A DNA stretch of 64,000 nucleotides from Limosilactobacillus fermentum (GTDB lineage: Bacteria > Bacillota > Bacilli > Lactobacillales > Lactobacillaceae): positions 444,546 to 508,545 of the forward strand of contig NZ_CP040910.1 of the NCBI RefSeq assembly GCF_013394085.1, in the 5' to 3' direction. The notes beneath the pieces were generated by a model. That model saw only the letters and a list, made by a program, of their open reading frames with translations. It did no database searches and was not told the origin of the DNA. Made by a program: the position numbers and the translations under genes. This document shows positions 1-64,000 of this stretch, in pieces. The stretch's first letter is position 1. Each line of letters begins with the position of its first letter.

Positions 1-97
1 AACCAAAAAGTAATGAATGTTAGTTCACAAACAAACTAGAGGTTGTTAGAATGAGTAAGGAATAATATTTCACAATCAAAGAAATGGAGGAATTATT

Positions 98-748
98 ATG
101 CCAAATCGTAAAATTCCCCGTGCCACGGCTAAGCGCTTACCCGTTTATTACCGGTACCTAAACGTTTTATTGAACGCTAATAAGCACCGGGTGTCGTCGA
201 CGGAACTTTCCGAAGCAGTTCAGGTGGACTCTGCCACGATCCGGCGGGACTTTTCCTACTTCGGTGAGCTCGGAAAGCGGGGGTACGGCTACGACGTCGA
301 AAAGTTGTTGAACTTTTTCAAGGGGATCTTGAAGCAAGACAAGTTAACCAGCGTCGCCCTAGTGGGGGTCGGTTCCCTAGGGTCGGCCCTGATGAACTAC
401 AACTTCCACCAGAGCACCAACCTGCGGATTTCAGCGGCCTTTGACCCTAAGGAATCCCTGGCGAACACGGTCAAGAGCGGGATTCCGGTTTACCCGGTCG
501 AAGACATGAAAAAGCAGATTAAGGAGCAACAAATCGACGCCGTTATTTTGACGGTGCCGGGTTCGGAATCGCAAGCGGTCACCGACCAACTGGTTGAAGC
601 CGGGGTTCACGGGATCCTGAACTTTACGCCAGTCCGCCTGTCCGTGCCAAAGGACGTGCAGGTTCAAAACATCGATTTAACCAATGAGTTGCAAACACTG
701 ATCTACTTCATTGAAAGCAACAAGGTTACGACCGACGACGAAGATTAA
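98..748 (+). CDS. rex: Redox-sensing transcriptional repressor Rex
   Basis: Rex senses the NADH/NAD+ ratio and represses fermentation and respiration genes when NADH is low. The 216-residue protein has the family layout: an N-terminal winged helix (about residues 1-80, with the [13 protein letters not shown] recognition region near 44-56) and a Rossmann domain with the nucleotide loop GVGSLG at 90-95. Length matches the family. The ATG is preceded by a strong GGAGGA ribosome-binding site at 86-91. It is followed by repeat copy A and a bidirectional terminator, so it is probably monocistronic and separated from groESL. I see no clear Rex operator (TTGTGA-N6-TCACAA) in the 97 bases upstream that are visible. 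Confidence 0.96.
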
Positions 749-754
749 TCCGAA

Positions 755-866
755 GAGAGTGGAAAATAACTTCCGCTGCGGGTCGGATGTAAGAGCGCAT
801 CGTTCTTCGGCCTGCTTAGGCACTAGACCTGCGGTGATTGGCCACTTTTTCTGTCTAACATTCGGA
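755..866 (-). repeat. Intergenic hairpin element, copy A (group 1)
   Basis: Read on the minus strand this begins GAATGTTAGACAGAAA, then GTGG..AAT.ACC, GCAGGTCTAGTG, CCTAAGCAGGCCGAAGAACG and closes with the complementary arm GTTATTTTCCAC. The same blocks recur at 5515-5648, 24204-24334 and elsewhere. The central loop is about 25 bases shorter than in copies C and E. It lies between the rex stop codon and the terminator at 878-905, so the rex transcript would carry it as its 3' UTR. Confidence 0.85.
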
Positions 867-877
867 TATACAGCAAG

Positions 878-905
878 GAGGCTGGGAATTCCCAGCCTCT
901 TTTTT
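878..905. terminator. Bidirectional terminator after rex
   Basis: An 11-bp perfect palindrome (GAGGCTGGGAA/TTCCCAGCCTC) is followed by a T run. The same hairpin sequence, with variable loops, flanks other copies of the repeat element (5463, 24160, 39325, 57014). Confidence 0.9.
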
Positions 906-934
906 GTTTGGTCAAAATTAGTCAAAGTTTTTGG

Positions 935-962
935 TTGCATTCCGGGGGAAAGGTGTTATATT
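935..962 (+). promoter_or_regulatory. Promoter of groES-groEL
   Basis: A -35-like TTGCAT (935-940) and a -10-like TATATT (957-962) with 16 bases between lie directly upstream of the CIRCE operator, the usual arrangement for HrcA-repressed class I heat-shock operons. Confidence 0.6.
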
Positions 963-973
963 AGAATATGTAA

Positions 974-1000
974 TTAGCACTTGAGGGGGTTGAGTGCTAG
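974..1000 (+). promoter_or_regulatory. CIRCE operator (HrcA site)
   Basis: TTAGCACTT, nine bases, GAGTGCTAG matches the CIRCE consensus TTAGCACTC-N9-GAGTGCTAA with two outer mismatches. HrcA represses groESL through this site. Two further copies of the right half-site follow at 1003-1011 (GAGTGCTCG) and 1015-1023 (..GTGCTAA). Confidence 0.92.
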
Positions 1001-1060
1001 CAGAGTGCTCGTCCCCGTGCTAACCACTAATCATTGACTTGAAATAATGGAGGGATAACC

Positions 1061-1342
1061 ATGTTAAAACCATTAGGAGATCGTGTCATTTTAAAGGCGC
1101 AAGAAGAAGAACAAACCGTTGGGGGGATTGTTTTAGCCTCCAACGCTAAGAACAAGCCAACCACTGGGGTGGTAGTGGCCGTTGGACAAGGTCGCACGCT
1201 GGATAATGGCCAAGTGGTGGCGGTCGCCGTTAAGGAAGGCGACAAGGTCTTGTTTGACAAGTACGCCGGCAACGAAGTGGAATACGATGGTGAAACCTAC
1301 CTGGTTGTCCACGAAAAGGATTTAGTTGCGGTTGTTGACTAA
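1061..1342 (+). CDS. groES: Co-chaperonin GroES (Hsp10)
   Basis: GroES is the heptameric lid of the GroEL chaperonin in the cytoplasm. The 93-residue product has the family start [11 protein letters not shown], the mobile loop ([13 protein letters not shown], about 16-28) that docks on GroEL, and the C-terminal roof/base strands. Length is typical. An AATGGAGGGATAACC ribosome-binding region precedes the ATG. It is the first gene of the CIRCE-controlled operon, with groEL 24 bases downstream. Confidence 0.98.
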
Positions 1343-1354
1343 GAAATTCAATGA

Positions 1355-2998
<1,644 letters not shown>

Positions 2999-3017
2999 TT
3001 TGAAAATTAATTTTTGG

Positions 3018-3060
3018 GAGGTGAGTGACCGGAGCTGTGGCTTCGGGCACCCACCTTTTT
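3018..3060 (+). terminator. groEL terminator
   Basis: The arms AGGTGAGTGACCGGAGC and GCTTCGGGCACCCACCT pair with a few mismatches around a 4-base loop and are followed by T6. Confidence 0.9.
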
Positions 3061-3137
3061 TGCGTAGAAACGGTGGTATTCGGTTCACCCGGGGTGTAGA
3101 ATAGCTGTTGACTTATTTTTAAGAGGAGACAAATTTT

Positions 3138-4976
3138 ATGTGGCGCTATCTTAAACGTGTCTTGATCGGGAAACCATTAAAGACGCTTGACGAGGGCCAG
3201 TCGCACTTGACGAAGTTTAAGGCTTTGGCCATGCTTTCGTCCGACGCCCTTTCGTCAGTGGCCTACGGTACCGAACAGATTACCACGGTTTTAGTAACCC
3301 TTTCGACGGCCGCCATCTGGTATTCCTTACCGATTGCCGGCATTGTTTTAGTTCTGTTGTTAGCAATTACCTTGTCTTACCGGCAAATCATCCACGCTTA
3401 TCCGAGCGGTGGGGGCGCCTACGTTGTCGCCACCAAAAACTGGGGGAGCAACGGGGGCCTAATCGCCGGGGGCTCGCTGCTAGTCGACTACATGTTGACG
3501 GTGGCGGTATCAACGACGTCGGGGACGGAAGCGATCACGTCTGCAATTCCTTTCCTATATAATTATTCGGTCCATATTTCAGTGGTGATTGTCTTGATCA
3601 TCATGTTCATGAACCTACGGGGGATGAGTGAGAGTGCTAACTTCCTGACCATTCCGGTCTATTTTTTCATAATCATGATGACGGTGATGATCGTCTGGGG
3701 TGGCTATAACATTGCTACCGGTCACGTGGCTTACCACGCCACGGCCAATTACGGGACGCCGGTAGCCGGGATGTCTGCCATCCTGTTCATCCGGGCTTTT
3801 TCGGCCGGGTCATCTTCTTTGACCGGTGTCGAGGCGATCTCCAATGCCGTACCGAACTTTAACCCTCCTAAGAAGAAAAACGCCGCCAACACCTTGGCAA
3901 TGATGAGCCTGATCTTAGCGGCCTTCTTCGGTGGGGTGACCTTCCTGTCCTTTTACCTGGGAATTGTACCGAACCCGCACCACACCGTCTTGTCCCAGAT
4001 TGGGGCGGCCGTTTTTGGTGGCGAGGGCCTAGGTTACTACCTCTTGCAACTGTCGACGGCGATGATCTTAGCCGTGGCGGCTAACACTGGGTTCTCGGCC
4101 TTTCCAATTTTGGCCTTCAACATGGCCAAGGATAAGTACCTCCCGCACGCCTTTATGGACCGTGGGGACCGGCTAGGCTATTCCAACGGGATTATTTCCC
4201 TGGCGGTCGGGGCGATCGTGTTGATCATCCTTTTCCACGGGAAGACCAACCTATTGATCCCGCTCTACGCCGTCGGGGTGTTCGTACCGTTTACCCTCTC
4301 GCAGTCCGGGATGATTATCCACTGGTTCCGCTTAAAGGAAGGGAATTGGCTGGTTAAGTCAACCATTAACCTGGTGGGGGCGTTAATCTCACTAGCCCTC
4401 GTGATCTTCTTGTTCTGGCAACACTTCTCCAACGTGTGGCCGTACCTGATCATCATGCCGGCCCTCTTGTACCTGTTCCACGTCATTCACACCCACTACA
4501 TCAAGGTGGGGATGCAACTGCGGGTAGCGGAAAAGGCTAAGGTTCAGTTGCATGATTACGACGGGGCCACCGTGATTGTTTTAGTCGGGAACGTGACACG
4601 GGTCACCATGGGCGCCATTAATTACGCCCGTTCAATTGGGGATTACGTCATCGCCATGCACGTGTCCTTTGATGAAAACCCGGGTAAGGAACATAAGACG
4701 GCCAACGAATTTAAGGCCGAGTTCCCGGACGTGCGTTTCGTTGATATTCACTCGTCCTACCGCTCGATTGCCACGCCAACGTTACGGTTCGTAGACGTGA
4801 TCGCCAAGCGGGCGGCCGATAAGAATTATTCGACTACTGTATTGGTTCCGCAGTTCGTTCCAAAGCACCCGTGGCAAATGGCTTTGCACAACCAAACGAG
4901 CCTACGCTTGCGGACCCTACTGAATTCGCGGGAAAACATCATTGTTTCAACTTACAACTATCACTTGCATGAATAA
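3138..4976 (+). CDS. kimA: KimA-type APC superfamily potassium importer
   Basis: KimA is a proton-coupled high-affinity potassium importer of the plasma membrane, inhibited by c-di-AMP in Bacillus. The 612 residues, the start MWRYLKRVLIGKPLKT and the signature LSSDALSSVAYGTEQI (about 34-49) match that family. About twelve hydrophobic helices are followed by a cytosolic C-terminal domain from about residue 455, as in B. subtilis KimA (about 607 residues). The ribosome-binding site is AAGAGGAGA. In Bacillus the gene is preceded by a c-di-AMP (ydaO) riboswitch; the 139-base gap here holds only the groEL terminator and shows no such leader. A generic amino-acid permease is the alternative. The c-di-AMP synthase operon is also in this window (58709 onward). 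Confidence 0.88.
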   Translation: MWRYLKRVLIGKPLKTLDEGQSHLTKFKALAMLSSDALSSVAYGTEQITTVLVTLSTAAIWYSLPIAGIVLVLLLAITLSYRQIIHAYPSGGGAYVVATKNWGSNGGLIAGGSLLVDYMLTVAVSTTSGTEAITSAIPFLYNYSVHISVVIVLIIMFMNLRGMSESANFLTIPVYFFIIMMTVMIVWGGYNIATGHVAYHATANYGTPVAGMSAILFIRAFSAGSSSLTGVEAISNAVPNFNPPKKKNAANTLAMMSLILAAFFGGVTFLSFYLGIVPNPHHTVLSQIGAAVFGGEGLGYYLLQLSTAMILAVAANTGFSAFPILAFNMAKDKYLPHAFMDRGDRLGYSNGIISLAVGAIVLIILFHGKTNLLIPLYAVGVFVPFTLSQSGMIIHWFRLKEGNWLVKSTINLVGALISLALVIFLFWQHFSNVWPYLIIMPALLYLFHVIHTHYIKVGMQLRVAEKAKVQLHDYDGATVIVLVGNVTRVTMGAINYARSIGDYVIAMHVSFDENPGKEHKTANEFKAEFPDVRFVDIHSSYRSIATPTLRFVDVIAKRAADKNYSTTVLVPQFVPKHPWQMALHNQTSLRLRTLLNSRENIIVSTYNYHLHE

Positions 4977-4981
4977 TTGAT

Positions 4982-5019
4982 GGGGGAGGGGAGAATTAGA
5001 GTTCTTCCGGCCCCTTTTT
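4982..5019 (+). terminator. kimA terminator
   Basis: An imperfect GC-rich hairpin (GGGG...GAGAA ttaga GTTCTT...CCCC) is followed by T5. It does not share the GAGGCTGGGA sequence of the group 1 terminators. Confidence 0.7.
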
Positions 5020-5032
5020 GATTTTTGAATTT

Positions 5033-5154
5033 TACACAGATAACGTGGGAAATAACCGTCGGCCTAGTGGCTAAGTATGGGTGAAGAACACCGCGTTCCG
5101 CGCTAACCTCCCCCTAGCTTAACCTAACGACCTGCCAACCAGTTGTTTCCCATT
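5033..5154 (+). repeat. Intergenic hairpin element, copy B (group 2)
   Basis: It starts ACACAGATAACGTGGGAAATAACC, continues GGCCTAGTGGCTAAG and GAAGAAC, and closes with CTTAACC, CGACCTGCC and GTTGTTTCCCAT. The left flank (TTACACAGATAA) is shared with copy F, not with the GTTAGACAGAAA copies. It lies between two co-directional genes. Confidence 0.8.
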
Positions 5155-5194
5155 CCCCCTTAACGGGAATATTTCCCGGGAAATGGATGCACTT

Positions 5195-5449
5195 ATGAAA
5201 CGAAAAATTATAACCGTGGTTACGGGACTGGTGGGGATTATCTTAATGATGTCCTTTACGATTCAACAAGAGCACTTTCACTCGGGAATTTACGGGGTGC
5301 TCGGGAGTATTCTATTGGTGGGTGCTTACGTTAGTGCCCACTACGAAGCCTGGCGGGAACATGACCGTCGGGTGCGCCACGTTACCATCACCTTAGCGGT
5401 GCTCTGCGTTCTCTTGGTAGCACTGAACTTGGTGGAGCAGTTTATATAA
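5195..5449 (+). CDS. Small membrane protein, unknown function
   Basis: This 84-residue product has three hydrophobic segments (roughly residues 4-20, 30-48 and 62-80) separated by short charged stretches such as HYEAWREHDRRVRH. It should be an inner-membrane protein. I do not recognise a family or function. An ATG twelve bases further upstream (5183) is in frame, but GGGAAATGG at 5178-5186 is better spaced for the ATG at 5195. It stands alone between repeat copies B and C, with its own terminator. Confidence 0.65.
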   Translation: MKRKIITVVTGLVGIILMMSFTIQQEHFHSGIYGVLGSILLVGAYVSAHYEAWREHDRRVRHVTITLAVLCVLLVALNLVEQFI

Positions 5450-5462
5450 AAAAGTGGCAGTA

Positions 5463-5507
5463 CAACAAGAGGCCAGGAGAAACACTGTTTTCTCCTAGCC
5501 TCTCTTG
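5463..5507. terminator. Bidirectional terminator between the small membrane gene and yigZ
   Basis: A long near-perfect hairpin (CAAGAGGCCAGGAGAAA ... TTTTCTCCTAGCCTCTCTTG) lies between convergent genes. It belongs to the same sequence family as the terminators at 878 and 57014. Confidence 0.9.
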
Positions 5508-5514
5508 TTGTATT

Positions 5515-5648
5515 CTCGAATGTTAGACAGAAAACGTGGTAAATAACCGCCGGCCTAGTGTTTAAGCAGGCTGAAGAACGGTACATTTTGCACCACCTAT
5601 TCGGCTAGGATTAGTCAGAAGACCTGCCGAGAGGGTTGTTTCCTACTA
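5515..5648 (-). repeat. Intergenic hairpin element, copy C (group 1)
   Basis: It carries GAATGTTAGACAGAAAACGTGG, TAAATAACCGCCGGCCTAGTG, TTTAAGCAGGCTGAAGAACGG and the closing arm GACCTGCC...GGGTTGTTTCCTAC. It lies between the yigZ stop codon and the terminator at 5463-5507, so the minus-strand yigZ transcript would end with it. Confidence 0.85.
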
Positions 5649-6284
5649 ATTATTTAAGGGGACCTCGTGAAAACGTTGGTCCTCCTTTTTAATTTGGAGT
5701 TGGTGGTTGAAGCGGTCGGTGAGGGTTTGGATCTGTTCGTCGACTTCTTCTAGGTTGATGAAGACCCGGATGGTGACGTCAACGCCATATTCCTCCCCAG
5801 CCAGGGCCAACCCCGCTTGTTCTAAGTAGTAGTGGACCTGATCGTTGAGGCGGTAGGGAACAGTGATGGCGACCACCTGCTGGGTGATTCGCTCAACCAA
5901 GCCGGCCTGGGCAATTGCCTCGGTGGTGACGTTGGAATAGGCACGGATTAACCCGCCGGCGCCCAACTTAATTCCACCGAAGTAGCGGGTGACCACGGCA
6001 CAGACGTCGTGGACGTGGGCGAGCTGGAGGGCCTCTAAGATGGGGACACCGGCCGTGCCACTGGGTTCACCGTTATCACTTTCCCGCTGGATCTGATCGT
6101 TATCGCCGAGCAGGTAGGCGTAGCAGTTATGGTTAGCCTTGCGGTTTTCCTTGCTGATGTGGGTGATGAAGTCTTGGGCTTCTTGTTCACTGTGTACCCG
6201 GGCTAGGCTACAGATGAAGCGGGATTTTTTGATGACTAATTCGAATTCCGTATTTTGGTGGATGGTCAAATATTGTGCTGCCAA
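5646..6284 (-). CDS. yigZ: YigZ/IMPACT family (UPF0029) protein
   Basis: This is a 212-residue cytoplasmic protein of the YigZ/YvyE/IMPACT family. The N-terminal Impact domain (about 15-125) contains KKSRFICSLARV, NHNCYAYLLG, DNGEPSGTAGVPILE and VVTRYFGGIKLGAGGL, all hallmark blocks. A small C-terminal ferredoxin-like domain follows (about 140-205). Family members bind nucleic acid or ribosome-associated partners, but no defined reaction is established. The likely start is TTG (6282-6284), seven bases after AGGAGG; no in-frame ATG fits the conserved start. It is divergent from comFA, as often seen in Firmicutes. Confidence 0.9.
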   Translation of the reverse strand: MAAQYLTIHQNTEFELVIKKSRFICSLARVHSEQEAQDFITHISKENRKANHNCYAYLLGDNDQIQRESDNGEPSGTAGVPILEALQLAHVHDVCAVVTRYFGGIKLGAGGLIRAYSNVTTEAIAQAGLVERITQQVVAITVPYRLNDQVHYYLEQAGLALAGEEYGVDVTIRVFINLEEVDEQIQTLTDRFNHQLQIKKEDQRFHEVPLNN

Positions 6285-6347
6285 AAAAGGGCCTCCTTAC
6301 GTTACTAAAAGCACTTTCCCCGTATTTAATGGTAAGGGGGAAAAACC

Positions 6348-7664
6348 ATGCAAAAAGAAGAATTATACGGGCGCCGGGTTTTAATTAACCAAGCCTTGCC
6401 CGCTCCGTTTGGGTTAACGGGGGAAAAGACGATGGATGAACGGGGACGCTGGGTTACCTGCCGCCGGTGTAACGCCCGCTTAATTAAGGAAAGGGTTCGC
6501 TTACCAAGTGGGGCCTATTACTGTCCAGTGTGCCTGAATTTGGGGCGGGTGACAAGTCATGATCGATTTTATCACTTAGCCGAACCAAATCAATTTACCC
6601 CGCCCACTAACCCGTGCACCTGGCAGGGGCAACTGAGCCCGCTGCAAGAGCGGGTAGCGAGTGAGGTGGCGGCCGGGATGGCGGCCCACCAGCACCGGCT
6701 ATTATGGGCGGTCACGGGTGCCGGGAAGACCGAGATGATCTTTCCGGCACTAACCGGCGCACTAAAACGGGGTGAACGGGTGGCGGTGGCCTCGCCGCGC
6801 GTCGACGTATGCTTGGAGCTCTACCCGCGCCTGCAAGCGGCCTTTGCGGGGGTACCAATTGCCCTGTTGCACGGCAAGAATCCGGCACCCTACCAGTACC
6901 GACAGTTGACCATCTGTACCACCCACCAGTTATTACGCTTCTACCACGCCTTTGACAACCTGGTGATCGACGAGGTAGATGCCTTTCCCTTTGCTGGGGA
7001 TCCGGCCCTGTTATTTGCCGCCCACCAAGCGATCAAAGAGGGCGGGGGACTCCTTTTTCTCACCGCCACCCCGAGCAAGGAATTGCTCCAGCAGGTTCAC
7101 CAAAAGAAGTTGGCGGTTTCTTACTTGCCCCAACGTTTCCACGGCCACCCGCTACCCCAGATTCAAACCGTGCTGGTTGGCAAGTGGCGGGCGAAGCTAA
7201 CAAAGGGAAAACTACCCAACGCCGTTTCGGCCTGGTTAAAACAGCGGGTTACTAAGGGACAGGAGTTTTTGTTGTTCCTGCCCCACGTCGCCGACCTCGC
7301 TCCGGTGGCCCGGGCGCTCAAAGAAAACTTGGGGGCGGTTAAGTTTATGACGGTGCACGCTAGCGATCCGCAGCGCCTTCAGAAGGTTCAGGCGATGCGG
7401 GAGCGCCAGTTGTCTTTTTTGGTGACCACCACCATTTTAGAGCGTGGGGTTACCTTTCCGGGAATTGACGTCGGCGTCTTGGGGGCGGACGAGGAGGTTT
7501 TTTCCACGGCGGCGTTAGTCCAAATTGCTGGTCGAGTGGGGCGTTCTAAGGAGCGACCGGGCGGCGCCGTGACCTTTTGGGTTCAGGAAAATAGCCGGCG
7601 CATTGAGGAGGCCAAGCAACAAATTAAATCGATGAACCGGCGGGCACGGGGGGTGAGCAAATGA
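6348..7664 (+). CDS. comFA: Competence DNA helicase ComFA
   Basis: ComFA is a membrane-associated superfamily 2 ATPase that helps drive single-stranded DNA uptake during transformation. The 438 residues contain a four-cysteine zinc motif (CRRC near 37 and CPVC near 63), Walker A AVTGAGKTEM (near 124-133), the DEAD-type box DEVDAF (near 208) and helicase C motifs including TTTILERGVTFPG and QIAGRVGRS. The start follows AAGGGGGAAAAACC. comFC begins in its stop codon (ATGA overlap), so the two are co-translated. The gene looks intact, so competence functions may be retained, although the rest of the com system is outside the window. Confidence 0.93.
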   Translation: MQKEELYGRRVLINQALPAPFGLTGEKTMDERGRWVTCRRCNARLIKERVRLPSGAYYCPVCLNLGRVTSHDRFYHLAEPNQFTPPTNPCTWQGQLSPLQERVASEVAAGMAAHQHRLLWAVTGAGKTEMIFPALTGALKRGERVAVASPRVDVCLELYPRLQAAFAGVPIALLHGKNPAPYQYRQLTICTTHQLLRFYHAFDNLVIDEVDAFPFAGDPALLFAAHQAIKEGGGLLFLTATPSKELLQQVHQKKLAVSYLPQRFHGHPLPQIQTVLVGKWRAKLTKGKLPNAVSAWLKQRVTKGQEFLLFLPHVADLAPVARALKENLGAVKFMTVHASDPQRLQKVQAMRERQLSFLVTTTILERGVTFPGIDVGVLGADEEVFSTAALVQIAGRVGRSKERPGGAVTFWVQENSRRIEEAKQQIKSMNRRARGVSK

Positions 7665-8335
7665 ACTGCCTATTGTGTGACGCCCCGATTAAGTGGCGCC
7701 CCCCGGTCAAAGATATTCTCAGTTTTAAGCGGTTAGTGCCGCCGCAACTATGTGGCACTTGTTCCCAGCGTTTCACCGCCCGGGAGGCAGGACGGGGGTG
7801 TCCGTATTGTCAGCGCCCGGGGTTTACGACGACTTGTCCGGAATGTGAGCAGTGGCAAGTGCGGGCCGGTTTCATTTTAACGGTCCGCGCTTGCTTTGGT
7901 TATAACGAGGCGATGAAGGAATTCATGCACGCCTATAAGTTCGTCGGGGATTACCGTTTGCGCCAAGCCTTTAGTGCCCCGTTGACCAAGTTAGTACAAG
8001 AACAGGGGGCGCAAATGGTGGTTCCGCTTCCCTTACACCAAAAGACCCAGCTTCTGCGTGGCTTTAACCAGGTCGAAGGGTTACTGGAGTGCCCCTTTGA
8101 AAGGTTGTTGGTGACTAAGGACCAGGAAAAACAAGAACCCCAGTCGGCCAAAACGCGGGAGCAACGCCTACAGACGCCCCAACCGTTTGACTTAACGGAT
8201 CGAAAACGGGTACGGGGGAAGACAGTGGTTTTAGTCGATGATGTCTTCACGACCGGGCGCACTATGTACCATGCGGCCCAGCTAATGCGCGCGGCTGGAT
8301 GCAAGACAATTTGCGGGGTAACGTTAGCTAATTAG
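7661..8335 (+). CDS. comFC: ComFC/GntX-like phosphoribosyltransferase-fold competence protein
   Basis: ComFC is needed for efficient handling of incoming single-stranded DNA. The 224 residues begin with paired zinc cysteines (CLLC at 3-6, CGTC, CPYC, CPEC over about residues 1-63), followed by a type I phosphoribosyltransferase-like domain with the PRPP-type loop VVLVDDVFTTGRTM (near 190-203). The ATG overlaps the comFA stop by four bases. The insert EKQEPQSAKTREQRLQTPQPF is typical of the family. No terminator follows before the separate hpf promoter. Confidence 0.92.
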   Translation: MNCLLCDAPIKWRPPVKDILSFKRLVPPQLCGTCSQRFTAREAGRGCPYCQRPGFTTTCPECEQWQVRAGFILTVRACFGYNEAMKEFMHAYKFVGDYRLRQAFSAPLTKLVQEQGAQMVVPLPLHQKTQLLRGFNQVEGLLECPFERLLVTKDQEKQEPQSAKTREQRLQTPQPFDLTDRKRVRGKTVVLVDDVFTTGRTMYHAAQLMRAAGCKTICGVTLAN

Positions 8336-8365
8336 GAGATAGTGGAAGCGATTTCCGGATCTTGT

Positions 8366-8394
8366 TTGTTAAATGAGGTTGGATCCCTTATAAT
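8366..8394 (+). promoter_or_regulatory. Promoter of hpf
   Basis: TTGTTA (8366-8371), 17 bases, then a consensus TATAAT (8389-8394). It lies about 76 bases before the hpf ATG. Confidence 0.8.
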
Positions 8395-8470
8395 GAAGAT
8401 AGGATATGAGAAGAGTGGTCCTTCTGATATCAGAACAAGCCAGTGCTTGTACTGAAAGGAGAGAAGTGCA

Positions 8471-9016
8471 ATGTTAAAATTCAATATTCGTGGTGAAAAC
8501 GTTGAAGTTACTGATGCCATCCGTGATTACGTAGTTAAGCGGATCTCCAAGTTAGAGCGGTTCCTTGAACCCAACGTGGAAGCCAACGCCCACGTTAACC
8601 TGAAGGTGTACTCTAACCGTACTTACAAGGTGGAAGTAACGATTCCGTTGCCTTACCTAACGCTGCGGGCGGAAGAAACCTCTAACGACATGTACGGAAG
8701 TGTCGATCTGGTGACTGATAAGCTAGAACGTCAAATCCGTAAGTACAAGACGAAGGTTAACCGGAAGTCACGGGAGAAGGGTTACAAGAACCTGGAATTC
8801 GTTGACACCCCGAGTGAAGAAGTAGAGGCAAGCGACAGCCTGAAGATTGTTCGGACGAAGCAGATCCCCTTGAAGCCAATGGACTCTGAAGAAGCCGTTC
8901 TTCAGATGGATATGTTGGGCCACGACTTCTTCGTTTACCAAGATGCCGAAACCAATGGTACGAGCATTGTTTACCGGCGTAATGACGGGCGCTACGGTTT
9001 AATCGAAGTTAACTAG
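8471..9016 (+). CDS. hpf: Ribosome hibernation promoting factor, long form
   Basis: Long HPF dimerises 70S ribosomes into inactive 100S particles in stationary phase or stress. The 181-residue product has the N-terminal HPF/RaiA beta-alpha domain (about 1-100, MLKFNIRGENVEVTDAIRDYV start) and the C-terminal dimerisation domain (about 125-181, including KPMDSEEAVLQMDMLGHDFFVY). The length separates it from the short HPF of enterobacteria. AAAGGAGAG precedes the ATG. It has its own consensus promoter and terminator. Position next to comFA-comFC and secA is a common Firmicutes arrangement. Confidence 0.97.
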   Translation: MLKFNIRGENVEVTDAIRDYVVKRISKLERFLEPNVEANAHVNLKVYSNRTYKVEVTIPLPYLTLRAEETSNDMYGSVDLVTDKLERQIRKYKTKVNRKSREKGYKNLEFVDTPSEEVEASDSLKIVRTKQIPLKPMDSEEAVLQMDMLGHDFFVYQDAETNGTSIVYRRNDGRYGLIEVN

Positions 9017-9017
9017 G

Positions 9018-9053
9018 CAAAAAGGTGTTAGCACTTGTGCTAGCGCCTTTTTT
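9018..9053 (+). terminator. hpf terminator
   Basis: AGGTGTTAGCAC and GTGCTAGCGCCT pair around a TT loop, followed by T6. Confidence 0.92.
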
Positions 9054-9089
9054 AGTTGGCGTGATTAGTTTTCATTGCCGGGGCAAACA

Positions 9090-9098
9090 TGGTAAAAT
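9090..9098 (+). promoter_or_regulatory. Extended -10 promoter motif of secA
   Basis: TGGTAAAAT, an extended -10 element, lies about 90 bases before the secA ATG. No good -35 hexamer is seen. The same nonamer recurs before other genes in the window. Confidence 0.5.
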
Positions 9099-9186
9099 TG
9101 AAAGCTGATAAGGTTATTTCGATAAAAAAAGGGGTCGGCGAAGGCCTAAACACCCCAAATCTGTGAACAAAGGAAAGGGACGCTTC

Positions 9187-11556
9187 ATGGCGAACATACT
9201 CAGAAAGTGGATTGAAAGTGACCGGCGGGAACTACGCCGGATTAACCGGTTGGCCAACCGGGTGGATAGTTACCAAGACCAAATGGCCAAATTAACCGAC
9301 GACGAATTAAAGGCGAAAACACCCGAGTTTCGGCAACGGATTCAAGATGGTGAGGACCTCGATCACCTCTTGCCGGAAGCCTTTGCGGTCGCCCGGGAAG
9401 GCGCCAAGCGGGTGTTGGGACTCTTCCCGTTCCACGTTCAGGTGATGGGGGGGATTGTTCTTCACGAGGGGAACATCGCCGAAATGAAGACCGGGGAAGG
9501 GAAAACCCTGACCGCCACGATGCCCGTCTACTTAAACGCCCTGAGTGGTAAGGGGGTTCACGTTATCACGGTTAACGAGTACCTATCCGAACGGGACGCC
9601 GAAGAAATGGGGCAACTCTACCGGTGGCTGGGTTGTTCCGTGGGGGTCAACGGGGCCCAAAAGTCACCGGATGAAAAGCGGGCCGCCTACGCTTGCGACA
9701 TCATGTACTCGACCAACAGTGAAATCGGGTTCGATTACCTGCGTGACAACATGGCCGTTTACAAGGAGGACCAAGTTCAGCGGGGGTTGAACTTCGCAAT
9801 TGTCGACGAAGTGGATTCAATCTTGATTGATGAAGCCAGAACGCCCTTAATCATTTCGGGACCGGGAACGGGAACGTCAAAGCTTTACCAACAGGCCGAC
9901 CGCTTCGTGAAGACCCTCAAGAACGAAGACGACTACAAGGTCGACCTGGAATCAAAGACCGTTTCGTTGACCGACGAGGGGATCAAAAAGGCCGAGAAGT
10001 ACTTTAACTTAAAGAACCTCTACGACCCGGAAAACACCGCCTTGACCCACCACTTGGACCAATCCTTGCGGGCTAATTACATCATGCTCTTGGACAAGGA
10101 CTACGTGGTTAACGATGGGGAAGTCCTGATCGTGGACTCCTTTACCGGGCGGGTAATGGAAGGCCGGCGCTTCTCCGATGGCCTCCACCAGGCGATTGAA
10201 GCCAAGGAAGGCGTCGAAATTCAAGAAGAAAACAAGACGATGGCCAACATCACCTACCAGAACCTCTTCCGGATGTACTCTAAGCTAGCCGGGATGACCG
10301 GGACGGCGCGGACCGAAATGGAAGAATTCCGGGAAATCTACAACATGGAAACGATCACGATTCCAACCAACCGGCCAGTGGCCCGGGTGGACGAGCCGGA
10401 CCTCTTGTACCCAACTTTAGAGAGCAAGTTCCGGGCGGTCGTAAAGCGGATCCAAGCTCTCCACGAAAAGGGCCAACCAGTCCTGGTCGGGACGGTGGCC
10501 GTTGAAACCTCCGAATACCTTTCCCACCTGTTGGACCAACAAAAGATTCCCCACGTGGTCTTGAACGCCAAAAACCACGCCCGGGAAGCCGAAATCGTCA
10601 AGAACGCCGGTCAAGTTGGGGCCGTCACGATTGCCACCAACATGGCCGGGCGGGGGACCGATATTAAACTGGGCCCGGGGGTTAAAGAACTCGGCGGCCT
10701 AGCGGTGATCGGGACCGAACGGCACGAATCACGGCGGATCGATAACCAGTTACGGGGACGGTCCGGGCGTCAGGGGGACCCGGGGCTGTCACAGTTCTAC
10801 CTTTCCCTAGAAGACGACTTAATGAAGCGTTTCGGGGGCGACAGAATTAAGAACTTCTTGCAACGGTTACAAACTGACGACGATGACGAAGACGTGGTCA
10901 TCAAGTCCCGTTTCCTGACCCACCAGGTTGAATCGGCCCAAAAGCGGGTGGAAGGGAACAACTACGATTCCCGTAAGAACGTTTTGCAATACGACGACGT
11001 GATGCGCGAACAGCGGGAAATCATCTACCGCGAGCGACAACAAGTGATCACCGAAACCGACTCGCTCAAGTGGGTCCTGATGCCGATGGTCAAGCGGACG
11101 ATTCAGCGGGCGATTGATGCCCACACCCTGGGGGATAAAAAGGACTGGAAGCTCCAAGAAATCGTTGACTTTGCGGTGGAAGTCTTGGTTAAGCCGGACC
11201 AAATCACGGTTGGAATGCTTGAGGGCAAGTCTAAGGATGAAATGGTCGACCTGATGATGGACTTTGCCGAACAGGTTTACGAAGAAAAGAAGCACCAGCT
11301 CTACGATGACTCCCAGATGCTGGAATTTGAAAAGGTCGTAATTTTGCGGGTAGTTGACGCCCACTGGACCGACCACATCGACGCCATGGACCAATTCCGG
11401 CAGTCGGTTGGGCTGCGAGGTTATGGCCAGCAAAACCCGTTGGTCGAATACCAAACGACGGGGTACCGGATGTTTGAACAAATGGTGGCAGACATTGAAT
11501 ATGAAACCACCCGTCTGTTCATGAAGTCAGAAATTCGGCAAAACGTAACGCGTTAA
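9187..11556 (+). CDS. secA: Preprotein translocase ATPase SecA
   Basis: SecA is the ATP-driven motor that pushes unfolded preproteins through SecYEG. The protein has Walker [13 protein letters not shown] (about 100-111), the DEVD-type Walker [18 protein letters not shown] (about 206), the preprotein-crosslinking domain, the second ATPase half with [13 protein letters not shown] and the helical scaffold with [22 protein letters not shown]. The 789-residue form starts at the ATG at 9187, which sits seven bases after AAAGGAAAGGG; an in-frame GTG at 9163 lies within that leader. The C-terminus ends at QNVTR without the CxC zinc tail that binds SecB, as expected for lactobacilli. Confidence 0.98.
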
Positions 11557-11561
11557 CAATT

Positions 11562-11601
11562 AGGCGGTGGCAGTCCGAAACGGTACCGCGACCGCCTTTT
11601 G
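11562..11601 (+). terminator. Terminator or attenuator between secA and prfB
   Basis: The arms AGGCGGTGGCAGTCCG and CGGTACCGCGACCGCCT pair with a few mismatches. The T run is only four bases and prfB starts 15 bases later, so read-through is likely. Confidence 0.6.
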
Positions 11602-11615
11602 AATTGAGGTAAAAA

Positions 11616-12732
11616 ATGGAACTAAGTGAAGCCACAAAACAGATAGAAGCAATGCAGGCTGAGGTTGCACGCTTCGGGAGGTCTCTTTGACCTCGATGCT
11701 TTAAACGAATCGATTGCCCAGGGTGAAAACGAAATGACGGCGCCGGATTTTTGGGATGATAACCAACGGGCGCAAGAAAAGGTGGCGGCGTTAAACGAGT
11801 TAAAAAAGCGTCGGGACAACTTCTTAACCTTACAAGACCAAGTCGAAGAGCTCGCCTTGACGGCGGAAATGCTCCAAGCCGAACCAGACCCGGAGCTAAA
11901 AGCCGAGCTAGACGACAACTTCCCTGGTGTCCAAGAACACCTCCGGGCTTATCGCCTGGAGCAGTTACTTGACGGGCCCTACGACCAAAGCGACGCCATT
12001 TTAGAAATCCACCCCGGTGCCGGGGGAACCGAAGCCCAGGATTGGGGCGAAATGCTGTTACGGATGTACATGCGGTGGGCCAACCAGCACGGCTTTGCGG
12101 TGGAAACGGCCAATTACGAAGCGGGTGAAGAGGCCGGGATTAAGAGTGTGACCCTGTTAATTAAGGGCCACAATGCGTATGGCTACCTGCACCCCGAAAA
12201 GGGGGTTCACCGACTGGTCCGAATCTCACCGTTTGATTCGGCCGCCCGGCGCCACACCTCCTTTGCTTCGGTTGACGTGATGCCGATCCTGGATGAATCG
12301 ATTGAAGTTGAAATTGACCCGTCCGACTTGCGGGTCGACACCTTCCGCGCTTCCGGGGCCGGTGGGCAACACATTAACAAAACGGAATCGGCGGTCCGGA
12401 TTACCCACTTGCCGACCGGGATCGTAACGTCCTCGCAAGCGGAACGGTCGCAGTTGCAAAACCGGATCACCGCCATGAACATGCTGAAATCGAAGCTTTA
12501 TGAACTAGAGGAAGAAAAGAAGGCCAAGGAACGGGCCCAAATTGAAGGGGAACAAAGGGAAATCGGCTGGGGGTCACAGATTCGTTCCTACGTCTTCCAC
12601 CCCTATACGTTGGTCAAAGACGCCCGGACCGGTTACGAAACCCACGATGTGATCGGGGTGATGGACGGGGACCTCGATCCCTTCATTAACGCCTACCTTC
12701 AGTGGAACCTCGCCCAGAAGAATCCCCGGTAG
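11616..12732 (+). CDS. prfB: Peptide chain release factor 2 with programmed +1 frameshift
   Basis: RF2 releases nascent chains at UGA and UAA. The gene starts at ATG 11616, runs 24 codons to an in-frame TGA (11688-11690), and continues in the +1 frame from 11689 to 12732, giving about 371 residues. The shift site GGGAGG-TCT-CTT-TGA-C has the classic internal Shine-Dalgarno three bases before the CTT slip codon. The C-terminal part has the stop-codon motif SPF (in VRISPFDSA, near 206) and the catalytic GGQ (GAGGQHINKTES, near 250). Low RF2 raises frameshifting, which is the known autoregulation. GAGGT precedes the ATG. Annotation starting at 11665 would lose the N-terminus. Confidence 0.97.
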
Positions 12733-12793
12733 CATGGATTGCGCCCGGGGCTAAAAGCAAGTAAGATAATCGCAAAAGAAGGGAAGGATGCTT

Positions 12794-13117
12794 ATGCAAC
12801 GACCACGGCATCAAAAGCTGACCCGCTCCCGAACCAATCGCGTCTTGGCGGGGGTGTTTGGAGGCTTTGCCACGTACTTTGGAATTTCCGCTACCTGGCT
12901 TCGAATTGCCTACCTAGTGTTGACCGCTCTGTCCGGCTTGGTTCCCGGCACCATGATCTACGTGATGACGGCGATTATCATGCCCCCGGCGCCAAGTAGC
13001 AACGGGGCCTTAGATAACTTCTTTTGGGGTAACCGCGGGACTGAAGCAACCAAGAAAAGCCGGCGCGAACTCCAGGATGTAGAGGAAGAAGACGTCAAAA
13101 GGGGAGCTGATAAATAG
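12794..13117 (+). CDS. PspC-domain membrane protein
   Basis: A 107-residue protein with a PspC domain over about residues 1-60: LTRSRTNRVLAGVFGGFATYFG, then WLRIAYLVLTAL and a second hydrophobic stretch ending MTAIIMPP. In other bacteria PspC domains take part in envelope-stress (phage-shock) responses; LiaR-regulated PspC proteins occur in Firmicutes. The C-terminus is charged and soluble. GGGAAGG at 12781-12787 best fits the ATG at 12794; an in-frame ATG at 12788 is too close to it. The stop overlaps the GTG start of the next membrane protein, so they form a two-gene envelope unit. Confidence 0.85.
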   Translation: MQRPRHQKLTRSRTNRVLAGVFGGFATYFGISATWLRIAYLVLTALSGLVPGTMIYVMTAIIMPPAPSSNGALDNFFWGNRGTEATKKSRRELQDVEEEDVKRGADK

Positions 13118-13470
13118 TGGGCTTTTTAAAAAACATCATTATCGATGCCATCCTATTTGTGGCCCTAGCTGGTCTGTTTGCTAACACCGGCTGGTTTTAC
13201 GTCACGAGCGTTTGGACGGCTCTAGTAGCGGCCATCGTGTTGGCAATCTTAAACGCCCTGATTAAACCGATTCTAGTATTCCTATCGTTACCAATTACCA
13301 TTTTGACCCTCGGTTTGTTTTCGATCGTCATCAATGGCTTGATGCTACAGTTGACGGCGAGTTTTGTCGGCCCGGGGATTCATTTCTCTTCGTTTTGGGC
13401 AGCGATGTTGATCGCCCTGATTATGTCAATTTGCAACACCATTATTAGCAATCACTTCGCTAATCAATAA
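13117..13470 (+). CDS. YvlD/phage-holin-4 family membrane protein
   Basis: A 117-residue integral membrane protein with four hydrophobic segments. It contains the family blocks ILNALIKPILVFLSLPITILTLGLFSIVINGLML and a C-terminal helix ending SICNTIISNHF. In B. subtilis yvlD sits with a PspC-domain gene in the LiaRS/sigma-W envelope-stress set; pairing with a PspC gene here fits that. The start is GTG at 13117, overlapping the previous stop by one base, with GGGGAG upstream. The molecular function is unknown despite the 'holin' family name. Confidence 0.87.
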   Translation: MGFLKNIIIDAILFVALAGLFANTGWFYVTSVWTALVAAIVLAILNALIKPILVFLSLPITILTLGLFSIVINGLMLQLTASFVGPGIHFSSFWAAMLIALIMSICNTIISNHFANQ

Positions 13471-13484
13471 GGAGGAGAAACAAC

Positions 13485-14447
13485 ATGCCTAATGTTGATT
13501 CAGTTACCGTCGCCGACTTGGCCCAAAACGTGCGCCTAACGGTTTTACAGGGGGAAGATTACCTGAACCGCCAGATTACCACGAGTGACATTTGTCGCCC
13601 GTCCTTAGAGTTTGCCGGTTACTTTAAGCACTACCCGGCCATGCGAATTCAGCTGCTCGGAATCACCGAAACTTCCTTTGCTAAGGAAGTGCCGGCGGAC
13701 AAGCGACGCGAGTACATTGAAAGAATGTGCACCTCGCAAACGCCGTGCTTTGTGGTCTCCACCGACCTGCCGGTGATGGACGAACTCAAAACGGCCGCCG
13801 AAAAGGCCCACATCCCAATCCTGGGGACCCCGCTAACGTCCTCGCGAATTTTGGGGAACATGACTTCCTATTTGGTCGGTCGACTGGCCCCACGTGAATC
13901 CTTACACGGGGTCTTGGTCGACATTAGCGGGGTGGGGGTGTTAATCACCGGTGACTCCGGAGTCGGCAAGTCCGAAACGGCATTGGAATTAGTGCGTCGG
14001 GGCCACCGGCTGGTCGCCGATGACCGGGTTGAAGTATACGCCCGCGATGAACAGACCCTGGTTGGGGCGGCGCCGGCGATCCTCCAGCACCTGATGGAAA
14101 TTCGGGGGATTGGGATCATCGACGTTATGACCTTGTACGGATCGGGGGCCGTCTTGCCGCAGGACACGATCGACTTCATTGTCCACCTAGAAATCTGGAC
14201 GCCCGATTCCCAGTTTGACCGCTTAGGCGATCAGGGCGATACTCAGTTCATCCAAGACGTGGCCATTCCGAAGGTGTCAGTACCGGTGAAGACCGGGCGC
14301 AACCTCGCCATCATTATCGAATCGGCGGCAATGAACTTCCGTGCCCAGACGATGGGGTACGATGCCACTAAGACCTTTGACGAAAACCTTAACCGCCTGA
14401 TCCAGCAAAACTCAGAACGTGACCGAAAGGAAGCGGAGAATGACTAA
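13485..14447 (+). CDS. hprK: HPr kinase/phosphorylase
   Basis: HprK phosphorylates HPr on Ser46 and removes that phosphate, setting carbon catabolite control through CcpA. The 320-residue protein has the N-terminal domain (about 1-130), Walker A GDSGVGKSETALEL (about 156-169), the family signature with DDRVEVY, and the capping region ending before QDVAIPKVSVPVKTGRN. GGAGGAG precedes the ATG. lgt starts eight bases inside its 3' end, followed by gpsA, the conserved hprK-lgt-gpsA order of lactobacilli. A cre-like site at 63951 indicates that CcpA control operates in this genome. Confidence 0.97.
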   Translation: MPNVDSVTVADLAQNVRLTVLQGEDYLNRQITTSDICRPSLEFAGYFKHYPAMRIQLLGITETSFAKEVPADKRREYIERMCTSQTPCFVVSTDLPVMDELKTAAEKAHIPILGTPLTSSRILGNMTSYLVGRLAPRESLHGVLVDISGVGVLITGDSGVGKSETALELVRRGHRLVADDRVEVYARDEQTLVGAAPAILQHLMEIRGIGIIDVMTLYGSGAVLPQDTIDFIVHLEIWTPDSQFDRLGDQGDTQFIQDVAIPKVSVPVKTGRNLAIIIESAAMNFRAQTMGYDATKTFDENLNRLIQQNSERDRKEAEND

Positions 14448-15285
14448 GATTGTGCTGAGGGCCCTAAATCCAATTGCCCTCCAGTTTGGCCCTTTTACCG
14501 TCCACTGGTACGGGGTGATAATTGCCAGCGGGGTGGTGTTGGCCCTGTGGCTATCAATTAGGGAGGGGGCCCGCCTGGGGTTAAACGAAGACGTCTTTTA
14601 TGACTACTTATTGTGCGCCCTGCCGGTTGCCATTATTTGTGCCCGGACCTATTACGTGACCTTTGAGTGGCAGTATTATTCCGCCCACCCGAGTGAGATT
14701 ATCGCTATTTGGGACGGGGGAATTGCCATCTACGGGGCCATCATCGGGGGCTTTTTGACGATGGCGATCTTTTGCCATTACCGTCACGTTAACATGTGGA
14801 CCCTATTAGACGTGGTTGCCCCGACCGTAATCATGGCCCAGGGGATTGGGCGGTGGGGTAACTTCATGAACCAAGAGGCCTTCGGGGTGATTACCACGCG
14901 GGCTGCCTTGGTCGCCCAACACCTTCCCAACTGGATCATCCAACAAATGTACATTGGTGGCCACTACCGGGTCCCCACCTTTTTATACGAGTCGTTGGGT
15001 GACCTAGTGGGCTTCGCCTTGTTAATGTTACTTCGCCACCGCCACCACCTTTTTAAACGGGGGGAGGTCTTCTTAGCCTACGTATCCTGGTACGCGTGCG
15101 TCCGGATGGTGGTTGAGGGGATGCGGACCGATAGTTTGATGCTCGGGGGCCTCCGGGTTTCCCAGTGGCTATCGGTAATTTTCTTAGTTGTAGCTGTTTG
15201 CACCTTTATCTACCGTCGGCGCCACCAAGCCGACTTGCCTTGGTACACGAGTTTATTCGTACCAGAAGGGAGTCAGAAATCATGA
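14440..15285 (+). CDS. lgt: Prolipoprotein diacylglyceryl transferase
   Basis: Lgt transfers diacylglycerol from phosphatidylglycerol to the lipobox cysteine of prolipoproteins in the cytoplasmic membrane. The 281-residue protein has about seven hydrophobic segments and the Lgt signature GRWGNFMNQEAFG (about 136-148), plus the conserved HWYG near residue 22 and GGIAIYGAIIGG. I place the start at ATG 14440, overlapping the end of hprK, because GAAAGGAAGCGGAG lies just before it; an upstream in-frame start at 14419 is less likely. The stop overlaps the gpsA start by four bases (ATGA). Confidence 0.96.
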   Translation: MTKIVLRALNPIALQFGPFTVHWYGVIIASGVVLALWLSIREGARLGLNEDVFYDYLLCALPVAIICARTYYVTFEWQYYSAHPSEIIAIWDGGIAIYGAIIGGFLTMAIFCHYRHVNMWTLLDVVAPTVIMAQGIGRWGNFMNQEAFGVITTRAALVAQHLPNWIIQQMYIGGHYRVPTFLYESLGDLVGFALLMLLRHRHHLFKRGEVFLAYVSWYACVRMVVEGMRTDSLMLGGLRVSQWLSVIFLVVAVCTFIYRRRHQADLPWYTSLFVPEGSQKS

Positions 15286-16295
15286 AAAAAGTAGCCGTCC
15301 TCGGGGCCGGATCCTGGGGGAGCGTTTTGGCCAACCTCCTCGTCGAAAATGGGCACCAAGTAATGCTGTGGTCCCGCAACCAAGCCCAAGTTGACCAGTT
15401 AAACCAAGAACACAAGAACCCACACTACATGAAGGATTTTACCTACAACGAAGGGTTAGTAGCCACTAGCGACATGCAAGCGGCCGTGAGTGGGGCAGCG
15501 GTCATCTTGATGGTGATCCCCACCAAGGGGGTTCGTCAGGTTGCCGGTCAATTGGCTGAACTACTAAACGGCGTCACGCCGGCACCATTGTTAGTTCACG
15601 CCACTAAGGGCTTAGAACAAAATACCTACAAGCGGGTTTCGGAAATGCTAGCCGAAGAAATCCCGGCGGCTTCTCGCCGCGGGATCGTGGTCTTGTCCGG
15701 GCCGAGTCACGCCGAAGACGTTGCCATCAAGGACGTGACGGCGGTTACCGCAGCCTGTGGTGACTTAGCGTGCGCAAAAGAGATCCAAGAACTCTTTTCA
15801 AACCACTACTTCCGGGTTTACACTAATGACGACGTAATTGGCGCCGAGTTCGGGGCCGCCTTAAAGAACATCATCGCCCTGGGATCCGGGGCCTTAAGCG
15901 GGTTAGGTTACCACGATAACGCCCGGGCCGCTTTGATTACCCGGGGCTTAGCGGAAATCCGTCGGCTCGGGGTGGCCTTTGGCGCTGACCCGATGACCTT
16001 TATTGGCCTCTCTGGGGTTGGGGACCTAGTGGTGACCGCCACTTCCAAGAACTCGCGGAACTGGCGGGCCGGCTACCAACTCGGTCAGGGCCAGAAACTC
16101 GCCGACGTGGTGGAAAACATGGGGATGGTCATCGAAGGGGTAGCGACTACCAAAGCTGCTTACGAGTTGGCCCAAAAGCGTCACGTTCAGATGCCAATTA
16201 CCGCCGCTTTGTACCGGGTCCTCTATGAAGACGAAGACATTAAGTCCGCCATTGACGGCTTGATGGAACGGGAAGTTACTTCGGAAAAAGAATAA
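15282..16295 (+). CDS. gpsA: Glycerol-3-phosphate dehydrogenase [NAD(P)+]
   Basis: GpsA reduces dihydroxyacetone phosphate to sn-glycerol 3-phosphate for phospholipid and teichoic-acid synthesis. The 337-residue protein has the N-terminal nucleotide loop GAGSWG (about 8-13), the catalytic-lysine region GAALKNIIALGSG and the signature HDNARAALITRGLAEIRRLG in the all-helical C-terminal domain. The ATG overlaps the lgt stop by four bases, and AGAAGGGAG lies upstream within lgt. Together hprK-lgt-gpsA form one translationally coupled unit; galU follows after 62 bases with its own promoter motif. Confidence 0.97.
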   Translation: MKKVAVLGAGSWGSVLANLLVENGHQVMLWSRNQAQVDQLNQEHKNPHYMKDFTYNEGLVATSDMQAAVSGAAVILMVIPTKGVRQVAGQLAELLNGVTPAPLLVHATKGLEQNTYKRVSEMLAEEIPAASRRGIVVLSGPSHAEDVAIKDVTAVTAACGDLACAKEIQELFSNHYFRVYTNDDVIGAEFGAALKNIIALGSGALSGLGYHDNARAALITRGLAEIRRLGVAFGADPMTFIGLSGVGDLVVTATSKNSRNWRAGYQLGQGQKLADVVENMGMVIEGVATTKAAYELAQKRHVQMPITAALYRVLYEDEDIKSAIDGLMEREVTSEKE

Positions 16296-16300
16296 ATTTG

Positions 16301-16309
16301 TGGTAAAAT
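16301..16309 (+). promoter_or_regulatory. Extended -10 promoter motif of galU
   Basis: TGGTAAAAT lies about 50 bases before the galU ATG. No clear -35 hexamer is seen. Confidence 0.5.
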
Positions 16310-16357
16310 GAGAGCGGCTCCATATTGAGAATTTAACATGGAAGGATTTAAGTTAGT

Positions 16358-17269
16358 ATGAAACAAGTAAGAAAAGCAATTATTCCGGCAGCCGGCTTAG
16401 GGACGCGCTTTTTGCCAGCCACCAAGGCCTTAGCAAAGGAAATGTTACCAATCGTCGACAAGCCAACCATTCAATTCATCGTTGAAGAAGCCCGTAAGTC
16501 CGGGATTGAAGACATCGTGGTGGTTGATGGGAAGAACAAGCGCTCCATCGAAGACCACTTCGACTCTAACCCAGAACTGGAAGATAACCTGCGCGATAAG
16601 CACAAGGATGAGATGCTCAAGCTGGTTCAAGAAACCACTGACATTAACATCTACTTCATCCGCCAATCCCACCCACGTGGTTTGGGGGACGCCGTGTTGA
16701 CCGCCCGTGACTTCATTGGCGACGAACCGTTCGTGGTAATGCTTGGTGACGACTTGAACAACATTAACGGCGATGCCGAACCGTTGACCAAGGAATTAAT
16801 CAACTCTTACGAAGAAACCGGTGCATCAACCTTAGCAGTTATGCGGGTGCCGCACGAAGACACCGCCAAGTACGGGGTCATCAACCCAAGCAAGGAAGTA
16901 ATGCCGGGTCTTTACAACGTTACCTCCTTCGTGGAAAAGCCGGAACCAAAGGATGCGCCAAGTGACTTGGCCATCATCGGCCGCTACGTCTTCACGCCAG
17001 AAATTTTTGATGTACTGGCCAAGACCAAGCCGGGTAAGGGTAACGAAATTCAACTGACTGATGCCATCAACACCTTAAACAAGACGCAACGGGTCTTTGC
17101 ACACGAATACAAGGGTCACCGTTACGACGTCGGCAACAAGTTTGGCTGGATTGAAACTAACATTGAATACGGCCTCAAGCACCCGGAAACCAAGGATGAA
17201 CTCCGTGAGTACATCAAGGATTTGGGCGTTAAGTTCGCCGCTGAAGACAAGAAGAAGCCAGCAAAATAA
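16358..17269 (+). CDS. galU: UTP-glucose-1-phosphate uridylyltransferase
   Basis: GalU makes UDP-glucose from UTP and glucose 1-phosphate for glycolipid, teichoic-acid and exopolysaccharide synthesis. The 303-residue protein carries the nucleotidyltransferase start [20 protein letters not shown] (about 9-28), the metal site LGDDL near 130, FVEKPEP and the C-terminal [18 protein letters not shown]. Length is typical of the GalU/GtaB family. The ribosome-binding site is GGAAGGA. A hairpin terminator follows 8 bases after the stop, so it is monocistronic. It links to the pgcA phosphoglucomutase at 27303 through glucose 1-phosphate. Confidence 0.97.
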
Positions 17270-17277
17270 ACGATCAT

Positions 17278-17316
17278 GAGGAAGTGGAGCCAAGTTTGGT
17301 TCGCACTTCCTTTTTT
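17278..17316 (+). terminator. galU terminator
   Basis: GGAAGTG and CGCACTTCC form the stem with an AAGTTTGGTT-type loop, followed by T6. Confidence 0.8.
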
Positions 17317-17434
17317 GGTGCACCAATTTCAACCACAGGCCTAGTGACTAAGTACGGGCAAAGAACAGTGCGTGGGTACTAACTGAGGCCCTAGCTTAGC
17401 CCACGGCCTGTCGAGGAAGGTTGGTTCACACTTC
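17317..17434 (+). repeat. Intergenic hairpin element, copy D (group 2-like)
   Basis: It contains AACCACAGGCCTAGTGACTAAG, GGGCAAAGAACAGTGCG and the closing arms CTAGCTTAGCCCACGGCCTGT and GGTTGGTTCACAC. The outer arm uses CCAA...AACC/GGTTGG where copies B and E use AAATAACC/GGTTATTT, a paired change. It sits between the co-directional galU and the T-box transcription unit. Confidence 0.8.
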
Positions 17435-17455
17435 TCTTTTATTTTCCATCAAGGG

Positions 17456-17484
17456 TTGACATTAGATTAAAAAGCAATTAATAT
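17456..17484 (+). promoter_or_regulatory. Promoter of the T-box operon
   Basis: A consensus TTGACA (17456-17461), 17 bases, then TAATAT (17479-17484), about 25 bases before the T-box stem I. Confidence 0.85.
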
Positions 17485-17504
17485 CTAACCAACAAATGAT
17501 AAAA

Positions 17505-17790
17505 TAATTAAGAGCAAATGTGATGATGAGTAAAGCGGTACGCCACTACGCCAGAGATTTCCCGGTGGCTGGAAGGGAAAAGGGCCCCGCTTGAAGATGG
17601 TCACCACCAGCCCCAGGGTGAGGGAACAAGCCTTGGGCGGTGCGGCGCCGTTACCGGCCGGTAGGTCATTGACCCATTGAGGTGCTCCCTGTGAGGGGGG
17701 CGTGAAAAAAGGTGGTACCACGGGATCGTCAGCCCGTCCTTTGCGTCGAAAACGACGGAAGGGGCGGGCTTTTAATTTTAGGAGGTGTTC
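17505..17790 (+). promoter_or_regulatory. T-box riboswitch leader (specifier probably AUG, Met)
   Basis: The leader has a stem I base (GTGA/TCAC), a GATGAGTA loop-E strand opposite GAAGATGG, the paired AAAGCGG/CCCGCTT arms, an AGAGA...GGTGGCTGGAAG apical region, the hallmark T-box GGTGGTACCACGG at 17711-17723, and a terminator hairpin at 17731-17773. By the usual GAA-N-codon-purine rule the specifier is AUG at 17597-17599 (methionine); GAU (aspartate) is the next possibility. T-boxes bind uncharged tRNA and then favour the antiterminator, so the downstream genes should be induced on starvation for that amino acid. Confidence 0.9.
17731..17773 (+). terminator. T-box intrinsic terminator
   Basis: AGCCCGTCCTTT pairs with AAGGGGCGGGCT, followed by a T run; the left arm directly follows the T-box sequence, as in the competing antiterminator arrangement. 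Confidence 0.88.
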
Positions 17791-17792
17791 AA

Positions 17793-18572
17793 ATGAGGGT
17801 GGCAATTGATCAATTAGACGTGGCGTTGGCAAGGCCAGACCAAAACTTTGCTCAGGTAGCAGCTGACGTTAAAGAGGCGGCTAAGGCGGGAGCGGACGTA
17901 ATCGTGATTCCGGAAATGTGGAATACCGGTTACGCCCTTGACCAACTGGGGGACTTAGCCGACCTTGATGGTCAACGCACTAAGCAGACCCTAGCAAGGT
18001 TAGCCAGGGACAATCAAATTAACATCGTTGGCGGTTCGGTGGCGATTAAGCGGGGGAAACGGTTCTACAACACGACCTACGTTTATGATCGAACCGGTCA
18101 ATTGGTTGGCGATTACGACAAGGTGCACTTGTTCGGCCTGATGAACGAAGGAGAATTCATTTCAGCCGGCCACGCCCCGAACCGCTTTGCATTAGACGGG
18201 GTGAAGGCCGCCAGCGCGATCTGCTACGACCTCCGCTTCCCCGAGTGGCTACGGACGATTTCTAAGGGTGGGAGTCAAATCCTCTTTTTACCGGCGCAGT
18301 GGCCTGTTCAGCGGATTGATCAGTGGCGAATCCTGCTCCAGGCCCGGGCGATTGAAAACCAGTGCTTTGTCGTGGCGGTTAACCGGGTTGGTGATGACGC
18401 CGCCAATCACTTTGGTGGGAATTCAATGGTGATAGATCCGGTAGGGAAGGTTTTATTTGAAGCGGGCGAGGAACAGGGCCTCTTTTACGTGGACATCGAC
18501 CCGGCTGAGGCCCTAGCAATCCGGGGGCCGATTCCCGTCTTTAATGACCGGCGCCCAGACCTGTACGAATAG
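17793..18572 (+). CDS. Carbon-nitrogen hydrolase (omega-amidase/nitrilase family)
   Basis: A 259-residue nitrilase-superfamily amidase. The Glu-Lys-Cys triad is visible as PEMWNTGY (Glu near 40), YDKVHLF (Lys near 110) and ICYDLRFPEW (Cys near 144). Relatives next to methionine-salvage aminotransferases (B. subtilis MtnU/YkrU) act as omega-amidases on 2-oxo acid amides left when glutamine or asparagine is the amino donor. The ATG follows AGGAGGTG by six bases; longer in-frame readings would run back through the T-box terminator. An aminotransferase follows 15 bases downstream. The exact substrate is inferred from context only. Confidence 0.85.
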   Translation: MRVAIDQLDVALARPDQNFAQVAADVKEAAKAGADVIVIPEMWNTGYALDQLGDLADLDGQRTKQTLARLARDNQINIVGGSVAIKRGKRFYNTTYVYDRTGQLVGDYDKVHLFGLMNEGEFISAGHAPNRFALDGVKAASAICYDLRFPEWLRTISKGGSQILFLPAQWPVQRIDQWRILLQARAIENQCFVVAVNRVGDDAANHFGGNSMVIDPVGKVLFEAGEEQGLFYVDIDPAEALAIRGPIPVFNDRRPDLYE

Positions 18573-18587
18573 AAAGGAAGCAAGAAC

Positions 18588-19766
18588 ATGGAATTTCCGG
18601 AATCAGAACTACTGCAGGGCTTACCCAAACAATTCTTCGCTAACTTAGTGGCCAAGGTCAACGCTAAGGTGGCGACGGGGGCGGACGTAATTAACCTAGG
18701 CCAGGGGAACCCCGATAAGCCAACCCCTGATTACATTGTGGCCGCCACCCAAAAGTGGGTTGCCGACCCGGCCACCCATAAGTACTCCCTCTTCCGGGGA
18801 CTGCCCGCTTTTAAGAAGGCGGCAGCCGACTTCTACCAAGAAAAGTATGGGGCTGACTTCGACCCGGAAACGGAAGTGGCCATTTTGGGGGGTTCTAAGA
18901 TCGGGTTGGTCGAACTACCCTGGGCGCTAATGAACCCCGGGGAGACCTTCTTGTTGCCGGACCCGGGCTACCCGGATTACTTATCGGGGGCGGCACTGGG
19001 CAAGGTCAAGTTTGAAACTTACCCACTCCTAGAGGAAAACAACTTCCTACCGGACCTAGCTAAGATTCCCGCGGAGGTGGCCAAGCGGGCTAAGTTCATC
19101 TACGTTAACTACCCGAACAACCCAACCGGGGTGGTGGCCACCCTTGATTTTTATGAGGAGTTAGTAGCCTGGGCCAAAAAATACCAGGTTGGCGTGGTCT
19201 CCGACTTTGCCTACGGGGCAATTGGCTTTGATGGCCAGGCCCCGGTCTCCTTCATGCAAACACCGGGTGCCAAGGAGGTCGGGATCGAGTTTTACACCTA
19301 CTCCAAGACCTTCAACATGGCTGGTTGGCGGGTGGCCTTTGCGGTCGGGAATGCCGACATCATTGAGGCGCTCAACTTGATCCAAGACCACCTCTTTGTG
19401 TCACTCTTCCCGGCCTTGCAATACGCCGCCATTAACGCCTTGACCGACCCGCGGCGGGATGCGGCAATCCAAGAAATAGTTGACCGTTACCAGGCCCGGC
19501 GCGACGCCTTTATTGAGGCGGCCCAAAAGATCGGTTGGCGTCCAATCATTCCGGGGGGGACCTTTTACGCCTACATGCCGACGCCGGCCGGCTACACTTC
19601 CGAAGCCTTTGCCGACCTCTTGTTAGAGAAGGCGGCCGTGGCGGTGGCCCCGGCCAACGGTTTCGGGAAAAACGGCGAGGGTTACGTTCGGATTGGGCTC
19701 TTGATTGAACCGGCCCGCCTGGTCGAGGCCGTCGAGCGGATTGGCAATTTACACTTGTTTGATTAA
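18588..19766 (+). CDS. PLP-dependent class I/II aminotransferase (MtnE-like)
   Basis: A 392-residue fold-type I aminotransferase. It shows the N-terminal INLGQGNPDKPTPDYI, PNNPTG near 184, DFAYGAIGFDG and the PLP lysine in YSKTFNMAGWR (near 238). It resembles B. subtilis MtnE/YkrV, which converts 2-oxo-4-methylthiobutyrate to methionine. Its partner amidase and the probable methionine T-box support a role in methionine salvage or methionine/2-oxo-acid exchange. The ribosome-binding site is GAAAGGAAG. A general aromatic or branched-chain aminotransferase remains possible; no other methionine-salvage gene is nearby. Confidence 0.83.
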   Translation: MEFPESELLQGLPKQFFANLVAKVNAKVATGADVINLGQGNPDKPTPDYIVAATQKWVADPATHKYSLFRGLPAFKKAAADFYQEKYGADFDPETEVAILGGSKIGLVELPWALMNPGETFLLPDPGYPDYLSGAALGKVKFETYPLLEENNFLPDLAKIPAEVAKRAKFIYVNYPNNPTGVVATLDFYEELVAWAKKYQVGVVSDFAYGAIGFDGQAPVSFMQTPGAKEVGIEFYTYSKTFNMAGWRVAFAVGNADIIEALNLIQDHLFVSLFPALQYAAINALTDPRRDAAIQEIVDRYQARRDAFIEAAQKIGWRPIIPGGTFYAYMPTPAGYTSEAFADLLLEKAAVAVAPANGFGKNGEGYVRIGLLIEPARLVEAVERIGNLHLFD

Positions 19767-19790
19767 CACAGTACATAGGAGGATAAATCA

Positions 19791-20765
19791 ATGGCTTTAT
19801 CATATACGGTTTTAGGTGCTGGGGCGATGGGACTACGCTTCGGGGTATTACTGCAAGAATTAACGGGCGTGAAGGTGGACTTTGTTGACAACTGGCAGCC
19901 CCAAGTTGACACGATTAAGGAGCAGGGGGGCGTCTACGTTTCCCGCGACCACGAAAATCGGCACTTGGTTCCGGTGAACATCTACGCCCCGGAAGAATAT
20001 CACGGCGACCCAGACGTCTTAATCATCTTTGCCAAGCAAATGACCTTACAAGACCTCTTGGAGCGCAGCAGCCACTTCTTTGCCCCGGATCACCAGTACG
20101 TCTTCTCCGGGATGAACGGGATGGGCCATATCGAAAAGATCAACCAGTACTTCCCCAAAGAAAACGTGATCGGCGGCACCTGTTTAATCGGGACGGTCCT
20201 AAACAAGGCGGGGGACGTTGACTTCATCGGTAAGGCTGGTGCCGGTTCGATCAACTTGGCCCCGCAAAGTGGTCGGGTGGACGACCCGCGGGTACAAGAA
20301 ATTGTCGCCGACTTTGAAAAGGCCAACATCCACTGTAACCTAACCGATAATTTCTACGGTACCCTGTTGACCAAGGTGGTCTTTAACTCGGTGATCAACA
20401 CGATCTGCACCCTCTTTGAAATCCAGATGGGTCAGTTCATTAAGTCACCGGCCGCTGAAAAACTGGGCAAACAGTTAATCAATGAGGCCTACGACGTGGT
20501 AGAACGGGCGGGGATCCAGCTCCTGTCGACCCGAGAAGAGGAATGGGAGACGATCCACTACGTTTCCGCCGTCTCTAATCCCCTTCACTACCCATCAATG
20601 TACCAGGACATGAGCAAGAACCGGCCGACCGAGGTTGACTACATCAATGGTTACCTTTACGACCTGGGGCAAAAGTACGGCTACCAAGCCGACACTCACA
20701 ACTTCTTGCGTAACTTAGTGCACCTGGCCGAATCGACCCGCCAGCAACGGGGCCACGGCGAATAA
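19791..20765 (+). CDS. Ketopantoate reductase-like NADPH dehydrogenase
   Basis: A 324-residue protein of the ApbA/PanE family, which reduces 2-dehydropantoate to pantoate with NADPH. The N-terminal GAGAMGLRFGVLL is the nucleotide loop; the middle carries VVFNSVINTICTLFE (conserved Lys/Asn region, TKVVFNSVIN near 200) and the helical C-terminus has NPLHYPSMYQDMSKNRPTEVDYINGY. It follows the aminotransferase by 24 bases with AGGAGG, so it may be in the T-box unit. Paralogues of PanE reduce other 2-oxo acids, including (D)-2-hydroxyacid formation in lactic bacteria, so an oxo-acid substrate produced by the neighbouring transaminase is plausible. Confidence 0.82.
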   Translation: MALSYTVLGAGAMGLRFGVLLQELTGVKVDFVDNWQPQVDTIKEQGGVYVSRDHENRHLVPVNIYAPEEYHGDPDVLIIFAKQMTLQDLLERSSHFFAPDHQYVFSGMNGMGHIEKINQYFPKENVIGGTCLIGTVLNKAGDVDFIGKAGAGSINLAPQSGRVDDPRVQEIVADFEKANIHCNLTDNFYGTLLTKVVFNSVINTICTLFEIQMGQFIKSPAAEKLGKQLINEAYDVVERAGIQLLSTREEEWETIHYVSAVSNPLHYPSMYQDMSKNRPTEVDYINGYLYDLGQKYGYQADTHNFLRNLVHLAESTRQQRGHGE

Positions 20766-20866
20766 TTAATACAATTTGGGTATCAAAGGTGAGTCAGAAT
20801 AGGTTTTTCACATTTAATTAACCCGGCGCTATCATTAACTTAGTTCAATAAATGGAGGAATTAATG

Positions 20867-21283
20867 ATGGCAAACAACGAAGAAGCAGTTAAAAACGACC
20901 TGTTTGGTTTTGGTGACAAGAACGTCGCCTTTGCTAAGTACTTTATCGGTGACTCCTACTTAAATAGTTTGATCTCCGCCGATGACAACATTGATGTTCA
21001 CGTGGCCAACGTTAGCTTTGAACCGGACTGCCGCAACAACTGGCACGTTCATCACAACGGCTACCAATTACTGCTGGTAACCGCTGGGGAAGGCTGGTAC
21101 CAAGAATTTGGTAAGCCGGCCCAAAAGTTGCACCCGGGCGATGCCGTGGCAATTCACGAAGGGGTTAAGCACTGGCACGGGGCCACCAAGGACTCTTGGT
21201 TTAGCCACATCGCCATCACCAAGGGCTCTTCGGAATGGTTGGAAGAAGTTTCCGACGCCGATTACGCTAAGTTAGCTGATTAA
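20867..21283 (+). CDS. Single-domain cupin protein
   Basis: A 138-residue cupin. Metal-binding motif 1 is visible as NNWHVHHNGYQLLLVTAGEGWYQEFG and motif 2 as HPGDAVAIHEGVKHWHGA, giving three or four histidines and a glutamine/glutamate. The reaction is unknown; proteins of this type are often misannotated as carboxymuconolactone decarboxylase. GGAGGA at 20854-20859 fits the ATG at 20867 better than 20864; an ATG at 20852 is inside the ribosome-binding site. It has its own terminator, and trxB follows on the same strand. Confidence 0.82.
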   Translation: MANNEEAVKNDLFGFGDKNVAFAKYFIGDSYLNSLISADDNIDVHVANVSFEPDCRNNWHVHHNGYQLLLVTAGEGWYQEFGKPAQKLHPGDAVAIHEGVKHWHGATKDSWFSHIAITKGSSEWLEEVSDADYAKLAD

Positions 21284-21289
21284 AAAAAT

Positions 21290-21325
21290 GGGGTGCCGAT
21301 GAGTGAATGACCGGCGCCCTTTTTA
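21290..21325 (+). terminator. Terminator after the cupin gene
   Basis: GGGTGCCG(AT) and CCGGCGCCC pair around a GAGTGAATGA-type loop, followed by T5. Confidence 0.85.
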
Positions 21326-21432
21326 TTCACATCCAACTAACAAAAAGTAAGTTAAATCGTTAGACTTTCCTTTAGTTAGCAAGTATCATAAAATCAACAT
21401 ATGACCAAGCGAAGATTAAAGGAGGAAACACG

Positions 21433-22374
21433 ATGGCAGAAGAGAAGCAAATGAACTATGACGTAGTGGTAATTGGGGCTGGCCCAGGGGGGATGACGGC
21501 GGCCATGTACGCTTCCCGAGCGAACCTGTCCGTGTTACTGTTGGACCGCGGAATTTACGGGGGGAACCTTAACAACACTGCCACGATCGAAAATTACACC
21601 GGCTTCAAGACCGTTCAGGGGCCGGAATTAGCCCAGAATATGTACGACGGGGCGACCCAGTTTGGGGCGACTTACGGCTACGGGACGGTAACGGCGCTGA
21701 CCGTCAACGAAGATGGCACCAAGAGCGTGACGACCGACATGGGTGACACCTTCATTGCCAAGGCGGTCGTGATTGCCACCGGGTCCGATCAACGTAAGCT
21801 CGGCGCACCGGGTGAACAGGAATACTCCGGCCGCGGGGTTTCCTACTGTGCCGTTTGTGACGGGGCCTTTTTCCGCAACAAGCACCTGATCGTGGTCGGC
21901 GGGGGTGACTCCGCCGTTGAAGAGGGGATGTATTTAACTCAGTTTGCCGACAAGGTAACCGTCTTGGTGCGCCACGACCACTTGAAGGCCCAAATGGTAG
22001 CCCAGGAACGGGCGAAGAAGAATGGACAAATGGAGTTCATCTTCAACACTGAGGTAACCGAAATTAAGGGTGACGATAACAAGGTGACCGGGGTCAAGAC
22101 CCACAACAACCAGACTAACGAGGATGGTTACATCGACGCTGATGGGGTCTTCGTGTACGTGGGGGTTGTGCCAATGACCAGTGCCTTTAAGGACCTGGGC
22201 ATCTTAGACGAACGGGGCTGGGTCAAGACCGACGAGAAGATGGCCACCAGCGTTCCCGGTGTCTACGCGGTTGGTGACGTCCGCAACACCGTCCTTCGCC
22301 AAATTGCAACGGCAGTTGGTGACGGGGCGATCGCCGGTCAACAAATCTTCAACTATATTAGCGAAAACGATTAA
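21433..22374 (+). CDS. trxB: Thioredoxin reductase
   Basis: TrxB transfers electrons from NADPH through FAD and a disulfide to thioredoxin. The 313-residue protein has the FAD loop GAGPGGMTAAMYASR (about 13-27), the redox CAVC (Cys139 and Cys142, followed by DGAFF), the NADPH loop GGGDSAVEEGMYL and the C-terminal FAD motif YAVGDVRNT. GGAGG precedes the ATG. The MetA-family gene starts 12 bases after the stop and cysK 20 bases after that, suggesting one thiol-metabolism transcript. Confidence 0.97.
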   Translation: MAEEKQMNYDVVVIGAGPGGMTAAMYASRANLSVLLLDRGIYGGNLNNTATIENYTGFKTVQGPELAQNMYDGATQFGATYGYGTVTALTVNEDGTKSVTTDMGDTFIAKAVVIATGSDQRKLGAPGEQEYSGRGVSYCAVCDGAFFRNKHLIVVGGGDSAVEEGMYLTQFADKVTVLVRHDHLKAQMVAQERAKKNGQMEFIFNTEVTEIKGDDNKVTGVKTHNNQTNEDGYIDADGVFVYVGVVPMTSAFKDLGILDERGWVKTDEKMATSVPGVYAVGDVRNTVLRQIATAVGDGAIAGQQIFNYISEND

Positions 22375-22386
22375 GGATAGGGGGGC

Positions 22387-23205
22387 ATGGCAATGGAGGC
22401 CCTGCGGATTGGGGTGCTAAACCTCATGCACGACAAGGAGGCGACTAGGCGTCGTTTTACCCGGGTCCTTGAACAACCCGGCCTGCCGGTTAAGCTGACC
22501 TTCTTTTACCCGGTTACCCACTACACTGGTCGCCCGGTACCAGAGGCGGTGGCTAAGATTGCCCGGCCCTTGGACCTGGAACTAGCCGCCCAGATGGATG
22601 GTTTTATCATCACTGGGGCGCCGATCGAAAACTTGCCCTTTGACCAGGTAGAGTACTTCGCCGAGGTGTGTGACCTGATTGACGTTTTGAACCGGGCCCG
22701 GGTCTTTCAACTTTACGTGTGCTGGGGGGCGATGGTGGCGGCCAACTACCTGTACGGCGTTGAAAAACACCGGCTGGCAAAGAAGTACTTCGGCGTCTTT
22801 GAAAACCAAGTCGTGGCCCCCGACCCCCTCTTAGTTGGGCTGGAACCTAACTTCTTGGCCCCCCACGCCCGTTACGCCGAGCTAAACGAGGGGGAGTTGG
22901 CCCCAGAAATGGTGGTAACGGCGCGTTCAAGTGAGGGCTACTTGCTAGCCGCTCGGGCAACCGCGTACCAGAGCTTCTTGTTTGCCCACCTGGAATACGG
23001 GCAAAATGCCCTGTTAGAAGAGTACCAGCGTGAGGTGGCTGCCCATCCCACGCGTCACTACCAAAAACCCGTGCACTACTTTAAAGATGAGGGGCGAATG
23101 CAAGGACCAAAGTTTCGTTGGCGAGCCACCCAGCAACGCTATTTTGCAAACTGGTTGAACATGGTGGCCACTAAGCGCCTCTTGGGCGTGTGTAAAGTCA
23201 GTTAA
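22387..23205 (+). CDS. MetA-family homoserine/serine O-acyltransferase
   Basis: A 272-residue member of the MetA (homoserine O-succinyltransferase) family, a glutamine-amidotransferase-like fold. The nucleophilic cysteine is Cys112 in YVCWGAM, with the surrounding FIITGAPIENLPF and FLFAHLEYG (His/Glu) blocks of the family. It is about 35 residues shorter than E. coli MetA. The ORF sits between trxB and cysK, and cysK needs O-acetylserine, so an O-acetylserine-forming role is as likely as methionine synthesis; MetA-family enzymes with serine acetyltransferase activity have been described in lactobacilli (from memory). Start 22387 follows AGGATAGGGGGGC; the ATG at 22393 is the alternative. Confidence 0.82.
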   Translation: MAMEALRIGVLNLMHDKEATRRRFTRVLEQPGLPVKLTFFYPVTHYTGRPVPEAVAKIARPLDLELAAQMDGFIITGAPIENLPFDQVEYFAEVCDLIDVLNRARVFQLYVCWGAMVAANYLYGVEKHRLAKKYFGVFENQVVAPDPLLVGLEPNFLAPHARYAELNEGELAPEMVVTARSSEGYLLAARATAYQSFLFAHLEYGQNALLEEYQREVAAHPTRHYQKPVHYFKDEGRMQGPKFRWRATQQRYFANWLNMVATKRLLGVCKVS

Positions 23206-23225
23206 CGATGAAAGGAAGATGTCCA

Positions 23226-24152
23226 ATGAGTAAAATCTATGATTCTGTTGATCAATTAATTGGTAACACCCCGCTGGTTAGGTTAAACCGGTTAGTGGAA
23301 CCAGGGATGGCCGACGTTTACCTGAAGCTGGAATCCTTAAACCCGGCTGGCTCGATCAAGGATCGGATCGCCCTAGCGATGGTCGAAAAGGCTGAACAAG
23401 AGGGTAAGCTCACCCCCGGGGGGACGATTGTGGAGCCAACTTCAGGAAACACCGGGATTGGCCTGGCGATGGTGGCGGCCGCTAAGGGCTATCACTTGGT
23501 GATCGTAATGCCGGAAACGATGTCTGTAGAACGGCGTAAGATGATGCAAGGTTACGGGGCCGAACTAATCCTGACGCCCGGGGACGCCGGAATGAAGGGC
23601 TCGATTGAAAAGGCGACCGAATTGGTTAACGAGAAGGGCTACTTCATGCCGATGCAGTTTGAAAACCCGGCTAACCCGGCCATTCACGAACAAACGACCG
23701 GCCAAGAGATCATTAACGCCTTTGGCAAGGAGAACCTCCCCGACGCCTTTGTGGCGGGGGTCGGGACCGGTGGGACCCTGACCGGGGTTGGCCGGGCCCT
23801 CAAGAAGGTCGATGATCAGGTCAAGGTCTACGCCCTGGAACCAGCGGAATCACCGTTACTCAAGGAAGGACACGGTGGCAAGCACAAGATTCAAGGGATC
23901 TCGGCCGGCTTTATCCCGGCCACCCTCGACCAGGAAATCTACGACGGGGTGGTCGAGATTTCAAGCGAAGAGGCAATCAAGACGGCCCAAGCGGTGGCCC
24001 AACAAGAAGGGATTTCGATTGGGATCTCGGCGGGGGCAAACGTGGCCGGCTCCCTCCAGTTGGCTAAGCAACTGGGGGCCGGCCATAAGGTCGTGACGGT
24101 CGCCCCAGATGGTGGGGACCGCTACCTATCAACCGACCTTTACAACTTTTAA
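23226..24152 (+). CDS. cysK: Cysteine synthase (O-acetylserine sulfhydrylase)
   Basis: CysK makes cysteine from O-acetylserine and sulfide using PLP. The 308-residue protein has IGNTPLVRLNRL, the PLP lysine in NPAGSIKDRIA (near 45), the substrate loop EPTSGNTGIGLA (near 70) and the phosphate loop GTGGTLTGVG. GGAAGATGTCC precedes the ATG at 23226; an ATG at 23208 would lie in the leader. It is the third gene of the trxB-metA-like-cysK unit. It ends convergent with ilvE, sharing the terminator at 24160. Confidence 0.96.
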   Translation: MSKIYDSVDQLIGNTPLVRLNRLVEPGMADVYLKLESLNPAGSIKDRIALAMVEKAEQEGKLTPGGTIVEPTSGNTGIGLAMVAAAKGYHLVIVMPETMSVERRKMMQGYGAELILTPGDAGMKGSIEKATELVNEKGYFMPMQFENPANPAIHEQTTGQEIINAFGKENLPDAFVAGVGTGGTLTGVGRALKKVDDQVKVYALEPAESPLLKEGHGGKHKIQGISAGFIPATLDQEIYDGVVEISSEEAIKTAQAVAQQEGISIGISAGANVAGSLQLAKQLGAGHKVVTVAPDGGDRYLSTDLYNF

Positions 24153-24159
24153 TCAATCA

Positions 24160-24196
24160 AAAAGAGGCTGAGGAAATCTGTTTTCCCAGCCTCTTA
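24160..24196. terminator. Bidirectional terminator between cysK and ilvE
   Basis: AAGAGGCTGAGGAAA and TTTTCCCAGCCTCTT form a near-perfect hairpin with T runs on both strands. It belongs to the GAGGCTGGGA terminator family. Confidence 0.92.
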
Positions 24197-24203
24197 TTTT
24201 ATT

Positions 24204-24334
24204 CCTGAATGTTAGAAAGAAAACGTGGAAAATAACCGCAGGTCTAGTGCCTAAGTAGGCCGAAGAACGGTGCGTACCGCATCAACCGTTCGTCCGATCT
24301 TACATACGACCTGCCAAGGAGGTTATTTCCCACT
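24204..24334 (-). repeat. Intergenic hairpin element, copy E (group 1, best conserved)
   Basis: On the plus strand: GAATGTTAGAAAGAAAACGTGG, AAAATAACCGCAGGTCTAGTG, CCTAAGTAGGCCGAAGAACGGTGCG, then CTTACATACGACCTGCC and GGAGGTTATTTCCCACTCC. Outer arms GTGGAAAATAACC/GGTTATTTCCCAC and inner arms GCAGGTC/GACCTGC pair almost perfectly. It lies between the ilvE stop codon and the terminator at 24160-24196, so it would be in the ilvE 3' UTR. Confidence 0.88.
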
Positions 24335-24341
24335 CCATTGA

Positions 24342-25370
24342 TTACTTAACGTGAGTGATCCAGCCGTGGGTGTCTTCTAAGTCACCTTCTTGGATCCCGT
24401 AAAGGGTGTTGTAAAGCTTGGTCGTAACCGGTCCGACTTCTTTTTCGGAGTAGAAGACGTGCTTTTGGCCCTTGTAAGTTAAGGAGCCCACCGGTGAAAT
24501 CACGGCGGCGGTCCCCATTGCGCCGGCTTCAGCAAAGTCATCGAGTTCCTTGTCAATTTCGATCTTACGTTCAACCGGGTTGAGGCCCAAGTCGTCAGCG
24601 AGAACTAGGAGCGACTTCTTAGTGATGGATGGCAGGATCGAGTCGGACTTTGGCGTTACGAACTGACCATCCTTAGTGATACCAAAGAAGTTGGCGCCAG
24701 AGAATTCATCGATGTACTTGTGTTCGCGTGGGTCGAGGTAGAGGCAGTCGGCAAAGCCAGCCTTCTTGGCCTCAATTTCTGGCAGGAGCGAGCTAGCGTA
24801 GTTCCCGGACGTCTTGGCTTGACCAGTTCCGGCACCGGCCGCCCGGTCGTAGTTGGAAACCGTGTACGGGGAAGGAGCGAGGCCGTTGATGTAGGCACCA
24901 ACCGGGGTGGCGTAAATGTGGAAGGTGTAGGTGTCGGCCGGGGCAACCCCCACGATGGGTTGGGTCCCAATCAAAAATGGCCGGATGTAGAGGGAACCGC
25001 CCGTCCCGTACGGTGGGACAAATTCCTCGTTGGCGAGAACAACTTGCTTAACGGCCTCGACGAACTTGTCTTTCGGGTAGGGTTCCATCAGCATTCGCTT
25101 GGCAGAGTTAGCGAGCCGCTTGGCGTTTTCTTCGGGGCGGAATAAGTTGATGTGTCCATCCTTGGTCCGGTAGGCCTTGAGCCCTTCAAAAACCTCCTGG
25201 CCGTAGTGGAGTACTTCGGCGGCTTCCGAGAGGGTTAAAGTGGAGCTTTCGGTCAGCGTACCACCTTGCCATTGGCCATCCTTAAACTCTTCGTTGAAGC
25301 TGTACGGCAGGTCGTGGTATTCAAAGCCCAGGTGGTTCCAATCCAGGTTAGCGACGGTTGCTTTTGCCAT
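24342..25370 (-). CDS. ilvE: Branched-chain amino acid aminotransferase
   Basis: IlvE interconverts Leu/Ile/Val with their 2-oxo acids using PLP and glutamate/2-oxoglutarate. The 342-residue fold-type IV enzyme shows GQEVFEGLKAYR (near 56), LYIRPFLIGT, the substrate/PLP region TSGNYASSLLPEIEAKKAG (catalytic Lys near 200), EFSGANFF and SILPSITKKSLLVLA. The ATG at 25368-25370 (minus) follows GAGGAGGAA; the longer in-frame reading has no leader. It lies 25 bases downstream of the L-hydroxyisocaproate dehydrogenase on the same strand, so the two would convert branched-chain amino acids to hydroxy acids while reoxidising NADH. Confidence 0.95.
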   Translation of the reverse strand: MAKATVANLDWNHLGFEYHDLPYSFNEEFKDGQWQGGTLTESSTLTLSEAAEVLHYGQEVFEGLKAYRTKDGHINLFRPEENAKRLANSAKRMLMEPYPKDKFVEAVKQVVLANEEFVPPYGTGGSLYIRPFLIGTQPIVGVAPADTYTFHIYATPVGAYINGLAPSPYTVSNYDRAAGAGTGQAKTSGNYASSLLPEIEAKKAGFADCLYLDPREHKYIDEFSGANFFGITKDGQFVTPKSDSILPSITKKSLLVLADDLGLNPVERKIEIDKELDDFAEAGAMGTAAVISPVGSLTYKGQKHVFYSEKEVGPVTTKLYNTLYGIQEGDLEDTHGWITHVK

Positions 25371-25395
25371 AAATGTGTTCCTCCTCAATGAACGG

Positions 25396-26337
25396 TTAGT
25401 CTTCTTGGTCAGCGGCTTCCAGCGACTCGGCAAACTTTTGCTTGATGAAGTCAGCGGAAACTTGAAGCTTTTGCAACTCTTCTGCGGTCAGGTCTAATTG
25501 GCACTGTTCGACGATTCCATCGCGCCCGACCACGGCCGGGTAGGAAAGGTAGACGCCGTATTCCTCGCGGTAGTTTGAAACCGGCAGTTCGGTTAGGGCG
25601 TTAGAGAGAATCGTGTTAACCAGGCGAACGGCGGCCGTGGCCACCCCGTAGCTGGTGTACTTCTTTCCATGAAAAACAATGAAGCCACCTTCGCGGGCCG
25701 CCTTATCCAGGTCCACCAGGTCCAAGCCCTTTTGGTCGGCGATTTGCTCGATTGGCTTCCCCAAGACCCGGACGGTTGACCAAGCGGTGAACTGAGAGTT
25801 ACCGTGTTCACCAAGGTTGTAGCCGGCCACGGAGCGGGGGTCGAGGTTGAGCTTCTTGGCAACGGCGCGCTTCATCCTGGCGGAGTCCAAGAGCGTCCCG
25901 GTTCCGATCACGTGGTTCTTTGGCAAGCCGGTAATTTCTTGGTATAAGGAGGTGATCACGTCGACCGGGTTAGTGATGGCGACGATGATCCCGTTGAAGC
26001 CAACTTCCTTAAGCTTTGTGGCGACCTTTTTGACCTGAACCCGGGTGTAGGGTAGTTCGGCAAAGCGGTCATCGTCGGGGTTATCTTGGAGCTTAATGTT
26101 ACCAAGGGCGGAAACCACCACGTCAGCGTCGGCTAGGGCCTCGTAGTCGTTAACGAAGATATTAGTGTGATATTCCAGGTTAGCCATCGCATCTTCAAAG
26201 TCGACGGCATCGGCCACCACCTTTTCTTCGCGCGGATCAATTAGGACGAGGTCGTCGGTAAACCCGCCGGCGACTAAGTAGTGGGCGACGGTTGCACCAA
26301 CGTTCCCCATCCCAACAACAGCAACTTTTCGTGCCAT
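25396..26337 (-). CDS. hicD: L-2-hydroxyisocaproate dehydrogenase
   Basis: An NAD-dependent L-2-hydroxyacid dehydrogenase of the lactate/malate dehydrogenase fold, 313 residues. The NAD loop is [13 protein letters not shown] (about 9-21). The blocks [42 protein letters not shown] and [20 protein letters not shown] (catalytic His near 198) match the Weissella confusa L-HicDH type rather than classical L-LDH. It reduces branched-chain 2-oxo acids, which the adjacent ilvE produces. AGGAGATGTTCAA precedes the ATG. The gene reads away from the HAD phosphatase across a 126-base gap holding both promoters. Confidence 0.92.
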
Positions 26338-26432
26338 TTGAACATCTCCTTTACACTGTTGTCTAATTTTCTAATTATTTTTTAATATAGCGCGTTGAAA
26401 AGGAAAGTGCAACGATTATTTTAGCGAAGTGA

Positions 26433-26441
26433 TGGTAAAAT
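26433..26441 (+). promoter_or_regulatory. Extended -10 promoter motif of the HAD gene
   Basis: TGGTAAAAT lies 22 bases before the ATG at 26464; no -35 is obvious. Confidence 0.5.
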
Positions 26442-26463
26442 GTTTGGGAAAGGGGGACTTACC

Positions 26464-27240
26464 ATGACCAATTACCTCGTTTCTGACCTTGATCACACCC
26501 TATTAAACGAACGGGGCGCCCTGAGTCCGGTCACCCAAGCGGCGGTTGCGGCCGTAGCCGATCGAGTGATGCTGGCGTCGGCCCGCCACCCCGGGCAGAT
26601 GACGGTTTTGATTGACCAACTGGGCTTGACGGGTCCCCAGGTGGCCTTAAACGGCGCCCTGATTTTTGCGGGGGCCAGTGGGGAGACTTTGAGGGCGCAG
26701 CCAATCGATGACCGGGATGCCCAAGCGGTGGTGGAGTTGGTAGCCGAACGCTTCGGGGAGGTTAACTTCACCTGGATGGACGCGGCGGCTTGGCACGTTA
26801 GCTTTGTTGACGCGGCCGTCGAGTTCGATCAATGCCTAGTTCCCGTTCCCCTAGCAATGGATGGTTTAAAACCGGCCGGCGCCCTGATGTTGTTGATGAT
26901 CGTCAGCGACCCGGGGATGTTTCAAACGTTGGGGCAGTTGTTGAAAAGCGCCTTTCCTAAGCTGACGATCAGCCCGGCTGGTGACGGGTACCTAACGATC
27001 ACGGCGCCGGGGGTTGATAAGGGACGGGCGGTTGACTACCTTGTTAGTACCGGAATTTCCCGGGCGAAGGTGGTGGCCGTTGGCGATGACGAAAACGACT
27101 TACCCTTATTAAACCGGGCCGGGCACGCCGCCGCGGTTGGCAATGCCGCTTCAGTGGTTAAACAACGGGCGCAGGTCCTGTTGCCAACTAATGAAGAAGA
27201 TGGGGTAGCGACTTTGATTAAATCGTGGTCTTCTATTTAA
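26464..27240 (+). CDS. HAD superfamily (Cof-type) phosphatase
   Basis: A 258-residue haloacid dehalogenase-fold hydrolase of the Cof/YidA type. Motif I is SDLDHTLLNERG (Asp8 and Asp10 region), motif II is near LASARHPGQM, and motif III/IV is VVAVGDDENDLPLLNRAGHAAAVGNA at the C-terminus. The cap domain lies in the middle. Such enzymes dephosphorylate sugar phosphates, nucleotides or FMN; the substrate cannot be read from sequence. AAAGGGGGACTTACC precedes the ATG at 26464, so the ATG at 26440 is upstream of the leader and rejected. It is followed closely by pgcA. Confidence 0.86.
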   Translation: MTNYLVSDLDHTLLNERGALSPVTQAAVAAVADRVMLASARHPGQMTVLIDQLGLTGPQVALNGALIFAGASGETLRAQPIDDRDAQAVVELVAERFGEVNFTWMDAAAWHVSFVDAAVEFDQCLVPVPLAMDGLKPAGALMLLMIVSDPGMFQTLGQLLKSAFPKLTISPAGDGYLTITAPGVDKGRAVDYLVSTGISRAKVVAVGDDENDLPLLNRAGHAAAVGNAASVVKQRAQVLLPTNEEDGVATLIKSWSSI

Positions 27241-27302
27241 CCCCTTACACGAGTGCGGTATACTAAAACTATTGAAATAAACACCATAAGGAGATGCTTG
27301 CT

Positions 27303-29027
27303 GTGACCTGGAAAGATACCTACCAAGAATGGTTAAACCAAGACCAATTGGAACCAGCGCTGAAAGAACAACTCGTAGCAATGGATGATGACCAAGAGAA
27401 AGAGGACGCCTTTTATGGCCCGCTTTCCTTTGGGACGGCCGGAATGCGGGGACTGATGGGTCCCGGGATTAACCGGATGAACGTTTACACGGTTCGCCAG
27501 GCCACGGCCGGGTTGGCCAAGTTAATGACCAGCTTGGGGGAAGAAACGATGGCCCGTGGGGTGGCCATCTCTTACGACTCCCGGAATAACTCCCGCCTCT
27601 TCGCCCACGAAGCAGCCCGGGTTTTAGGGGCCCAGGGGATCAAGACCTACATTTATGACGACCTGCGCCCAACGCCAGAATTGTCCTTTGCCGTCCGGCA
27701 CCTGCACACCTACGCCGGGATCATGATCACGGCTAGCCATAACCCGAAGGAATACAACGGCTACAAGATCTACGGTGAAGACGGTGGTCAGATGCCACCG
27801 AAGGAATCGGACATGATGACCGGCTACATCCGCCAAATCGAAGACCTCTTTAACATCGAATTAGCTGACGAAGAAGAACTTAAGGCCCAGGGCTTAGAGG
27901 TTGTAATCGGCGAAGAAGTCGACCAAGCCTACCTGGCCAACGTTAAGACGGTTACGGTCAACAGCGACTTGGCCACGGAATTTGGCAAGGACATGAAGTT
28001 TGTCTACACCCCGTTGTGTGGGACTGGCCGGATGCTCGGGGAACGGGCCCTCAAGCAAGCGGGCTTCACTAACTACGAGCTGGTTGAAGAAGAAGCAGCG
28101 CCGAACGGGGACTTCCCGGGCTTAAAGAACCCGAACCCGGAATTTCCGGAAGCCTTCGTGCGGGCAACGGCCCTCGGGAAGAAAGTCGACGCCGATATCT
28201 TAATCGCAACCGACCCGGATGCCGACCGGCTGGGCTGCGCGGTTCGCCAACCAAACGGTGAGTACCAATTGTTGACCGGGAACCAAATTGCCGCCGTCTT
28301 GCTCCACTACATCTTGGAAGCTAACAAACAGGCCGGTACCCTGCCGGACAACGCGGCAGCCGTTAAGTCAATCGTTTCAACGAACTTTGCCACCAAGATC
28401 GCCCAAAGTTACGGGGTAACGATGGTCAATGTTTTGACCGGGTTTAAGTGGATTGCTGACCAAATTCACCAATACGAAACCAAGCACAACCACACCTTCA
28501 TGTTTGGGTTTGAAGAATCCTACGGTTACCTGATCAAGCCGTTCGTTCGCGACAAGGATGCCATCCAGACCCTGGTCTTGTTGGCAGAAGTGGCCGCATA
28601 CTACCGGAGCCGGGAAATGACTTTATTTGACGGGGTGCAAGAACTCTTTACCAAGTACGGTTACTTCAAGGAAAAGACGATCTCAACGATTTACGCCGGG
28701 GTGCAAGGACCAGCCAAGATCGCTGCTTTGATGAAGAAGTTCCGTGAAGAAGCGCCGCAGGACTTTGCCGGGGTCAAGATTGAAGAGACCGAAGACTTCG
28801 CCAAGGATACCAAGACTTTGGCCGACGGAACCGTGGAAAAGCTGGGAATGCCAAATTCGAACGTCTTACGCTACGTCTTGGCCGACGAAACTTGGATCGC
28901 CATCCGGCCGTCCGGGACCGAGCCGAAGCTGAAGTTCTACATTGGAACGGCCGGGTCAAGCAACCAGGAGGCTAACCAAAAACTGGCAGACTTTGAAGCA
29001 GCCCTAACTGCGTTTGCAAATGAATAA
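27303..29027 (+). CDS. pgcA: Phosphoglucomutase (alpha-D-phosphohexomutase)
   Basis: It interconverts glucose 6-phosphate and glucose 1-phosphate, feeding UDP-glucose through galU. The 574-residue enzyme has SFGTAGMRGLMGPG near the N-terminus, the phosphoserine loop TASHNPKEYNGYKIYG (Ser near 144), the metal loop ATDPDADRLG and the sugar-specificity motif GFEESYGYL, with RPSGTEPKLKFY near the end. Length is typical of PgcA. AAGGAG at 27287-27292 places the start at GTG 27303; the ATG at 27294 is only one base from it. A terminator and repeat copy F follow. Confidence 0.94.
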   Translation: MTWKDTYQEWLNQDQLEPALKEQLVAMDDDQEKEDAFYGPLSFGTAGMRGLMGPGINRMNVYTVRQATAGLAKLMTSLGEETMARGVAISYDSRNNSRLFAHEAARVLGAQGIKTYIYDDLRPTPELSFAVRHLHTYAGIMITASHNPKEYNGYKIYGEDGGQMPPKESDMMTGYIRQIEDLFNIELADEEELKAQGLEVVIGEEVDQAYLANVKTVTVNSDLATEFGKDMKFVYTPLCGTGRMLGERALKQAGFTNYELVEEEAAPNGDFPGLKNPNPEFPEAFVRATALGKKVDADILIATDPDADRLGCAVRQPNGEYQLLTGNQIAAVLLHYILEANKQAGTLPDNAAAVKSIVSTNFATKIAQSYGVTMVNVLTGFKWIADQIHQYETKHNHTFMFGFEESYGYLIKPFVRDKDAIQTLVLLAEVAAYYRSREMTLFDGVQELFTKYGYFKEKTISTIYAGVQGPAKIAALMKKFREEAPQDFAGVKIEETEDFAKDTKTLADGTVEKLGMPNSNVLRYVLADETWIAIRPSGTEPKLKFYIGTAGSSNQEANQKLADFEAALTAFANE

Positions 29028-29034
29028 TTTTAAT

Positions 29035-29073
29035 GAGGGGGTTGGGGAAACGCTGGTTTCTTCCGCCCCTTTG
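29035..29073 (+). terminator. pgcA terminator
   Basis: GGGG...GGGAAAC and GTTTCTTCCGCCCC form an imperfect stem followed by TTTG. Confidence 0.75.
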
Positions 29074-29083
29074 TTAAATCCAC

Positions 29084-29212
29084 TATGTTACACAGATAAT
29101 GTGGTCACCAACCGCAGGCCTAGTGTCTAAGCAGGCCAAAGAACGCTACGTGCCATGACAACCTTCGACTAAGCTTAGTCATACGGCCTGCATTAGGGTT
29201 GGTTCCCACTCC
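29084..29212 (+). repeat. Intergenic hairpin element, copy F (group 2)
   Basis: TTACACAGATAATGTGG is followed by TCACCAACCGCAGGCCTAGTG, TCTAAGCAGGCCAAAGAACG, then CTAAGCTTAGTCATACGGCCTGC and GGGTTGGTTCCCACTCC. The outer arm is ACCAACC/GGTTGGT, where copy E has AAATAACC/GGTTATTT. It sits between co-directional genes, upstream of the HD hydrolase. Confidence 0.85.
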
Positions 29213-29241
29213 ACTCACCTTTTAGAAAAGAGAGAATCACC

Positions 29242-29877
29242 ATGGGAATGCATGAATACCTTAAGAGCCTAAGCGACCTGGAAATGATCAACCGGGCACC
29301 GGGCTACTTTAAATTTGAAGAACATAACGTGGCCGCCCACTCCTTTAAGGTGACCCAAGCGGCCCAGATGTTGGGCGACATTGAAGAACAAGCTGGTAAC
29401 GAAATCAACTGGCGCTCCCTGTACGAGAAGGCGCTTAACCACGATTACACCGAGCGCTTCATCGGCGATATTAAGACGCCGGTTAAGTACGCCACCCCCG
29501 AGTTGCGTACGATGTTAGCCAAGGTCGACCGGTCGCTAACCGAGAATTTCATCCAATCTGAAATCCCGGCCGAGTTCCGGGCGGCCTACGAACGGCGGCT
29601 AGGTGAGGGCAAGGATGAGAGCTTGGAGGGGCAGATTTTATCGGTGGCCGACAAGATTGACCTGATGTACGAATCTTTTGAAGAGATCCAAAAGGGCAAC
29701 CCGGAGCCAGTTTACATGGATATCTACCGCTCCAGCCTGGAGGCGATCATGGACTTTTCCAACCTGGCCAGCGTTCAGTACTTTTTAAAGAAGATTTTGC
29801 CGGAACTGTTAAAGGATAACGTCGCCACCAACAGCCAACAGCTAGCCATCATCACCACCCAGATTATTCAAAGGTAA
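29242..29877 (+). CDS. HD-domain hydrolase, YfbR-like
   Basis: A 211-residue HD-domain phosphohydrolase. Metal ligands are visible in EEHNVAAHSFKVTQ (His near 34 and 38) and in LNHDYTERFIGD (HD near 75), with a later D in ILSVADKIDLMYES. The pattern resembles YfbR 5'-deoxynucleotidases, which hydrolyse dNMPs, but the substrate is inferred from family resemblance only. GAAAAGAGAG precedes the ATG. A small membrane protein gene starts five bases after its stop and is probably co-transcribed. Confidence 0.83.
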   Translation: MGMHEYLKSLSDLEMINRAPGYFKFEEHNVAAHSFKVTQAAQMLGDIEEQAGNEINWRSLYEKALNHDYTERFIGDIKTPVKYATPELRTMLAKVDRSLTENFIQSEIPAEFRAAYERRLGEGKDESLEGQILSVADKIDLMYESFEEIQKGNPEPVYMDIYRSSLEAIMDFSNLASVQYFLKKILPELLKDNVATNSQQLAIITTQIIQR

Positions 29878-29882
29878 CAGAG

Positions 29883-30113
29883 ATGAAAAAACAGACTCCC
29901 GTTTTAGTGACGGTAATTGCCAACCTAGCCATGTTTGTCGCCGGGGCGCTGGTGATTTTAAAACTATGGTGGCCCCTGGTCATCACCCTGGTCATCTACG
30001 TGGTGGCCGCTAGCTACCAGTTTGCCTGGCTTAATTACGTCCACCTTTGGCAGCAACGGATCGAAGAGGAGAAGGGGCGCACCCCTGTCAACAAGGAAAA
30101 GTCATCTAATTAG
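29883..30113 (+). CDS. Small membrane protein, unknown function
   Basis: A 76-residue product with two hydrophobic helices (about 6-26 and 29-50) and a charged C-terminal tail (QQRIEEEKGRTPVNKEKSSN). I do not recognise a family. It starts five bases after the HD hydrolase stop, with AGGTAACAG before the ATG, and ends two bases before the uvrB SOS box region. Confidence 0.68.
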   Translation: MKKQTPVLVTVIANLAMFVAGALVILKLWWPLVITLVIYVVAASYQFAWLNYVHLWQQRIEEEKGRTPVNKEKSSN

Positions 30114-30114
30114 A

Positions 30115-30128
30115 CGAATAAACGTTCG
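30115..30128 (+). promoter_or_regulatory. LexA (SOS) box upstream of uvrBA
   Basis: CGAATAAACGTTCG fits the Gram-positive SOS box CGAAC-N4-GTTCG with one mismatch. It lies between a weak -35 (TTAGAC, 30110-30115) and an extended -10 (TGCTAAACT, 30131-30139), where LexA would block uvrB transcription. Confidence 0.8.
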
Positions 30129-30148
30129 TGTGCTAAACTTAACTTAAT

Positions 30149-30184
30149 TGTGGGCCCGTGGTGGAGTTTTGACCGCGGGCCCTT
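30149..30184 (+). other. GC-rich hairpin in the uvrB 5' leader
   Basis: GGGCCCGTGG and CCGCGGGCCC flank a TGGAGTTTTGA-type loop. There is no T run, so it is not an ordinary terminator. It lies between the SOS-controlled promoter and the ribosome-binding site AAAGGGGG. Confidence 0.7.
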
Positions 30185-30212
30185 GTACGCTAGCAACAAA
30201 GGGGGCCAGACG

Positions 30213-32228
30213 ATGATTTATCGCCAACCGGATAAAGAATTTCAACTTGTATCGGATTACCAACCAACCGGGGACCAGCCCGAGGCCATTGCGGCCTTGA
30301 CCAAGGGGGTTGAAGAGGGTGACCACGCCCAAATTCTGCTTGGGGCGACCGGGACCGGGAAGACCTTTACGATTTCCAACGTGATTAAAAACGTCAACCG
30401 TCCGACCCTAATTCTCTCCCACAACAAAACCTTGGCCGGTCAGTTGTACGGGGAAATGAAGAAGTTTTTCCCTAATAATGCGGTGGAGTACTTTGTTTCC
30501 TATTACGATTACTATCAACCGGAGGCCTACGTTCCTTCTAGCGATACCTACATCGAAAAGGACGCCTCCATTAATGACGAAATCGACCAACTCCGCCACT
30601 CGGCGACTTCGTCTTTGATCGAACGCAACGACGTGATTGTGGTGGCGTCGGTGTCCTCGATCTTTGGGTTGGGTTCGCCAGCCGAATACCAAAACCACGT
30701 CGTTTCCCTGCGGGTCGGTCAAGAAATCCCTCGTAACCGGCTCCTGCGTGAGTTAGTTGAGATCCAATTTGACCGTAACGACATTGATTTCCAACGCGGG
30801 CGCTTCCGGGTCCGGGGCGACGTGGTGGAAATCTTCCCAGCCTCCCGGGAGGAAAAGGCGATCCGGGTTGAGTTCTTCGGTGACGAGATCGACCGGATTC
30901 GCGAAGTTGACGCCTTGACCGGCGAGGTAATCGGCGACCGGGAACACGTTTCGATCTTCCCGGCCACCCACTTTTTGACCTCCGAAGACATCATGGACCT
31001 AGCCCTGCCGGAAATCGAAGCCGACATGAAGAGCCAGGTCGCTAAGTTTACCAAGGAAGGCAAGCTCTTAGAAGCCCAGCGCCTCCAACAGCGAACGACT
31101 TACGATATCGAAATGATGCGGGAGATGGGTTACACCAACGGGATCGAAAATTATTCCCGTTACATGGACCGGCGCAAGCCCGGCGAACCCCCCTTCACCC
31201 TCTTAGACTTCTTCCCCAAGGACTTCCTGTTAATTGTCGATGAGTCACACCAGACGATGCCCCAAGTCCGCGGAATGTATAACGGTGACCGCGCCCGCAA
31301 ACAGCAGCTAATCGACTACGGGTTCCGCCTGCCCAGCGCCTTAGATAACCGGCCGTTGACCCTGAAGGAGTTTGAGGGTCACGTCCACCAGGTCATCTAC
31401 ATGTCGGCGACGCCAGGCCCGTACGAAGAAGCTCAAACTGACCGGGTGGTCCAACAAATTATTCGGCCAACGGGGCTTTTGGATCCGACCATTGAAGTAC
31501 GACCGGTGATGGGGCAAATCGACGACCTGGTTGGCGAGATTAACAAGCGGATCGAAAAAAACGAACGGGTATTGGTCACCACTTTGACCAAGAAGATGTC
31601 CGAAGACTTATCGGATTACTTAAAGGACCTTGGCTTAAAGGTCAAGTACCTGCACTCAGATATCAAGACCTTGGAACGGACCCAAATCATTCGCGACTTG
31701 CGGCTGGGTAAGTTTGACGTCTTAGTCGGCATCAACCTCTTACGGGAGGGATTAGACATTCCGGAGGTTTCCTTAGTGGCCATCTTGGATGCCGATAAGG
31801 AAGGCTTCTTGCGTAACGAACGCTCCTTGATCCAAACGATTGGGCGGGCGGCCCGCAACGCCAACGGGTCCGTGATTATGTATGCCGACACGGTTACCGA
31901 TTCGATGAGGGCCGCCATCGACGAAACCAAGCGGCGGCGGACGATCCAAGAGGCCTACAATAAGGAGCACGGCATCACGCCAAAGACGATCGTTAAGCCG
32001 ATCCAAGAGGCAATTAAGGCCGTTAAGCCGGTAGAAGATGAGCAAGCCGATAAGGGGGCAGAATTTACCAGCAAGGACTTTGCGGCCCTAGATAAAGAGG
32101 CCCAGGCCCAGATGATCGCCGAGCTAACCGAGCAGATGAAGGCGGCCGCCAAGCGCCTAGACTTTGAACAGGCCGCTACTTTACGTGATACGGTCATGGA
32201 ACTGACTAGTCGAATGAAGAAGAAATAG
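30213..32228 (+). CDS. uvrB: Excinuclease ABC subunit B
   Basis: UvrB is the damage-verifying helicase-like subunit of nucleotide excision repair. The 671-residue protein has Walker [11 protein letters not shown] (about 44-53), the DNA-clamping hairpin [16 protein letters not shown]-like [10 protein letters not shown], the helicase motif GRAARNANG, and a C-terminal UVR domain with [23 protein letters not shown] 30213 follows AAAGGGGGCCAG; an earlier in-frame ATG (30150) lies in the leader hairpin and is rejected. uvrA follows after nine bases. The SOS box upstream indicates DNA-damage induction. Confidence 0.98.
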
Positions 32229-32237
32229 GAGTTATTG

Positions 32238-35099
32238 ATGGCAAACGAAAAGATTGTAATTCGGGGTGCCCGGGCACATAACTTAAAGAACATTGACGTG
32301 ACGATCCCCAAGAATAAGTTGGTCGTCATCACGGGGCTGTCTGGTTCCGGCAAGTCTTCCTTAGCCTTTGATACCTTATACGCTGAGGGGCAGCGCCGGT
32401 ACGTGGAGAGCTTGTCGGCTTATGCGCGCCAGTTCCTTGGCCAAATGGATAAGCCGGACGTGGACTCAATTGAAGGGCTATCGCCGGCGATCTCGATTGA
32501 TCAAAAAACGACTTCCCATAACCCCCGTTCAACGGTGGGGACGGTGACGGAAATTAACGACTTCTTGCGCCTCTTGTGGGCCCGGGTGGGGACGCCGCTT
32601 TGTCCCACCCACGGGGTACCAATTGCCAGCCAATCACCTGAGCAAATGGTTAACCAGATCCTAGAGTTGCCAGAACGGACCCGCCTGCAGGTACTGGCGC
32701 CGGTCGTCCACGAAAAGCGGGGGACCCAAAAGGCAGTGTTAGCCAAGATCAAAAAGGACGGCTTTGTCCGGGTGCAAGTTGACGGTGAAACCTACGACGT
32801 CGATGAGGTACCGGAACTGGAGAAGAACAAGAAGCACTCCATTGACGTGGTGGTGGACCGCATTATCGTGAAAGACGGCGTTCGTTCACGCCTGTTTGAC
32901 TCCTTTGAAGCGGCCTTGCGCCTGGCCGATGGGGTGGCGGTGGCCGACATTATTGGCGGTGAGAAGATCCCCTTTTCCGAACACTACGCCTGCCCGTACG
33001 GTGACTTCTCGATGCCCGAACTGGAACCACGGTTGTTCTCCTTCAACGCCCCGCTGGGTGCCTGCCCGGTTTGTGAGGGGCTCGGGAGTAAGTTAGAAGT
33101 TGACGTCGACCTCGTGGTTCCCGATCAAACGAAGACCTTAAACGAGGGGGCCTTAGTGCCGTGGAACCCAATCTCTTCTAAGTACTACCCCAGCCTGTTG
33201 GCCCAGTACTGCGCGGCCGCCGGGATTGACATGGACACCCCCTTTGAAGACTTCGATGACCAAACCAAGCACCAGCTTTTGTACGGTGATGACTTAACCT
33301 TCCACTTCCACTACCAAAATGACTTTGGCGGCATTCGTGACGTCGACGTGACCTTTGAGGGGGTGGTCAATAACGTTTCCCGCCGCTACAAGGAAACGAA
33401 CTCCGACTTCACCCGCGAGCAGATGCGTAAGTACATGGCCGAGTTGCCGTGCCCAGCCTGCCACGGTTACCGGCTCAACGAACAGGCCTTGGCAGTGAAG
33501 GTGGCGGGCCAAAACATTGGTCAGGTTTCGGAACTGCCGATTTCTGAAGAAATTGACTTTTTCCAGCGGGTTCACTTGTCTGAACAAGACCAAGAGATTG
33601 CCCGGCCAATTCTAAAGGAAATTCTCGACCGGCTGACCTTTATGCAAAACGTGGGGGTTGAGTACTTGACCCTCTCCCGGTCGGCACGGACCCTCTCCGG
33701 GGGGGAGGCCCAGCGAATTCGGTTGGCGACCCAGATCGGTTCCAACTTGTCCGGGGTCATGTACGTGTTAGATGAACCATCGATTGGGCTCCACCAGCGC
33801 GATAATGACCGCTTGATTAACTCACTGAAGAAGATGCGTGACCTGGGGAACACCCTGATTGTCGTGGAACACGATGAGGATACGATGCGGGCGGCCGATT
33901 ACATCATCGACATTGGTCCGGGGGCCGGCGAAGACGGTGGTCAGGTGATGGCGGCTGGGACCCCGAAACAGATTATGCGCTCACGCAAGTCTTTGACCGG
34001 TAAGTACCTGTCGGGACGGGAGATGATTCCGGTACCCAGCGAGCGTCGGTCCGGCAATGGCCACGTCTTGACCCTCGTGGGGGCCAAGGAAAACAACCTC
34101 AAAGACATCACCGTTAAGTTCCCGCTGGGGAAGTTTATCTGCGTCACCGGGGTGTCTGGCTCCGGTAAGTCGACCCTGGTTAACCAGATCCTCAAGCGGA
34201 TCCTGGCCCAGCAACTAAACCGGGCCAGCGACAAGCCAGGGCGATACAAGGAGATCCGCGGCTTGGAAAACGTGGAAAAGGTGATCGACATCGACCAGTC
34301 ACCAATTGGGCGGACGCCGCGCTCGAACCCGGCCACCTACACGGGGGTCTTTGACGACATCCGGGGCCTGTTCGCCCAAACTAATGAGGCCAAGTTACGG
34401 GGCTACGGAAAGGGCCGCTTCTCCTTTAACGTCAAGGGGGGACGGTGTGAAGCCTGCCACGGGGACGGAATTATCAAGATTGAGATGAACTTCTTGCCCG
34501 ACGTCTACGTTCCCTGCGAGGTTTGCCACGGCACCCGTTACAACTCGGAAACCTTGGAGGTTGAATACAAGGGCAAAAATATCGCTCAGATCTTAGACAT
34601 GACCGTTGAAGAGGCCCTCCACTTTTTCAGTGCGATTCCCAAGATTCGGCGTAAGCTTCAAACGATTCAAGACGTTGGCCTAGGCTACGTTCACCTCGGC
34701 CAGCCAGCCACCACCCTGTCCGGGGGGGAAGCCCAACGGATGAAACTGGCTAGTGAGTTGCACCGTCAATCTAACGGGCGTTCCTTTTACATCCTCGACG
34801 AACCAACGACCGGGCTCCACATGGCCGACATCAAGTGCCTGCTAGCAGTGCTACAGCGCCTAGTTGACGCTGGGAACACCGTTTTGGTAATCGAACACGA
34901 CTTAGACGTGGTCAAGTCGGCCGACTGGTTGATTGACCTCGGTCCCGAGGGGGGTCAAGCCGGTGGAGAAATTGTCGCTACCGGAACCCCGGAAGAAGTG
35001 GCCCAGGTCCCAGCTTCTTACACGGGTCACTACCTCAAGGAGATGTTGGACCGGGATGCCAAGTGGGCGGCGGAACGGGCCGCTAAAAAGAAGAAGTAA
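32238..35099 (+). CDS. uvrA: Excinuclease ABC subunit A
   Basis: UvrA is the dimeric damage-recognition ATPase of nucleotide excision repair. The 953-residue protein has two ABC ATPase halves: Walker [15 protein letters not shown] (near 31) and [13 protein letters not shown] (near 640), signatures LSGGEAQRI and [12 protein letters not shown], and zinc modules [14 protein letters not shown] and [20 protein letters not shown] precedes the ATG at 32238; a TTG one codon earlier is in frame. It is co-transcribed with uvrB under the SOS box. No convincing terminator follows. Confidence 0.98.
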
Positions 35100-35108
35100 G
35101 GACCTTTC

Positions 35109-35138
35109 TTGACAAAAAGGGGCGCGCCCTCCTATCCT
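35109..35138 (+). promoter_or_regulatory. Promoter of the exonuclease gene with spacer palindrome
   Basis: A consensus TTGACA (35109-35114), 18 bases, then TATCCT (35133-35138). The spacer contains the perfect 10-bp palindrome GGGCGCGCCC (35120-35129), a possible operator. Confidence 0.6.
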
Positions 35139-35188
35139 TGATTTAACGATCACGTTCGGATAAATCACCTAATGGAAAGGATTTTAGA

Positions 35189-36274
35189 ATGCAAGAAATG
35201 AAACTGGCCAAACTCCAGAGTCTACCAAGCAAGTACTACATGCTAGACCTTGAGTTTGCCACCCATAAAAAGACCCGGGAGCACCTCCCCTTAGAAATTG
35301 GGGTGGTCAAGTACCAAAACGGGCGCAAGGTCGGTAAGCAATTCCACCGCTTTGTTTACTGGGCCGACGCCGAGGCCGACGATATTTTGCGTGGAATGGA
35401 TTACGCCAACGTCACCTACAAGACCTACAAGAAGCAGGGACAGTGGGATAAGATCGTTGCCGACCTCTTAAACTTTATCGACTTTAGCCTACCGATTGGG
35501 GGGTGGAACGTCCACGGCGATCTCCAGGTGTTGTTAGAGGCAATTAAAAACCACGGTGGCCCGCTCGTTGATGAGAAGGCGGTCTGCTGCTTTGAAGTTG
35601 ACGAGTTGGTCAGCTGGTTAGGGGAACTACCCAATAAACCGAGCCTGCGTGGGGTAGGGCGTTTGCTGGGCTTTGACGTCTCAAATATGCACCATGCCCT
35701 TTCAGATGTCTTGTTAACCGCGCAGGTTTACGACTACTTAGTCGCCCTGCCGGAAATTGCTAGTTGGAAAAAAGCCCCGACCAATACCAAGTCTACCAAG
35801 GAGGCTGGGCGGACCAAGGCGACCAAGAAGGGAAACCGCCAAGTGACCAAGTCCGCCAATGCAACGACCAACACCAATTCCTCTAAGCAGGTGCCGATGG
35901 TAATTGACCAACCGGCTGACCGTCACTTGGTTGACCTAAGTGAGCACCCCGTTTCCTTAAAGAAACTGGCCCAAGATGACGGTAGCGTACCGGTGGCGGT
36001 GGTCTTTAACCCCAAGCAGGCCCGGATCACCAACGATCAGTCCGTGATTGACCAATTGGCTAATCACTACCAGCATCAATTTAAGCGGGTTTCACCAAAG
36101 GAAGCCCGGCTCGGCTTGCTTTTGGACACCAATAGTACGGTGCCACGGGCGGCCAGCAAGAAGAGTGCGCAATTCCGTTACCTAGAAGAGCACCAGGTAC
36201 CGATTCTGTCGGTCGCTAACCTGGCCAAGGAATTAAATATCAAAACCGAAAAGGGAACCCCCGAAAGTAACTAG
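35189..36274 (+). CDS. DEDDh 3'-5' exonuclease with BRCT-like C-terminus
   Basis: A 361-residue protein in two parts. The N-terminal DnaQ-type exonuclease (about 15-185) has a complete DEDDh set: DLE (Asp20, Glu22), HGDLQ (Asp111), and HHALSD (His169, Asp173). A Lys/Thr/Asn-rich linker (about 195-235) joins a C-terminal region (about 250-355) whose pattern, ending RAASKKSAQFRYLEEHQVPILSVANLAKEL, resembles a BRCT fold as in NAD-dependent ligase. It may process or proofread DNA; the substrate is unknown. AAAGGA precedes the ATG. It has its own consensus promoter 90 bases after uvrA, and repeat copy G at its 3' end. Confidence 0.75.
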   Translation: MQEMKLAKLQSLPSKYYMLDLEFATHKKTREHLPLEIGVVKYQNGRKVGKQFHRFVYWADAEADDILRGMDYANVTYKTYKKQGQWDKIVADLLNFIDFSLPIGGWNVHGDLQVLLEAIKNHGGPLVDEKAVCCFEVDELVSWLGELPNKPSLRGVGRLLGFDVSNMHHALSDVLLTAQVYDYLVALPEIASWKKAPTNTKSTKEAGRTKATKKGNRQVTKSANATTNTNSSKQVPMVIDQPADRHLVDLSEHPVSLKKLAQDDGSVPVAVVFNPKQARITNDQSVIDQLANHYQHQFKRVSPKEARLGLLLDTNSTVPRAASKKSAQFRYLEEHQVPILSVANLAKELNIKTEKGTPESN

Positions 36275-36283
36275 GCGTAACAA

Positions 36284-36362
36284 GAAGGTGGGAACTCACC
36301 AACCACGTAGCCCCAAGTGAAGGGCCACGGTTGGTTGGCGCACTTTCTGTCTAACGTTCGTG
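36284..36362 (+). repeat. Intergenic hairpin element, copy G (group 1, shortened)
   Basis: On the minus strand it begins CGAACGTTAGACAGAAAG, then GTGCGCCAACCAACC and the closing arm GGTTGGTGAGTTCCCACC. The middle third seen in other copies is missing. It lies between the exonuclease stop and the terminator at 36371-36409. Confidence 0.75.
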
Positions 36363-36370
36363 AATACAGT

Positions 36371-36409
36371 CGGAGGCCGGGAGAAACGATGCTTCCGGCC
36401 TCCTTTTTT
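36371..36409 (+). terminator. Terminator of the exonuclease gene
   Basis: GGAGGCCGG and CCGGCCTCC form the stem, with an inner GAGAAACGATGCTT loop, followed by T6. It is related to the GAGGCTGGGA family. Confidence 0.88.
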
Positions 36410-36450
36410 GATACGCCGGGTAGCGTTGCTAGGCATGACACGCCCGGTGT

Positions 36451-36458
36451 GTTACAAT
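36451..36458 (+). promoter_or_regulatory. Probable -10 region of rapZ-yvcK-whiA
   Basis: GTTACAAT with a preceding TG (TGTGTTACAAT) is an extended -10, 35 bases before the rapZ ATG. A TTGCTA at 36426 is 21 bases away, too far for a standard -35. Confidence 0.5.
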
Positions 36459-36492
36459 AGACGGGTGTTTGAAAAGACGGGAGGGTTTGATA

Positions 36493-37362
36493 ATGGCGGA
36501 ACAATTAGAAGTGGTCATCATCACGGGAATGAGCGGGGCCGGAAAGACGGTGGCCGTCCAATCCTTTGAAGACTTGGGCTACTTTGTCATTGACAACATG
36601 ATTCCTAGCGTGGCCACCAAGTTCGTTGACGCGGTTAAGCAGTCCGGTGAAATTACCCGGATGGCAATGGTGATGGACTCCCGGTCACGGGGATTTTACG
36701 ATCAGGTGGTGCCGTGCGTAGCGCAACTACGGGGGCGTTCTGATCTTACGCTACGGCTCTTATTTTTGGAGGCTACGGACGAGGAGCTAGTTTCGCGTTA
36801 TAAAGAATCGCGCCGGGCCCACCCCTTGAGTCACCAAGATGGTGTTTTACCAGGCATCATGCGGGAGCGCCAGCTGTTAAATGACCTGAAGTCGCAAGCG
36901 GATCTGGTAGTTGATACGACCACCCTGACGCCCCGCCAGCTTAAGCAACGAATTACGGAACGTTTTTCACCGGACGAGGCCCACTCGTTTTACGTTAACG
37001 TGATGTCCTTTGGCTTTAAGTACGGGCTTCCCCTGGACGCTGACTTGGTGATTGACGTCCGGTTTTTACCTAACCCGTATTACATTCCAGACCTAAAGCA
37101 CCAGACGGGGAACGATCCGGCGGTCCAAGCTTACGTAATGGATAATCCGCTGGCCCAAAACTTCTACCAACACTTGTATTCGCTAATTGAAGTCGCCTTG
37201 CCGGGATACATCAAGGAGGGCAAGAGTAGTTTGATAATTGCCATTGGATGTACGGGGGGCCAACACCGGTCAGTAACGATTGCTAACCGGCTGGCCGCTG
37301 ACCTGAAGAATAACCAATACCCAGTTCACGTCCATCACCGTGACGTGGACAAGGCCAACTAA
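36493..37362 (+). CDS. rapZ: RNase adapter/nucleotide-binding protein RapZ
   Basis: A 289-residue P-loop protein of the RapZ/YvcJ family. The N-terminal domain has Walker A TGMSGAGKTVAVQSFEDLGY; the C-terminal domain has SFGFKYGLP, DLVIDVRFLPNPYY and IGCTGGQHRSV. In E. coli RapZ guides RNase E to the sRNA controlling glmS; in Firmicutes YvcJ binds GTP/ATP and affects competence and envelope metabolism. GGGAGGG precedes the ATG at 36493. It leads the conserved rapZ-yvcK-whiA cluster. Confidence 0.95.
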   Translation: MAEQLEVVIITGMSGAGKTVAVQSFEDLGYFVIDNMIPSVATKFVDAVKQSGEITRMAMVMDSRSRGFYDQVVPCVAQLRGRSDLTLRLLFLEATDEELVSRYKESRRAHPLSHQDGVLPGIMRERQLLNDLKSQADLVVDTTTLTPRQLKQRITERFSPDEAHSFYVNVMSFGFKYGLPLDADLVIDVRFLPNPYYIPDLKHQTGNDPAVQAYVMDNPLAQNFYQHLYSLIEVALPGYIKEGKSSLIIAIGCTGGQHRSVTIANRLAADLKNNQYPVHVHHRDVDKAN

Positions 37363-37383
37363 CAGAAAGAAGGAGTCGTTTTG

Positions 37384-38361
37384 ATGCATCATCTCCCGAA
37401 GGTTGTGGTGATTGGTGGCGGGACCGGCCTGCCAATCATTTTACGCGGCCTAAGAGACCATAATGTTGATATTACTGCCATTGTGACCGTTGCTGACGAC
37501 GGGGGCTCATCGGGGATCCTGCGTGATTACGTGAACGTGGTTCCCCCTGGCGACATTCGCAATGCCTTGGTGGCCTTGGCGGAAATGCCCCGGATTGAAA
37601 AGGATATTTTCCAGTACCGCTTCCGGAGTACCGACCAATTTTTGGCGGGGCACGCGATCGGCAATTTAATCATCTCGGCCTTGGCAGAAATGCGGGGCGG
37701 GATTTTTGAGGCCGTCCAAGAACTAGGGATGATGATGAAAATCCATGGTCACATCTACCCGGTTGCCAACGAACCGCTGACTTTAAACGCGGCCTTTGCC
37801 GATGGCCGGGTCATTCGGGGCGAGTCGGAGATTACGGCCGCCCACGGGCAAATCGACCACGTTTGGGTTAGTGACGGGGAACACCACCAGCCAGAAGCGG
37901 TGCCGGAGGTAATCGAGGCCATTATGGACGCCGATCAAATCGTCTTGGGGCCGGGGAGTTTGTTCACCTCGATCCTACCGAACCTGATGATCGAAAACGT
38001 TGGGAGGGCGGTTTGTGAAACCAAGGCAGAGGTGGTCTACATTTGCAACATCATGACCCAAAAGGGGGAGACCGATCACTTCACCGATGCCGACCACGTC
38101 CGGGTTTTAAATAAGCACCTGGGAAAGAACTTTGTCGATACCGTCTTGGTCAACATTCAGCCGGTGCCAAACGACTACATTGACTTTAAGGAGTGGAATG
38201 AGATTTCACAGCCGGTTACCCATGATTTCCGTACCCTGCGGGAAATGGGGTGCCGGGTGATTTCTAGTAACTTTTTGCGCTTGCGCGATAACGGGGCCTT
38301 CCATGATCGCGACAAGGTCGTCGAAGAGCTGATCAACCGGCTCCATGACGTTCATTACTAA
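37384..38361 (+). CDS. yvcK: YvcK/GlmR gluconeogenesis/cell-wall regulator
   Basis: YvcK (GlmR) binds UDP-GlcNAc and stimulates GlmS, steering carbon to the cell wall on gluconeogenic substrates in B. subtilis. The 325-residue protein has [17 protein letters not shown] at the start, [10 protein letters not shown] (near 40), [13 protein letters not shown] and [21 protein letters not shown] precedes the ATG at 37384; a TTG codon just upstream is in frame. It sits 21 bases after rapZ and 17 before whiA. Its target glmS lies at 62031. Confidence 0.95.
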
Positions 38362-38378
38362 ACTGAAGGGGAGATTCC

Positions 38379-39317
38379 ATGTCTTACGCTAGCGAAGTGA
38401 AGAAAGAACTCACCGGGATCACGGTACACGAAAAAAACGCCCGGGCCGAATTGATGGCCCTGATCCGGATGAACGGCTCCATTGGGCTGGCTAACCATGC
38501 CATGATTTTAAACGTCCAGACCGAAAGCCCGGCCATCGCCCGGCGGATCTATTCACTGATTAAGCAACTTTACAAGGTAGAAAGTGATATTCTGGTCCGC
38601 AAGAAAATGAAACTCAAAAAGAATAACACCTACGTGGTTCGCTTACGCCACCACGTCCAGGAAATCTTGGGGGACCTGGCCATTTTGGACGGTTTTCAAA
38701 TCAAGGAACGGGTTCCCTTGGACTTGTTGACCGACGACTTGATGATCAGGTCATACTTGCGGGGGGCCTTCTTGGCGGGCGGTTCCGTTAATAACCCGGA
38801 GACGTCGCGCTACCACCTCGAGATCTATTCTTTGTATGAAGAGCACAACGAGATGATCGCTGAAATGATCAACCGCTATGACCTAAACGCCCGCACCACC
38901 AACCGGCGCAGTGGCTACATTGTCTACTTAAAGGAAGCCGAAAAGATCGCGAACTTCTTACAGTTGATCGGGGCAACCACTTCAATGCTCGAATTTGAAA
39001 ACATCCGGATTGTCCGCGACATGCGTAATTCGGTCAACCGGCTGGTTAATTGTGAGAACGCCAATATGGATAAGGTGGCCAATGCCGCCAATCGCCAGGT
39101 GGAAAATATTATGCTGATTGAGGCGACGGTGGGGCTAAGTAGCCTCCCTGAAAAGCTACGTGCCATCGCCGAAACTAGGTTGGCTCACCAGGAAGTAAGT
39201 CTAAAGGAACTGGGGACGTTGGTACCCGGGGGCCCAATTTCAAAGTCGGGGGTCAATCACCGGCTCCGCAAGCTAAATGCCTACGCCGACGAATTGCGGC
39301 AGGGCAAGGCAATCTAA
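38379..39317 (+). CDS. whiA: Sporulation/cell-division regulator WhiA
   Basis: WhiA is a DNA-binding protein with a degenerate LAGLIDADG homing-endonuclease-like fold and a C-terminal helix-turn-helix; in non-sporulating Firmicutes it affects cell division. The 312-residue product has the N-terminal [13 protein letters not shown], the LAGLIDADG-like [19 protein letters not shown], and the HTH region with [22 protein letters not shown] and [18 protein letters not shown] precedes the ATG. It is the last gene of the rapZ-yvcK-whiA cluster and is followed by a bidirectional terminator. Confidence 0.96.
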
Positions 39318-39324
39318 ATAATAA

Positions 39325-39360
39325 ACAAGAGGCTGCGAGGAATTTCTCGCAGCCTCTTGT
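39325..39360. terminator. Bidirectional terminator between whiA and tenA
   Basis: ACAAGAGGCTGCGAGGAA and TTCTCGCAGCCTCTTGT form a long perfect hairpin. It belongs to the group 1 terminator family. Confidence 0.92.
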
Positions 39361-39382
39361 TGTCTTTAAAACTAATGTTCCT

Positions 39383-39433
39383 GCTCTAGCTTGGTCAAAC
39401 GGCCCGTATCGGAGGTTGGGCCGCACGCTTCTT
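39383..39433 (-). repeat. Intergenic hairpin element, copy H (remnant)
   Basis: Only the right part of the element remains: CTCTAGCTTGGTCAAACGGCCCG and GGAGGTTGGGCCGCACGC, matching CTAAGCTTAGTCATACGGCCTGC and GGTTGGTTCCCAC of copy F. It lies between the tenA end and the terminator. Confidence 0.6.
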
Positions 39434-39437
39434 TTGA

Positions 39438-40086
39438 TTACCACCGTTCTTTTTGGTAGGCTATTTGCCAAAAGTGGCTTTCGTAAACGGCGCTGCGCTT
39501 AAAGGCCGTCGCCATTTGGGTTTGCACGTCCGGGGAGCTAGCGGCTGCGGTTTGGTTAACTAGGTCGAGCATTTGGTTAGTTGACGTGGTGAAGTCGTCG
39601 CTAGCATAGGCGTTAAAGAAGGCTTGGTAGAGTGGCTTGGGACTAGTTAACTTGGCCAGGTGGGCGTCAATTTGGGCGTAAAGCCAGTAGCAAGGCAGCA
39701 AGCCGGCCACGGCGGCCTGGGGGTTAACCTCATTGAGCTGGTAATACATGTGGCTAATGTAGGCGTAGGCGGTTGGGGCCGACCGGTGTGGTGGCAAAGT
39801 CAGTAGCGGTGATCCCTAGCTCCGCGTGCATCTTGTCGCGGATGGTGTCTTCACCACTCCCTTCGTTTAGGGCTAACAAGACCTGAGCTTGATCGGCCGG
39901 TAGGTGTTCAGCGATGGCCTCGTGGAGGGCGGCAAAGGCGGTGAGGTAGTGGTGATCTTGGATGAGGTAGTAGCGAAAGGTGTCTTCGGGCAGGGTCCCG
40001 TCGTGCAAGGCGGTGATAAAGGGGTGGTCAAAGCTAGCTTGCCAGGTCGGTAAAACGGCTTGGCGCCACTGGTCGGTGTAGTTCAT
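39438..40086 (-). pseudogene. tenA: Frameshifted tenA (thiaminase II/aminopyrimidine aminohydrolase)
   Basis: Two overlapping reading frames together give a TenA protein of about 215 residues, which salvages thiamin pyrimidine. The first part has the typical TenA start (DQWRQAVLPTWQASFDHPFI) and IQDHHYL; the second has PTAYAYISHMYYQ, LLPCYWLYAQI (the catalytic-cysteine block) and SAVYESHFWQIA. They are joined by one extra base in a run of four C (minus strand; G4 at 39775-39778): removing one restores PVGPTAYAYISHM. GAGAGGAG precedes the ATG at 40086. It could be a recent pseudogene, a slippage-switched gene, or a base-call error. Confidence 0.88.
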
Positions 40087-40147
40087 GGTGAGCTCCTCTC
40101 AATTTAAATTTAGCCCCAGAATAAAAGAGGGGCACCCCGCTGTCAAT

Positions 40148-40188
40148 CAAAAAAGGCACCAAGCAGAAATAAATTCTGCCTAGTGCCT
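40148..40188 (-). terminator. clpP terminator
   Basis: On the minus strand AGGCACTAGGCAGAA and TTCTGCTTGGTGCCT form a long stem, followed by a T run. Confidence 0.93.
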
Positions 40189-40199
40189 AGATGCGGGGG

Positions 40200-40790
40200 T
40201 TACTTCAGATTGTTTGAATCCATAACCCCATCCAACAGGCCGTAATCCACGGCTTCTTGGGCGGTTAAGTAGTGATCCCGTTCAGTATCTTGTTCAACTT
40301 GCTCGAAGCTTTGCCCGGAGTTCTTAGCAAGAATTTCGTTGATCATCTTGCGGGTCTTCAGGATTTCTTCGGCGGCAATTTGGATTTCGGTTTGTTGACC
40401 TTGGGCACCACCGGATGGTTGGTGAATCATCACGGTTGAGTGTGGAAGACCGAACCGCTTCCCCTTGGTCCCGGAGGAAACCAGGACGGATGCCATTGAA
40501 GCAGCCATTCCGATCACGATCGTTTGAACGTCAGACTTGATGAAGTTCATCGTGTCGTAGATTGCCATCCCAGAGGTAACCACCCCACCAGGGGAGTTGA
40601 TGTATAAGTAGATGTCCTTGGTGGAATCTTGGGCGTCCAAGAAGAGCAGTTGGGCAACAATTGAGTTTGCCATGTTGTCTTCAATCGGACCAGATAACAT
40701 GATGATCCGGTCCTTTAAAAGACGGGAGTAAATGTCATAAGCGCGTTCGCCACGGGACGATTGCTCAATGACGGTTGGTACTAAGTTCAT
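40200..40790 (-). CDS. clpP: ATP-dependent Clp protease proteolytic subunit
   Basis: ClpP is the serine-protease tetradecamer that degrades proteins delivered by ClpC/ClpX/ClpE. The 196-residue protein has the full triad at the standard positions: Ser98 ([10 protein letters not shown]), His123 (VMIHQPSG) and Asp172 (TERDHYL). GGAGG lies upstream of the ATG (minus). A perfect CtsR operator overlaps its promoter. It is convergent with the rapZ-yvcK-whiA cluster, a neighbourhood common in lactobacilli. Confidence 0.98.
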
Positions 40791-40857
40791 TCAGTTGGCC
40801 TCCTTAATTAGCACTAGTTAGTACTGTTTGCTAACTTATGGGGATAGTCTACTCTAT

Positions 40858-40875
40858 AGGTCAAAAAAGGTCAAA
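40858..40875 (-). promoter_or_regulatory. CtsR operator of clpP
   Basis: AGGTCAAAAAAGGTCAAA is a perfect tandem CtsR heptad (GGTCAAA-N3-GGTCAAA). On the minus strand it covers a TTGACC -35, 17 bases before a TAGACT -10, so CtsR would block clpP transcription until heat stress. Confidence 0.95.
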
Positions 40876-41052
40876 TCATTTACCCACTCGTTGGCAAAAG
40901 TTTTTCACCCCATTGGCATGGACCAGGCCCAATTGGGGGCGTTTTCGCAATCTGTCACACCGTTAACATATTGAGAGAATTATTTTTAAATTAACGTGAA
41001 CGGCAAGAAGTAACGAGGTGGGGCCATCCTCGATTAGTTGACACTTGGTGTG
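40876..41052. other. Non-coding spacer upstream of clpP
   Basis: Between the CtsR-controlled promoter and the next terminator I find no open reading frame with a leader. It holds an AT-rich stretch near 40970-41000 and a small hairpin (CGAGG TGGGGCCAT CCTCG, about 41013-41031) without a T run. Nothing else is identifiable. Confidence 0.5.
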
Positions 41053-41085
41053 AAAAAAGTCCGCGAGTAAAGTACTCTCACGGAC
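41053..41085 (-). terminator. Terminator of the 44-codon minus-strand gene
   Basis: On the minus strand GTCCGTGAGAGT and ACTCGCGGAC pair, followed by T6. Confidence 0.85.
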
Positions 41086-41101
41086 TCATGCTAGCTTTTT
41101 A

Positions 41102-41190
41102 AATGTTAGGTAGAAAAAAGGTGGAGATGATCAGCATCTTAACCAGATTTCGGCCATAGAAGGCGGTGCTCCCCCCGGGACAGTCGGCGA
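41102..41190 (-). repeat. Intergenic hairpin element, copy J (degenerate)
   Basis: It retains AATGTTAGGTAGAAAAAAGGTGG and TTTCGGCC.TAGAAGGCGGTGC, recognisable against GAATGTTAGACAGAAAACGTGG and AGGCCGAAGAACGGTGCG. It again lies between the stop codon of a minus-strand gene (41207) and a terminator (41053-41085). Confidence 0.5.
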
Positions 41191-41206
41191 GCCAGATAAT
41201 TAGTGA

Positions 41207-41341
41207 TTAGTCATCCAGGTCTTGGCATAAAAGATCTAATTCAGCGCTGGCGCTTTCGGCAGCCAATTGACTCATTTCTGCTTTGTCATCGCCGTTTTTG
41301 TAAACGTCTAAGGCTGCTAACATCCGTTCGTGTTTCGTCAT
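41207..41341 (-). CDS. Small acidic protein, 44 residues, unknown
   Basis: The product starts MTKHERMLAALDVYKNGDD and ends ELDLLCQDLDD. It is hydrophilic, mostly helical in pattern, acidic at the C-terminus, with no signal or membrane segment. Support comes from an ideal TGGAGGA leader (41350-41356) eight bases before the ATG, a good promoter (TTGCCA-17-TATGAT, 41429-41457 minus) and a terminator. The octamer TGGTCTAG occurs three times around its promoter and start. I do not recognise a family; a small regulator or stress peptide is possible. Confidence 0.7.
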   Translation of the reverse strand: MTKHERMLAALDVYKNGDDKAEMSQLAAESASAELDLLCQDLDD

Positions 41342-41428
41342 GGTCTAGGTCCTCCATAATTATTTAATTGGTTTATGTTTTAAATTGGTTAATGACGAGG
41401 GAATGCCCGTCGTTAATTGACAATACCT

Positions 41429-41457
41429 ATCATATCCCTCAATGGTCTAGTTGGCAA
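41429..41457 (-). promoter_or_regulatory. Promoter of the 44-residue gene
   Basis: On the minus strand TTGCCA (41452-41457), 17 bases, TATGAT (41429-41434). One copy of CTAGACCA (41443-41450) lies inside the spacer, another 43 bases upstream (41500-41507) and a third at the start codon (41341-41348). Confidence 0.75.
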
Positions 41458-41548
41458 GTCCTTTTAATGACCAAATTTAAACAACCGGTTGATATAAATT
41501 GGTCTAGATGCTCGCTTTAGGGGAGGAAAATTAATTTAAAAAAGGGGC

Positions 41549-41577
41549 TTGTCAAAAAGGCGCTGAATGTGTATTAT
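41549..41577 (+). promoter_or_regulatory. Promoter of the tRNA operon
   Basis: TTGTCA (41549-41554), 17 bases, TATTAT (41572-41577), about 57 bases before tRNA-Arg. Confidence 0.75.
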
Positions 41578-41633
41578 TATATACGTTGCTTGATAACAAA
41601 GCAGCGAGGCAAAGAAATGCGCCAAAAGGTAGC

Positions 41634-41705
41634 GCGCCCTTAGTGTAATGGATCGCACGCGAGATTCCGGTTCTCGAGATCGGGGTTCGACTCCCCGGGG
41701 GCGCA
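41634..41705 (+). tRNA. tRNA-Arg (CCG anticodon)
   Basis: A 72-base cloverleaf: acceptor GCGCCCT/GGGGCGC (one G-U pair), anticodon stem CGAGA/TCTCG with loop TTCCGGT (anticodon CCG, codon CGG), T-arm CGGGG TTCGACT CCCCG, discriminator A. CCA is not encoded. CGG is a heavily used arginine codon in the genes of this window. Confidence 0.95.
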
Positions 41706-41722
41706 TTAAAAACGAATATTAT

Positions 41723-41806
41723 GCCCCAGTGGCGGAACTGGCAGACGCGCAACGTTCAGGTCGTTGTATGGGTAACCATGTACAGGTTCGAATCCTGTTT
41801 GGGGCA
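41723..41806 (+). tRNA. tRNA-Leu (CAG anticodon)
   Basis: An 84-base type II tRNA: acceptor GCCCCAG/TTGGGGC, anticodon stem CAACG/CGTTG with loop TTCAGGT (anticodon CAG, codon CUG), a long variable arm (TATGGGTAACCATG), T-arm ACAGG TTCGAAT CCTGT, discriminator A. CCA is not encoded. It follows tRNA-Arg by 17 bases. Confidence 0.95.
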
Positions 41807-41817
41807 CTAAGTTTTAT

Positions 41818-41866
41818 TGTCGTCATTTTCAGGGATGGTTAAATCCTTGGGATGACGGCATTTTTT
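41818..41866 (+). terminator. Terminator of the tRNA operon
   Basis: TGTCGTCAT and ATGACGGCA pair (one G-U) and are followed by T6. Confidence 0.85.
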
Positions 41867-41906
41867 ATTCTTACTGAAAATCAGTCAACATAGTTTTAAA
41901 TCGAAA

Positions 41907-41928
41907 CTGTGGTAAAACTGAGGTAAAA
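41907..41928 (+). repeat. 11-bp tandem repeat downstream of tRNA-Leu
   Basis: CTGTGGTAAAA is followed directly by CTGAGGTAAAA. Small repeats of this kind next to a tRNA 3' end could be integrase arm sites left from a lost element, but no integrase gene or tRNA-end duplication is seen. Confidence 0.5.
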
Positions 41929-41952
41929 ATTTTTGGCATGGGACCATGTGGG

Positions 41953-41980
41953 GAGTTATCGAATTAGATAGCTCTTTTTT
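41953..41980 (+). terminator. Second hairpin terminator downstream of the tRNAs
   Basis: GAGTTATC and GATAGCTC pair around a GAATTA loop, followed by T6. Confidence 0.8.
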
Positions 41981-42046
41981 GTTTGGTCAACTTTGCCGAT
42001 GTGAAGGTGACTAGTGGGCTTAAGGGGACGGCTTTTTTTCAAGGAA

Positions 42047-42082
42047 ATAAAAAATCCCCGCCGCCCAAATGGGGGAGGGGAT
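42047..42082 (-). terminator. Terminator of the 43-residue minus-strand gene
   Basis: On the minus strand ATCCCCTCCCCC and GGGCGGCGGGGAT pair around an ATTT loop, followed by T6. Confidence 0.85.
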
Positions 42083-42093
42083 CATAATTGAAA

Positions 42094-42225
42094 TTACTTT
42101 TCGTCAGCAGGTGCTTCCTTAGCCCACTTACGGATAGCTTCAATCTTCTTTTCTTTTAAAGCCCGCTTGTACTTCGGAGCAATTGGACGCCGGCCTTGAA
42201 CGCCGTGTGGATGTGCTTTGCGCAT
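42094..42225 (-). CDS. Small basic protein, 43 residues, unknown
   Basis: The product begins MRKAHPHGVQGRRPIAPKYK and ends RKWAKEAPADEK; it is strongly basic and has no hydrophobic segment, suggesting an RNA- or ribosome-associated peptide. AAGGAGGC lies eight bases before the ATG and a hairpin terminator follows 11 bases after the stop, giving a complete small transcription unit. It reads away from gap. I cannot name a family. Confidence 0.72.
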   Translation of the reverse strand: MRKAHPHGVQGRRPIAPKYKRALKEKKIEAIRKWAKEAPADEK

Positions 42226-42334
42226 GGTTCATGCCTCCTTTATCTCTCTCGTAAATATTTCAACATTCCGATTATAACGAAAGTCACCTTAAATAGCAAC
42301 CGTCAATCGCCAACGGAAAATCTAGGCGGCATGA

Positions 42335-42389
42335 TTGGACAAGCACAAGTGAAATGGGTACAATGTTGTTTATATTGGTGGTACCCAAT
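42335..42389 (+). promoter_or_regulatory. Promoter and palindrome upstream of gap
   Basis: TTGGAC (42335-42340), 18 bases, TACAAT (42359-42364). The inverted repeat ATTGG-TGGTAC-CCAAT (42374-42389) spans the expected transcription start and could be an operator. No CggR gene lies upstream of gap here. Confidence 0.6.
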
Positions 42390-42496
42390 TTAGGTGAACT
42401 TTGTTAAAAAATGCACGACGATGGCTGTATTTTTTGGCTAATGGTGATACACTTAATGGGTACATGAATTATTTTCCTAAAGGAGGAAATTACAGT

Positions 42497-43510
42497 ATGA
42501 CTGTAAAGATTGGTATTAATGGTTTTGGCCGGATTGGTCGTTTGGCTTTCCGTCGGATTCACGAACTCAACTCTGACGAAATCGAAGTTGTTGCAATCAA
42601 CGACTTGACGACGCCGTCCATGCTGGCTTACTTACTGAAGTACGACTCTACGCACGGCAAGTTCCCTGGTGAAGTTTCTGCTTACGAAGAAGGGATCATT
42701 GTTGACGGTAAGAAGTACCCAGTTTACGCAGAACGCGACGCTAAGAACATTCCGTGGGTTGCAAACGACGGGGTTGACTTTGTCCTTGAATGTACTGGTT
42801 TCTACACTTCTGCTGAAAAGTCCCAAGCACACCTGGATGCTGGTGCTAAGCGGGTTCTGATCTCCGCTCCTGCTGGTAACATTCCTACTGTTGTTCCTGG
42901 GGTTAACCTGGACACGCTGAAGGCTGACGACAAGATCGTTTCTGCAGGTTCCTGCACCACTTCTTGCCTGGCCCCAATGGCTTACTTCCTGAACAAGGAA
43001 TTCGGTCTCAAGGCTGGTACGATGACGACCATCCACGCCTTCACTTCCACGCAAGCTATCCTCGATGGTCCTCGTGGTAAGAAGATGCGTAACAACCGTA
43101 CTGCAAGCACGAACACCATTCCGCACTCTTCTGGTGCTGCCAAGGCCATTGGTCTGGTTATCCCAGAACTGAACGGTAAGCTTTCTGGTCACGCTCAACG
43201 TGTTGGTGTTGTTGACGGTTCCCTGACGGAACTTGTTTCCATCATGGACAAGCACGTTACGGTTGACGAAATCAACGCCGCTATGAAGAAGGCTACGGAA
43301 GGTAACGACGCCTTTGGTTACACTGAAGACCCAATCGTTTCCTCCGACATCATTGGCTCCACTTACGGTTCTGTCTTTGACCCATCTCAAACCGAAATCA
43401 TGGAAGCCGACGATGGTTCCCAATTAGTTAAGACGGTTGCTTGGTACGACAACGAATACGGTTTCACCAGCAACATGATCCGCACCCTGATCCACTTTGC
43501 AAGCCTTTAA
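42497..43510 (+). CDS. gap: Glyceraldehyde-3-phosphate dehydrogenase
   Basis: GAPDH oxidises glyceraldehyde 3-phosphate to 1,3-bisphosphoglycerate with NAD. The 337-residue protein has the NAD loop [13 protein letters not shown] at the start, the catalytic Cys153 in [19 protein letters not shown] and [16 protein letters not shown] at the end. AAAGGAGG lies before the ATG at 42497; longer in-frame readings lack leaders. Codon use is strongly biased (AAC, GAA, CGT, GGT), as expected for a highly expressed gene. pgk follows after a terminator-like hairpin. Confidence 0.98.
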
Positions 43511-43538
43511 TTGCAAGCTGAATTAAGGTGATCAAAAA

Positions 43539-43570
43539 GGCGGGAGGAGGCGACTCCCCCGTCTTTTCTT
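43539..43570 (+). terminator. Hairpin between gap and pgk
   Basis: GGCGGGAG and CTCCCCCGTC pair around a GAGGCGA loop, followed by TTTTCTTTT. It lies only 20 bases before the pgk leader, so it may attenuate rather than end transcription. Confidence 0.7.
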
Positions 43571-43591
43571 TTAAATAAGGAGGAAGATTTC

Positions 43592-44797
43592 ATGGCTAAA
43601 TTAACGGTTGAAGATTTAGACTTGGCCGGCAAGAAGGTCTTAATGCGCGTTGACTTCAACGTGCCGATTAAGGATGGTGTTGTTGGCGACGACAACCGGA
43701 TTGTGGCTGCTTTGCCAACCATCAAGTACGTATTGGACCACCAGGGGAAGGCAATTCTCTTCTCCCACCTGGGCCGGATCAAGAAGGAAGACGACAAGCC
43801 GGGTCTGTCCATGCGTCCGGTGGCAGAACGCCTTTCTAACCTGCTGAACATGCCGGTAACCTTTGTACCGGTTACGGAAGGTCCGCAATTAGAAGACGCC
43901 ATCGCCAAGATGGAAGACGGCCAAGTACTGGTGGTTCAAAATACCCGTTACGAAGACGTTAAGGACGGCGAATACGTTAAGCGCGAATCTGGTAACGATC
44001 CAGAATTGGGTAAGTACTGGGCATCCTTGGGTGACCTCTTCATCAACGATGCCTTCGGGACTGCTCACCGTAAGCACGCCTCCAACGTGGGGATTGCTTC
44101 CAACATGCCAGGCAAGGCAGCGGCGGGCTTCCTGATGGAAAAGGAAATCAAGTTTTTAGGTGACGCCGTTACCAACCCAGTACGCCCATTTGTTGCCATC
44201 TTGGGTGGTGCCAAGGTTTCCGACAAGATCGGGGTTATCAACAACCTGCTCGACAAGGCTGATAAGGTCATTGTCGGTGGGGGGATGACTTACACCTTCT
44301 ACGCTGCCAAGGGCATCAAGATCGGGAACTCCCTGGTTGAAGAAGACAAGATTGACGTTGCTAAGGAAATCTTGGAAAAGGCTGGCGACAAGTTAGTCTT
44401 ACCAGTGGATAACGTAGTTGCCGACAAGTTTGCCAACGACGCTAACACCAAGGTGGTTGAAGGCGACATCGATGACGGCTGGATGGCCTTAGACATTGGT
44501 CCAAAGTCAATCGAAGAATTTAAGAAGGTGCTGGCAGACGCTAAGACCGTTGTTTGGAACGGCCCAATGGGTGTCTTTGAAATGAGTAACTTTGCCAAGG
44601 GAACCTTGGAAGTTGGTCAATTCTTGGGGACGCTTGAAGGCGCAACGACGATCGTTGGTGGGGGTGACTCCACGGCGGCCGCTAAGCAACTGGGCATTTC
44701 TGACAAGTTAACTCACATCTCCACTGGTGGGGGAGCTTCATTGGCCTACCTGGAAGGGGACGTTCTTCCGGGGATTGCTGCCATTTCTGATAAGTAA
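43592..44797 (+). CDS. pgk: Phosphoglycerate kinase
   Basis: Pgk makes ATP from 1,3-bisphosphoglycerate. The 401-residue protein has the N-terminal substrate motif [11 protein letters not shown] (about 18-28), [20 protein letters not shown], the C-terminal nucleotide domain with [13 protein letters not shown] and the late motif [22 protein letters not shown] precedes the ATG. Length is normal. It is the second glycolytic gene of the gap-pgk-tpiA-eno series, with a hairpin after it. Confidence 0.98.
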
Positions 44798-44802
44798 ACT
44801 TG

Positions 44803-44839
44803 AAAGGGGTTGGAAAGAAAAAGTTTCCCACCCCTTTTT
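44803..44839 (+). terminator. Hairpin between pgk and tpiA
   Basis: AAGGGGTTGGAAA and TTTCCCACCCCTT pair around GAAAAAG and are followed by T5. Confidence 0.85.
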
Positions 44840-44902
44840 CGTTTTTTTGTGGAATACAGAGTAGGTTGAATTCCATGTTCTTTTTTACGTGGGGGTGATT
44901 GA

Positions 44903-45670
44903 ATGCGAAAACCATTGATTGTCGGCAATTGGAAGATGTATAAGACAATTACGGAAGCGGTCGATTACGTTGACCAAATCAAAGACGCCCTGCCGGATCC
45001 GGAACAAGAAGAAGTGGAGTTGGCGGTGCCAACCCTCTTTTTGGAGTCGCTCGTCGAACACACCCGGGGGACCAATTTAAAGATTGTAGCCGAAAACTGC
45101 TTTTACCAAGACGAAGGGGCCTTTACTGGTGAGACCAGCCCCTTGGCCCTGCGTGAATTAGGAATTAAGCACGTCATCATCGGCCATTCAGAGCGGCGCC
45201 GCTTGTTTTATGAAGACGACGCCACGATTAACAAAAAGGTCCATGCTGCCTTGAGCGCCGGAATTTGCCCGATTTTGTGCGTCGATGAAACGATGAAACG
45301 CAAGCAGGAGCACGATCGGATTGTCTGGGTGGTCAGCCAAGTCATTTCCGGCCTCCAAGGGGTCAAAGAAAGCGAGCTTTCGCGGGTGACGATCGCCTAT
45401 GAACCAAGCTGGGCAATTGGTAGTGGTAACGAGGCGGCCACCCCGCAAGAAGCCAATGAGGGGTGTTACCTGATTCGCCAAACGATTGCCCACCTCTACA
45501 ACGATGAAGTTGCCAACCAAGTACGGATCCTATACGGGGGTAGCGTTAATTTGTCTAACATCAAGACCTTAATGCAAAAAGACGATATTGACGGGGTTTT
45601 GATTGGACGGGCTAGTTTGGACGCCACCACTTTTTTAGAGATGGTTAACTACCAACGCTTTGGTCACTGA
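44903..45670 (+). CDS. tpiA: Triosephosphate isomerase
   Basis: TpiA interconverts dihydroxyacetone phosphate and glyceraldehyde 3-phosphate. The 255-residue barrel has VGNWKMYKT (catalytic Lys, near 12), the catalytic His in IIGHSERRRLF (near 94), the catalytic Glu in AYEPSWAIGSG (near 171) and YGGSVNLSN near the end. The strand-5 segment reads LCVDET where CVGET is usual; the change is away from the catalytic residues. A GGGGGTGATTGA leader precedes the ATG. Confidence 0.97.
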   Translation: MRKPLIVGNWKMYKTITEAVDYVDQIKDALPDPEQEEVELAVPTLFLESLVEHTRGTNLKIVAENCFYQDEGAFTGETSPLALRELGIKHVIIGHSERRRLFYEDDATINKKVHAALSAGICPILCVDETMKRKQEHDRIVWVVSQVISGLQGVKESELSRVTIAYEPSWAIGSGNEAATPQEANEGCYLIRQTIAHLYNDEVANQVRILYGGSVNLSNIKTLMQKDDIDGVLIGRASLDATTFLEMVNYQRFGH

Positions 45671-45708
45671 TGGACTGTTTAAATTTCCCAGGAAATTAGC
45701 GATCTGAC

Positions 45709-47109
<1,401 letters not shown>

Positions 47110-47122
47110 TTTGGTTGATTAA

Positions 47123-47163
47123 AAAGAGACCGGAAGAAACCCTGTTTTCTTCCGGTCTTTTTT
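47123..47163 (+). terminator. eno terminator
   Basis: AAGAGACCGGAAGAAA and TTTTCTTCCGGTCTTT form a strong hairpin with a T run. Confidence 0.92.
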
Positions 47164-47196
47164 AATTTCTGGTGATAATTTGATGAGACCCGCTTA

Positions 47197-47225
47197 TTGC
47201 CCCCTCGGGACGGATCGCCTATAAT
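47197..47225 (+). promoter_or_regulatory. Promoter of the amino-acid permease gene
   Basis: TTGCCC (47197-47202), 17 bases, consensus TATAAT (47220-47225). Confidence 0.8.
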
Positions 47226-47258
47226 GAAAAATAGTTGTTTTGGCGCTTTGCCATCGTC

Positions 47259-47280
47259 AAGGGGGCACGGTCCCCCTTTA
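47259..47280 (+). other. Hairpin in the permease 5' leader
   Basis: AAGGGGG-CACGGT-CCCCCTTT forms a strong stem between the promoter and the ribosome-binding site (GAGAGG, 47286-47291). Only three T residues follow; it may be an attenuator or a mRNA-stabilising hairpin. Confidence 0.6.
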
Positions 47281-47302
47281 ACTTAGAGAGGAATTGAAAA
47301 TA

Positions 47303-48697
47303 ATGAAACAGCAATCAAGTGGGGCGCCCGAACTGCGGCGTTCGATGACAGCTGGTCAAATGGAGATGATCTCCTTAGGGGGAGCCATCGGGGTTGGTTT
47401 GTTCATGGGGTCGACGTCGACGATTAAGTGGACGGGACCATCGGTGATTTTAGCTTACGCCTTCGTTGGTTTGATTCTCTACATTGTCATGCGGGCCCTG
47501 GGAGAAATGATTTACGTTAACCCGGGGACCGGCTCCTTTGCCGATTACGCTACCGAATACGTTCACCCAATTGCCGGTTACTTAGCTAAGTGGGCCAACG
47601 TCTTTGAATACATCGTCGTCGGGATGTCGGAAGTGGTGGCCGCCACGGAATACCTGCAGTACTGGTGGCCACACACCAAGCCCTGGGCGGCTGGGTTGGT
47701 CATCATCGCCTTCTTGGCCCTCGCTAACTTAGCCAGCGCCAAGGCTTACGGGTCATTAGAGTTTTGGTTTGCGATGATCAAGGTAATCACCATTATCCTA
47801 ATGATCCTTTTGGGCTTTATGGTTATCTTCTTTGGCTTTGGTAACGGCGGGCACCCCACCGGCTTTTCCAACCTGTGGAGCCACGGCGGGTTCTTTACCG
47901 GCGGCATTTCGGGCTTCTTCTTTTCGATGTCAATCATCGTCGGTTCCTACGAGGGGATTGAGTTGCTGGGAATTTCGGCCGGGGAAGTAGCTAACCCACA
48001 ACAGGCGATTGTTAAGTCGGTCAAGTCAGTCCTCTTCAGGATCCTGATCTTCTACGTTGGGGCGATCTTTGTGATTGTCACCATCTACCCGTGGAACCAC
48101 CTAAGTGCGGTGGGGTCGCCGTTTGTTTCCACCTTCGCCAAGGTGGGCATCACCGCGGCTGCCTCTTTGATTAACTTCGTGGTCCTGACGGCCGCCCTTT
48201 CCGGGGCCAACTCGGGGATCTATTCTTCAAGCCGGATGCTCTTTAAATTGGCTCACGAGGGCGATGCGCCTAAGATTTTTGGCCGCTTGTCCAAGCACGT
48301 GGTTCCGGACATGGCGATCCTGGGGATTTCTGGGGGGATTTTACTTGGCTTCATTGCCGACATTTTCGCAACGGTCTTTTCAAAGACGACCACCGATATG
48401 TTCGTGATTGTCTTCTCGTCTTCCGTTTTACCGGGGATGATCCCGTGGTTTGTGATCCTCTTGGCTGAGTTGCGCTTCCGCAAGCACAACCCGTCCCTAA
48501 TGAAGGATCATCCCTTCAAATTACCTTTGTACCCCCTATCTAATTACTTCGCCTTTGCCATGCTGGTGGTGATTGTGGTCTTCATGTTCGTTAACCCAGA
48601 TACCCGGATTTCAGTGATTGCCGGGACGGTCGTCTTGGTGGTGGCCGTTTTAGCCTACCTGATCCGGTACCGGGGCAACTTGCGAAAAGAAAATTAG
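47303..48697 (+). CDS. Amino acid permease, APC/AAT family
   Basis: A 464-residue plasma-membrane amino acid:proton symporter with about twelve hydrophobic helices. The family start MISLGGAIGVGLFMGSTSTIKWTGPS and the loop EYIVVGMSEVVAATEYLQYWWP place it in the amino acid transporter (AAT) group with AroP, CycA and ProY; the substrate cannot be decided. SYEGIELLGISAGEVANPQQAI is the conserved block after helix 5/6. Start at ATG 47303, after GAGAGG; a TTG at 47294 is in frame but closer to the leader. It has its own promoter and terminator. Confidence 0.9.
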   Translation: MKQQSSGAPELRRSMTAGQMEMISLGGAIGVGLFMGSTSTIKWTGPSVILAYAFVGLILYIVMRALGEMIYVNPGTGSFADYATEYVHPIAGYLAKWANVFEYIVVGMSEVVAATEYLQYWWPHTKPWAAGLVIIAFLALANLASAKAYGSLEFWFAMIKVITIILMILLGFMVIFFGFGNGGHPTGFSNLWSHGGFFTGGISGFFFSMSIIVGSYEGIELLGISAGEVANPQQAIVKSVKSVLFRILIFYVGAIFVIVTIYPWNHLSAVGSPFVSTFAKVGITAAASLINFVVLTAALSGANSGIYSSSRMLFKLAHEGDAPKIFGRLSKHVVPDMAILGISGGILLGFIADIFATVFSKTTTDMFVIVFSSSVLPGMIPWFVILLAELRFRKHNPSLMKDHPFKLPLYPLSNYFAFAMLVVIVVFMFVNPDTRISVIAGTVVLVVAVLAYLIRYRGNLRKEN

Positions 48698-48704
48698 CTT
48701 AAAC

Positions 48705-48745
48705 AGGTGGCGACGCTTTCAGCCCTAAGCGCCGCCCTTTTTTTG
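48705..48745 (+). terminator. Permease terminator
   Basis: GGTGGCGACGCTT and AAGCGCCGCCC pair around TCAGCCCT, followed by T7. Confidence 0.9.
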
Positions 48746-48754
48746 TGCTAAAAT
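48746..48754 (+). promoter_or_regulatory. Extended -10 promoter motif of the ClC gene
   Basis: TGCTAAAAT lies directly after the previous terminator and 33 bases before the GTG start. Confidence 0.5.
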
Positions 48755-48786
48755 AATTTGGTAACTTACAAGGGGGCTCTGGAGTA

Positions 48787-50337
48787 GTGTTCAGATTTAA
48801 ATTTTTAAAGTATAGCAACGCCCGGTCGGTGGGACGGGCAATTGTGATTGGGGTGGCCGTTGGGTTAGTGGCCTCGGTCTTTCGGTTGGCGATTCAAGAC
48901 GTCTTGGTCCTCACCAAGCTGGCCTTTTTGTTCTTCCACCAGCAGCCGCTATGGCTATTGGCGTGGGTAGCGGTAACCGTCCCGTTAGCCCTTTTCTTGG
49001 GGCGGATGGCCCAAAAGAACCCCAACATTAAGGGCTCGGGGATTCCGCAAGTCGAAGGTCAGTTAACGGGCCAGTTCGACGAGCAATGGTGGCCAGTCTT
49101 GTGGCGCAAGTTCTTTGGGGGCATCCTTTCCATCGGTCCCGGTCTCTTCTTGGGACGGGAAGGACCGTCAATTCAAGTCGGGGCCACGGTTGGCCAAGGC
49201 ATCGTCGAGGGGCGGGGAAAGAAGAAACTGACCGCCATTGAGCGTCGGGTGGGGATCGCCTCCGGAGCGGCTGCTGGGCTTTCGGCGGCCTTCAACGCCC
49301 CGATCGCCTCCTCAATGTTTGTCTTAGAAGAGGTTTACCATAACTTCTCCCCGTTAGTATGGCTATCGGTGTTTATTTCCTCGATCAGTGCCAACTTTGT
49401 GTCGATGCAATTCTTTGGCCTCAAGCCGGATTTAGACCTGCCCCACGAAATGTATTTCCCGGTCAATCAGTACGGGTACCTATTGTTATTAGGGCTCTTC
49501 TTGGGGATTTTAGGGCGGCTGTATCAGTACGTGATCCTACGGCTAGGGACGTGGAGCCGCAAGGTAACGTGGTTTAAGCCCGCTTGGTACCCGGTGATCC
49601 CATTCTTGTTGGTGATTCCAATTGCTTGGTGGTGGCCAAACACGCTGGGGGGCGGTAACGGGTTGATTATTAGTTTGACCAACCTGCCGACCTCAGTGAG
49701 CCTCTTTTTGTGGTTGTTTGTCCTCCGGTTTGTCTTCTCCATGATTTCCTACGGTTCTGAATTGCCCGGGGGGATTTTCTTGCCGATTTTGACCTTGGGA
49801 GCCGTTCTCGGCGGGCTGTACTGCGTCATTTTGATTCACCTGGGCCTAATTCCGGCGCGCTTTTTAGCCAACTACGTGATTTACGCCATGGCCGGCTACT
49901 TTGCCTGCATTTCCAAGGCGCCCTTCACGGCGATCCTGTTGATTACGGAAATGGTGGGTTCCCTAGCCCACCTCATGCCGTTAGCGGTGGTGGCGGTGGT
50001 GGCCTACCTAGTCGTGGACGTCTTAGGCGGTGCTCCCGTCTACACGGCCATGTTTGAAAGCTTCATTCATCGTCAACCACACCAGTCCCTGGAGGGGATT
50101 ACGCAGATGACGACGACCATCTACGCCGGGACCGCCCTTGACGGCGCCTTAGTTAAAGACTACCCGTGGCCACCATCCTGTTTGATTTTAATGGTTTACC
50201 GGGGCGAAGAAGAAATCGTTCCCCACGGTGATACCCGCCTCCAGGTCGGTGACACCCTAGTAATCCAGCTAACCGGGGCCAGTCACCTCAAGTCCCAACA
50301 AGCGATCATTAGCGGTGCCCACCAGGTGATTGATTAG
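48787..50337 (+). CDS. ClC chloride channel/transporter with TrkA-C domain
   Basis: A 516-residue ClC-family anion channel or H+/Cl- exchanger of the plasma membrane. The selectivity motifs are GSGIPQVEG (near 78), GREGPSIQVG (gating Glu near 125) and the third GGxFxP-type motif GGIFLPILTLGA. After about ten helices, a C-terminal TrkA-C/RCK_C domain (about 440-516, with RLQVGDTLVIQLTG) follows, as in other Firmicutes ClC proteins; it may bind a small ligand. Start is GTG at 48787 after AAGGGGGC. In acid-forming bacteria such proteins support acid tolerance, which is inference here. Confidence 0.93.
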   Translation: MFRFKFLKYSNARSVGRAIVIGVAVGLVASVFRLAIQDVLVLTKLAFLFFHQQPLWLLAWVAVTVPLALFLGRMAQKNPNIKGSGIPQVEGQLTGQFDEQWWPVLWRKFFGGILSIGPGLFLGREGPSIQVGATVGQGIVEGRGKKKLTAIERRVGIASGAAAGLSAAFNAPIASSMFVLEEVYHNFSPLVWLSVFISSISANFVSMQFFGLKPDLDLPHEMYFPVNQYGYLLLLGLFLGILGRLYQYVILRLGTWSRKVTWFKPAWYPVIPFLLVIPIAWWWPNTLGGGNGLIISLTNLPTSVSLFLWLFVLRFVFSMISYGSELPGGIFLPILTLGAVLGGLYCVILIHLGLIPARFLANYVIYAMAGYFACISKAPFTAILLITEMVGSLAHLMPLAVVAVVAYLVVDVLGGAPVYTAMFESFIHRQPHQSLEGITQMTTTIYAGTALDGALVKDYPWPPSCLILMVYRGEEEIVPHGDTRLQVGDTLVIQLTGASHLKSQQAIISGAHQVID

Positions 50338-50399
50338 CAATTTAGGCTTTTCTATGTTAAACTCTAAGGGTTATAGTGTGAGCAGATAGGAGGAAGATC

Positions 50400-50639
50400 G
50401 TGGAAAATACGTTAATGACCCTGTTTTTGATCGATTGCGTGGTCATGATCGCGTGCGTGATGATGCAGCCGGCCAAAAACGATAACGATTCGATGTCTGC
50501 TTTGACCGGGGGAAGTGGCGACCTCTTCTCCCGGCGGAAGGCGCGGGGCTTCGAAGCCGTTATGCAAATCGTAACTGTCATTGTGGGAATCATTTTCTTT
50601 GTTCTTGCTTTGGCGCTGGTTTACGTTTCCTCACATTAG
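50400..50639 (+). CDS. secG: Protein translocase subunit SecG
   Basis: SecG is the small accessory subunit of the SecYEG channel. The 79-residue protein has two hydrophobic helices (about 4-22 and 54-76) joined by a glycine/polar loop with MMQPAKNDNDSMSALTGGSGDLFSRRKARG, the SecG signature. The start is GTG at 50400 after AGGAGGAAG. It is followed by an attenuator-like hairpin and then rnr, smpB, the conserved secG-rnr-smpB order of Firmicutes. Confidence 0.95.
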   Translation: MENTLMTLFLIDCVVMIACVMMQPAKNDNDSMSALTGGSGDLFSRRKARGFEAVMQIVTVIVGIIFFVLALALVYVSSH

Positions 50640-50643
50640 TAGT

Positions 50644-50673
50644 GAGCGCCTCCGTTTAACGGGGGCTTTTTTT
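50644..50673 (+). terminator. Hairpin between secG and rnr
   Basis: AGCGCCTCCGTT and AACGGGGGCT pair, followed by T7; rnr starts 19 bases later, so partial read-through is likely. Confidence 0.75.
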
Positions 50674-50691
50674 GAACGCGAAAGGAATAAG

Positions 50692-53085
50692 ATGACAGAT
50701 TTAAAGACACAAATACTAGACTACCTCACGGAAAACGCGGCCCTGAGTTTCTCGGCCGAAAAGTTGGCCCGGGTGCTTTCAATGACCAGTGCGGACGAAT
50801 TCACCCCCCTGGTGCAGGCCCTCGTTCAATTAGAGCGGGAAGGAAAAGTGGAAGTGACGGATGATGGTGAATTTAAGCTGGTTCCCCAGGTAAAGGAATT
50901 CACTGGCGTTTTTCACCGTAACCCCAAGGGCTTTGGCTTTGTTTCCTATGACCCGGAAATGCCAGATATTTTCATTAACCCGGACCACACGATGTACGCC
51001 CTAACCGGTGATGAAGTGGCCGTTAAGATCTTACAAGCGGGCGATCCAACCCGCGACCAGAGGCCGGAAGGGGAGATCACGAAGATCATTACCCGCTCCT
51101 ATGACCACGTGGTGGGGGAATTTAAGAACATGACGATGGGCAACTTCATCGGTGAAGTGATTTTAAAGGATAAAAAGCTGGGGAGCCTCCGCTTTTACGT
51201 GACCGGCGATGGGATTCACCCGCAGGATAATGAAGTGGTCACCGCAAGCATTGCGACCTACCCAAGCGAAGACGCTCCGGAGGTGATGACTGGGCCGGCC
51301 CTGGAAGTGATCGGGGATAAGGATGAACCCGGCGTCGACATTCTTTCGGTGGTGTACGCCCACGACGTTCCCCACGAATTCCCAAAGGAAGTTTTGGACC
51401 AAGCCAACCAAATCCCGTTGACCGTCCAACCAGAAGAAAAGGCGGGGCGCCCGGATTTAACTGACCAACCCTTGGTAACGATTGATTCAATTGAGTCTAA
51501 GGACTTAGACGACGCCGTGGTGGCTTGGAAGCTTGATAACGGCAACTACCACTTGGGGGTCCACATCGCCGACGTTTCCCACTACGTTCAACCGGGAACG
51601 CCACTGGACGAAGAGGCCTTCAAGCGGGGGACGTCGGTTTATTTGACCGACCGGGTAATTCCAATGTTGCCGCGGCGCCTTTCCAACGGGATTTGTTCCC
51701 TTAACCCGGGTGAAGAACGGTTAGCCATGTCGTGTGAAATGGAAATTGACCCCCAAGGAAACATCGTGAGCCACGAGATCTTCCCGTCGGTGATTCGTTC
51801 GCACGCCCGGATGACCTATAAGAGTGTCAACGCCATTTTAGAGGCCCACGATGAAAAGACCCGCCAGGAATATAAGGAACTGGTACCGATGTTTGAAACG
51901 ATGGCCGACTTGCACCGGATCTTGCTCAAGCACCGCCACCAACGGGGGGCAATTGACTTCGAAGCCCCGGAAGCGAAGATCATCGTCGACGAGAATGGTC
52001 ACCCAACCGACATCCAATTACGCGACCGCGGGCTGTCGGAACGGATGATCGAATCCTTCATGCTGGCGGCTAACGAAACGGTGGCCAAGCACTACGATTT
52101 GATGCACGTACCATTCCTCTACCGGATCCACGAACACCCGGATACCGAACGGATTAAAAACTTTGCTGAATTCCTCTCCGTTTTCGGGATTAACATGCCG
52201 GGGGACCTCGCCAACGTTGAGCCAAAGATGTTGCAAAAGGTGCTTAAGCAAGTTGCCGGCACGCCAGAGGAACAAATGGTCCAAACGATGATGCTGCGCA
52301 GTATGCAACAGGCCAAGTACTCCGAAGATGAGCTAAGCCACTTTGGGCTGGGGGCCCAGTACTACACCCACTTTACGTCGCCGATTCGTCGTTACCCGGA
52401 TACGACCGTTCACCGCTTGATCAAGTGGTACAAGGAAAACGGGACTACCGAAGAGGCCAAGGCCAAGTACCGGGATCGCCTAGCGGAAATTGCTGAACAC
52501 ACCTCAGTGACGGAACGGCGGGGGATTGATACCGAACGCGACGTCGATTCGATGAAAAAGGCTGAGTTTATGGAGGACCACGTGGGCGAGACCTTTGACG
52601 CCGTTGTCTCTTCCGTAATGAAGTTTGGCCTCTTCGTTGCCTTGGAGAATACGGTTGAAGGTTTGATTCATATCTCGGTGATGAACGATGACTACTACGA
52701 GTACATCGAAAAGCACATGGACTTGGTCGGCCGGGACCACCACCACATCTTCCAGATTGGTCAACCAGTAAAGGTTAAGCTATTGCGGGTTGATAAGGAT
52801 CAACGCGAAGTTGACTTCGAGCTGGTGAACGCAGATGAAGCGCCGCTGACTAAGCTGCGGGCACCACGGCAAAATGACCGCCGCAACGGTCGTGGTCGCG
52901 GTAACGGTAATGGACGGCGCAATAATAACGGGCGCCGTCACTTCTCCGATGACCACGATCGTGATAACGGGAGTCGTAACACCACCCAGATCAACCGGGG
53001 GCAAACTCGTCACCGTGGCGACCGGGATAATAATGGCAACCGCAATCGTCGCCGCAACGGTAACGGACAAAACCGCCGCCACTAG
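50692..53085 (+). CDS. rnr: Ribonuclease R
   Basis: RNase R is a processive 3'-5' exoribonuclease that unwinds structured RNA and, with SmpB-tmRNA, degrades faulty messages. The 797-residue protein has an N-terminal helix-turn-helix-like region, cold-shock domains ([16 protein letters not shown]), the RNB catalytic domain with the acidic cluster [12 protein letters not shown] (near 265) and [19 protein letters not shown], an S1 domain ([20 protein letters not shown]), and a 70-residue Arg/Asn/Gly-rich tail, probably RNA-binding. AAAGGAATAAG precedes the ATG at 50692; the longer in-frame reading overlaps secG and is rejected. Confidence 0.97.
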
Positions 53086-53105
53086 ACTGCAAAGGAGGGA
53101 ACAGA

Positions 53106-53579
53106 ATGGCGAAAAAGAACCACCAGGGGCTCGACGCCAACCTGATTGCCCAAAATAAAAAGGCTCGTCATGACTACACGGTTACCGACACCTTTGAAGC
53201 TGGGCTCGTTTTAACCGGGACCGAAATCAAGTCGGTGCGTGCACGGCGGGTCACCCTAAAGGATGGCTACGCCCAATTTCATAATGGTGAACTCTGGTTA
53301 ATGAACGTCCACATTGCCGAATTCGCGGGTGGTAACATCTTTAACCACGACCCGTTACGTAACCGGAAGCTCTTATTGCACAAAAAGGAGCTCAAGAAGT
53401 TACAAGGCGAATTAACGGCCAAGGGGGTTACCCTCGTACCGTTAAAAATGTACTTGAAACACGGCTACGCCAAGGTGCTCTTGGGCCTTGCTCAAGGGAA
53501 GCACGAGTACGATAAGCGTAACGCCATTAAAAAGCGTGAGCAGGACCGCCAGATTGATCGGGTCATGAAGCATTACTAA
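53106..53579 (+). CDS. smpB: SsrA-binding protein SmpB
   Basis: SmpB binds tmRNA and brings it to stalled ribosomes in trans-translation. The 157-residue protein has the family blocks [56 protein letters not shown] and the basic C-terminal tail [16 protein letters not shown], which enters the mRNA channel. GGAGGGAAC precedes the ATG. It follows rnr by 20 bases, fitting their joint role. The tmRNA gene itself is not in this window. Confidence 0.98.
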
Positions 53580-53588
53580 TAAAAGCCA

Positions 53589-53625
53589 AAAGCCCAACCG
53601 CCGAAGTTATCGGCGGTTGGGCTTT
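53589..53625. terminator. Bidirectional terminator between smpB and the LURP-like gene
   Basis: AAAGCCCAACCGCCGA and TCGGCGGTTGGGCTTT form a perfect hairpin between convergent genes. Confidence 0.93.
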
Positions 53626-54188
53626 GTAATTGGACTGGTGGTTACTAGTGGGGACAGTCCCCGGAGCGGGTGGGGATCATCGACCCTGCGGGGGTGCCAG
53701 GTAACCGCTAGTTCGTGATCGGGACGGTGGGACCAGTGGTTTAGGATGGTGGCCACTAAAATGGCGAGGGGTTCTTCGTCTTGGTCGGCAATGTGAACTG
53801 CTTGGTAGAGCCCCCCGGTGTCTTCAAGGGGACTAGTTGAAAAGACCAGCCGGTTCCCTTGATAGACCCGGTAACGGTCAGAGAGGGGAGAGCCGACCAC
53901 CATCCAGTTGAGCCCACGGATGTAGATGACCTGGCGTACAAACCCTAGCGATTTAGCGATCACGCCAACCCGTTGGCGGTTTTGGTAGAGAACAAATTTG
54001 GGCCACAGCCCTAGCGTAACCTGCTTCACCTCAGCGAGCAGGCTCCCTTGCATGGTATACAAGGAAAGAACGTCTTGGCGCAGCCCCCACTTACCGGTAA
54101 GCAAGTAACATGCATTATTGAATTCATCGTGAACGATGGTGGTTGCCTGACGTTGACCACCGTGCTCACGTAGGTATAGGGTGCGCAC
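53607..54188 (-). CDS. LURP-one/YxjI-like (tubby-fold) protein
   Basis: A 193-residue protein resembling YxjI/LURP-one-related proteins: RTLYLREHG, NNACYLLTGKWG, LSLYTMQGSLLAEVKQVTLGLWPKFVLYQNRQRVGVIAKSLGF and a repeating beta-strand pattern continue to about residue 150. The fold is a tubby-like barrel; function is unknown. The Pro/Arg-rich C-terminal 35 residues overlap the terminator region and are less conserved-looking. GGGAGGGA fits a GTG start at 54188; a TTG one codon earlier is in frame. Confidence 0.7.
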   Translation of the reverse strand: MRTLYLREHGGQRQATTIVHDEFNNACYLLTGKWGLRQDVLSLYTMQGSLLAEVKQVTLGLWPKFVLYQNRQRVGVIAKSLGFVRQVIYIRGLNWMVVGSPLSDRYRVYQGNRLVFSTSPLEDTGGLYQAVHIADQDEEPLAILVATILNHWSHRPDHELAVTWHPRRVDDPHPLRGLSPLVTTSPITKPNRR

Positions 54189-54257
54189 CAAAATCCCTCC
54201 CTTAAAGATTAGCTATCTGTATTCTAACAGGAACTGCGCTTAATTTCACGAATCGAC

Positions 54258-54275
54258 AACGAAAACGGTTTCGTT
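54258..54275. promoter_or_regulatory. Palindrome/cre-like site between divergent genes
   Basis: AACGAAA-ACGG-TTTCGTT has 7-bp perfect arms. The core CGAAAACGGTTTCG matches the CcpA cre consensus (TGWAANCGNTNWCA) except for the outermost bases. It lies between the LURP-like gene and ung, in a position to control either. Confidence 0.55.
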
Positions 54276-54301
54276 CAAGGCTACTCCCGCTTGGGTGAGT
54301 G

Positions 54302-54310
54302 TGCTAAAAT
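54302..54310 (+). promoter_or_regulatory. Extended -10 promoter motif of ung
   Basis: TGCTAAAAT lies 18 bases before the GTG start at 54329, giving a very short leader. Confidence 0.5.
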
Positions 54311-54328
54311 GTTTACGAGGTGGCAGAA

Positions 54329-55018
54329 GTGAAACAGTTAATCAACAATGATTGGTGGCCGGTGTTAAAACCACAGTTTGAAACGGCCAACTACCAGCAA
54401 TTGCATAATTTCTTGGTGGATGAATATGGCCACCAGCAGGTCTACCCCGAGATGCACCACATCTTTGAGGCCTTTAATTGGACCCCCTTTTCGAAGGTCA
54501 AAGTGGTTATTTTGGGGCAGGACCCGTATCACGGACCGGGGCAGGCCCACGGGTGTTCCTTTTCGGTTTTACCGGGAGTGGCGGTACCGCCGTCCTTGCA
54601 GAATATTTATAAGGAACTCCAAGCCGATTTGGGGTGCCCGCCCGTCAAGCATGGCTACCTCAGGTCCTGGGCCGAGCAGGGTGTTTTACTGCTAAACTCG
54701 GTTCTGACGGTGCGGGCTGGCCAGGCTTACTCCCACCAAGGGCACGGCTGGGAACAGCTAACCGACGCGGCGATCGTCGCCCTGTCTAAACGGCCGACCC
54801 CGGTGGTCTTCATCTTATGGGGGCGGGCGGCCCGGGATAAGAAGCGTTTGATTGACCTAAAGCGCAACTTCGTGGTGGAATCGGCGCACCCGAGTCCCCT
54901 GTCGGCCTACCGGGGCTTCTTTGGTTCGCGGCCGTTTTCAAAGACCAATCAGTTTTTGGAGATGACCGGCCAAGCCCCAATTAACTGGCAACTGCCGTCG
55001 ACTGTCGACCACCTGTAG
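54329..55018 (+). CDS. ung: Uracil-DNA glycosylase
   Basis: Ung removes uracil from DNA to start base-excision repair. The 229-residue family 1 enzyme has the water-activating motif [13 protein letters not shown] (Asp near 65), [12 protein letters not shown], and the C-terminal DNA-intercalation loop [21 protein letters not shown] at 54317-54320 fits the GTG at 54329 better than the in-frame GTG at 54320. pta follows 32 bases later without a clear terminator, a pairing seen in other lactobacilli. Confidence 0.96.
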
Positions 55019-55050
55019 TATTTGGTACATTTAGAACGGAGGAACATCGA

Positions 55051-56025
55051 ATGGACATTTTTGAAAAGTTAGCTGACCAACTGCGCGGCCAAGATAAGAC
55101 GATCGTTTTCCCGGAAGGTGAGGACCCACGTGTGTTAGGGGCAGCAATTCGCCTGAAGAAGGATCAATTGGTTGAACCAGTGGTGCTTGGTAACCAAGAG
55201 GCCGTTGAAAAGGTCGCTGGGGAAAATGGGTTCGACCTGACTGGCCTGCAAATTCTTGATCCGGCAACTTACCCAGCCGAAGACAAGCAAGCAATGCACG
55301 ATGCCCTATTGGAACGCCGAAACGGGAAGAACACACCGGAACAAGTGGACCAAATGCTGGAAGACATTTCCTACTTTGCTACGATGCTAGTTTACATGGG
55401 TAAGGTTGATGGAATGGTTTCCGGGGCGGTTCACGCAACTGGGGATACCGTTCGCCCAGCCCTTCAAATTATCAAGACTAAGCCAGGTTCCCACCGGATT
55501 TCCGGTGCCTTCATCATGCAAAAGGGTGAGGAACGTTACGTCTTTGCTGATTGTGCCATCAACATTGAATTAGACGCGCCAACGATGGCCGAGGTGGCTA
55601 GCCAATCCGCTGAAACGGCCAAGCTGTTTGGGATTGACCCTAAGGTAGCCATGTTAAGCTTCTCCACCAAGGGCTCAGCCAAGGGGGACATGGTTACCAA
55701 GGTCGCTGAAGCCACTAAGCTAGCCAAGGAAGCCAACCCGGACCTTGCTATCGATGGGGAACTGCAATTTGACGCTGCCTTCGTTCCATCAGTTGGGGAA
55801 CTAAAGGCCCCTGGTTCAGACGTTGCTGGCCACGCTAACGTATTCATCTTCCCGAGTCTAGAAGCCGGGAACATTGGCTACAAGATTGCCCAACGGTTCG
55901 GCGGCTTTGAAGCCATCGGTCCAGTTTTGCAAGGATTAAACGCCCCGGTGGCTGACCTATCCCGGGGAACGGACGAAGAAGCAGTTTACAAGGTGGCCTT
56001 GATTACGGCCGCCCAGGCACTTTAA
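55051..56025 (+). CDS. pta: Phosphate acetyltransferase
   Basis: Pta interconverts acetyl-CoA and acetyl phosphate, supporting acetate/ethanol branches of heterofermentation. The 324-residue protein is the short single-domain type (as EutD/Pta of Gram-positives), with FPEGEDPRVLGAAIRL at the start, GMVSGAVHATGDTVRPALQIIKT, and SFSTKGSAKGDMVTKV and FIFPSLEAGNIGYKIAQRFGGFEAIGPVLQGL near the end. GGAGG precedes the ATG. tsaE starts eight bases after the stop, so the two share a transcript. Confidence 0.96.
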   Translation: MDIFEKLADQLRGQDKTIVFPEGEDPRVLGAAIRLKKDQLVEPVVLGNQEAVEKVAGENGFDLTGLQILDPATYPAEDKQAMHDALLERRNGKNTPEQVDQMLEDISYFATMLVYMGKVDGMVSGAVHATGDTVRPALQIIKTKPGSHRISGAFIMQKGEERYVFADCAINIELDAPTMAEVASQSAETAKLFGIDPKVAMLSFSTKGSAKGDMVTKVAEATKLAKEANPDLAIDGELQFDAAFVPSVGELKAPGSDVAGHANVFIFPSLEAGNIGYKIAQRFGGFEAIGPVLQGLNAPVADLSRGTDEEAVYKVALITAAQAL

Positions 56026-56033
56026 GGATCACC

Positions 56034-56486
56034 ATGAAGCAATTTACCTTTAATACTCCAGAACAAACAAAAGAACTCGGCCAAATAATCGCGTCGGGGT
56101 TGCGGGCCGGGGACGTGCTCGTTTTAAACGGCGACCTCGGGGCCGGGAAAACCACTTTCACCAAGGGGCTGGCCAAGGGCTTAGGCATCGATGAGGTGAT
56201 TAAAAGCCCCACCTTTACCATTATTCGTGAATACCAAGGGGGGCGGCTACCGCTTTACCACATGGACGTCTACCGGCTGGAAAACGGCGGGGCAGAGGAC
56301 CTGGGTTTGGATGAATACTTTGACGGTGATGGGGTTAGCGTGGTGGAGTGGGCCCAATTTGCGGCTGACGAATTACCAGCTGATTACCTAGCCCTAACCT
56401 TTACGCGCACCGATCAAGATAACCAACGGAAAGTACAGTTAGACCCCCATGGCGAACACTTTACTTCCCTAGTGGAGGCGTTGTAA
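56034..56486 (+). CDS. tsaE: tRNA threonylcarbamoyladenosine biosynthesis ATPase TsaE
   Basis: TsaE is the small ATPase that with TsaB and TsaD makes t6A37 on ANN-decoding tRNAs. The 150-residue protein has Walker A NGDLGAGKTTFTKGLAKGLG, the SPTFTI switch, and HMDVYRLE and VEWAQF motifs. Length is typical. It starts eight bases after pta, and its TAA overlaps the next ATG by one base. tsaB or tsaD do not follow here, a GNAT gene does instead. Confidence 0.95.
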   Translation: MKQFTFNTPEQTKELGQIIASGLRAGDVLVLNGDLGAGKTTFTKGLAKGLGIDEVIKSPTFTIIREYQGGRLPLYHMDVYRLENGGAEDLGLDEYFDGDGVSVVEWAQFAADELPADYLALTFTRTDQDNQRKVQLDPHGEHFTSLVEAL

Positions 56487-57001
56487 TGGCAGACGAAACG
56501 GTATCCCTACGTGAAGCTAAGCCGACCGATGCGGCCGCGCTGTTAGCCCTGTTAACACAGTTACAAACGGAAACCAACGCGATTGTCTACAGTGACCTAG
56601 CGAACATGACGGTCGAACGTGAGGCCCAAAACCTTGCCCAGATCGCCCGCTCTAACACTGGGATCATTCTGGTGGCCACTTACCAAGGTAAGTTAATCGG
56701 CTTGGCCACCGTGATGCGCATAGAAGGAGACGCGAACGCCGGCGAACTAGGCTTAGCGGTCCTCAAGGATTACTGGCACAACGGAATTGGCTCATTGCTA
56801 CTTGACGAGGCCCTCTATTGGTTTGTAAATTTTGCCCAGCTAGATCACCTGGTGCTGGACGTTTACAAGAGTAATAACCGGGCTCGCCGGCTTTATCAAC
56901 ACTACGGCTTTGTCGAGGTGGCGGAGTGCACCATCAAGGACAGTGATGGCCATGACCAGCCGGCTGTTTCAATGGAGTATCAAGGAATTGAGGAATTGTG
57001 A
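56486..57001 (+). CDS. GNAT-family N-acetyltransferase
   Basis: A 171-residue acetyl-CoA-dependent GNAT. The acetyl-CoA loop appears in VLKDYWHNGIGSLLLDEAL (near 95-115), with GLATVMRIEG before it and DVYKSNNRARRLYQHYGFVEV after it. The last part resembles RimI/RimJ-type or small-molecule acetyltransferases; the substrate is unknown. The ATG overlaps the tsaE stop, so translation is coupled. In many Firmicutes tsaE-linked GNATs are RimI, but the C-terminal half here is closer to the general GNATs in pattern; treat as GNAT only. Confidence 0.85.
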   Translation: MADETVSLREAKPTDAAALLALLTQLQTETNAIVYSDLANMTVEREAQNLAQIARSNTGIILVATYQGKLIGLATVMRIEGDANAGELGLAVLKDYWHNGIGSLLLDEALYWFVNFAQLDHLVLDVYKSNNRARRLYQHYGFVEVAECTIKDSDGHDQPAVSMEYQGIEEL

Positions 57002-57013
57002 TTCCGTAAACGC

Positions 57014-57053
57014 TAAGAGGCTGGGAGAAAACCGTGTTTTCTCCCAGCCTCTT
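57014..57053. terminator. Bidirectional terminator between the GNAT gene and the exonuclease
   Basis: AAGAGGCTGGGAGAAAAC and GTTTTCTCCCAGCCTCTT form a perfect hairpin, the fullest version of the group 1 terminator. Confidence 0.93.
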
Positions 57054-57059
57054 GCTGTA

Positions 57060-57125
57060 TTTGTAAGTGTTAAACTGAAGCCGACCCTTACCCTAGCTTA
57101 GTCGTCCACGTCACCTAATTACGAC
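57060..57125 (-). repeat. Intergenic hairpin element, copy I (remnant)
   Basis: TGTAAGTGTTAAACTGAAG matches the GAATGTTAGACAGAAA flank, and CCCTAGCTTAGTC.T plus TACGACC match the right inner arm of other copies. It lies between the minus-strand exonuclease stop and the terminator at 57014-57053. Confidence 0.6.
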
Positions 57126-57130
57126 CTTTC

Positions 57131-57670
57131 TTAGCGGTTGACCACCCGAACGAAGGGTCTAAGTGGCGCCGTACCAAAGTGATTAGCCTGGTACAAAAGG
57201 ATGTTGGCGCAGGCGTGGGCGTCGTCTAAGGCATTATGGTGGTGATGTAGGTCGATATTGAGCTGGTCACAGATTGTATTGAGCTTGTGGTTGGGAAACG
57301 CCGGGAACAGCTGGCGGCTGGTCTTTAAGGTGTCTAGCGTCTGGTAGACCGGGGGCTCAATTTCAAAGTGGAGCAGGGTATTTTTCAAAACGCTGTTGTC
57401 AAAGGTGGCGTTGTGGGCAATCACGAGCTTATCGGGCGTGAAGAATTCTTGGATGTGCTCCCACACCTCCGGAAAGGTAGGGGCGTCTTTTACATCGCGC
57501 TCGTGGATCCCGTGAACCTGGGTGTTACGCCAAAAAAAGGGCGTTTGTGGGTTAATTAAGGTATAAAACTCATCTTGGATCTGACTGTTACGAACGATGG
57601 TGATAGCCAGTGAACAAGCCGAAAAACGTTTCGCACTAGCCGTTTCAAAGTCCATGGCGATAAAGTTCAC
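57131..57670 (-). CDS. DnaQ-like DEDDh 3'-5' exonuclease
   Basis: A 179-residue single-domain exonuclease. It has the first motif FIAMDFETA (Asp/Glu near 6-8), HGIHERDVKDAPTF, the second IAHNATFDNSVL (Asp near 94), and the third HHNALDDAHACANI (His and Asp near 155-160), a full DEDDh set as in the PolIII epsilon subunit. AAAGGAGGC fits a GTG start (57668-57670, minus) at MNFIAMDFE; a longer in-frame reading runs back through this leader. It may proofread or degrade DNA; partners are unknown. Confidence 0.88.
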   Translation of the reverse strand: MNFIAMDFETASAKRFSACSLAITIVRNSQIQDEFYTLINPQTPFFWRNTQVHGIHERDVKDAPTFPEVWEHIQEFFTPDKLVIAHNATFDNSVLKNTLLHFEIEPPVYQTLDTLKTSRQLFPAFPNHKLNTICDQLNIDLHHHHNALDDAHACANILLYQANHFGTAPLRPFVRVVNR

Positions 57671-57753
57671 GAACAAGCCTCCTTTCATTGCTGACTTCAT
57701 TTTAAGTGATGGTTGCCGGATTGGCAAACGAACAAGAATCTTGGGGGAGTAAA

Positions 57754-57762
57754 TGCTATAAT
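57754..57762 (+). promoter_or_regulatory. Extended -10 promoter of murB
   Basis: TGCTATAAT, a consensus extended -10, lies 35 bases before the murB ATG. Confidence 0.65.
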
Positions 57763-57797
57763 TGGCAAAGTGATATCAAAAAGAAGGGATCTTGCAG

Positions 57798-58694
57798 ATG
57801 GAAAACTTGATAACCACCTTTCCAGAAATTGAAATTAAAGAACACGAGCCCCTGGCTCACTACACCAACACCAAAACCGGAGGCCCAGCGGACTGGCTGG
57901 CCTTTCCGGTCGACGTGGCCCAAGTTCAGCAATTAGTTGACTACTGCCACCAAACGGGGTTAGCGCTAACGGTGATTGGTAATGCCTCTAACTTAATCGT
58001 CCGAGACGGCGGGATTGAGGGGTTAGTGATGATCCTGACCCGGATGCAAACGGTTAAGGTTGAAGGCACGATGGTAACAGCGGCCGCCGGGGCTTCTTAC
58101 ATCGAAGTAACCAAGATCGCTAGGGATCATTCCCTGACCGGTTTAGAATTTGCGGCCGGGATCCCGGGGTCGATTGGTGGGGCCATTTTCATGAACGCCG
58201 GGGCCTACGGTGGGGAAACTAAGACCGTTGTCGATCACGTTACCGTTATGGAACGCGACGGCCAAATCCACCAGCTATCAAACGAAGAAATGGACTTTGG
58301 CTACCGCCACTCCGCCGTTCAAGCAAGCGGGGCGATCGTTTTAGACGCCACCTTTGCCCTTAAGTTGGGGGACCAAAATGCCATTACGGCCCAAATGGAG
58401 GATTTAAACGCCCGCCGTGCGGCTAAGCAGCCGCTTGAGCTCCCTTCCTGTGGTTCCGTGTTTAAGCGGCCAACGGGCTACTTCGCCGGCAAGCTAATTC
58501 ACGATGCAGGCCTGCAGGGTTACACGTCTGGTGGGGCGCAAGTGTCCACCAAGCACGCCGGTTTTATCGTCAACGTTAACCACGGCACGGCCACTGACTA
58601 CTTAAACGTTATTCACCACGTTCAGGAAACTGTGCAAGAAAAGTTTGGTGTCCAACTGGAGACTGAGGTGCGCATTATCGGTCGGCAAAGCTAG
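57798..58694 (+). CDS. murB: UDP-N-acetylenolpyruvoylglucosamine reductase
   Basis: MurB reduces enolpyruvyl-UDP-GlcNAc to UDP-MurNAc with NADPH and FAD in peptidoglycan precursor synthesis. The 298-residue protein has [14 protein letters not shown], the FAD loop [34 protein letters not shown], and the catalytic serine region [20 protein letters not shown]. The ATG at 57798 follows AAGAAGGG; an upstream in-frame TTG (57792) is close to that leader. cdaA starts 14 bases after the stop, so murB-cdaA-cdaR-glmM are likely one transcript, all tied to the cell wall. Confidence 0.97.
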
Positions 58695-58708
58695 CGGGGG
58701 TGGTTATG

Positions 58709-59551
58709 ATGACCTATTTGGCGGCACTCTTAACGTGGCGCAACTTCATTAATTTAATCGACATCCTGGTAATTTGGTTTTTAATTTACGAGTTGATGAT
58801 TCTGGTTCGGGGGACCCGAGCCGTCCAGCTATTTAAGGGAATCATCATTATCATTGTGGTAAAGCTGATCTCTTGGTACATTGGGCTGACCACTGTGTCG
58901 TGGGTGATGGACCAGATCATCAACTGGGGGGTTATCGCCATGGTGGTGATCTTCCAACCAGAAATCAGGCGTGGCTTGGAACACCTCGGGCGGGGGACCA
59001 TGTTTACCCGTACCAAAACCGAAAACGAGGAAGAAGAAGCCCTGATTACCCAACTCGATCAGGCAATTCAATACATGTCCAAGCGCCGGATCGGGGCTTT
59101 AATTGCCATCGAAATGGATACCGGGCTAGAGGAATACATTGAAACCGGGATTCCACTGGATGCGGAAGTGACCGGGGCCCTTTTAATCAATACCTTCATC
59201 CCCAACACCCCGCTTCACGACGGGGCGGTGATCATCAAGGGCGGCCGGATTGCCGTGGCCGCCGCTTACCTACCGCTGTCGGATTCCAAGTTAATCCCAA
59301 AGGAACTGGGGACCCGCCACCGGGCCGCCGTGGGTATTTCGGAGGTGACAGACGCCCTGACGATTGTAATTTCTGAAGAGACTGGGGGTGTTTCGATCAC
59401 TAAGGATAACGAATTGATCCGGGACATGACCCAAGAAAATTACCTCAAATTCTTGCGGGCCCACCTTTATAAAAAGGAGAGCACCGATCAGAATAAGCTT
59501 TTGGACCGGCTGGTAAACCCGTTCCGGAAGGGAGGACGTCATGAAAAATAA
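58709..59551 (+). CDS. cdaA: Diadenylate cyclase CdaA
   Basis: CdaA makes the second messenger c-di-AMP from two ATP at the membrane. The 280-residue protein has three N-terminal hydrophobic helices (about 5-85), then the DAC domain with PLHDGAVIIKGG (DGA motif, near 168) and GTRHRAAVGISEV (RHR motif near 200). GGGGG upstream fits the ATG at 58709; ATG 58706 is nearly equivalent. cdaR overlaps its end by 11 bases and glmM follows, the conserved cdaA-cdaR-glmM operon. c-di-AMP inhibits KimA, encoded at 3138, and controls osmolyte balance. Confidence 0.96.
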   Translation: MTYLAALLTWRNFINLIDILVIWFLIYELMILVRGTRAVQLFKGIIIIIVVKLISWYIGLTTVSWVMDQIINWGVIAMVVIFQPEIRRGLEHLGRGTMFTRTKTENEEEEALITQLDQAIQYMSKRRIGALIAIEMDTGLEEYIETGIPLDAEVTGALLINTFIPNTPLHDGAVIIKGGRIAVAAAYLPLSDSKLIPKELGTRHRAAVGISEVTDALTIVISEETGGVSITKDNELIRDMTQENYLKFLRAHLYKKESTDQNKLLDRLVNPFRKGGRHEK

Positions 59552-60419
59552 CGATAATAGCTTCTTCAGTCGTCCGTGGGTGATGCGCGGGATGTCACTC
59601 GTCTTGGCCCTGTTCATGTTCTTTTACGTCAACGGCTCCTTTTTGCGTCAAACCACTCGCCAGGGTAATCAATCGGCCCTGATGTCAGACAAGTCCCAAA
59701 CCATTAAGGTCCCCTTGCAGGTCTCCATTGATAGCAAGCGCTACGTGGTAACTGGCTACCCGCAGTACGTCAAGATTAAGCTGACCGGGCCATCCGCTTT
59801 GGTAACCACCACCGTCAACACCCAAAACTTTAAGGTTTACGCTGACCTCAGTGACCTGGGGACCGGTCAGCACCGGGTTAAGTTGAAGGTGTCGGGATTA
59901 AATTCCGAGCTGACTTCCAGCATCGATCCGGAAACGATCACGGTCAACATCCAATCGAAAAAGACGATCACGGCACCGGTCAGCGTTCAATTGAGTAGCA
60001 AGACCGTTGCCGATGGCTACGAGGTTGGGACGGCCAAGTCTTCAATGGCCAACGTCCAGGTTTCCGGGGCCAGGAGCGAGGTTGCTAAGGTTGCCAAGGT
60101 GGTAGCCTTTGTTAACGTGCCCCACACGGCGACGGCCACCTTCACGCGGCAGGTAACCTTACAGGCCGTGGATAAGAACGGCCAAACCTTAAACGTGGTC
60201 GTGACGCCGGATACCCTATCCGTAACGGTACCGATCACAAGCACTAAATCGTCATCGTCAAGTGATAGTGGCTCAACGTCTGGCTCCTCAAGCAGCAGTT
60301 CGGGTTCGTCAGACACCGAAACCAGTTCAGCCACATCGAGTCGTCAATCATCGGCGAGCTCCCAAACGGAGACAAGGAGCTCCAGTAGTCAATCAGCTAG
60401 CAGTTCAGCGAGCAACTAG
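59541..60419 (+). CDS. cdaR: CdaA regulator CdaR (YbbR-domain protein)
   Basis: CdaR modulates CdaA activity from the outer face of the membrane. The 292-residue protein has a single N-terminal transmembrane anchor (about 14-32), then YbbR repeats (for example VDSKRYVVTGYPQYVKIKLTGPSALV and TITAPVSVQLSSKTVADGYEV), and a long Ser-rich C-terminal tail (about 235-292, mostly Ser/Thr) that looks disordered and exported. The ATG overlaps cdaA by 11 bases. The Ser tail is longer than in many homologues. Confidence 0.92.
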   Translation: MKNNDNSFFSRPWVMRGMSLVLALFMFFYVNGSFLRQTTRQGNQSALMSDKSQTIKVPLQVSIDSKRYVVTGYPQYVKIKLTGPSALVTTTVNTQNFKVYADLSDLGTGQHRVKLKVSGLNSELTSSIDPETITVNIQSKKTITAPVSVQLSSKTVADGYEVGTAKSSMANVQVSGARSEVAKVAKVVAFVNVPHTATATFTRQVTLQAVDKNGQTLNVVVTPDTLSVTVPITSTKSSSSSDSGSTSGSSSSSSGSSDTETSSATSSRQSSASSQTETRSSSSQSASSSASN

Positions 60420-60458
60420 TAGTCAAGAAATTAAGCAGGGAAGAAACGAGGAAGAATC

Positions 60459-61817
60459 ATGAAGTTAAAGTATTTTGGAACTGACGGTGTGCGTGGCGTT
60501 GCCAACCGGGATCTGAGTCCGGAACTAGCCTTTCGGGTTGGCCGGGCTGGGGGATATGTGTTAACCCGTCACTCCCAACGTAAGCGCCCACAAGTGCTGG
60601 TTTCACGCGATACGCGAATTTCTGGGGAAATGCTGGAAAACGCCCTGGTGGCCGGGCTCTTGTCCGTCGGAATTGAGGTATTTCGCTTAGGGGTGGTGAC
60701 CACGCCGGGAGTGGCTTACCTGGTACGGGCCCAAGAAGCGGACGCTGGGGTGATGATCACGGCCAGCCACAACCCGATTCAGTACAACGGGATTAAGTAC
60801 TTTGGTGGTGACGGATTTAAACTCTCCGACGAGCTGGAGTACGAAATTGAACAGCTCTTGGACGCCGAAGAAGACACCCTCCCACGGCCGAGTGACGATG
60901 GCTTGGGGACGGTGGAAGACTACCGCGAGGGGGCGTTGAAGTACACTTCCTTTTTGGAGCAGACCATTTCAACCGATCTGGACGGCTTAAAGGTGGTTAT
61001 CGACGGGGCCAACGGGGCAACGTCATCGTTTATCGCCAACCTTTTTGCCGACGTTAACGCCGATTTCATTCCGCTGCACGTGTCACCAAATGGCTTGAAC
61101 ACCAACCTTAATTGTGGTTCCACCCACCCAGCGGACCTCCAAAAGGCCGTGGTGGAAAACCAGGCCGACCTGGGGATTGCCTTTGACGGTGATGGGGACC
61201 GTTGTATCGCCGTTGACAACGAGGGGAACCTGGTCGACGGTGATAAGATTATGTACATCTGTGGTAAGAGCATGGAAGCTAACGGGCGTTTGAAAAAAGA
61301 CACCGTGGTGACAACCGTCATGTCTAACTTAGGAATGTACAAGGCCTTAGAAAGTCACGGTATGAAGAGCGTTAAGACTAAGGTTGGGGACCGTTACGTG
61401 GTCGAAGAAATGTTAAAGAACGGCTATAACCTCGGGGGGGAACAGTCCGGTCACATCATCTTCTTGGATCACAACACGACCGGGGACGGCATGCTAACCG
61501 CTTTACAATTGTTGCAGGTGGTTAAGACCAGTGGTAAGAGCCTCAAGGAGTTGGCCGCAGACGTCGTGACCTACCCACAGGAGTTAGTAAATATCACGGT
61601 TGAAGATAAAGAAGCGGCCCTAAACAACCAAGAATTGAAGAACGCCATTGCCAAAGTGGAAGAAAAGATGGCCGGCGACGGTCGAATCTTGGTACGGCCG
61701 AGCGGGACGGAACCGCTGCTACGGATCATGGCCGAAGCCCCGACTAAGGAACTCGTTCACGCTTACGTCAGTCAAATTGCCGACGTGGCTCGGCAAGTCT
61801 TGCCAGGGGCGAAGTAA
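60459..61817 (+). CDS. glmM: Phosphoglucosamine mutase
   Basis: GlmM converts glucosamine 6-phosphate to glucosamine 1-phosphate for UDP-GlcNAc synthesis. The 452-residue protein has the start [17 protein letters not shown], the phosphoserine loop [17 protein letters not shown] (Ser103), the metal loop [24 protein letters not shown] and the phosphate loop [22 protein letters not shown] precedes the ATG. It ends the cdaA-cdaR-glmM operon and is followed, after a terminator, by its pathway partner glmS. In other bacteria GlmM binds CdaA and inhibits it. Confidence 0.98.
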
Positions 61818-61830
61818 AATTTGTAAAAGG

Positions 61831-61871
61831 ACTGAGAGGCTGGGAAAGTTATTCCCACTCTCAGTCTTTTT
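61831..61871 (+). terminator. glmM terminator
   Basis: ACTGAGA and TCTCAGT, with inner TGGGAA/TTCCCA, form a stable hairpin followed by T4. Confidence 0.88.
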
Positions 61872-61888
61872 AGTTGGGGTGCAAAAAA

Positions 61889-61953
61889 GTCAACCGCTTG
61901 ATAGACCAATTCGGGTACTCTTGGTTGACATTGTTCGCCATTATTATTATGAT
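61889..61953 (+). promoter_or_regulatory. Promoter and inverted repeat of glmS
   Basis: A consensus TTGACA (61925-61930), 17 bases, TATGAT (61948-61953). The arms GTCAACC (61889-61895) and GGTTGAC (61923-61929) form an inverted repeat that overlaps the -35. The expected leader is only about 70 bases, too short for a glmS ribozyme. Confidence 0.8.
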
Positions 61954-62030
61954 ACGTATTGTTAAGAAATTATCTTTTAGCGAGAATTTATCTATACCAA
62001 TTTTAAAGATTAAAGGATGGAATTGCTAAT

Positions 62031-63851
62031 ATGTGTGGAATCGTTGGAATTACCGGTAGCGACCGGTCTGTTGAAATCTTATTAAACGGGCTCAAGAGCC
62101 TGGAATACCGGGGTTACGACTCTGCGGGAATTTACGTTAATGATCAGGCGGGACACGACTACCTCGTTAAGCGTCCGGGGCGGATCAGTAACTTGGAAAG
62201 CGCCTTAACGCCGGATGTTCACGGTTTGGCTGGGATCGGGCACACTCGCTGGGCTACCCACGGGGAACCAAGCGAAGCAAACGCCCACCCACAGTACTCC
62301 ACGGATGAACGCTTCTACTTAGTTCACAACGGGGTGATCGAAAACTACAAGCAACTTAAGGAAGAATACCTGTCAGACGTTGACTTCAAGAGCCAAACCG
62401 ACACCGAAGTCATCGTTCAACTGGTGGATAAGTTCGTGGTTGAATACGAAATGGACACTAAGGCAGCCCTTGTAAAGGTGTTACGGTTGATTTCTGATGA
62501 CTCAGCCTACGCCTTTGTCTTGATTGACAAGCAAGAACCGGACACCCTTTTCGTGGCTAAGAACAAGAGCCCACTTCTGGTAGGGCTGGCCGATGGTTAC
62601 AACATGGTTGGTTCCGATGCCTTTTCAATGATCAAGGAAACTAACCAGTTCATGGAAATCGACGACCACGAGTTGGTGATCGTTAAGCCTGACAACGTAG
62701 CGATCCAAGACTTCGACGGTAATGAAAAGAACCGCAAGCCGTTTACGGTTGATATGGACGCCAATGCCGCTGATAAGGGCGCTTACCCGTTCTACATGTT
62801 AAAAGAAATTGACGAACAACCGGCCGTGATGCGGCGGTTAGTTTCCGAATACCTAGACGCCGACGGTCAACCAATGGTGGAAGAACAAATGCTGGCTGAC
62901 ATTGCTGATGCTGACCACATTTACATCATTGGGGCCGGGACGTCTTACCACGCCGGCTTAGTCGGGGCACGGATGTTTGAAAAGTTCGCCAAGACGCCAA
63001 CGACGGTGCACGTTTCCTCTGAGTTTGCTTACGAACAACCACTACTGTCCGCCAAGCCGTTCTTCATCTTCTTATCCCAGAGTGGGGAAACGGCCGACAG
63101 CCGGGAAGTGTTGGTCAACGTCAATAAGAACCACTGGCCGAGCCTGACGATCACTAACGTCGACAAGTCGACCTTGTCACGGGAAGCCACCTATACGATG
63201 CTCTTGTTTGCTGGCCCTGAAATTGCCGTGGCTTCTACTAAGGCTTACACCGCCCAAATCGCCGTTGAAGCAGTATTGGCTAAGGCCCTGGGTGAATACC
63301 TGAAGAGCGAAGACGCTAAGGACTTCGATTTAAAGCACGAATTGGCCACCGTCGCTAACGGGATGCAAGCAATCACCGATAGCAAGGACAAGCTCGAAGA
63401 AATCGTCAGCCACTACCTTTCCAAGCCGCGTAATGCCTTTTACATTGGACGGGGAGTCGACTGGGCAGTTTCTTTGGAAGCGGCCTTGAAGCTCAAGGAA
63501 ATCTCTTACGTCCAAGCGGAAGGTTTCGCCTCCGGGGAACTTAAGCACGGGACGATTGCCCTGATTGAAAAGGGAACGCCGGTAATCGGAATCATTACCC
63601 AGGACCGGACGGCCGGGTTGACCCGGAGTAACTTAGAAGAAACCCAGGCCCGCGGTGCAAGCATCCTAACGATCGTTTCCCGCCACCTGGCCAAGGAAGA
63701 CGATACGGTGATCTTACCGGACGTGAACCCGTACTTGACGCCGTTACTGTCCGTGGTACCAGCGCAACTGTTGGCCTACTACACCAGTTTGGGGAAGGGC
63801 TTAGACGTCGATAAGCCGCGAAACCTAGCGAAGTCTGTAACCGTTCAATAA
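62031..63851 (+). CDS. glmS: Glutamine-fructose-6-phosphate aminotransferase
   Basis: GlmS makes glucosamine 6-phosphate from fructose 6-phosphate and glutamine, committing carbon to amino sugars. The 606-residue protein has Cys2 (MCGIVGITG), the glutaminase domain with GIGHTRWATHGEPSEANAHPQ and HNGVIENY, and two SIS domains with IGAGTSYHAGLVGARMFEK, SQSGETADSREVL and SLEAALKLKEISYVQAEGFASGELKHG. GGATGGAATTGC lies before the ATG. Firmicutes often carry a GlcN6P-sensing ribozyme in the leader; none is present. YvcK/GlmR and RapZ, possible regulators, are encoded at 36493-38361. Confidence 0.98.
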   Translation: MCGIVGITGSDRSVEILLNGLKSLEYRGYDSAGIYVNDQAGHDYLVKRPGRISNLESALTPDVHGLAGIGHTRWATHGEPSEANAHPQYSTDERFYLVHNGVIENYKQLKEEYLSDVDFKSQTDTEVIVQLVDKFVVEYEMDTKAALVKVLRLISDDSAYAFVLIDKQEPDTLFVAKNKSPLLVGLADGYNMVGSDAFSMIKETNQFMEIDDHELVIVKPDNVAIQDFDGNEKNRKPFTVDMDANAADKGAYPFYMLKEIDEQPAVMRRLVSEYLDADGQPMVEEQMLADIADADHIYIIGAGTSYHAGLVGARMFEKFAKTPTTVHVSSEFAYEQPLLSAKPFFIFLSQSGETADSREVLVNVNKNHWPSLTITNVDKSTLSREATYTMLLFAGPEIAVASTKAYTAQIAVEAVLAKALGEYLKSEDAKDFDLKHELATVANGMQAITDSKDKLEEIVSHYLSKPRNAFYIGRGVDWAVSLEAALKLKEISYVQAEGFASGELKHGTIALIEKGTPVIGIITQDRTAGLTRSNLEETQARGASILTIVSRHLAKEDDTVILPDVNPYLTPLLSVVPAQLLAYYTSLGKGLDVDKPRNLAKSVTVQ

Positions 63852-63863
63852 TTAAATTGATTT

Positions 63864-63895
63864 AGACACTTCTCAGGACCAGAAGTGTCTTTTTC
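63864..63895 (+). terminator. glmS terminator
   Basis: AGACACTTCT and AGAAGTGTCT pair perfectly around CAGGACC, followed by T5. Confidence 0.93.
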
Positions 63896-63949
63896 TTTCT
63901 GAGAATTAGATTAAAATCAGTGTAATGACTTCTTTTTTGCCAGTAAACA

Positions 63950-63978
63950 TTGACAGCGCTTACAAGATCGCCTATTAT
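63950..63978 (+). promoter_or_regulatory. Promoter at the right edge with a cre site
   Basis: TTGACA (63950-63955), 17 bases, TATTAT (63973-63978). TGACAGCGCTTACA at 63951-63964 matches the CcpA cre consensus with one mismatch and covers the -35, so the gene beyond the window edge is probably catabolite-repressed. Confidence 0.8.
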
Positions 63979-64000
63979 AATGACATAAGGTATTAAGTAT

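Follow-up and report, generated by a model that had tools for sequence, protein, structure and literature searches.

Results

A family of folded intergenic repeats in the window

The window, by which we mean the entire 64,000-nt stretch that was analysed (G000:C1:444546-508545), carries at the locus under study an intergenic unit made up of a terminator-like hairpin, a spacer and a core hairpin; further copies and remnants are found elsewhere in the window (Table 1). Ten copies had been listed in the initial annotation. Seven of them were recovered by covariance model or profile, whereas those at 36284, 41102 and 57060 matched neither the covariance model at E ≤ 0.01 nor the profile in nhmmer at E ≤ 1e-3. 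By eye, terminator, spacer and scraps remain at 41102 and 57060, and judging from their sequence the three sites are remnants at best. When single copies were folded and compared with shuffles, a clear excess was seen for 24224, 29100 and 5044, and a weak one or none for the other window copies.

Table 1. Copies, parts and remnants of the repeat in the window
Feature	Position in window	Strand	Evidence
Core copy, shortened; terminator-like hairpin after it at ~880-910	757..846	-	CM R1 41.9 bits; z 0.32 in element direction, -2.9 on other strand
Core hairpin copy	5044..5155	+	CM R1 74.5 bits; z -3.5 (+), -4.9 (-)
Core hairpin copy	5535..5648	+	CM R1 92.7 bits; z -1.8 (+), -1.8 (-), a weak fold for the single sequence
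Core hairpin copy, 5' outer arm decayed	17321..17427	+	CM R1 51.2 bits; z -2.2, -2.4 (17330-17434)
Terminator-like hairpin GAGGCTGAGGA...TCCCAGCCTC, A-run left, T-rich right; left of core	24164..24194	.	Sequence
Spacer with motif AATGTTAGAnAGAAAA ahead of CGTGG	24195..24223	.	Alignment with flanks of own-genome copies
Core hairpin, A-type copy (locus of the initial annotation)	24224..24335	+	CM R1 120.7 bits; fold z -5.1 (+), -4.65 (-)
Core hairpin copy, outer arm ACCAACC/GGTTGGT	29100..29211	+	CM R1 93.5 bits; z -4.0 (+), -5.5 (-)
Putative remnant: outer arms and spacer, middle lost	36284..36345	-	By eye; no covariance-model match
3' piece of core, immediately right of terminator-like hairpin	39382..39426 (genome 483927-483971)	+	nhmmer 22.4 bits, model 68-112

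The observation of a folded intergenic repeat family was thus confirmed, and the family proved larger than originally drawn. Of the two sequence blocks said to be shared between copies, CTAAGCAGGCCGAAGAAC stood out with four occurrences at up to three mismatches (0.05 expected), but GCAGGCCTAGTG taken alone barely did, as its seven occurrences at up to two mismatches (3.3 expected) were equalled in 6 of 100 shuffles. Searching the whole window with the 4227 Rfam models at gathering scores returned two tRNAs only; positions 23900-29500 gave no match at E ≤ 1, and none of the four matches obtained at E ≤ 1 in five array loci lay over a core. We found no paper describing the family in the literature surveyed, which was mostly open-access, ISfinder aside; in the passages of PMC12306157 covered here lactobacilli are absent, and in the covered part of PMC2267715 L. 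johnsonii appears in one table line. Hence the view that the repeat belongs to no named family stands for these sources. A T-box leader match at L137:4162-4402 (minus strand, 79.4 bits) is a separate observation and lies under the Rfam gathering score of 93.

Architecture of the unit

Alignment of 39 copies from the own genome together with their flanks defined a core of ~114 nt, which starts with CGTGG and ends with CCACTC. Left of the core lies a spacer of ~30 nt, in which GTTAGACAGAAAA or GTTACACAGATAA is found. Many copies also have a terminator-like hairpin (GAGGCTGGGA...TCCCAGCCTC), bordered by an A-run and a T-run, on the left of the spacer, and this side is fixed. A mechanical scan of 138 clusters, three of the 141 being excluded for incomplete flanks, detected such a hairpin in 82 left and 20 right flanks compared to 4 of 138 shuffled left flanks, and the order hairpin-spacer-core was also seen by eye in ~20 of 28 loci of other species. 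Compared to the 80-135 bp proposed initially, the unit is larger and includes core, spacer and often the terminator-like hairpin. The core is predicted to fold into one long hairpin with helices P1 (13 pairs), P2 (7), P3 (6), P4 (7) and P5 (6); the three arms postulated before are predicted to belong to this single bulged hairpin. Its fixed irregularities are a one-sided CGAGGA-like bulge at the P1/P2 junction, a TAGTG stretch that is largely unpaired, and mismatches at constant positions. A short insert, CGACGCGAAGCTAG, is shared by the P1 arms of L199, L200, L203 and the G036 copy at C3:1694157.

Units of the B type (CGTGCTCCCCAACC...) form tandem arrays that repeat about every 120 bp. Among all 141 clusters, 107 contain one unit, 24 two, eight three, one four and one six, and the B-type arrays would likely lengthen or shorten by unequal recombination or slippage. 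Of the partial copies (n = 24), three lack the 3' end and 21 the 5' end; in four of the latter no more than 12-22 positions are missing. Many partial copies sit immediately left of a full unit. Two further arrangements were noted. First, the cores near 111381, 587715, 748816, 1518475, 1704183 and 1855351 of G000 each lie between the two halves of another palindromic repeat (ACAAATnTnnAnATTTGCGCAA to the left, the inverse to the right), an arrangement that would result from insertion at its centre. Second, G000:C1:402948-406081 (L018) and 417053-420186 (L017), which are ~14 kb apart, have identical cores and near flanks, as if located within a duplicated stretch.

The repeats are found mainly at gene ends

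In 499 kb of G000, i.e. ~26% of this single-contig genome of 1,887,974 bp in stretches chosen round copies, we counted 189 non-overlapping whole or partial copies, 165 of which are near full length. Whole-genome copy counts are lower bounds, the best 150 of 828 candidates having been scored in G000. The region G000:C1:1600000-1887974 spans 15% of the genome and is copy-dense: by hand count, it holds at least 46 of the 147 matches scored. The idea that copies track the replication origin was dropped, as there is no matching rise beyond position 1.

When genes were called as simple ORFs of at least 90 aa, 13 of the 189 copies overlapped such an ORF by more than 40 nt. The neighbours of 178 copies are convergent in 87 cases, run along the same strand in 43 and 39 (the two orientations) and are divergent in 9. 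The small, structured repeats are therefore intergenic and enriched between convergent genes, which account for 69 of 241 gaps in the intergenic baseline taken from the same stretches chosen round copies. In the (+,-) and (-,-) contexts, the right end of 69 out of 108 full copies is separated by no more than 30 nt from the stop codon it faces, compared to 2 of 111 left ends that are equally close to the stop of the left gene; distances were taken per copy, so that inner units of arrays come out farther from genes.

Arm sequences change while pairing is retained

The claim that both sides of an arm change together between copies was borne out in the own genome as well as across species. An alignment of 41 own-genome copies, built from sequence only, has 90.8% of its cells paired and double-sided changes in 23 of 41 pairs; 76 double-changed cells were counted versus 22.9 after shuffling (0 of 500), and slid controls yielded 6-13 pairs. 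A set of 52 copies, comprising 26 from the own genome, 24 from 24 other genomes of the genus and two from plasmids, gave double-sided changes in 35 of 39 pairs and 325 double-changed cells versus 95.6 (0 of 500), with 14-23 pairs in slid controls; L187 and L188 are the copies from outside the genus that were aligned for covariation. Alignments A4 and A5, which were fitted to the model, are left out of these counts.

Significant covariation, named at the outset as the check on the fold, was also obtained when common descent was considered: under a tree-aware null, in which columns were simulated along one tree of 185 distinct copies by parsimony, 26 of 41 pairs reached p < 0.05 (~2 expected), and the mean covariation score of 0.155 exceeded the null mean (0.022) and the maximum of 300 nulls (0.043). 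The stricter all-against-all G-test with APC retained four of 6105 column pairs at E < 0.05, all four within drawn helices. Helix P2 is almost entirely rewritten among species with pairing retained. In the outer arms of P1, 88.3% (41 copies) and 86.2% (52 copies) of the cells pair, and their sequence is not fixed. Positions 6-108 and 27-81 are paired in just 22% of the copies.

The minus strand is predicted to fold more stably, and pairing does not vary with gene context

We designate as plus strand the one running from the terminator to CCACTC; the minus strand accordingly reads core, spacer, terminator. Mean folding energies are -57.0 kcal/mol for the minus and -49.1 kcal/mol for the plus strand, the former being more stable in 165 of 185 copies, and the dinucleotide-corrected z is lower on the minus strand in 120 of 185 copies, including 19 of the 27 from outside the own genome. 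Changes inferred to convert a Watson-Crick pair to G.U are more frequent on the minus strand (186, A.C on plus) than on the plus strand (132; p 0.003), but the first 41 copies lean the opposite way, with ~35 G.U versus 19 A.C on the plus strand (hand count, pair 38-83 omitted). As a weak control, 19 tRNAs contained 27 G.U and 0 A.C among 420 pairs, where ARAGORN may not draw A.C. Taken together, the minus strand is moderately favoured. Strand-specific mutation bias could contribute to this asymmetry or be its source.

Pairing was also compared between gene contexts and amounts to 0.901 in (+,-), 0.893 in (-,-) (n = 33), 0.904 in (+,+) (n = 36) and 0.922 in (-,+) (n = 7); full copies in (+,+) and (-,-) did not differ (p 0.37). 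The proposal that the folded form is selected is thus backed by covariation. As the contexts compared preserve pairing to the same degree, however, the data favour selection on spreading copies over a function of the RNA at individual sites. A strand preference that is independent of context is more in keeping with a moving folded strand than with a local role in 3' UTRs. An independent small RNA gene is possible too, because a terminator-like hairpin would form its 3' end on the minus strand.

Occurrence in other genomes and search for a helper

With up to 75 candidates scored per genome, matches were found in 29 of 50 genomes of the genus using the own-genome model and in 32 of 50 using a broader model. 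In a family-wide sample, in which up to nine matches were scored per genome, 29 of 396 genomes from 8 of 40 genera had matches; 15 of these genomes are from outside the genus, 13 of them with one or two matches. Furthermore, 34 plasmid records carry a match (18 of Latilactobacillus, nine of Lactiplantibacillus, three of Limosilactobacillus and four others), two of which are pieces of strain DR9. Among the 20 plasmid matches listed, 16 show an identical partial match, and the one examined turned out to be a full core adjoining asnB. Phage records gave no match, and one candidate stretch came from viral contigs. The pattern scan of genome contigs returned 11 stretches; of the four from lactobacilli, L157 and L165 are real copies and L156 and L163 lack the core. 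L157 and L165, whose records bear the names Lactiplantibacillus garii and Lactobacillaceae UBA5807, are identical over the stretch compared and contain a single core. The copy on an L. sakei plasmid (L187), located beside asnB, scores 79.2 bits, equal to L157. It is likely that L157, L165 and L187 reflect a shared plasmid.

The two DR9 records, CP033372.1 and CP033373.1 (L189-L196), are filed as plasmids of 760 and 252 kb. The larger contains ribosomal protein and tRNA ligase genes, and in both the element sites can be aligned to the chromosome of G000; they look like misfiled pieces of chromosome. Records of DR9 also provide the two best matches to the copy at 24224..24335 outside G000, which, together with the 31 element sites mapped there, makes L. 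fermentum the most likely species of G000.

A Y1 transposase was considered as helper and rejected, as PF01797 (Y1_Tnp) is present in 22 of 32 bearing and 9 of 18 non-bearing genomes (Fisher p 0.23); 10 of the 32 bearing genomes have no match to PF01797, and G000 has 15. A reverse transcriptase acting in a retro route was likewise discarded, as G000 contains no RVT_1 match. Across genomes, PF00078 (RVT_1) occurs in 14 of 32 bearing versus 2 of 18 non-bearing ones (Fisher p 0.026), with a rank correlation of 0.22 (p 0.12). Searching 26% of G000 for a parent element, i.e. left and right halves 0.2-4.5 kb apart, yielded one pair, the left half of which has E 3.7 and is at chance level.

Repeat units occupy sites that hold simple hairpins in relatives

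The genomes G036 and G037 represent close species, ~94% identical over the aligned parts of 200 kb each, repeats included, and contain six and three copies, respectively, in this comparison. One site is filled in both, whereas seven of the nine copies are unshared. At six of the seven unshared sites the other species has, by eye, a short hairpin, mostly with a T-rich tail, which is weak at the site of G036's copy 12720; the seventh is disturbed by a different insertion.

Two sites were read across the genus, where 13 of 14 returned loci were examined at site 1 and 12 of 14 at site 2. Nine of the 12 loci at site 2 have a simple short hairpin where others hold a unit of ~180 nt. In G036 and G021 the unit is bordered by GAAAA and CATTTTACT, flanks that are unchanged, and G034 has at least part of it in a disturbed context. 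The simple hairpin is present at all four loci whose flanks have diverged furthest (74-88% identity to the query) and is therefore likely the ancestral state of site 2, as judged from the loci aligned. At site 1, 12 of the 13 loci could be placed: six have a simple hairpin, four the unit and two another repeat family. The four most diverged simple-hairpin loci point likewise, but G002 and G007 hold the other repeat. An insertion with duplication of AAATAG had been considered for site 1 and was dropped after the cross-species reading, AAATAG falling in sequence that resembles the unit's own elsewhere. No target duplication is demonstrable at either of the two sites: instead of a plain interruption of the old hairpin, an exchange is seen.

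Within L. fermentum, G000 was compared to 400 kb of DR9 at flanks of at least 90% identity. Out of 136 G000 sites in all, 31 were compared, and all 31 are filled in both strains, the number of units differing at four; six of the 39 DR9 sites fall outside the G000 stretches examined. Hence, no recent jump was seen among 31 sites in these two strains.

A second repeat family, unrelated by appearance, was encountered at gene ends. It is ~130-190 nt long with several hairpins, starts near AAGGAGTTGTGACATAAG and ends near GTCTCGCTCCCTTTT, and is located in the L166-L185 region (G036/G037 sites s3, s5 and s6) and in L204 and L207; GACGCGAAGCTAG occurs in this family also. In two of the G036/G037 comparisons the other species has a simple hairpin in its place, and in G002 and G007 it is this family that occupies site 1, where other species hold the repeat studied here.

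Discussion

The family of structured small interspersed repeats is real and genus-wide. As far as tested, what is new is a shape-conserved hairpin that is joined to a terminator-like hairpin, together with the likely replacement of resident terminators. The explanation we prefer, to which we assign a probability of about 0.55, is that interspersed DNA repeats spread as a non-autonomous mobile element that is recognised by its folded shape and not by the sequence of its arms. What was observed is that copies are numerous and differ in their flanks, that changes in their arms are compensatory, that versions are species-specific, that plasmids carry copies, and that sites filled in some species hold a short simple hairpin in others. 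Mobility is likely, in view of the distribution and the sites read across species. A helper enzyme would recognise the hairpin by its shape, the moving form presumably being the folded minus strand. The hairpins adjoining the core probably act as terminators, and the element would prefer to land in, or to exchange with, terminator hairpins at the 3' ends of genes; by bringing along its own terminator, insertion would become nearly harmless. A more far-reaching version, which we offer tentatively, is that the folded minus strand of a shape-guided mobile DNA swaps the terminator of a resident gene for a larger unit with its own terminator. In lactobacilli, terminators might then be a swappable currency that is used by at least two repeat families, at the same site in different species.

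Rather unlikely, but best placed among the alternatives, is an RNA element of 3' UTRs: the minus strand would be read as stop codon, core and terminator, and the core would stabilise mRNA ends or aid termination, functions that are ascribed to REP hairpins. The close spacing of right ends, as opposed to left ends, to the facing stop codon agrees with such a role, and so do the more stable fold and the G.U bias of the minus strand. However, the two same-strand orientations are balanced, copies in the (+,+) context, which the neighbours would not transcribe in that sense, are equally well paired, and turnover between close species is high. Small size, lack of coding capacity, inverted outer arms, high copy number and empty sites would also be expected of a classical MITE of a DDE insertion sequence, moved by cut-and-paste through sequence-bound terminal inverted repeats and leaving a target duplication. 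We regard this as improbable: arm sequences vary among subfamilies and species while pairing stays, unlike in sequence-bound terminal repeats, target duplication was not seen at the two sites read, and the examined 26% of G000 contains no convincing parent. Still less probable appears a scenario without mobility, in which recombination or gene conversion between repeated terminators makes terminator regions diverse and correction by template switching keeps the arms alike. It would account for the hairpin-for-hairpin exchange at sites 1 and 2, where the A-rich and T-rich flanks are preserved, and for the stability of all compared sites within the species. Yet such correction would perfect the arms, whereas two positional pairs are rarely formed and the one-sided 6-nt bulge persists, and copies are present on plasmids of other genera. 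Finally, a SINE-like retroelement copied via RNA, which would explain the folded strand and the 5'-truncated leading units directly left of full ones, and which agrees with the more frequent RVT_1 in bearing genomes, is very improbable, given that G000, the genome richest in copies, has no RVT_1 match and that the rank correlation is weak.

A mobile element recognised by its shape can be set beside several known systems. Integron attC sites are imperfect hairpins that are recognised by shape and have variable arm sequences. The Limosilactobacillus repeat is likewise an imperfect hairpin with variable arms, but its copies are scattered at gene ends in both orientations and do not form gene-cassette arrays. 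REP and REPIN elements are extragenic folded repeats that are likely handled as single-strand hairpins. The repeat studied here is extragenic and folded, too, and is likely handled as a single-strand hairpin, but differs by a core of 114 nt and by not co-occurring with Y1_Tnp. According to the part of PMC3116915 covered here, REP/REPIN elements are moved by RAYT (Y1) transposases. Closest in behaviour, likened by description and not by sequence, are BOX, RUP and SPRITE of Streptococcus pneumoniae, for which passages of PMC3049150 report small interspersed repeats that are over-represented between convergent genes and whose new insertions are now slow, tight folding of BOX and RUP, a resemblance of SPRITE to Rho-independent terminators, and a boxB that is either absent or present in several copies. 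As far as these passages allow a comparison, the Limosilactobacillus repeat is distinguished from the three by often joining a BOX-like hairpin to a terminator-like one, by arms that covary across species, and by a unit located where relatives have a short terminator-like hairpin. ERIC is another name for RU-1. The covered part of PMC2759123 describes RU-1 as an enterobacterial intergenic repeat unit of 127 bp, and on that description, sequences not being compared, it shares intergenic position and similar size with our repeat but has other hosts.

For small interspersed repeats the relevance of the fold is often open. In the present family, the paired changes seen in 25 genomes of a single genus are a strong argument that the fold matters, and the free sequence of the arms argues that shape is kept rather than the letters of the arms. 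From the sites read across species it seems that the repeat unit has taken the place of gene terminators, and hairpin-for-hairpin exchange thereby becomes directly testable in a food bacterium. Being present at very many gene ends, the copies bear on transcript ends and on assembly in an industrially used genus, and the variation of array length between strains bears on strain typing.
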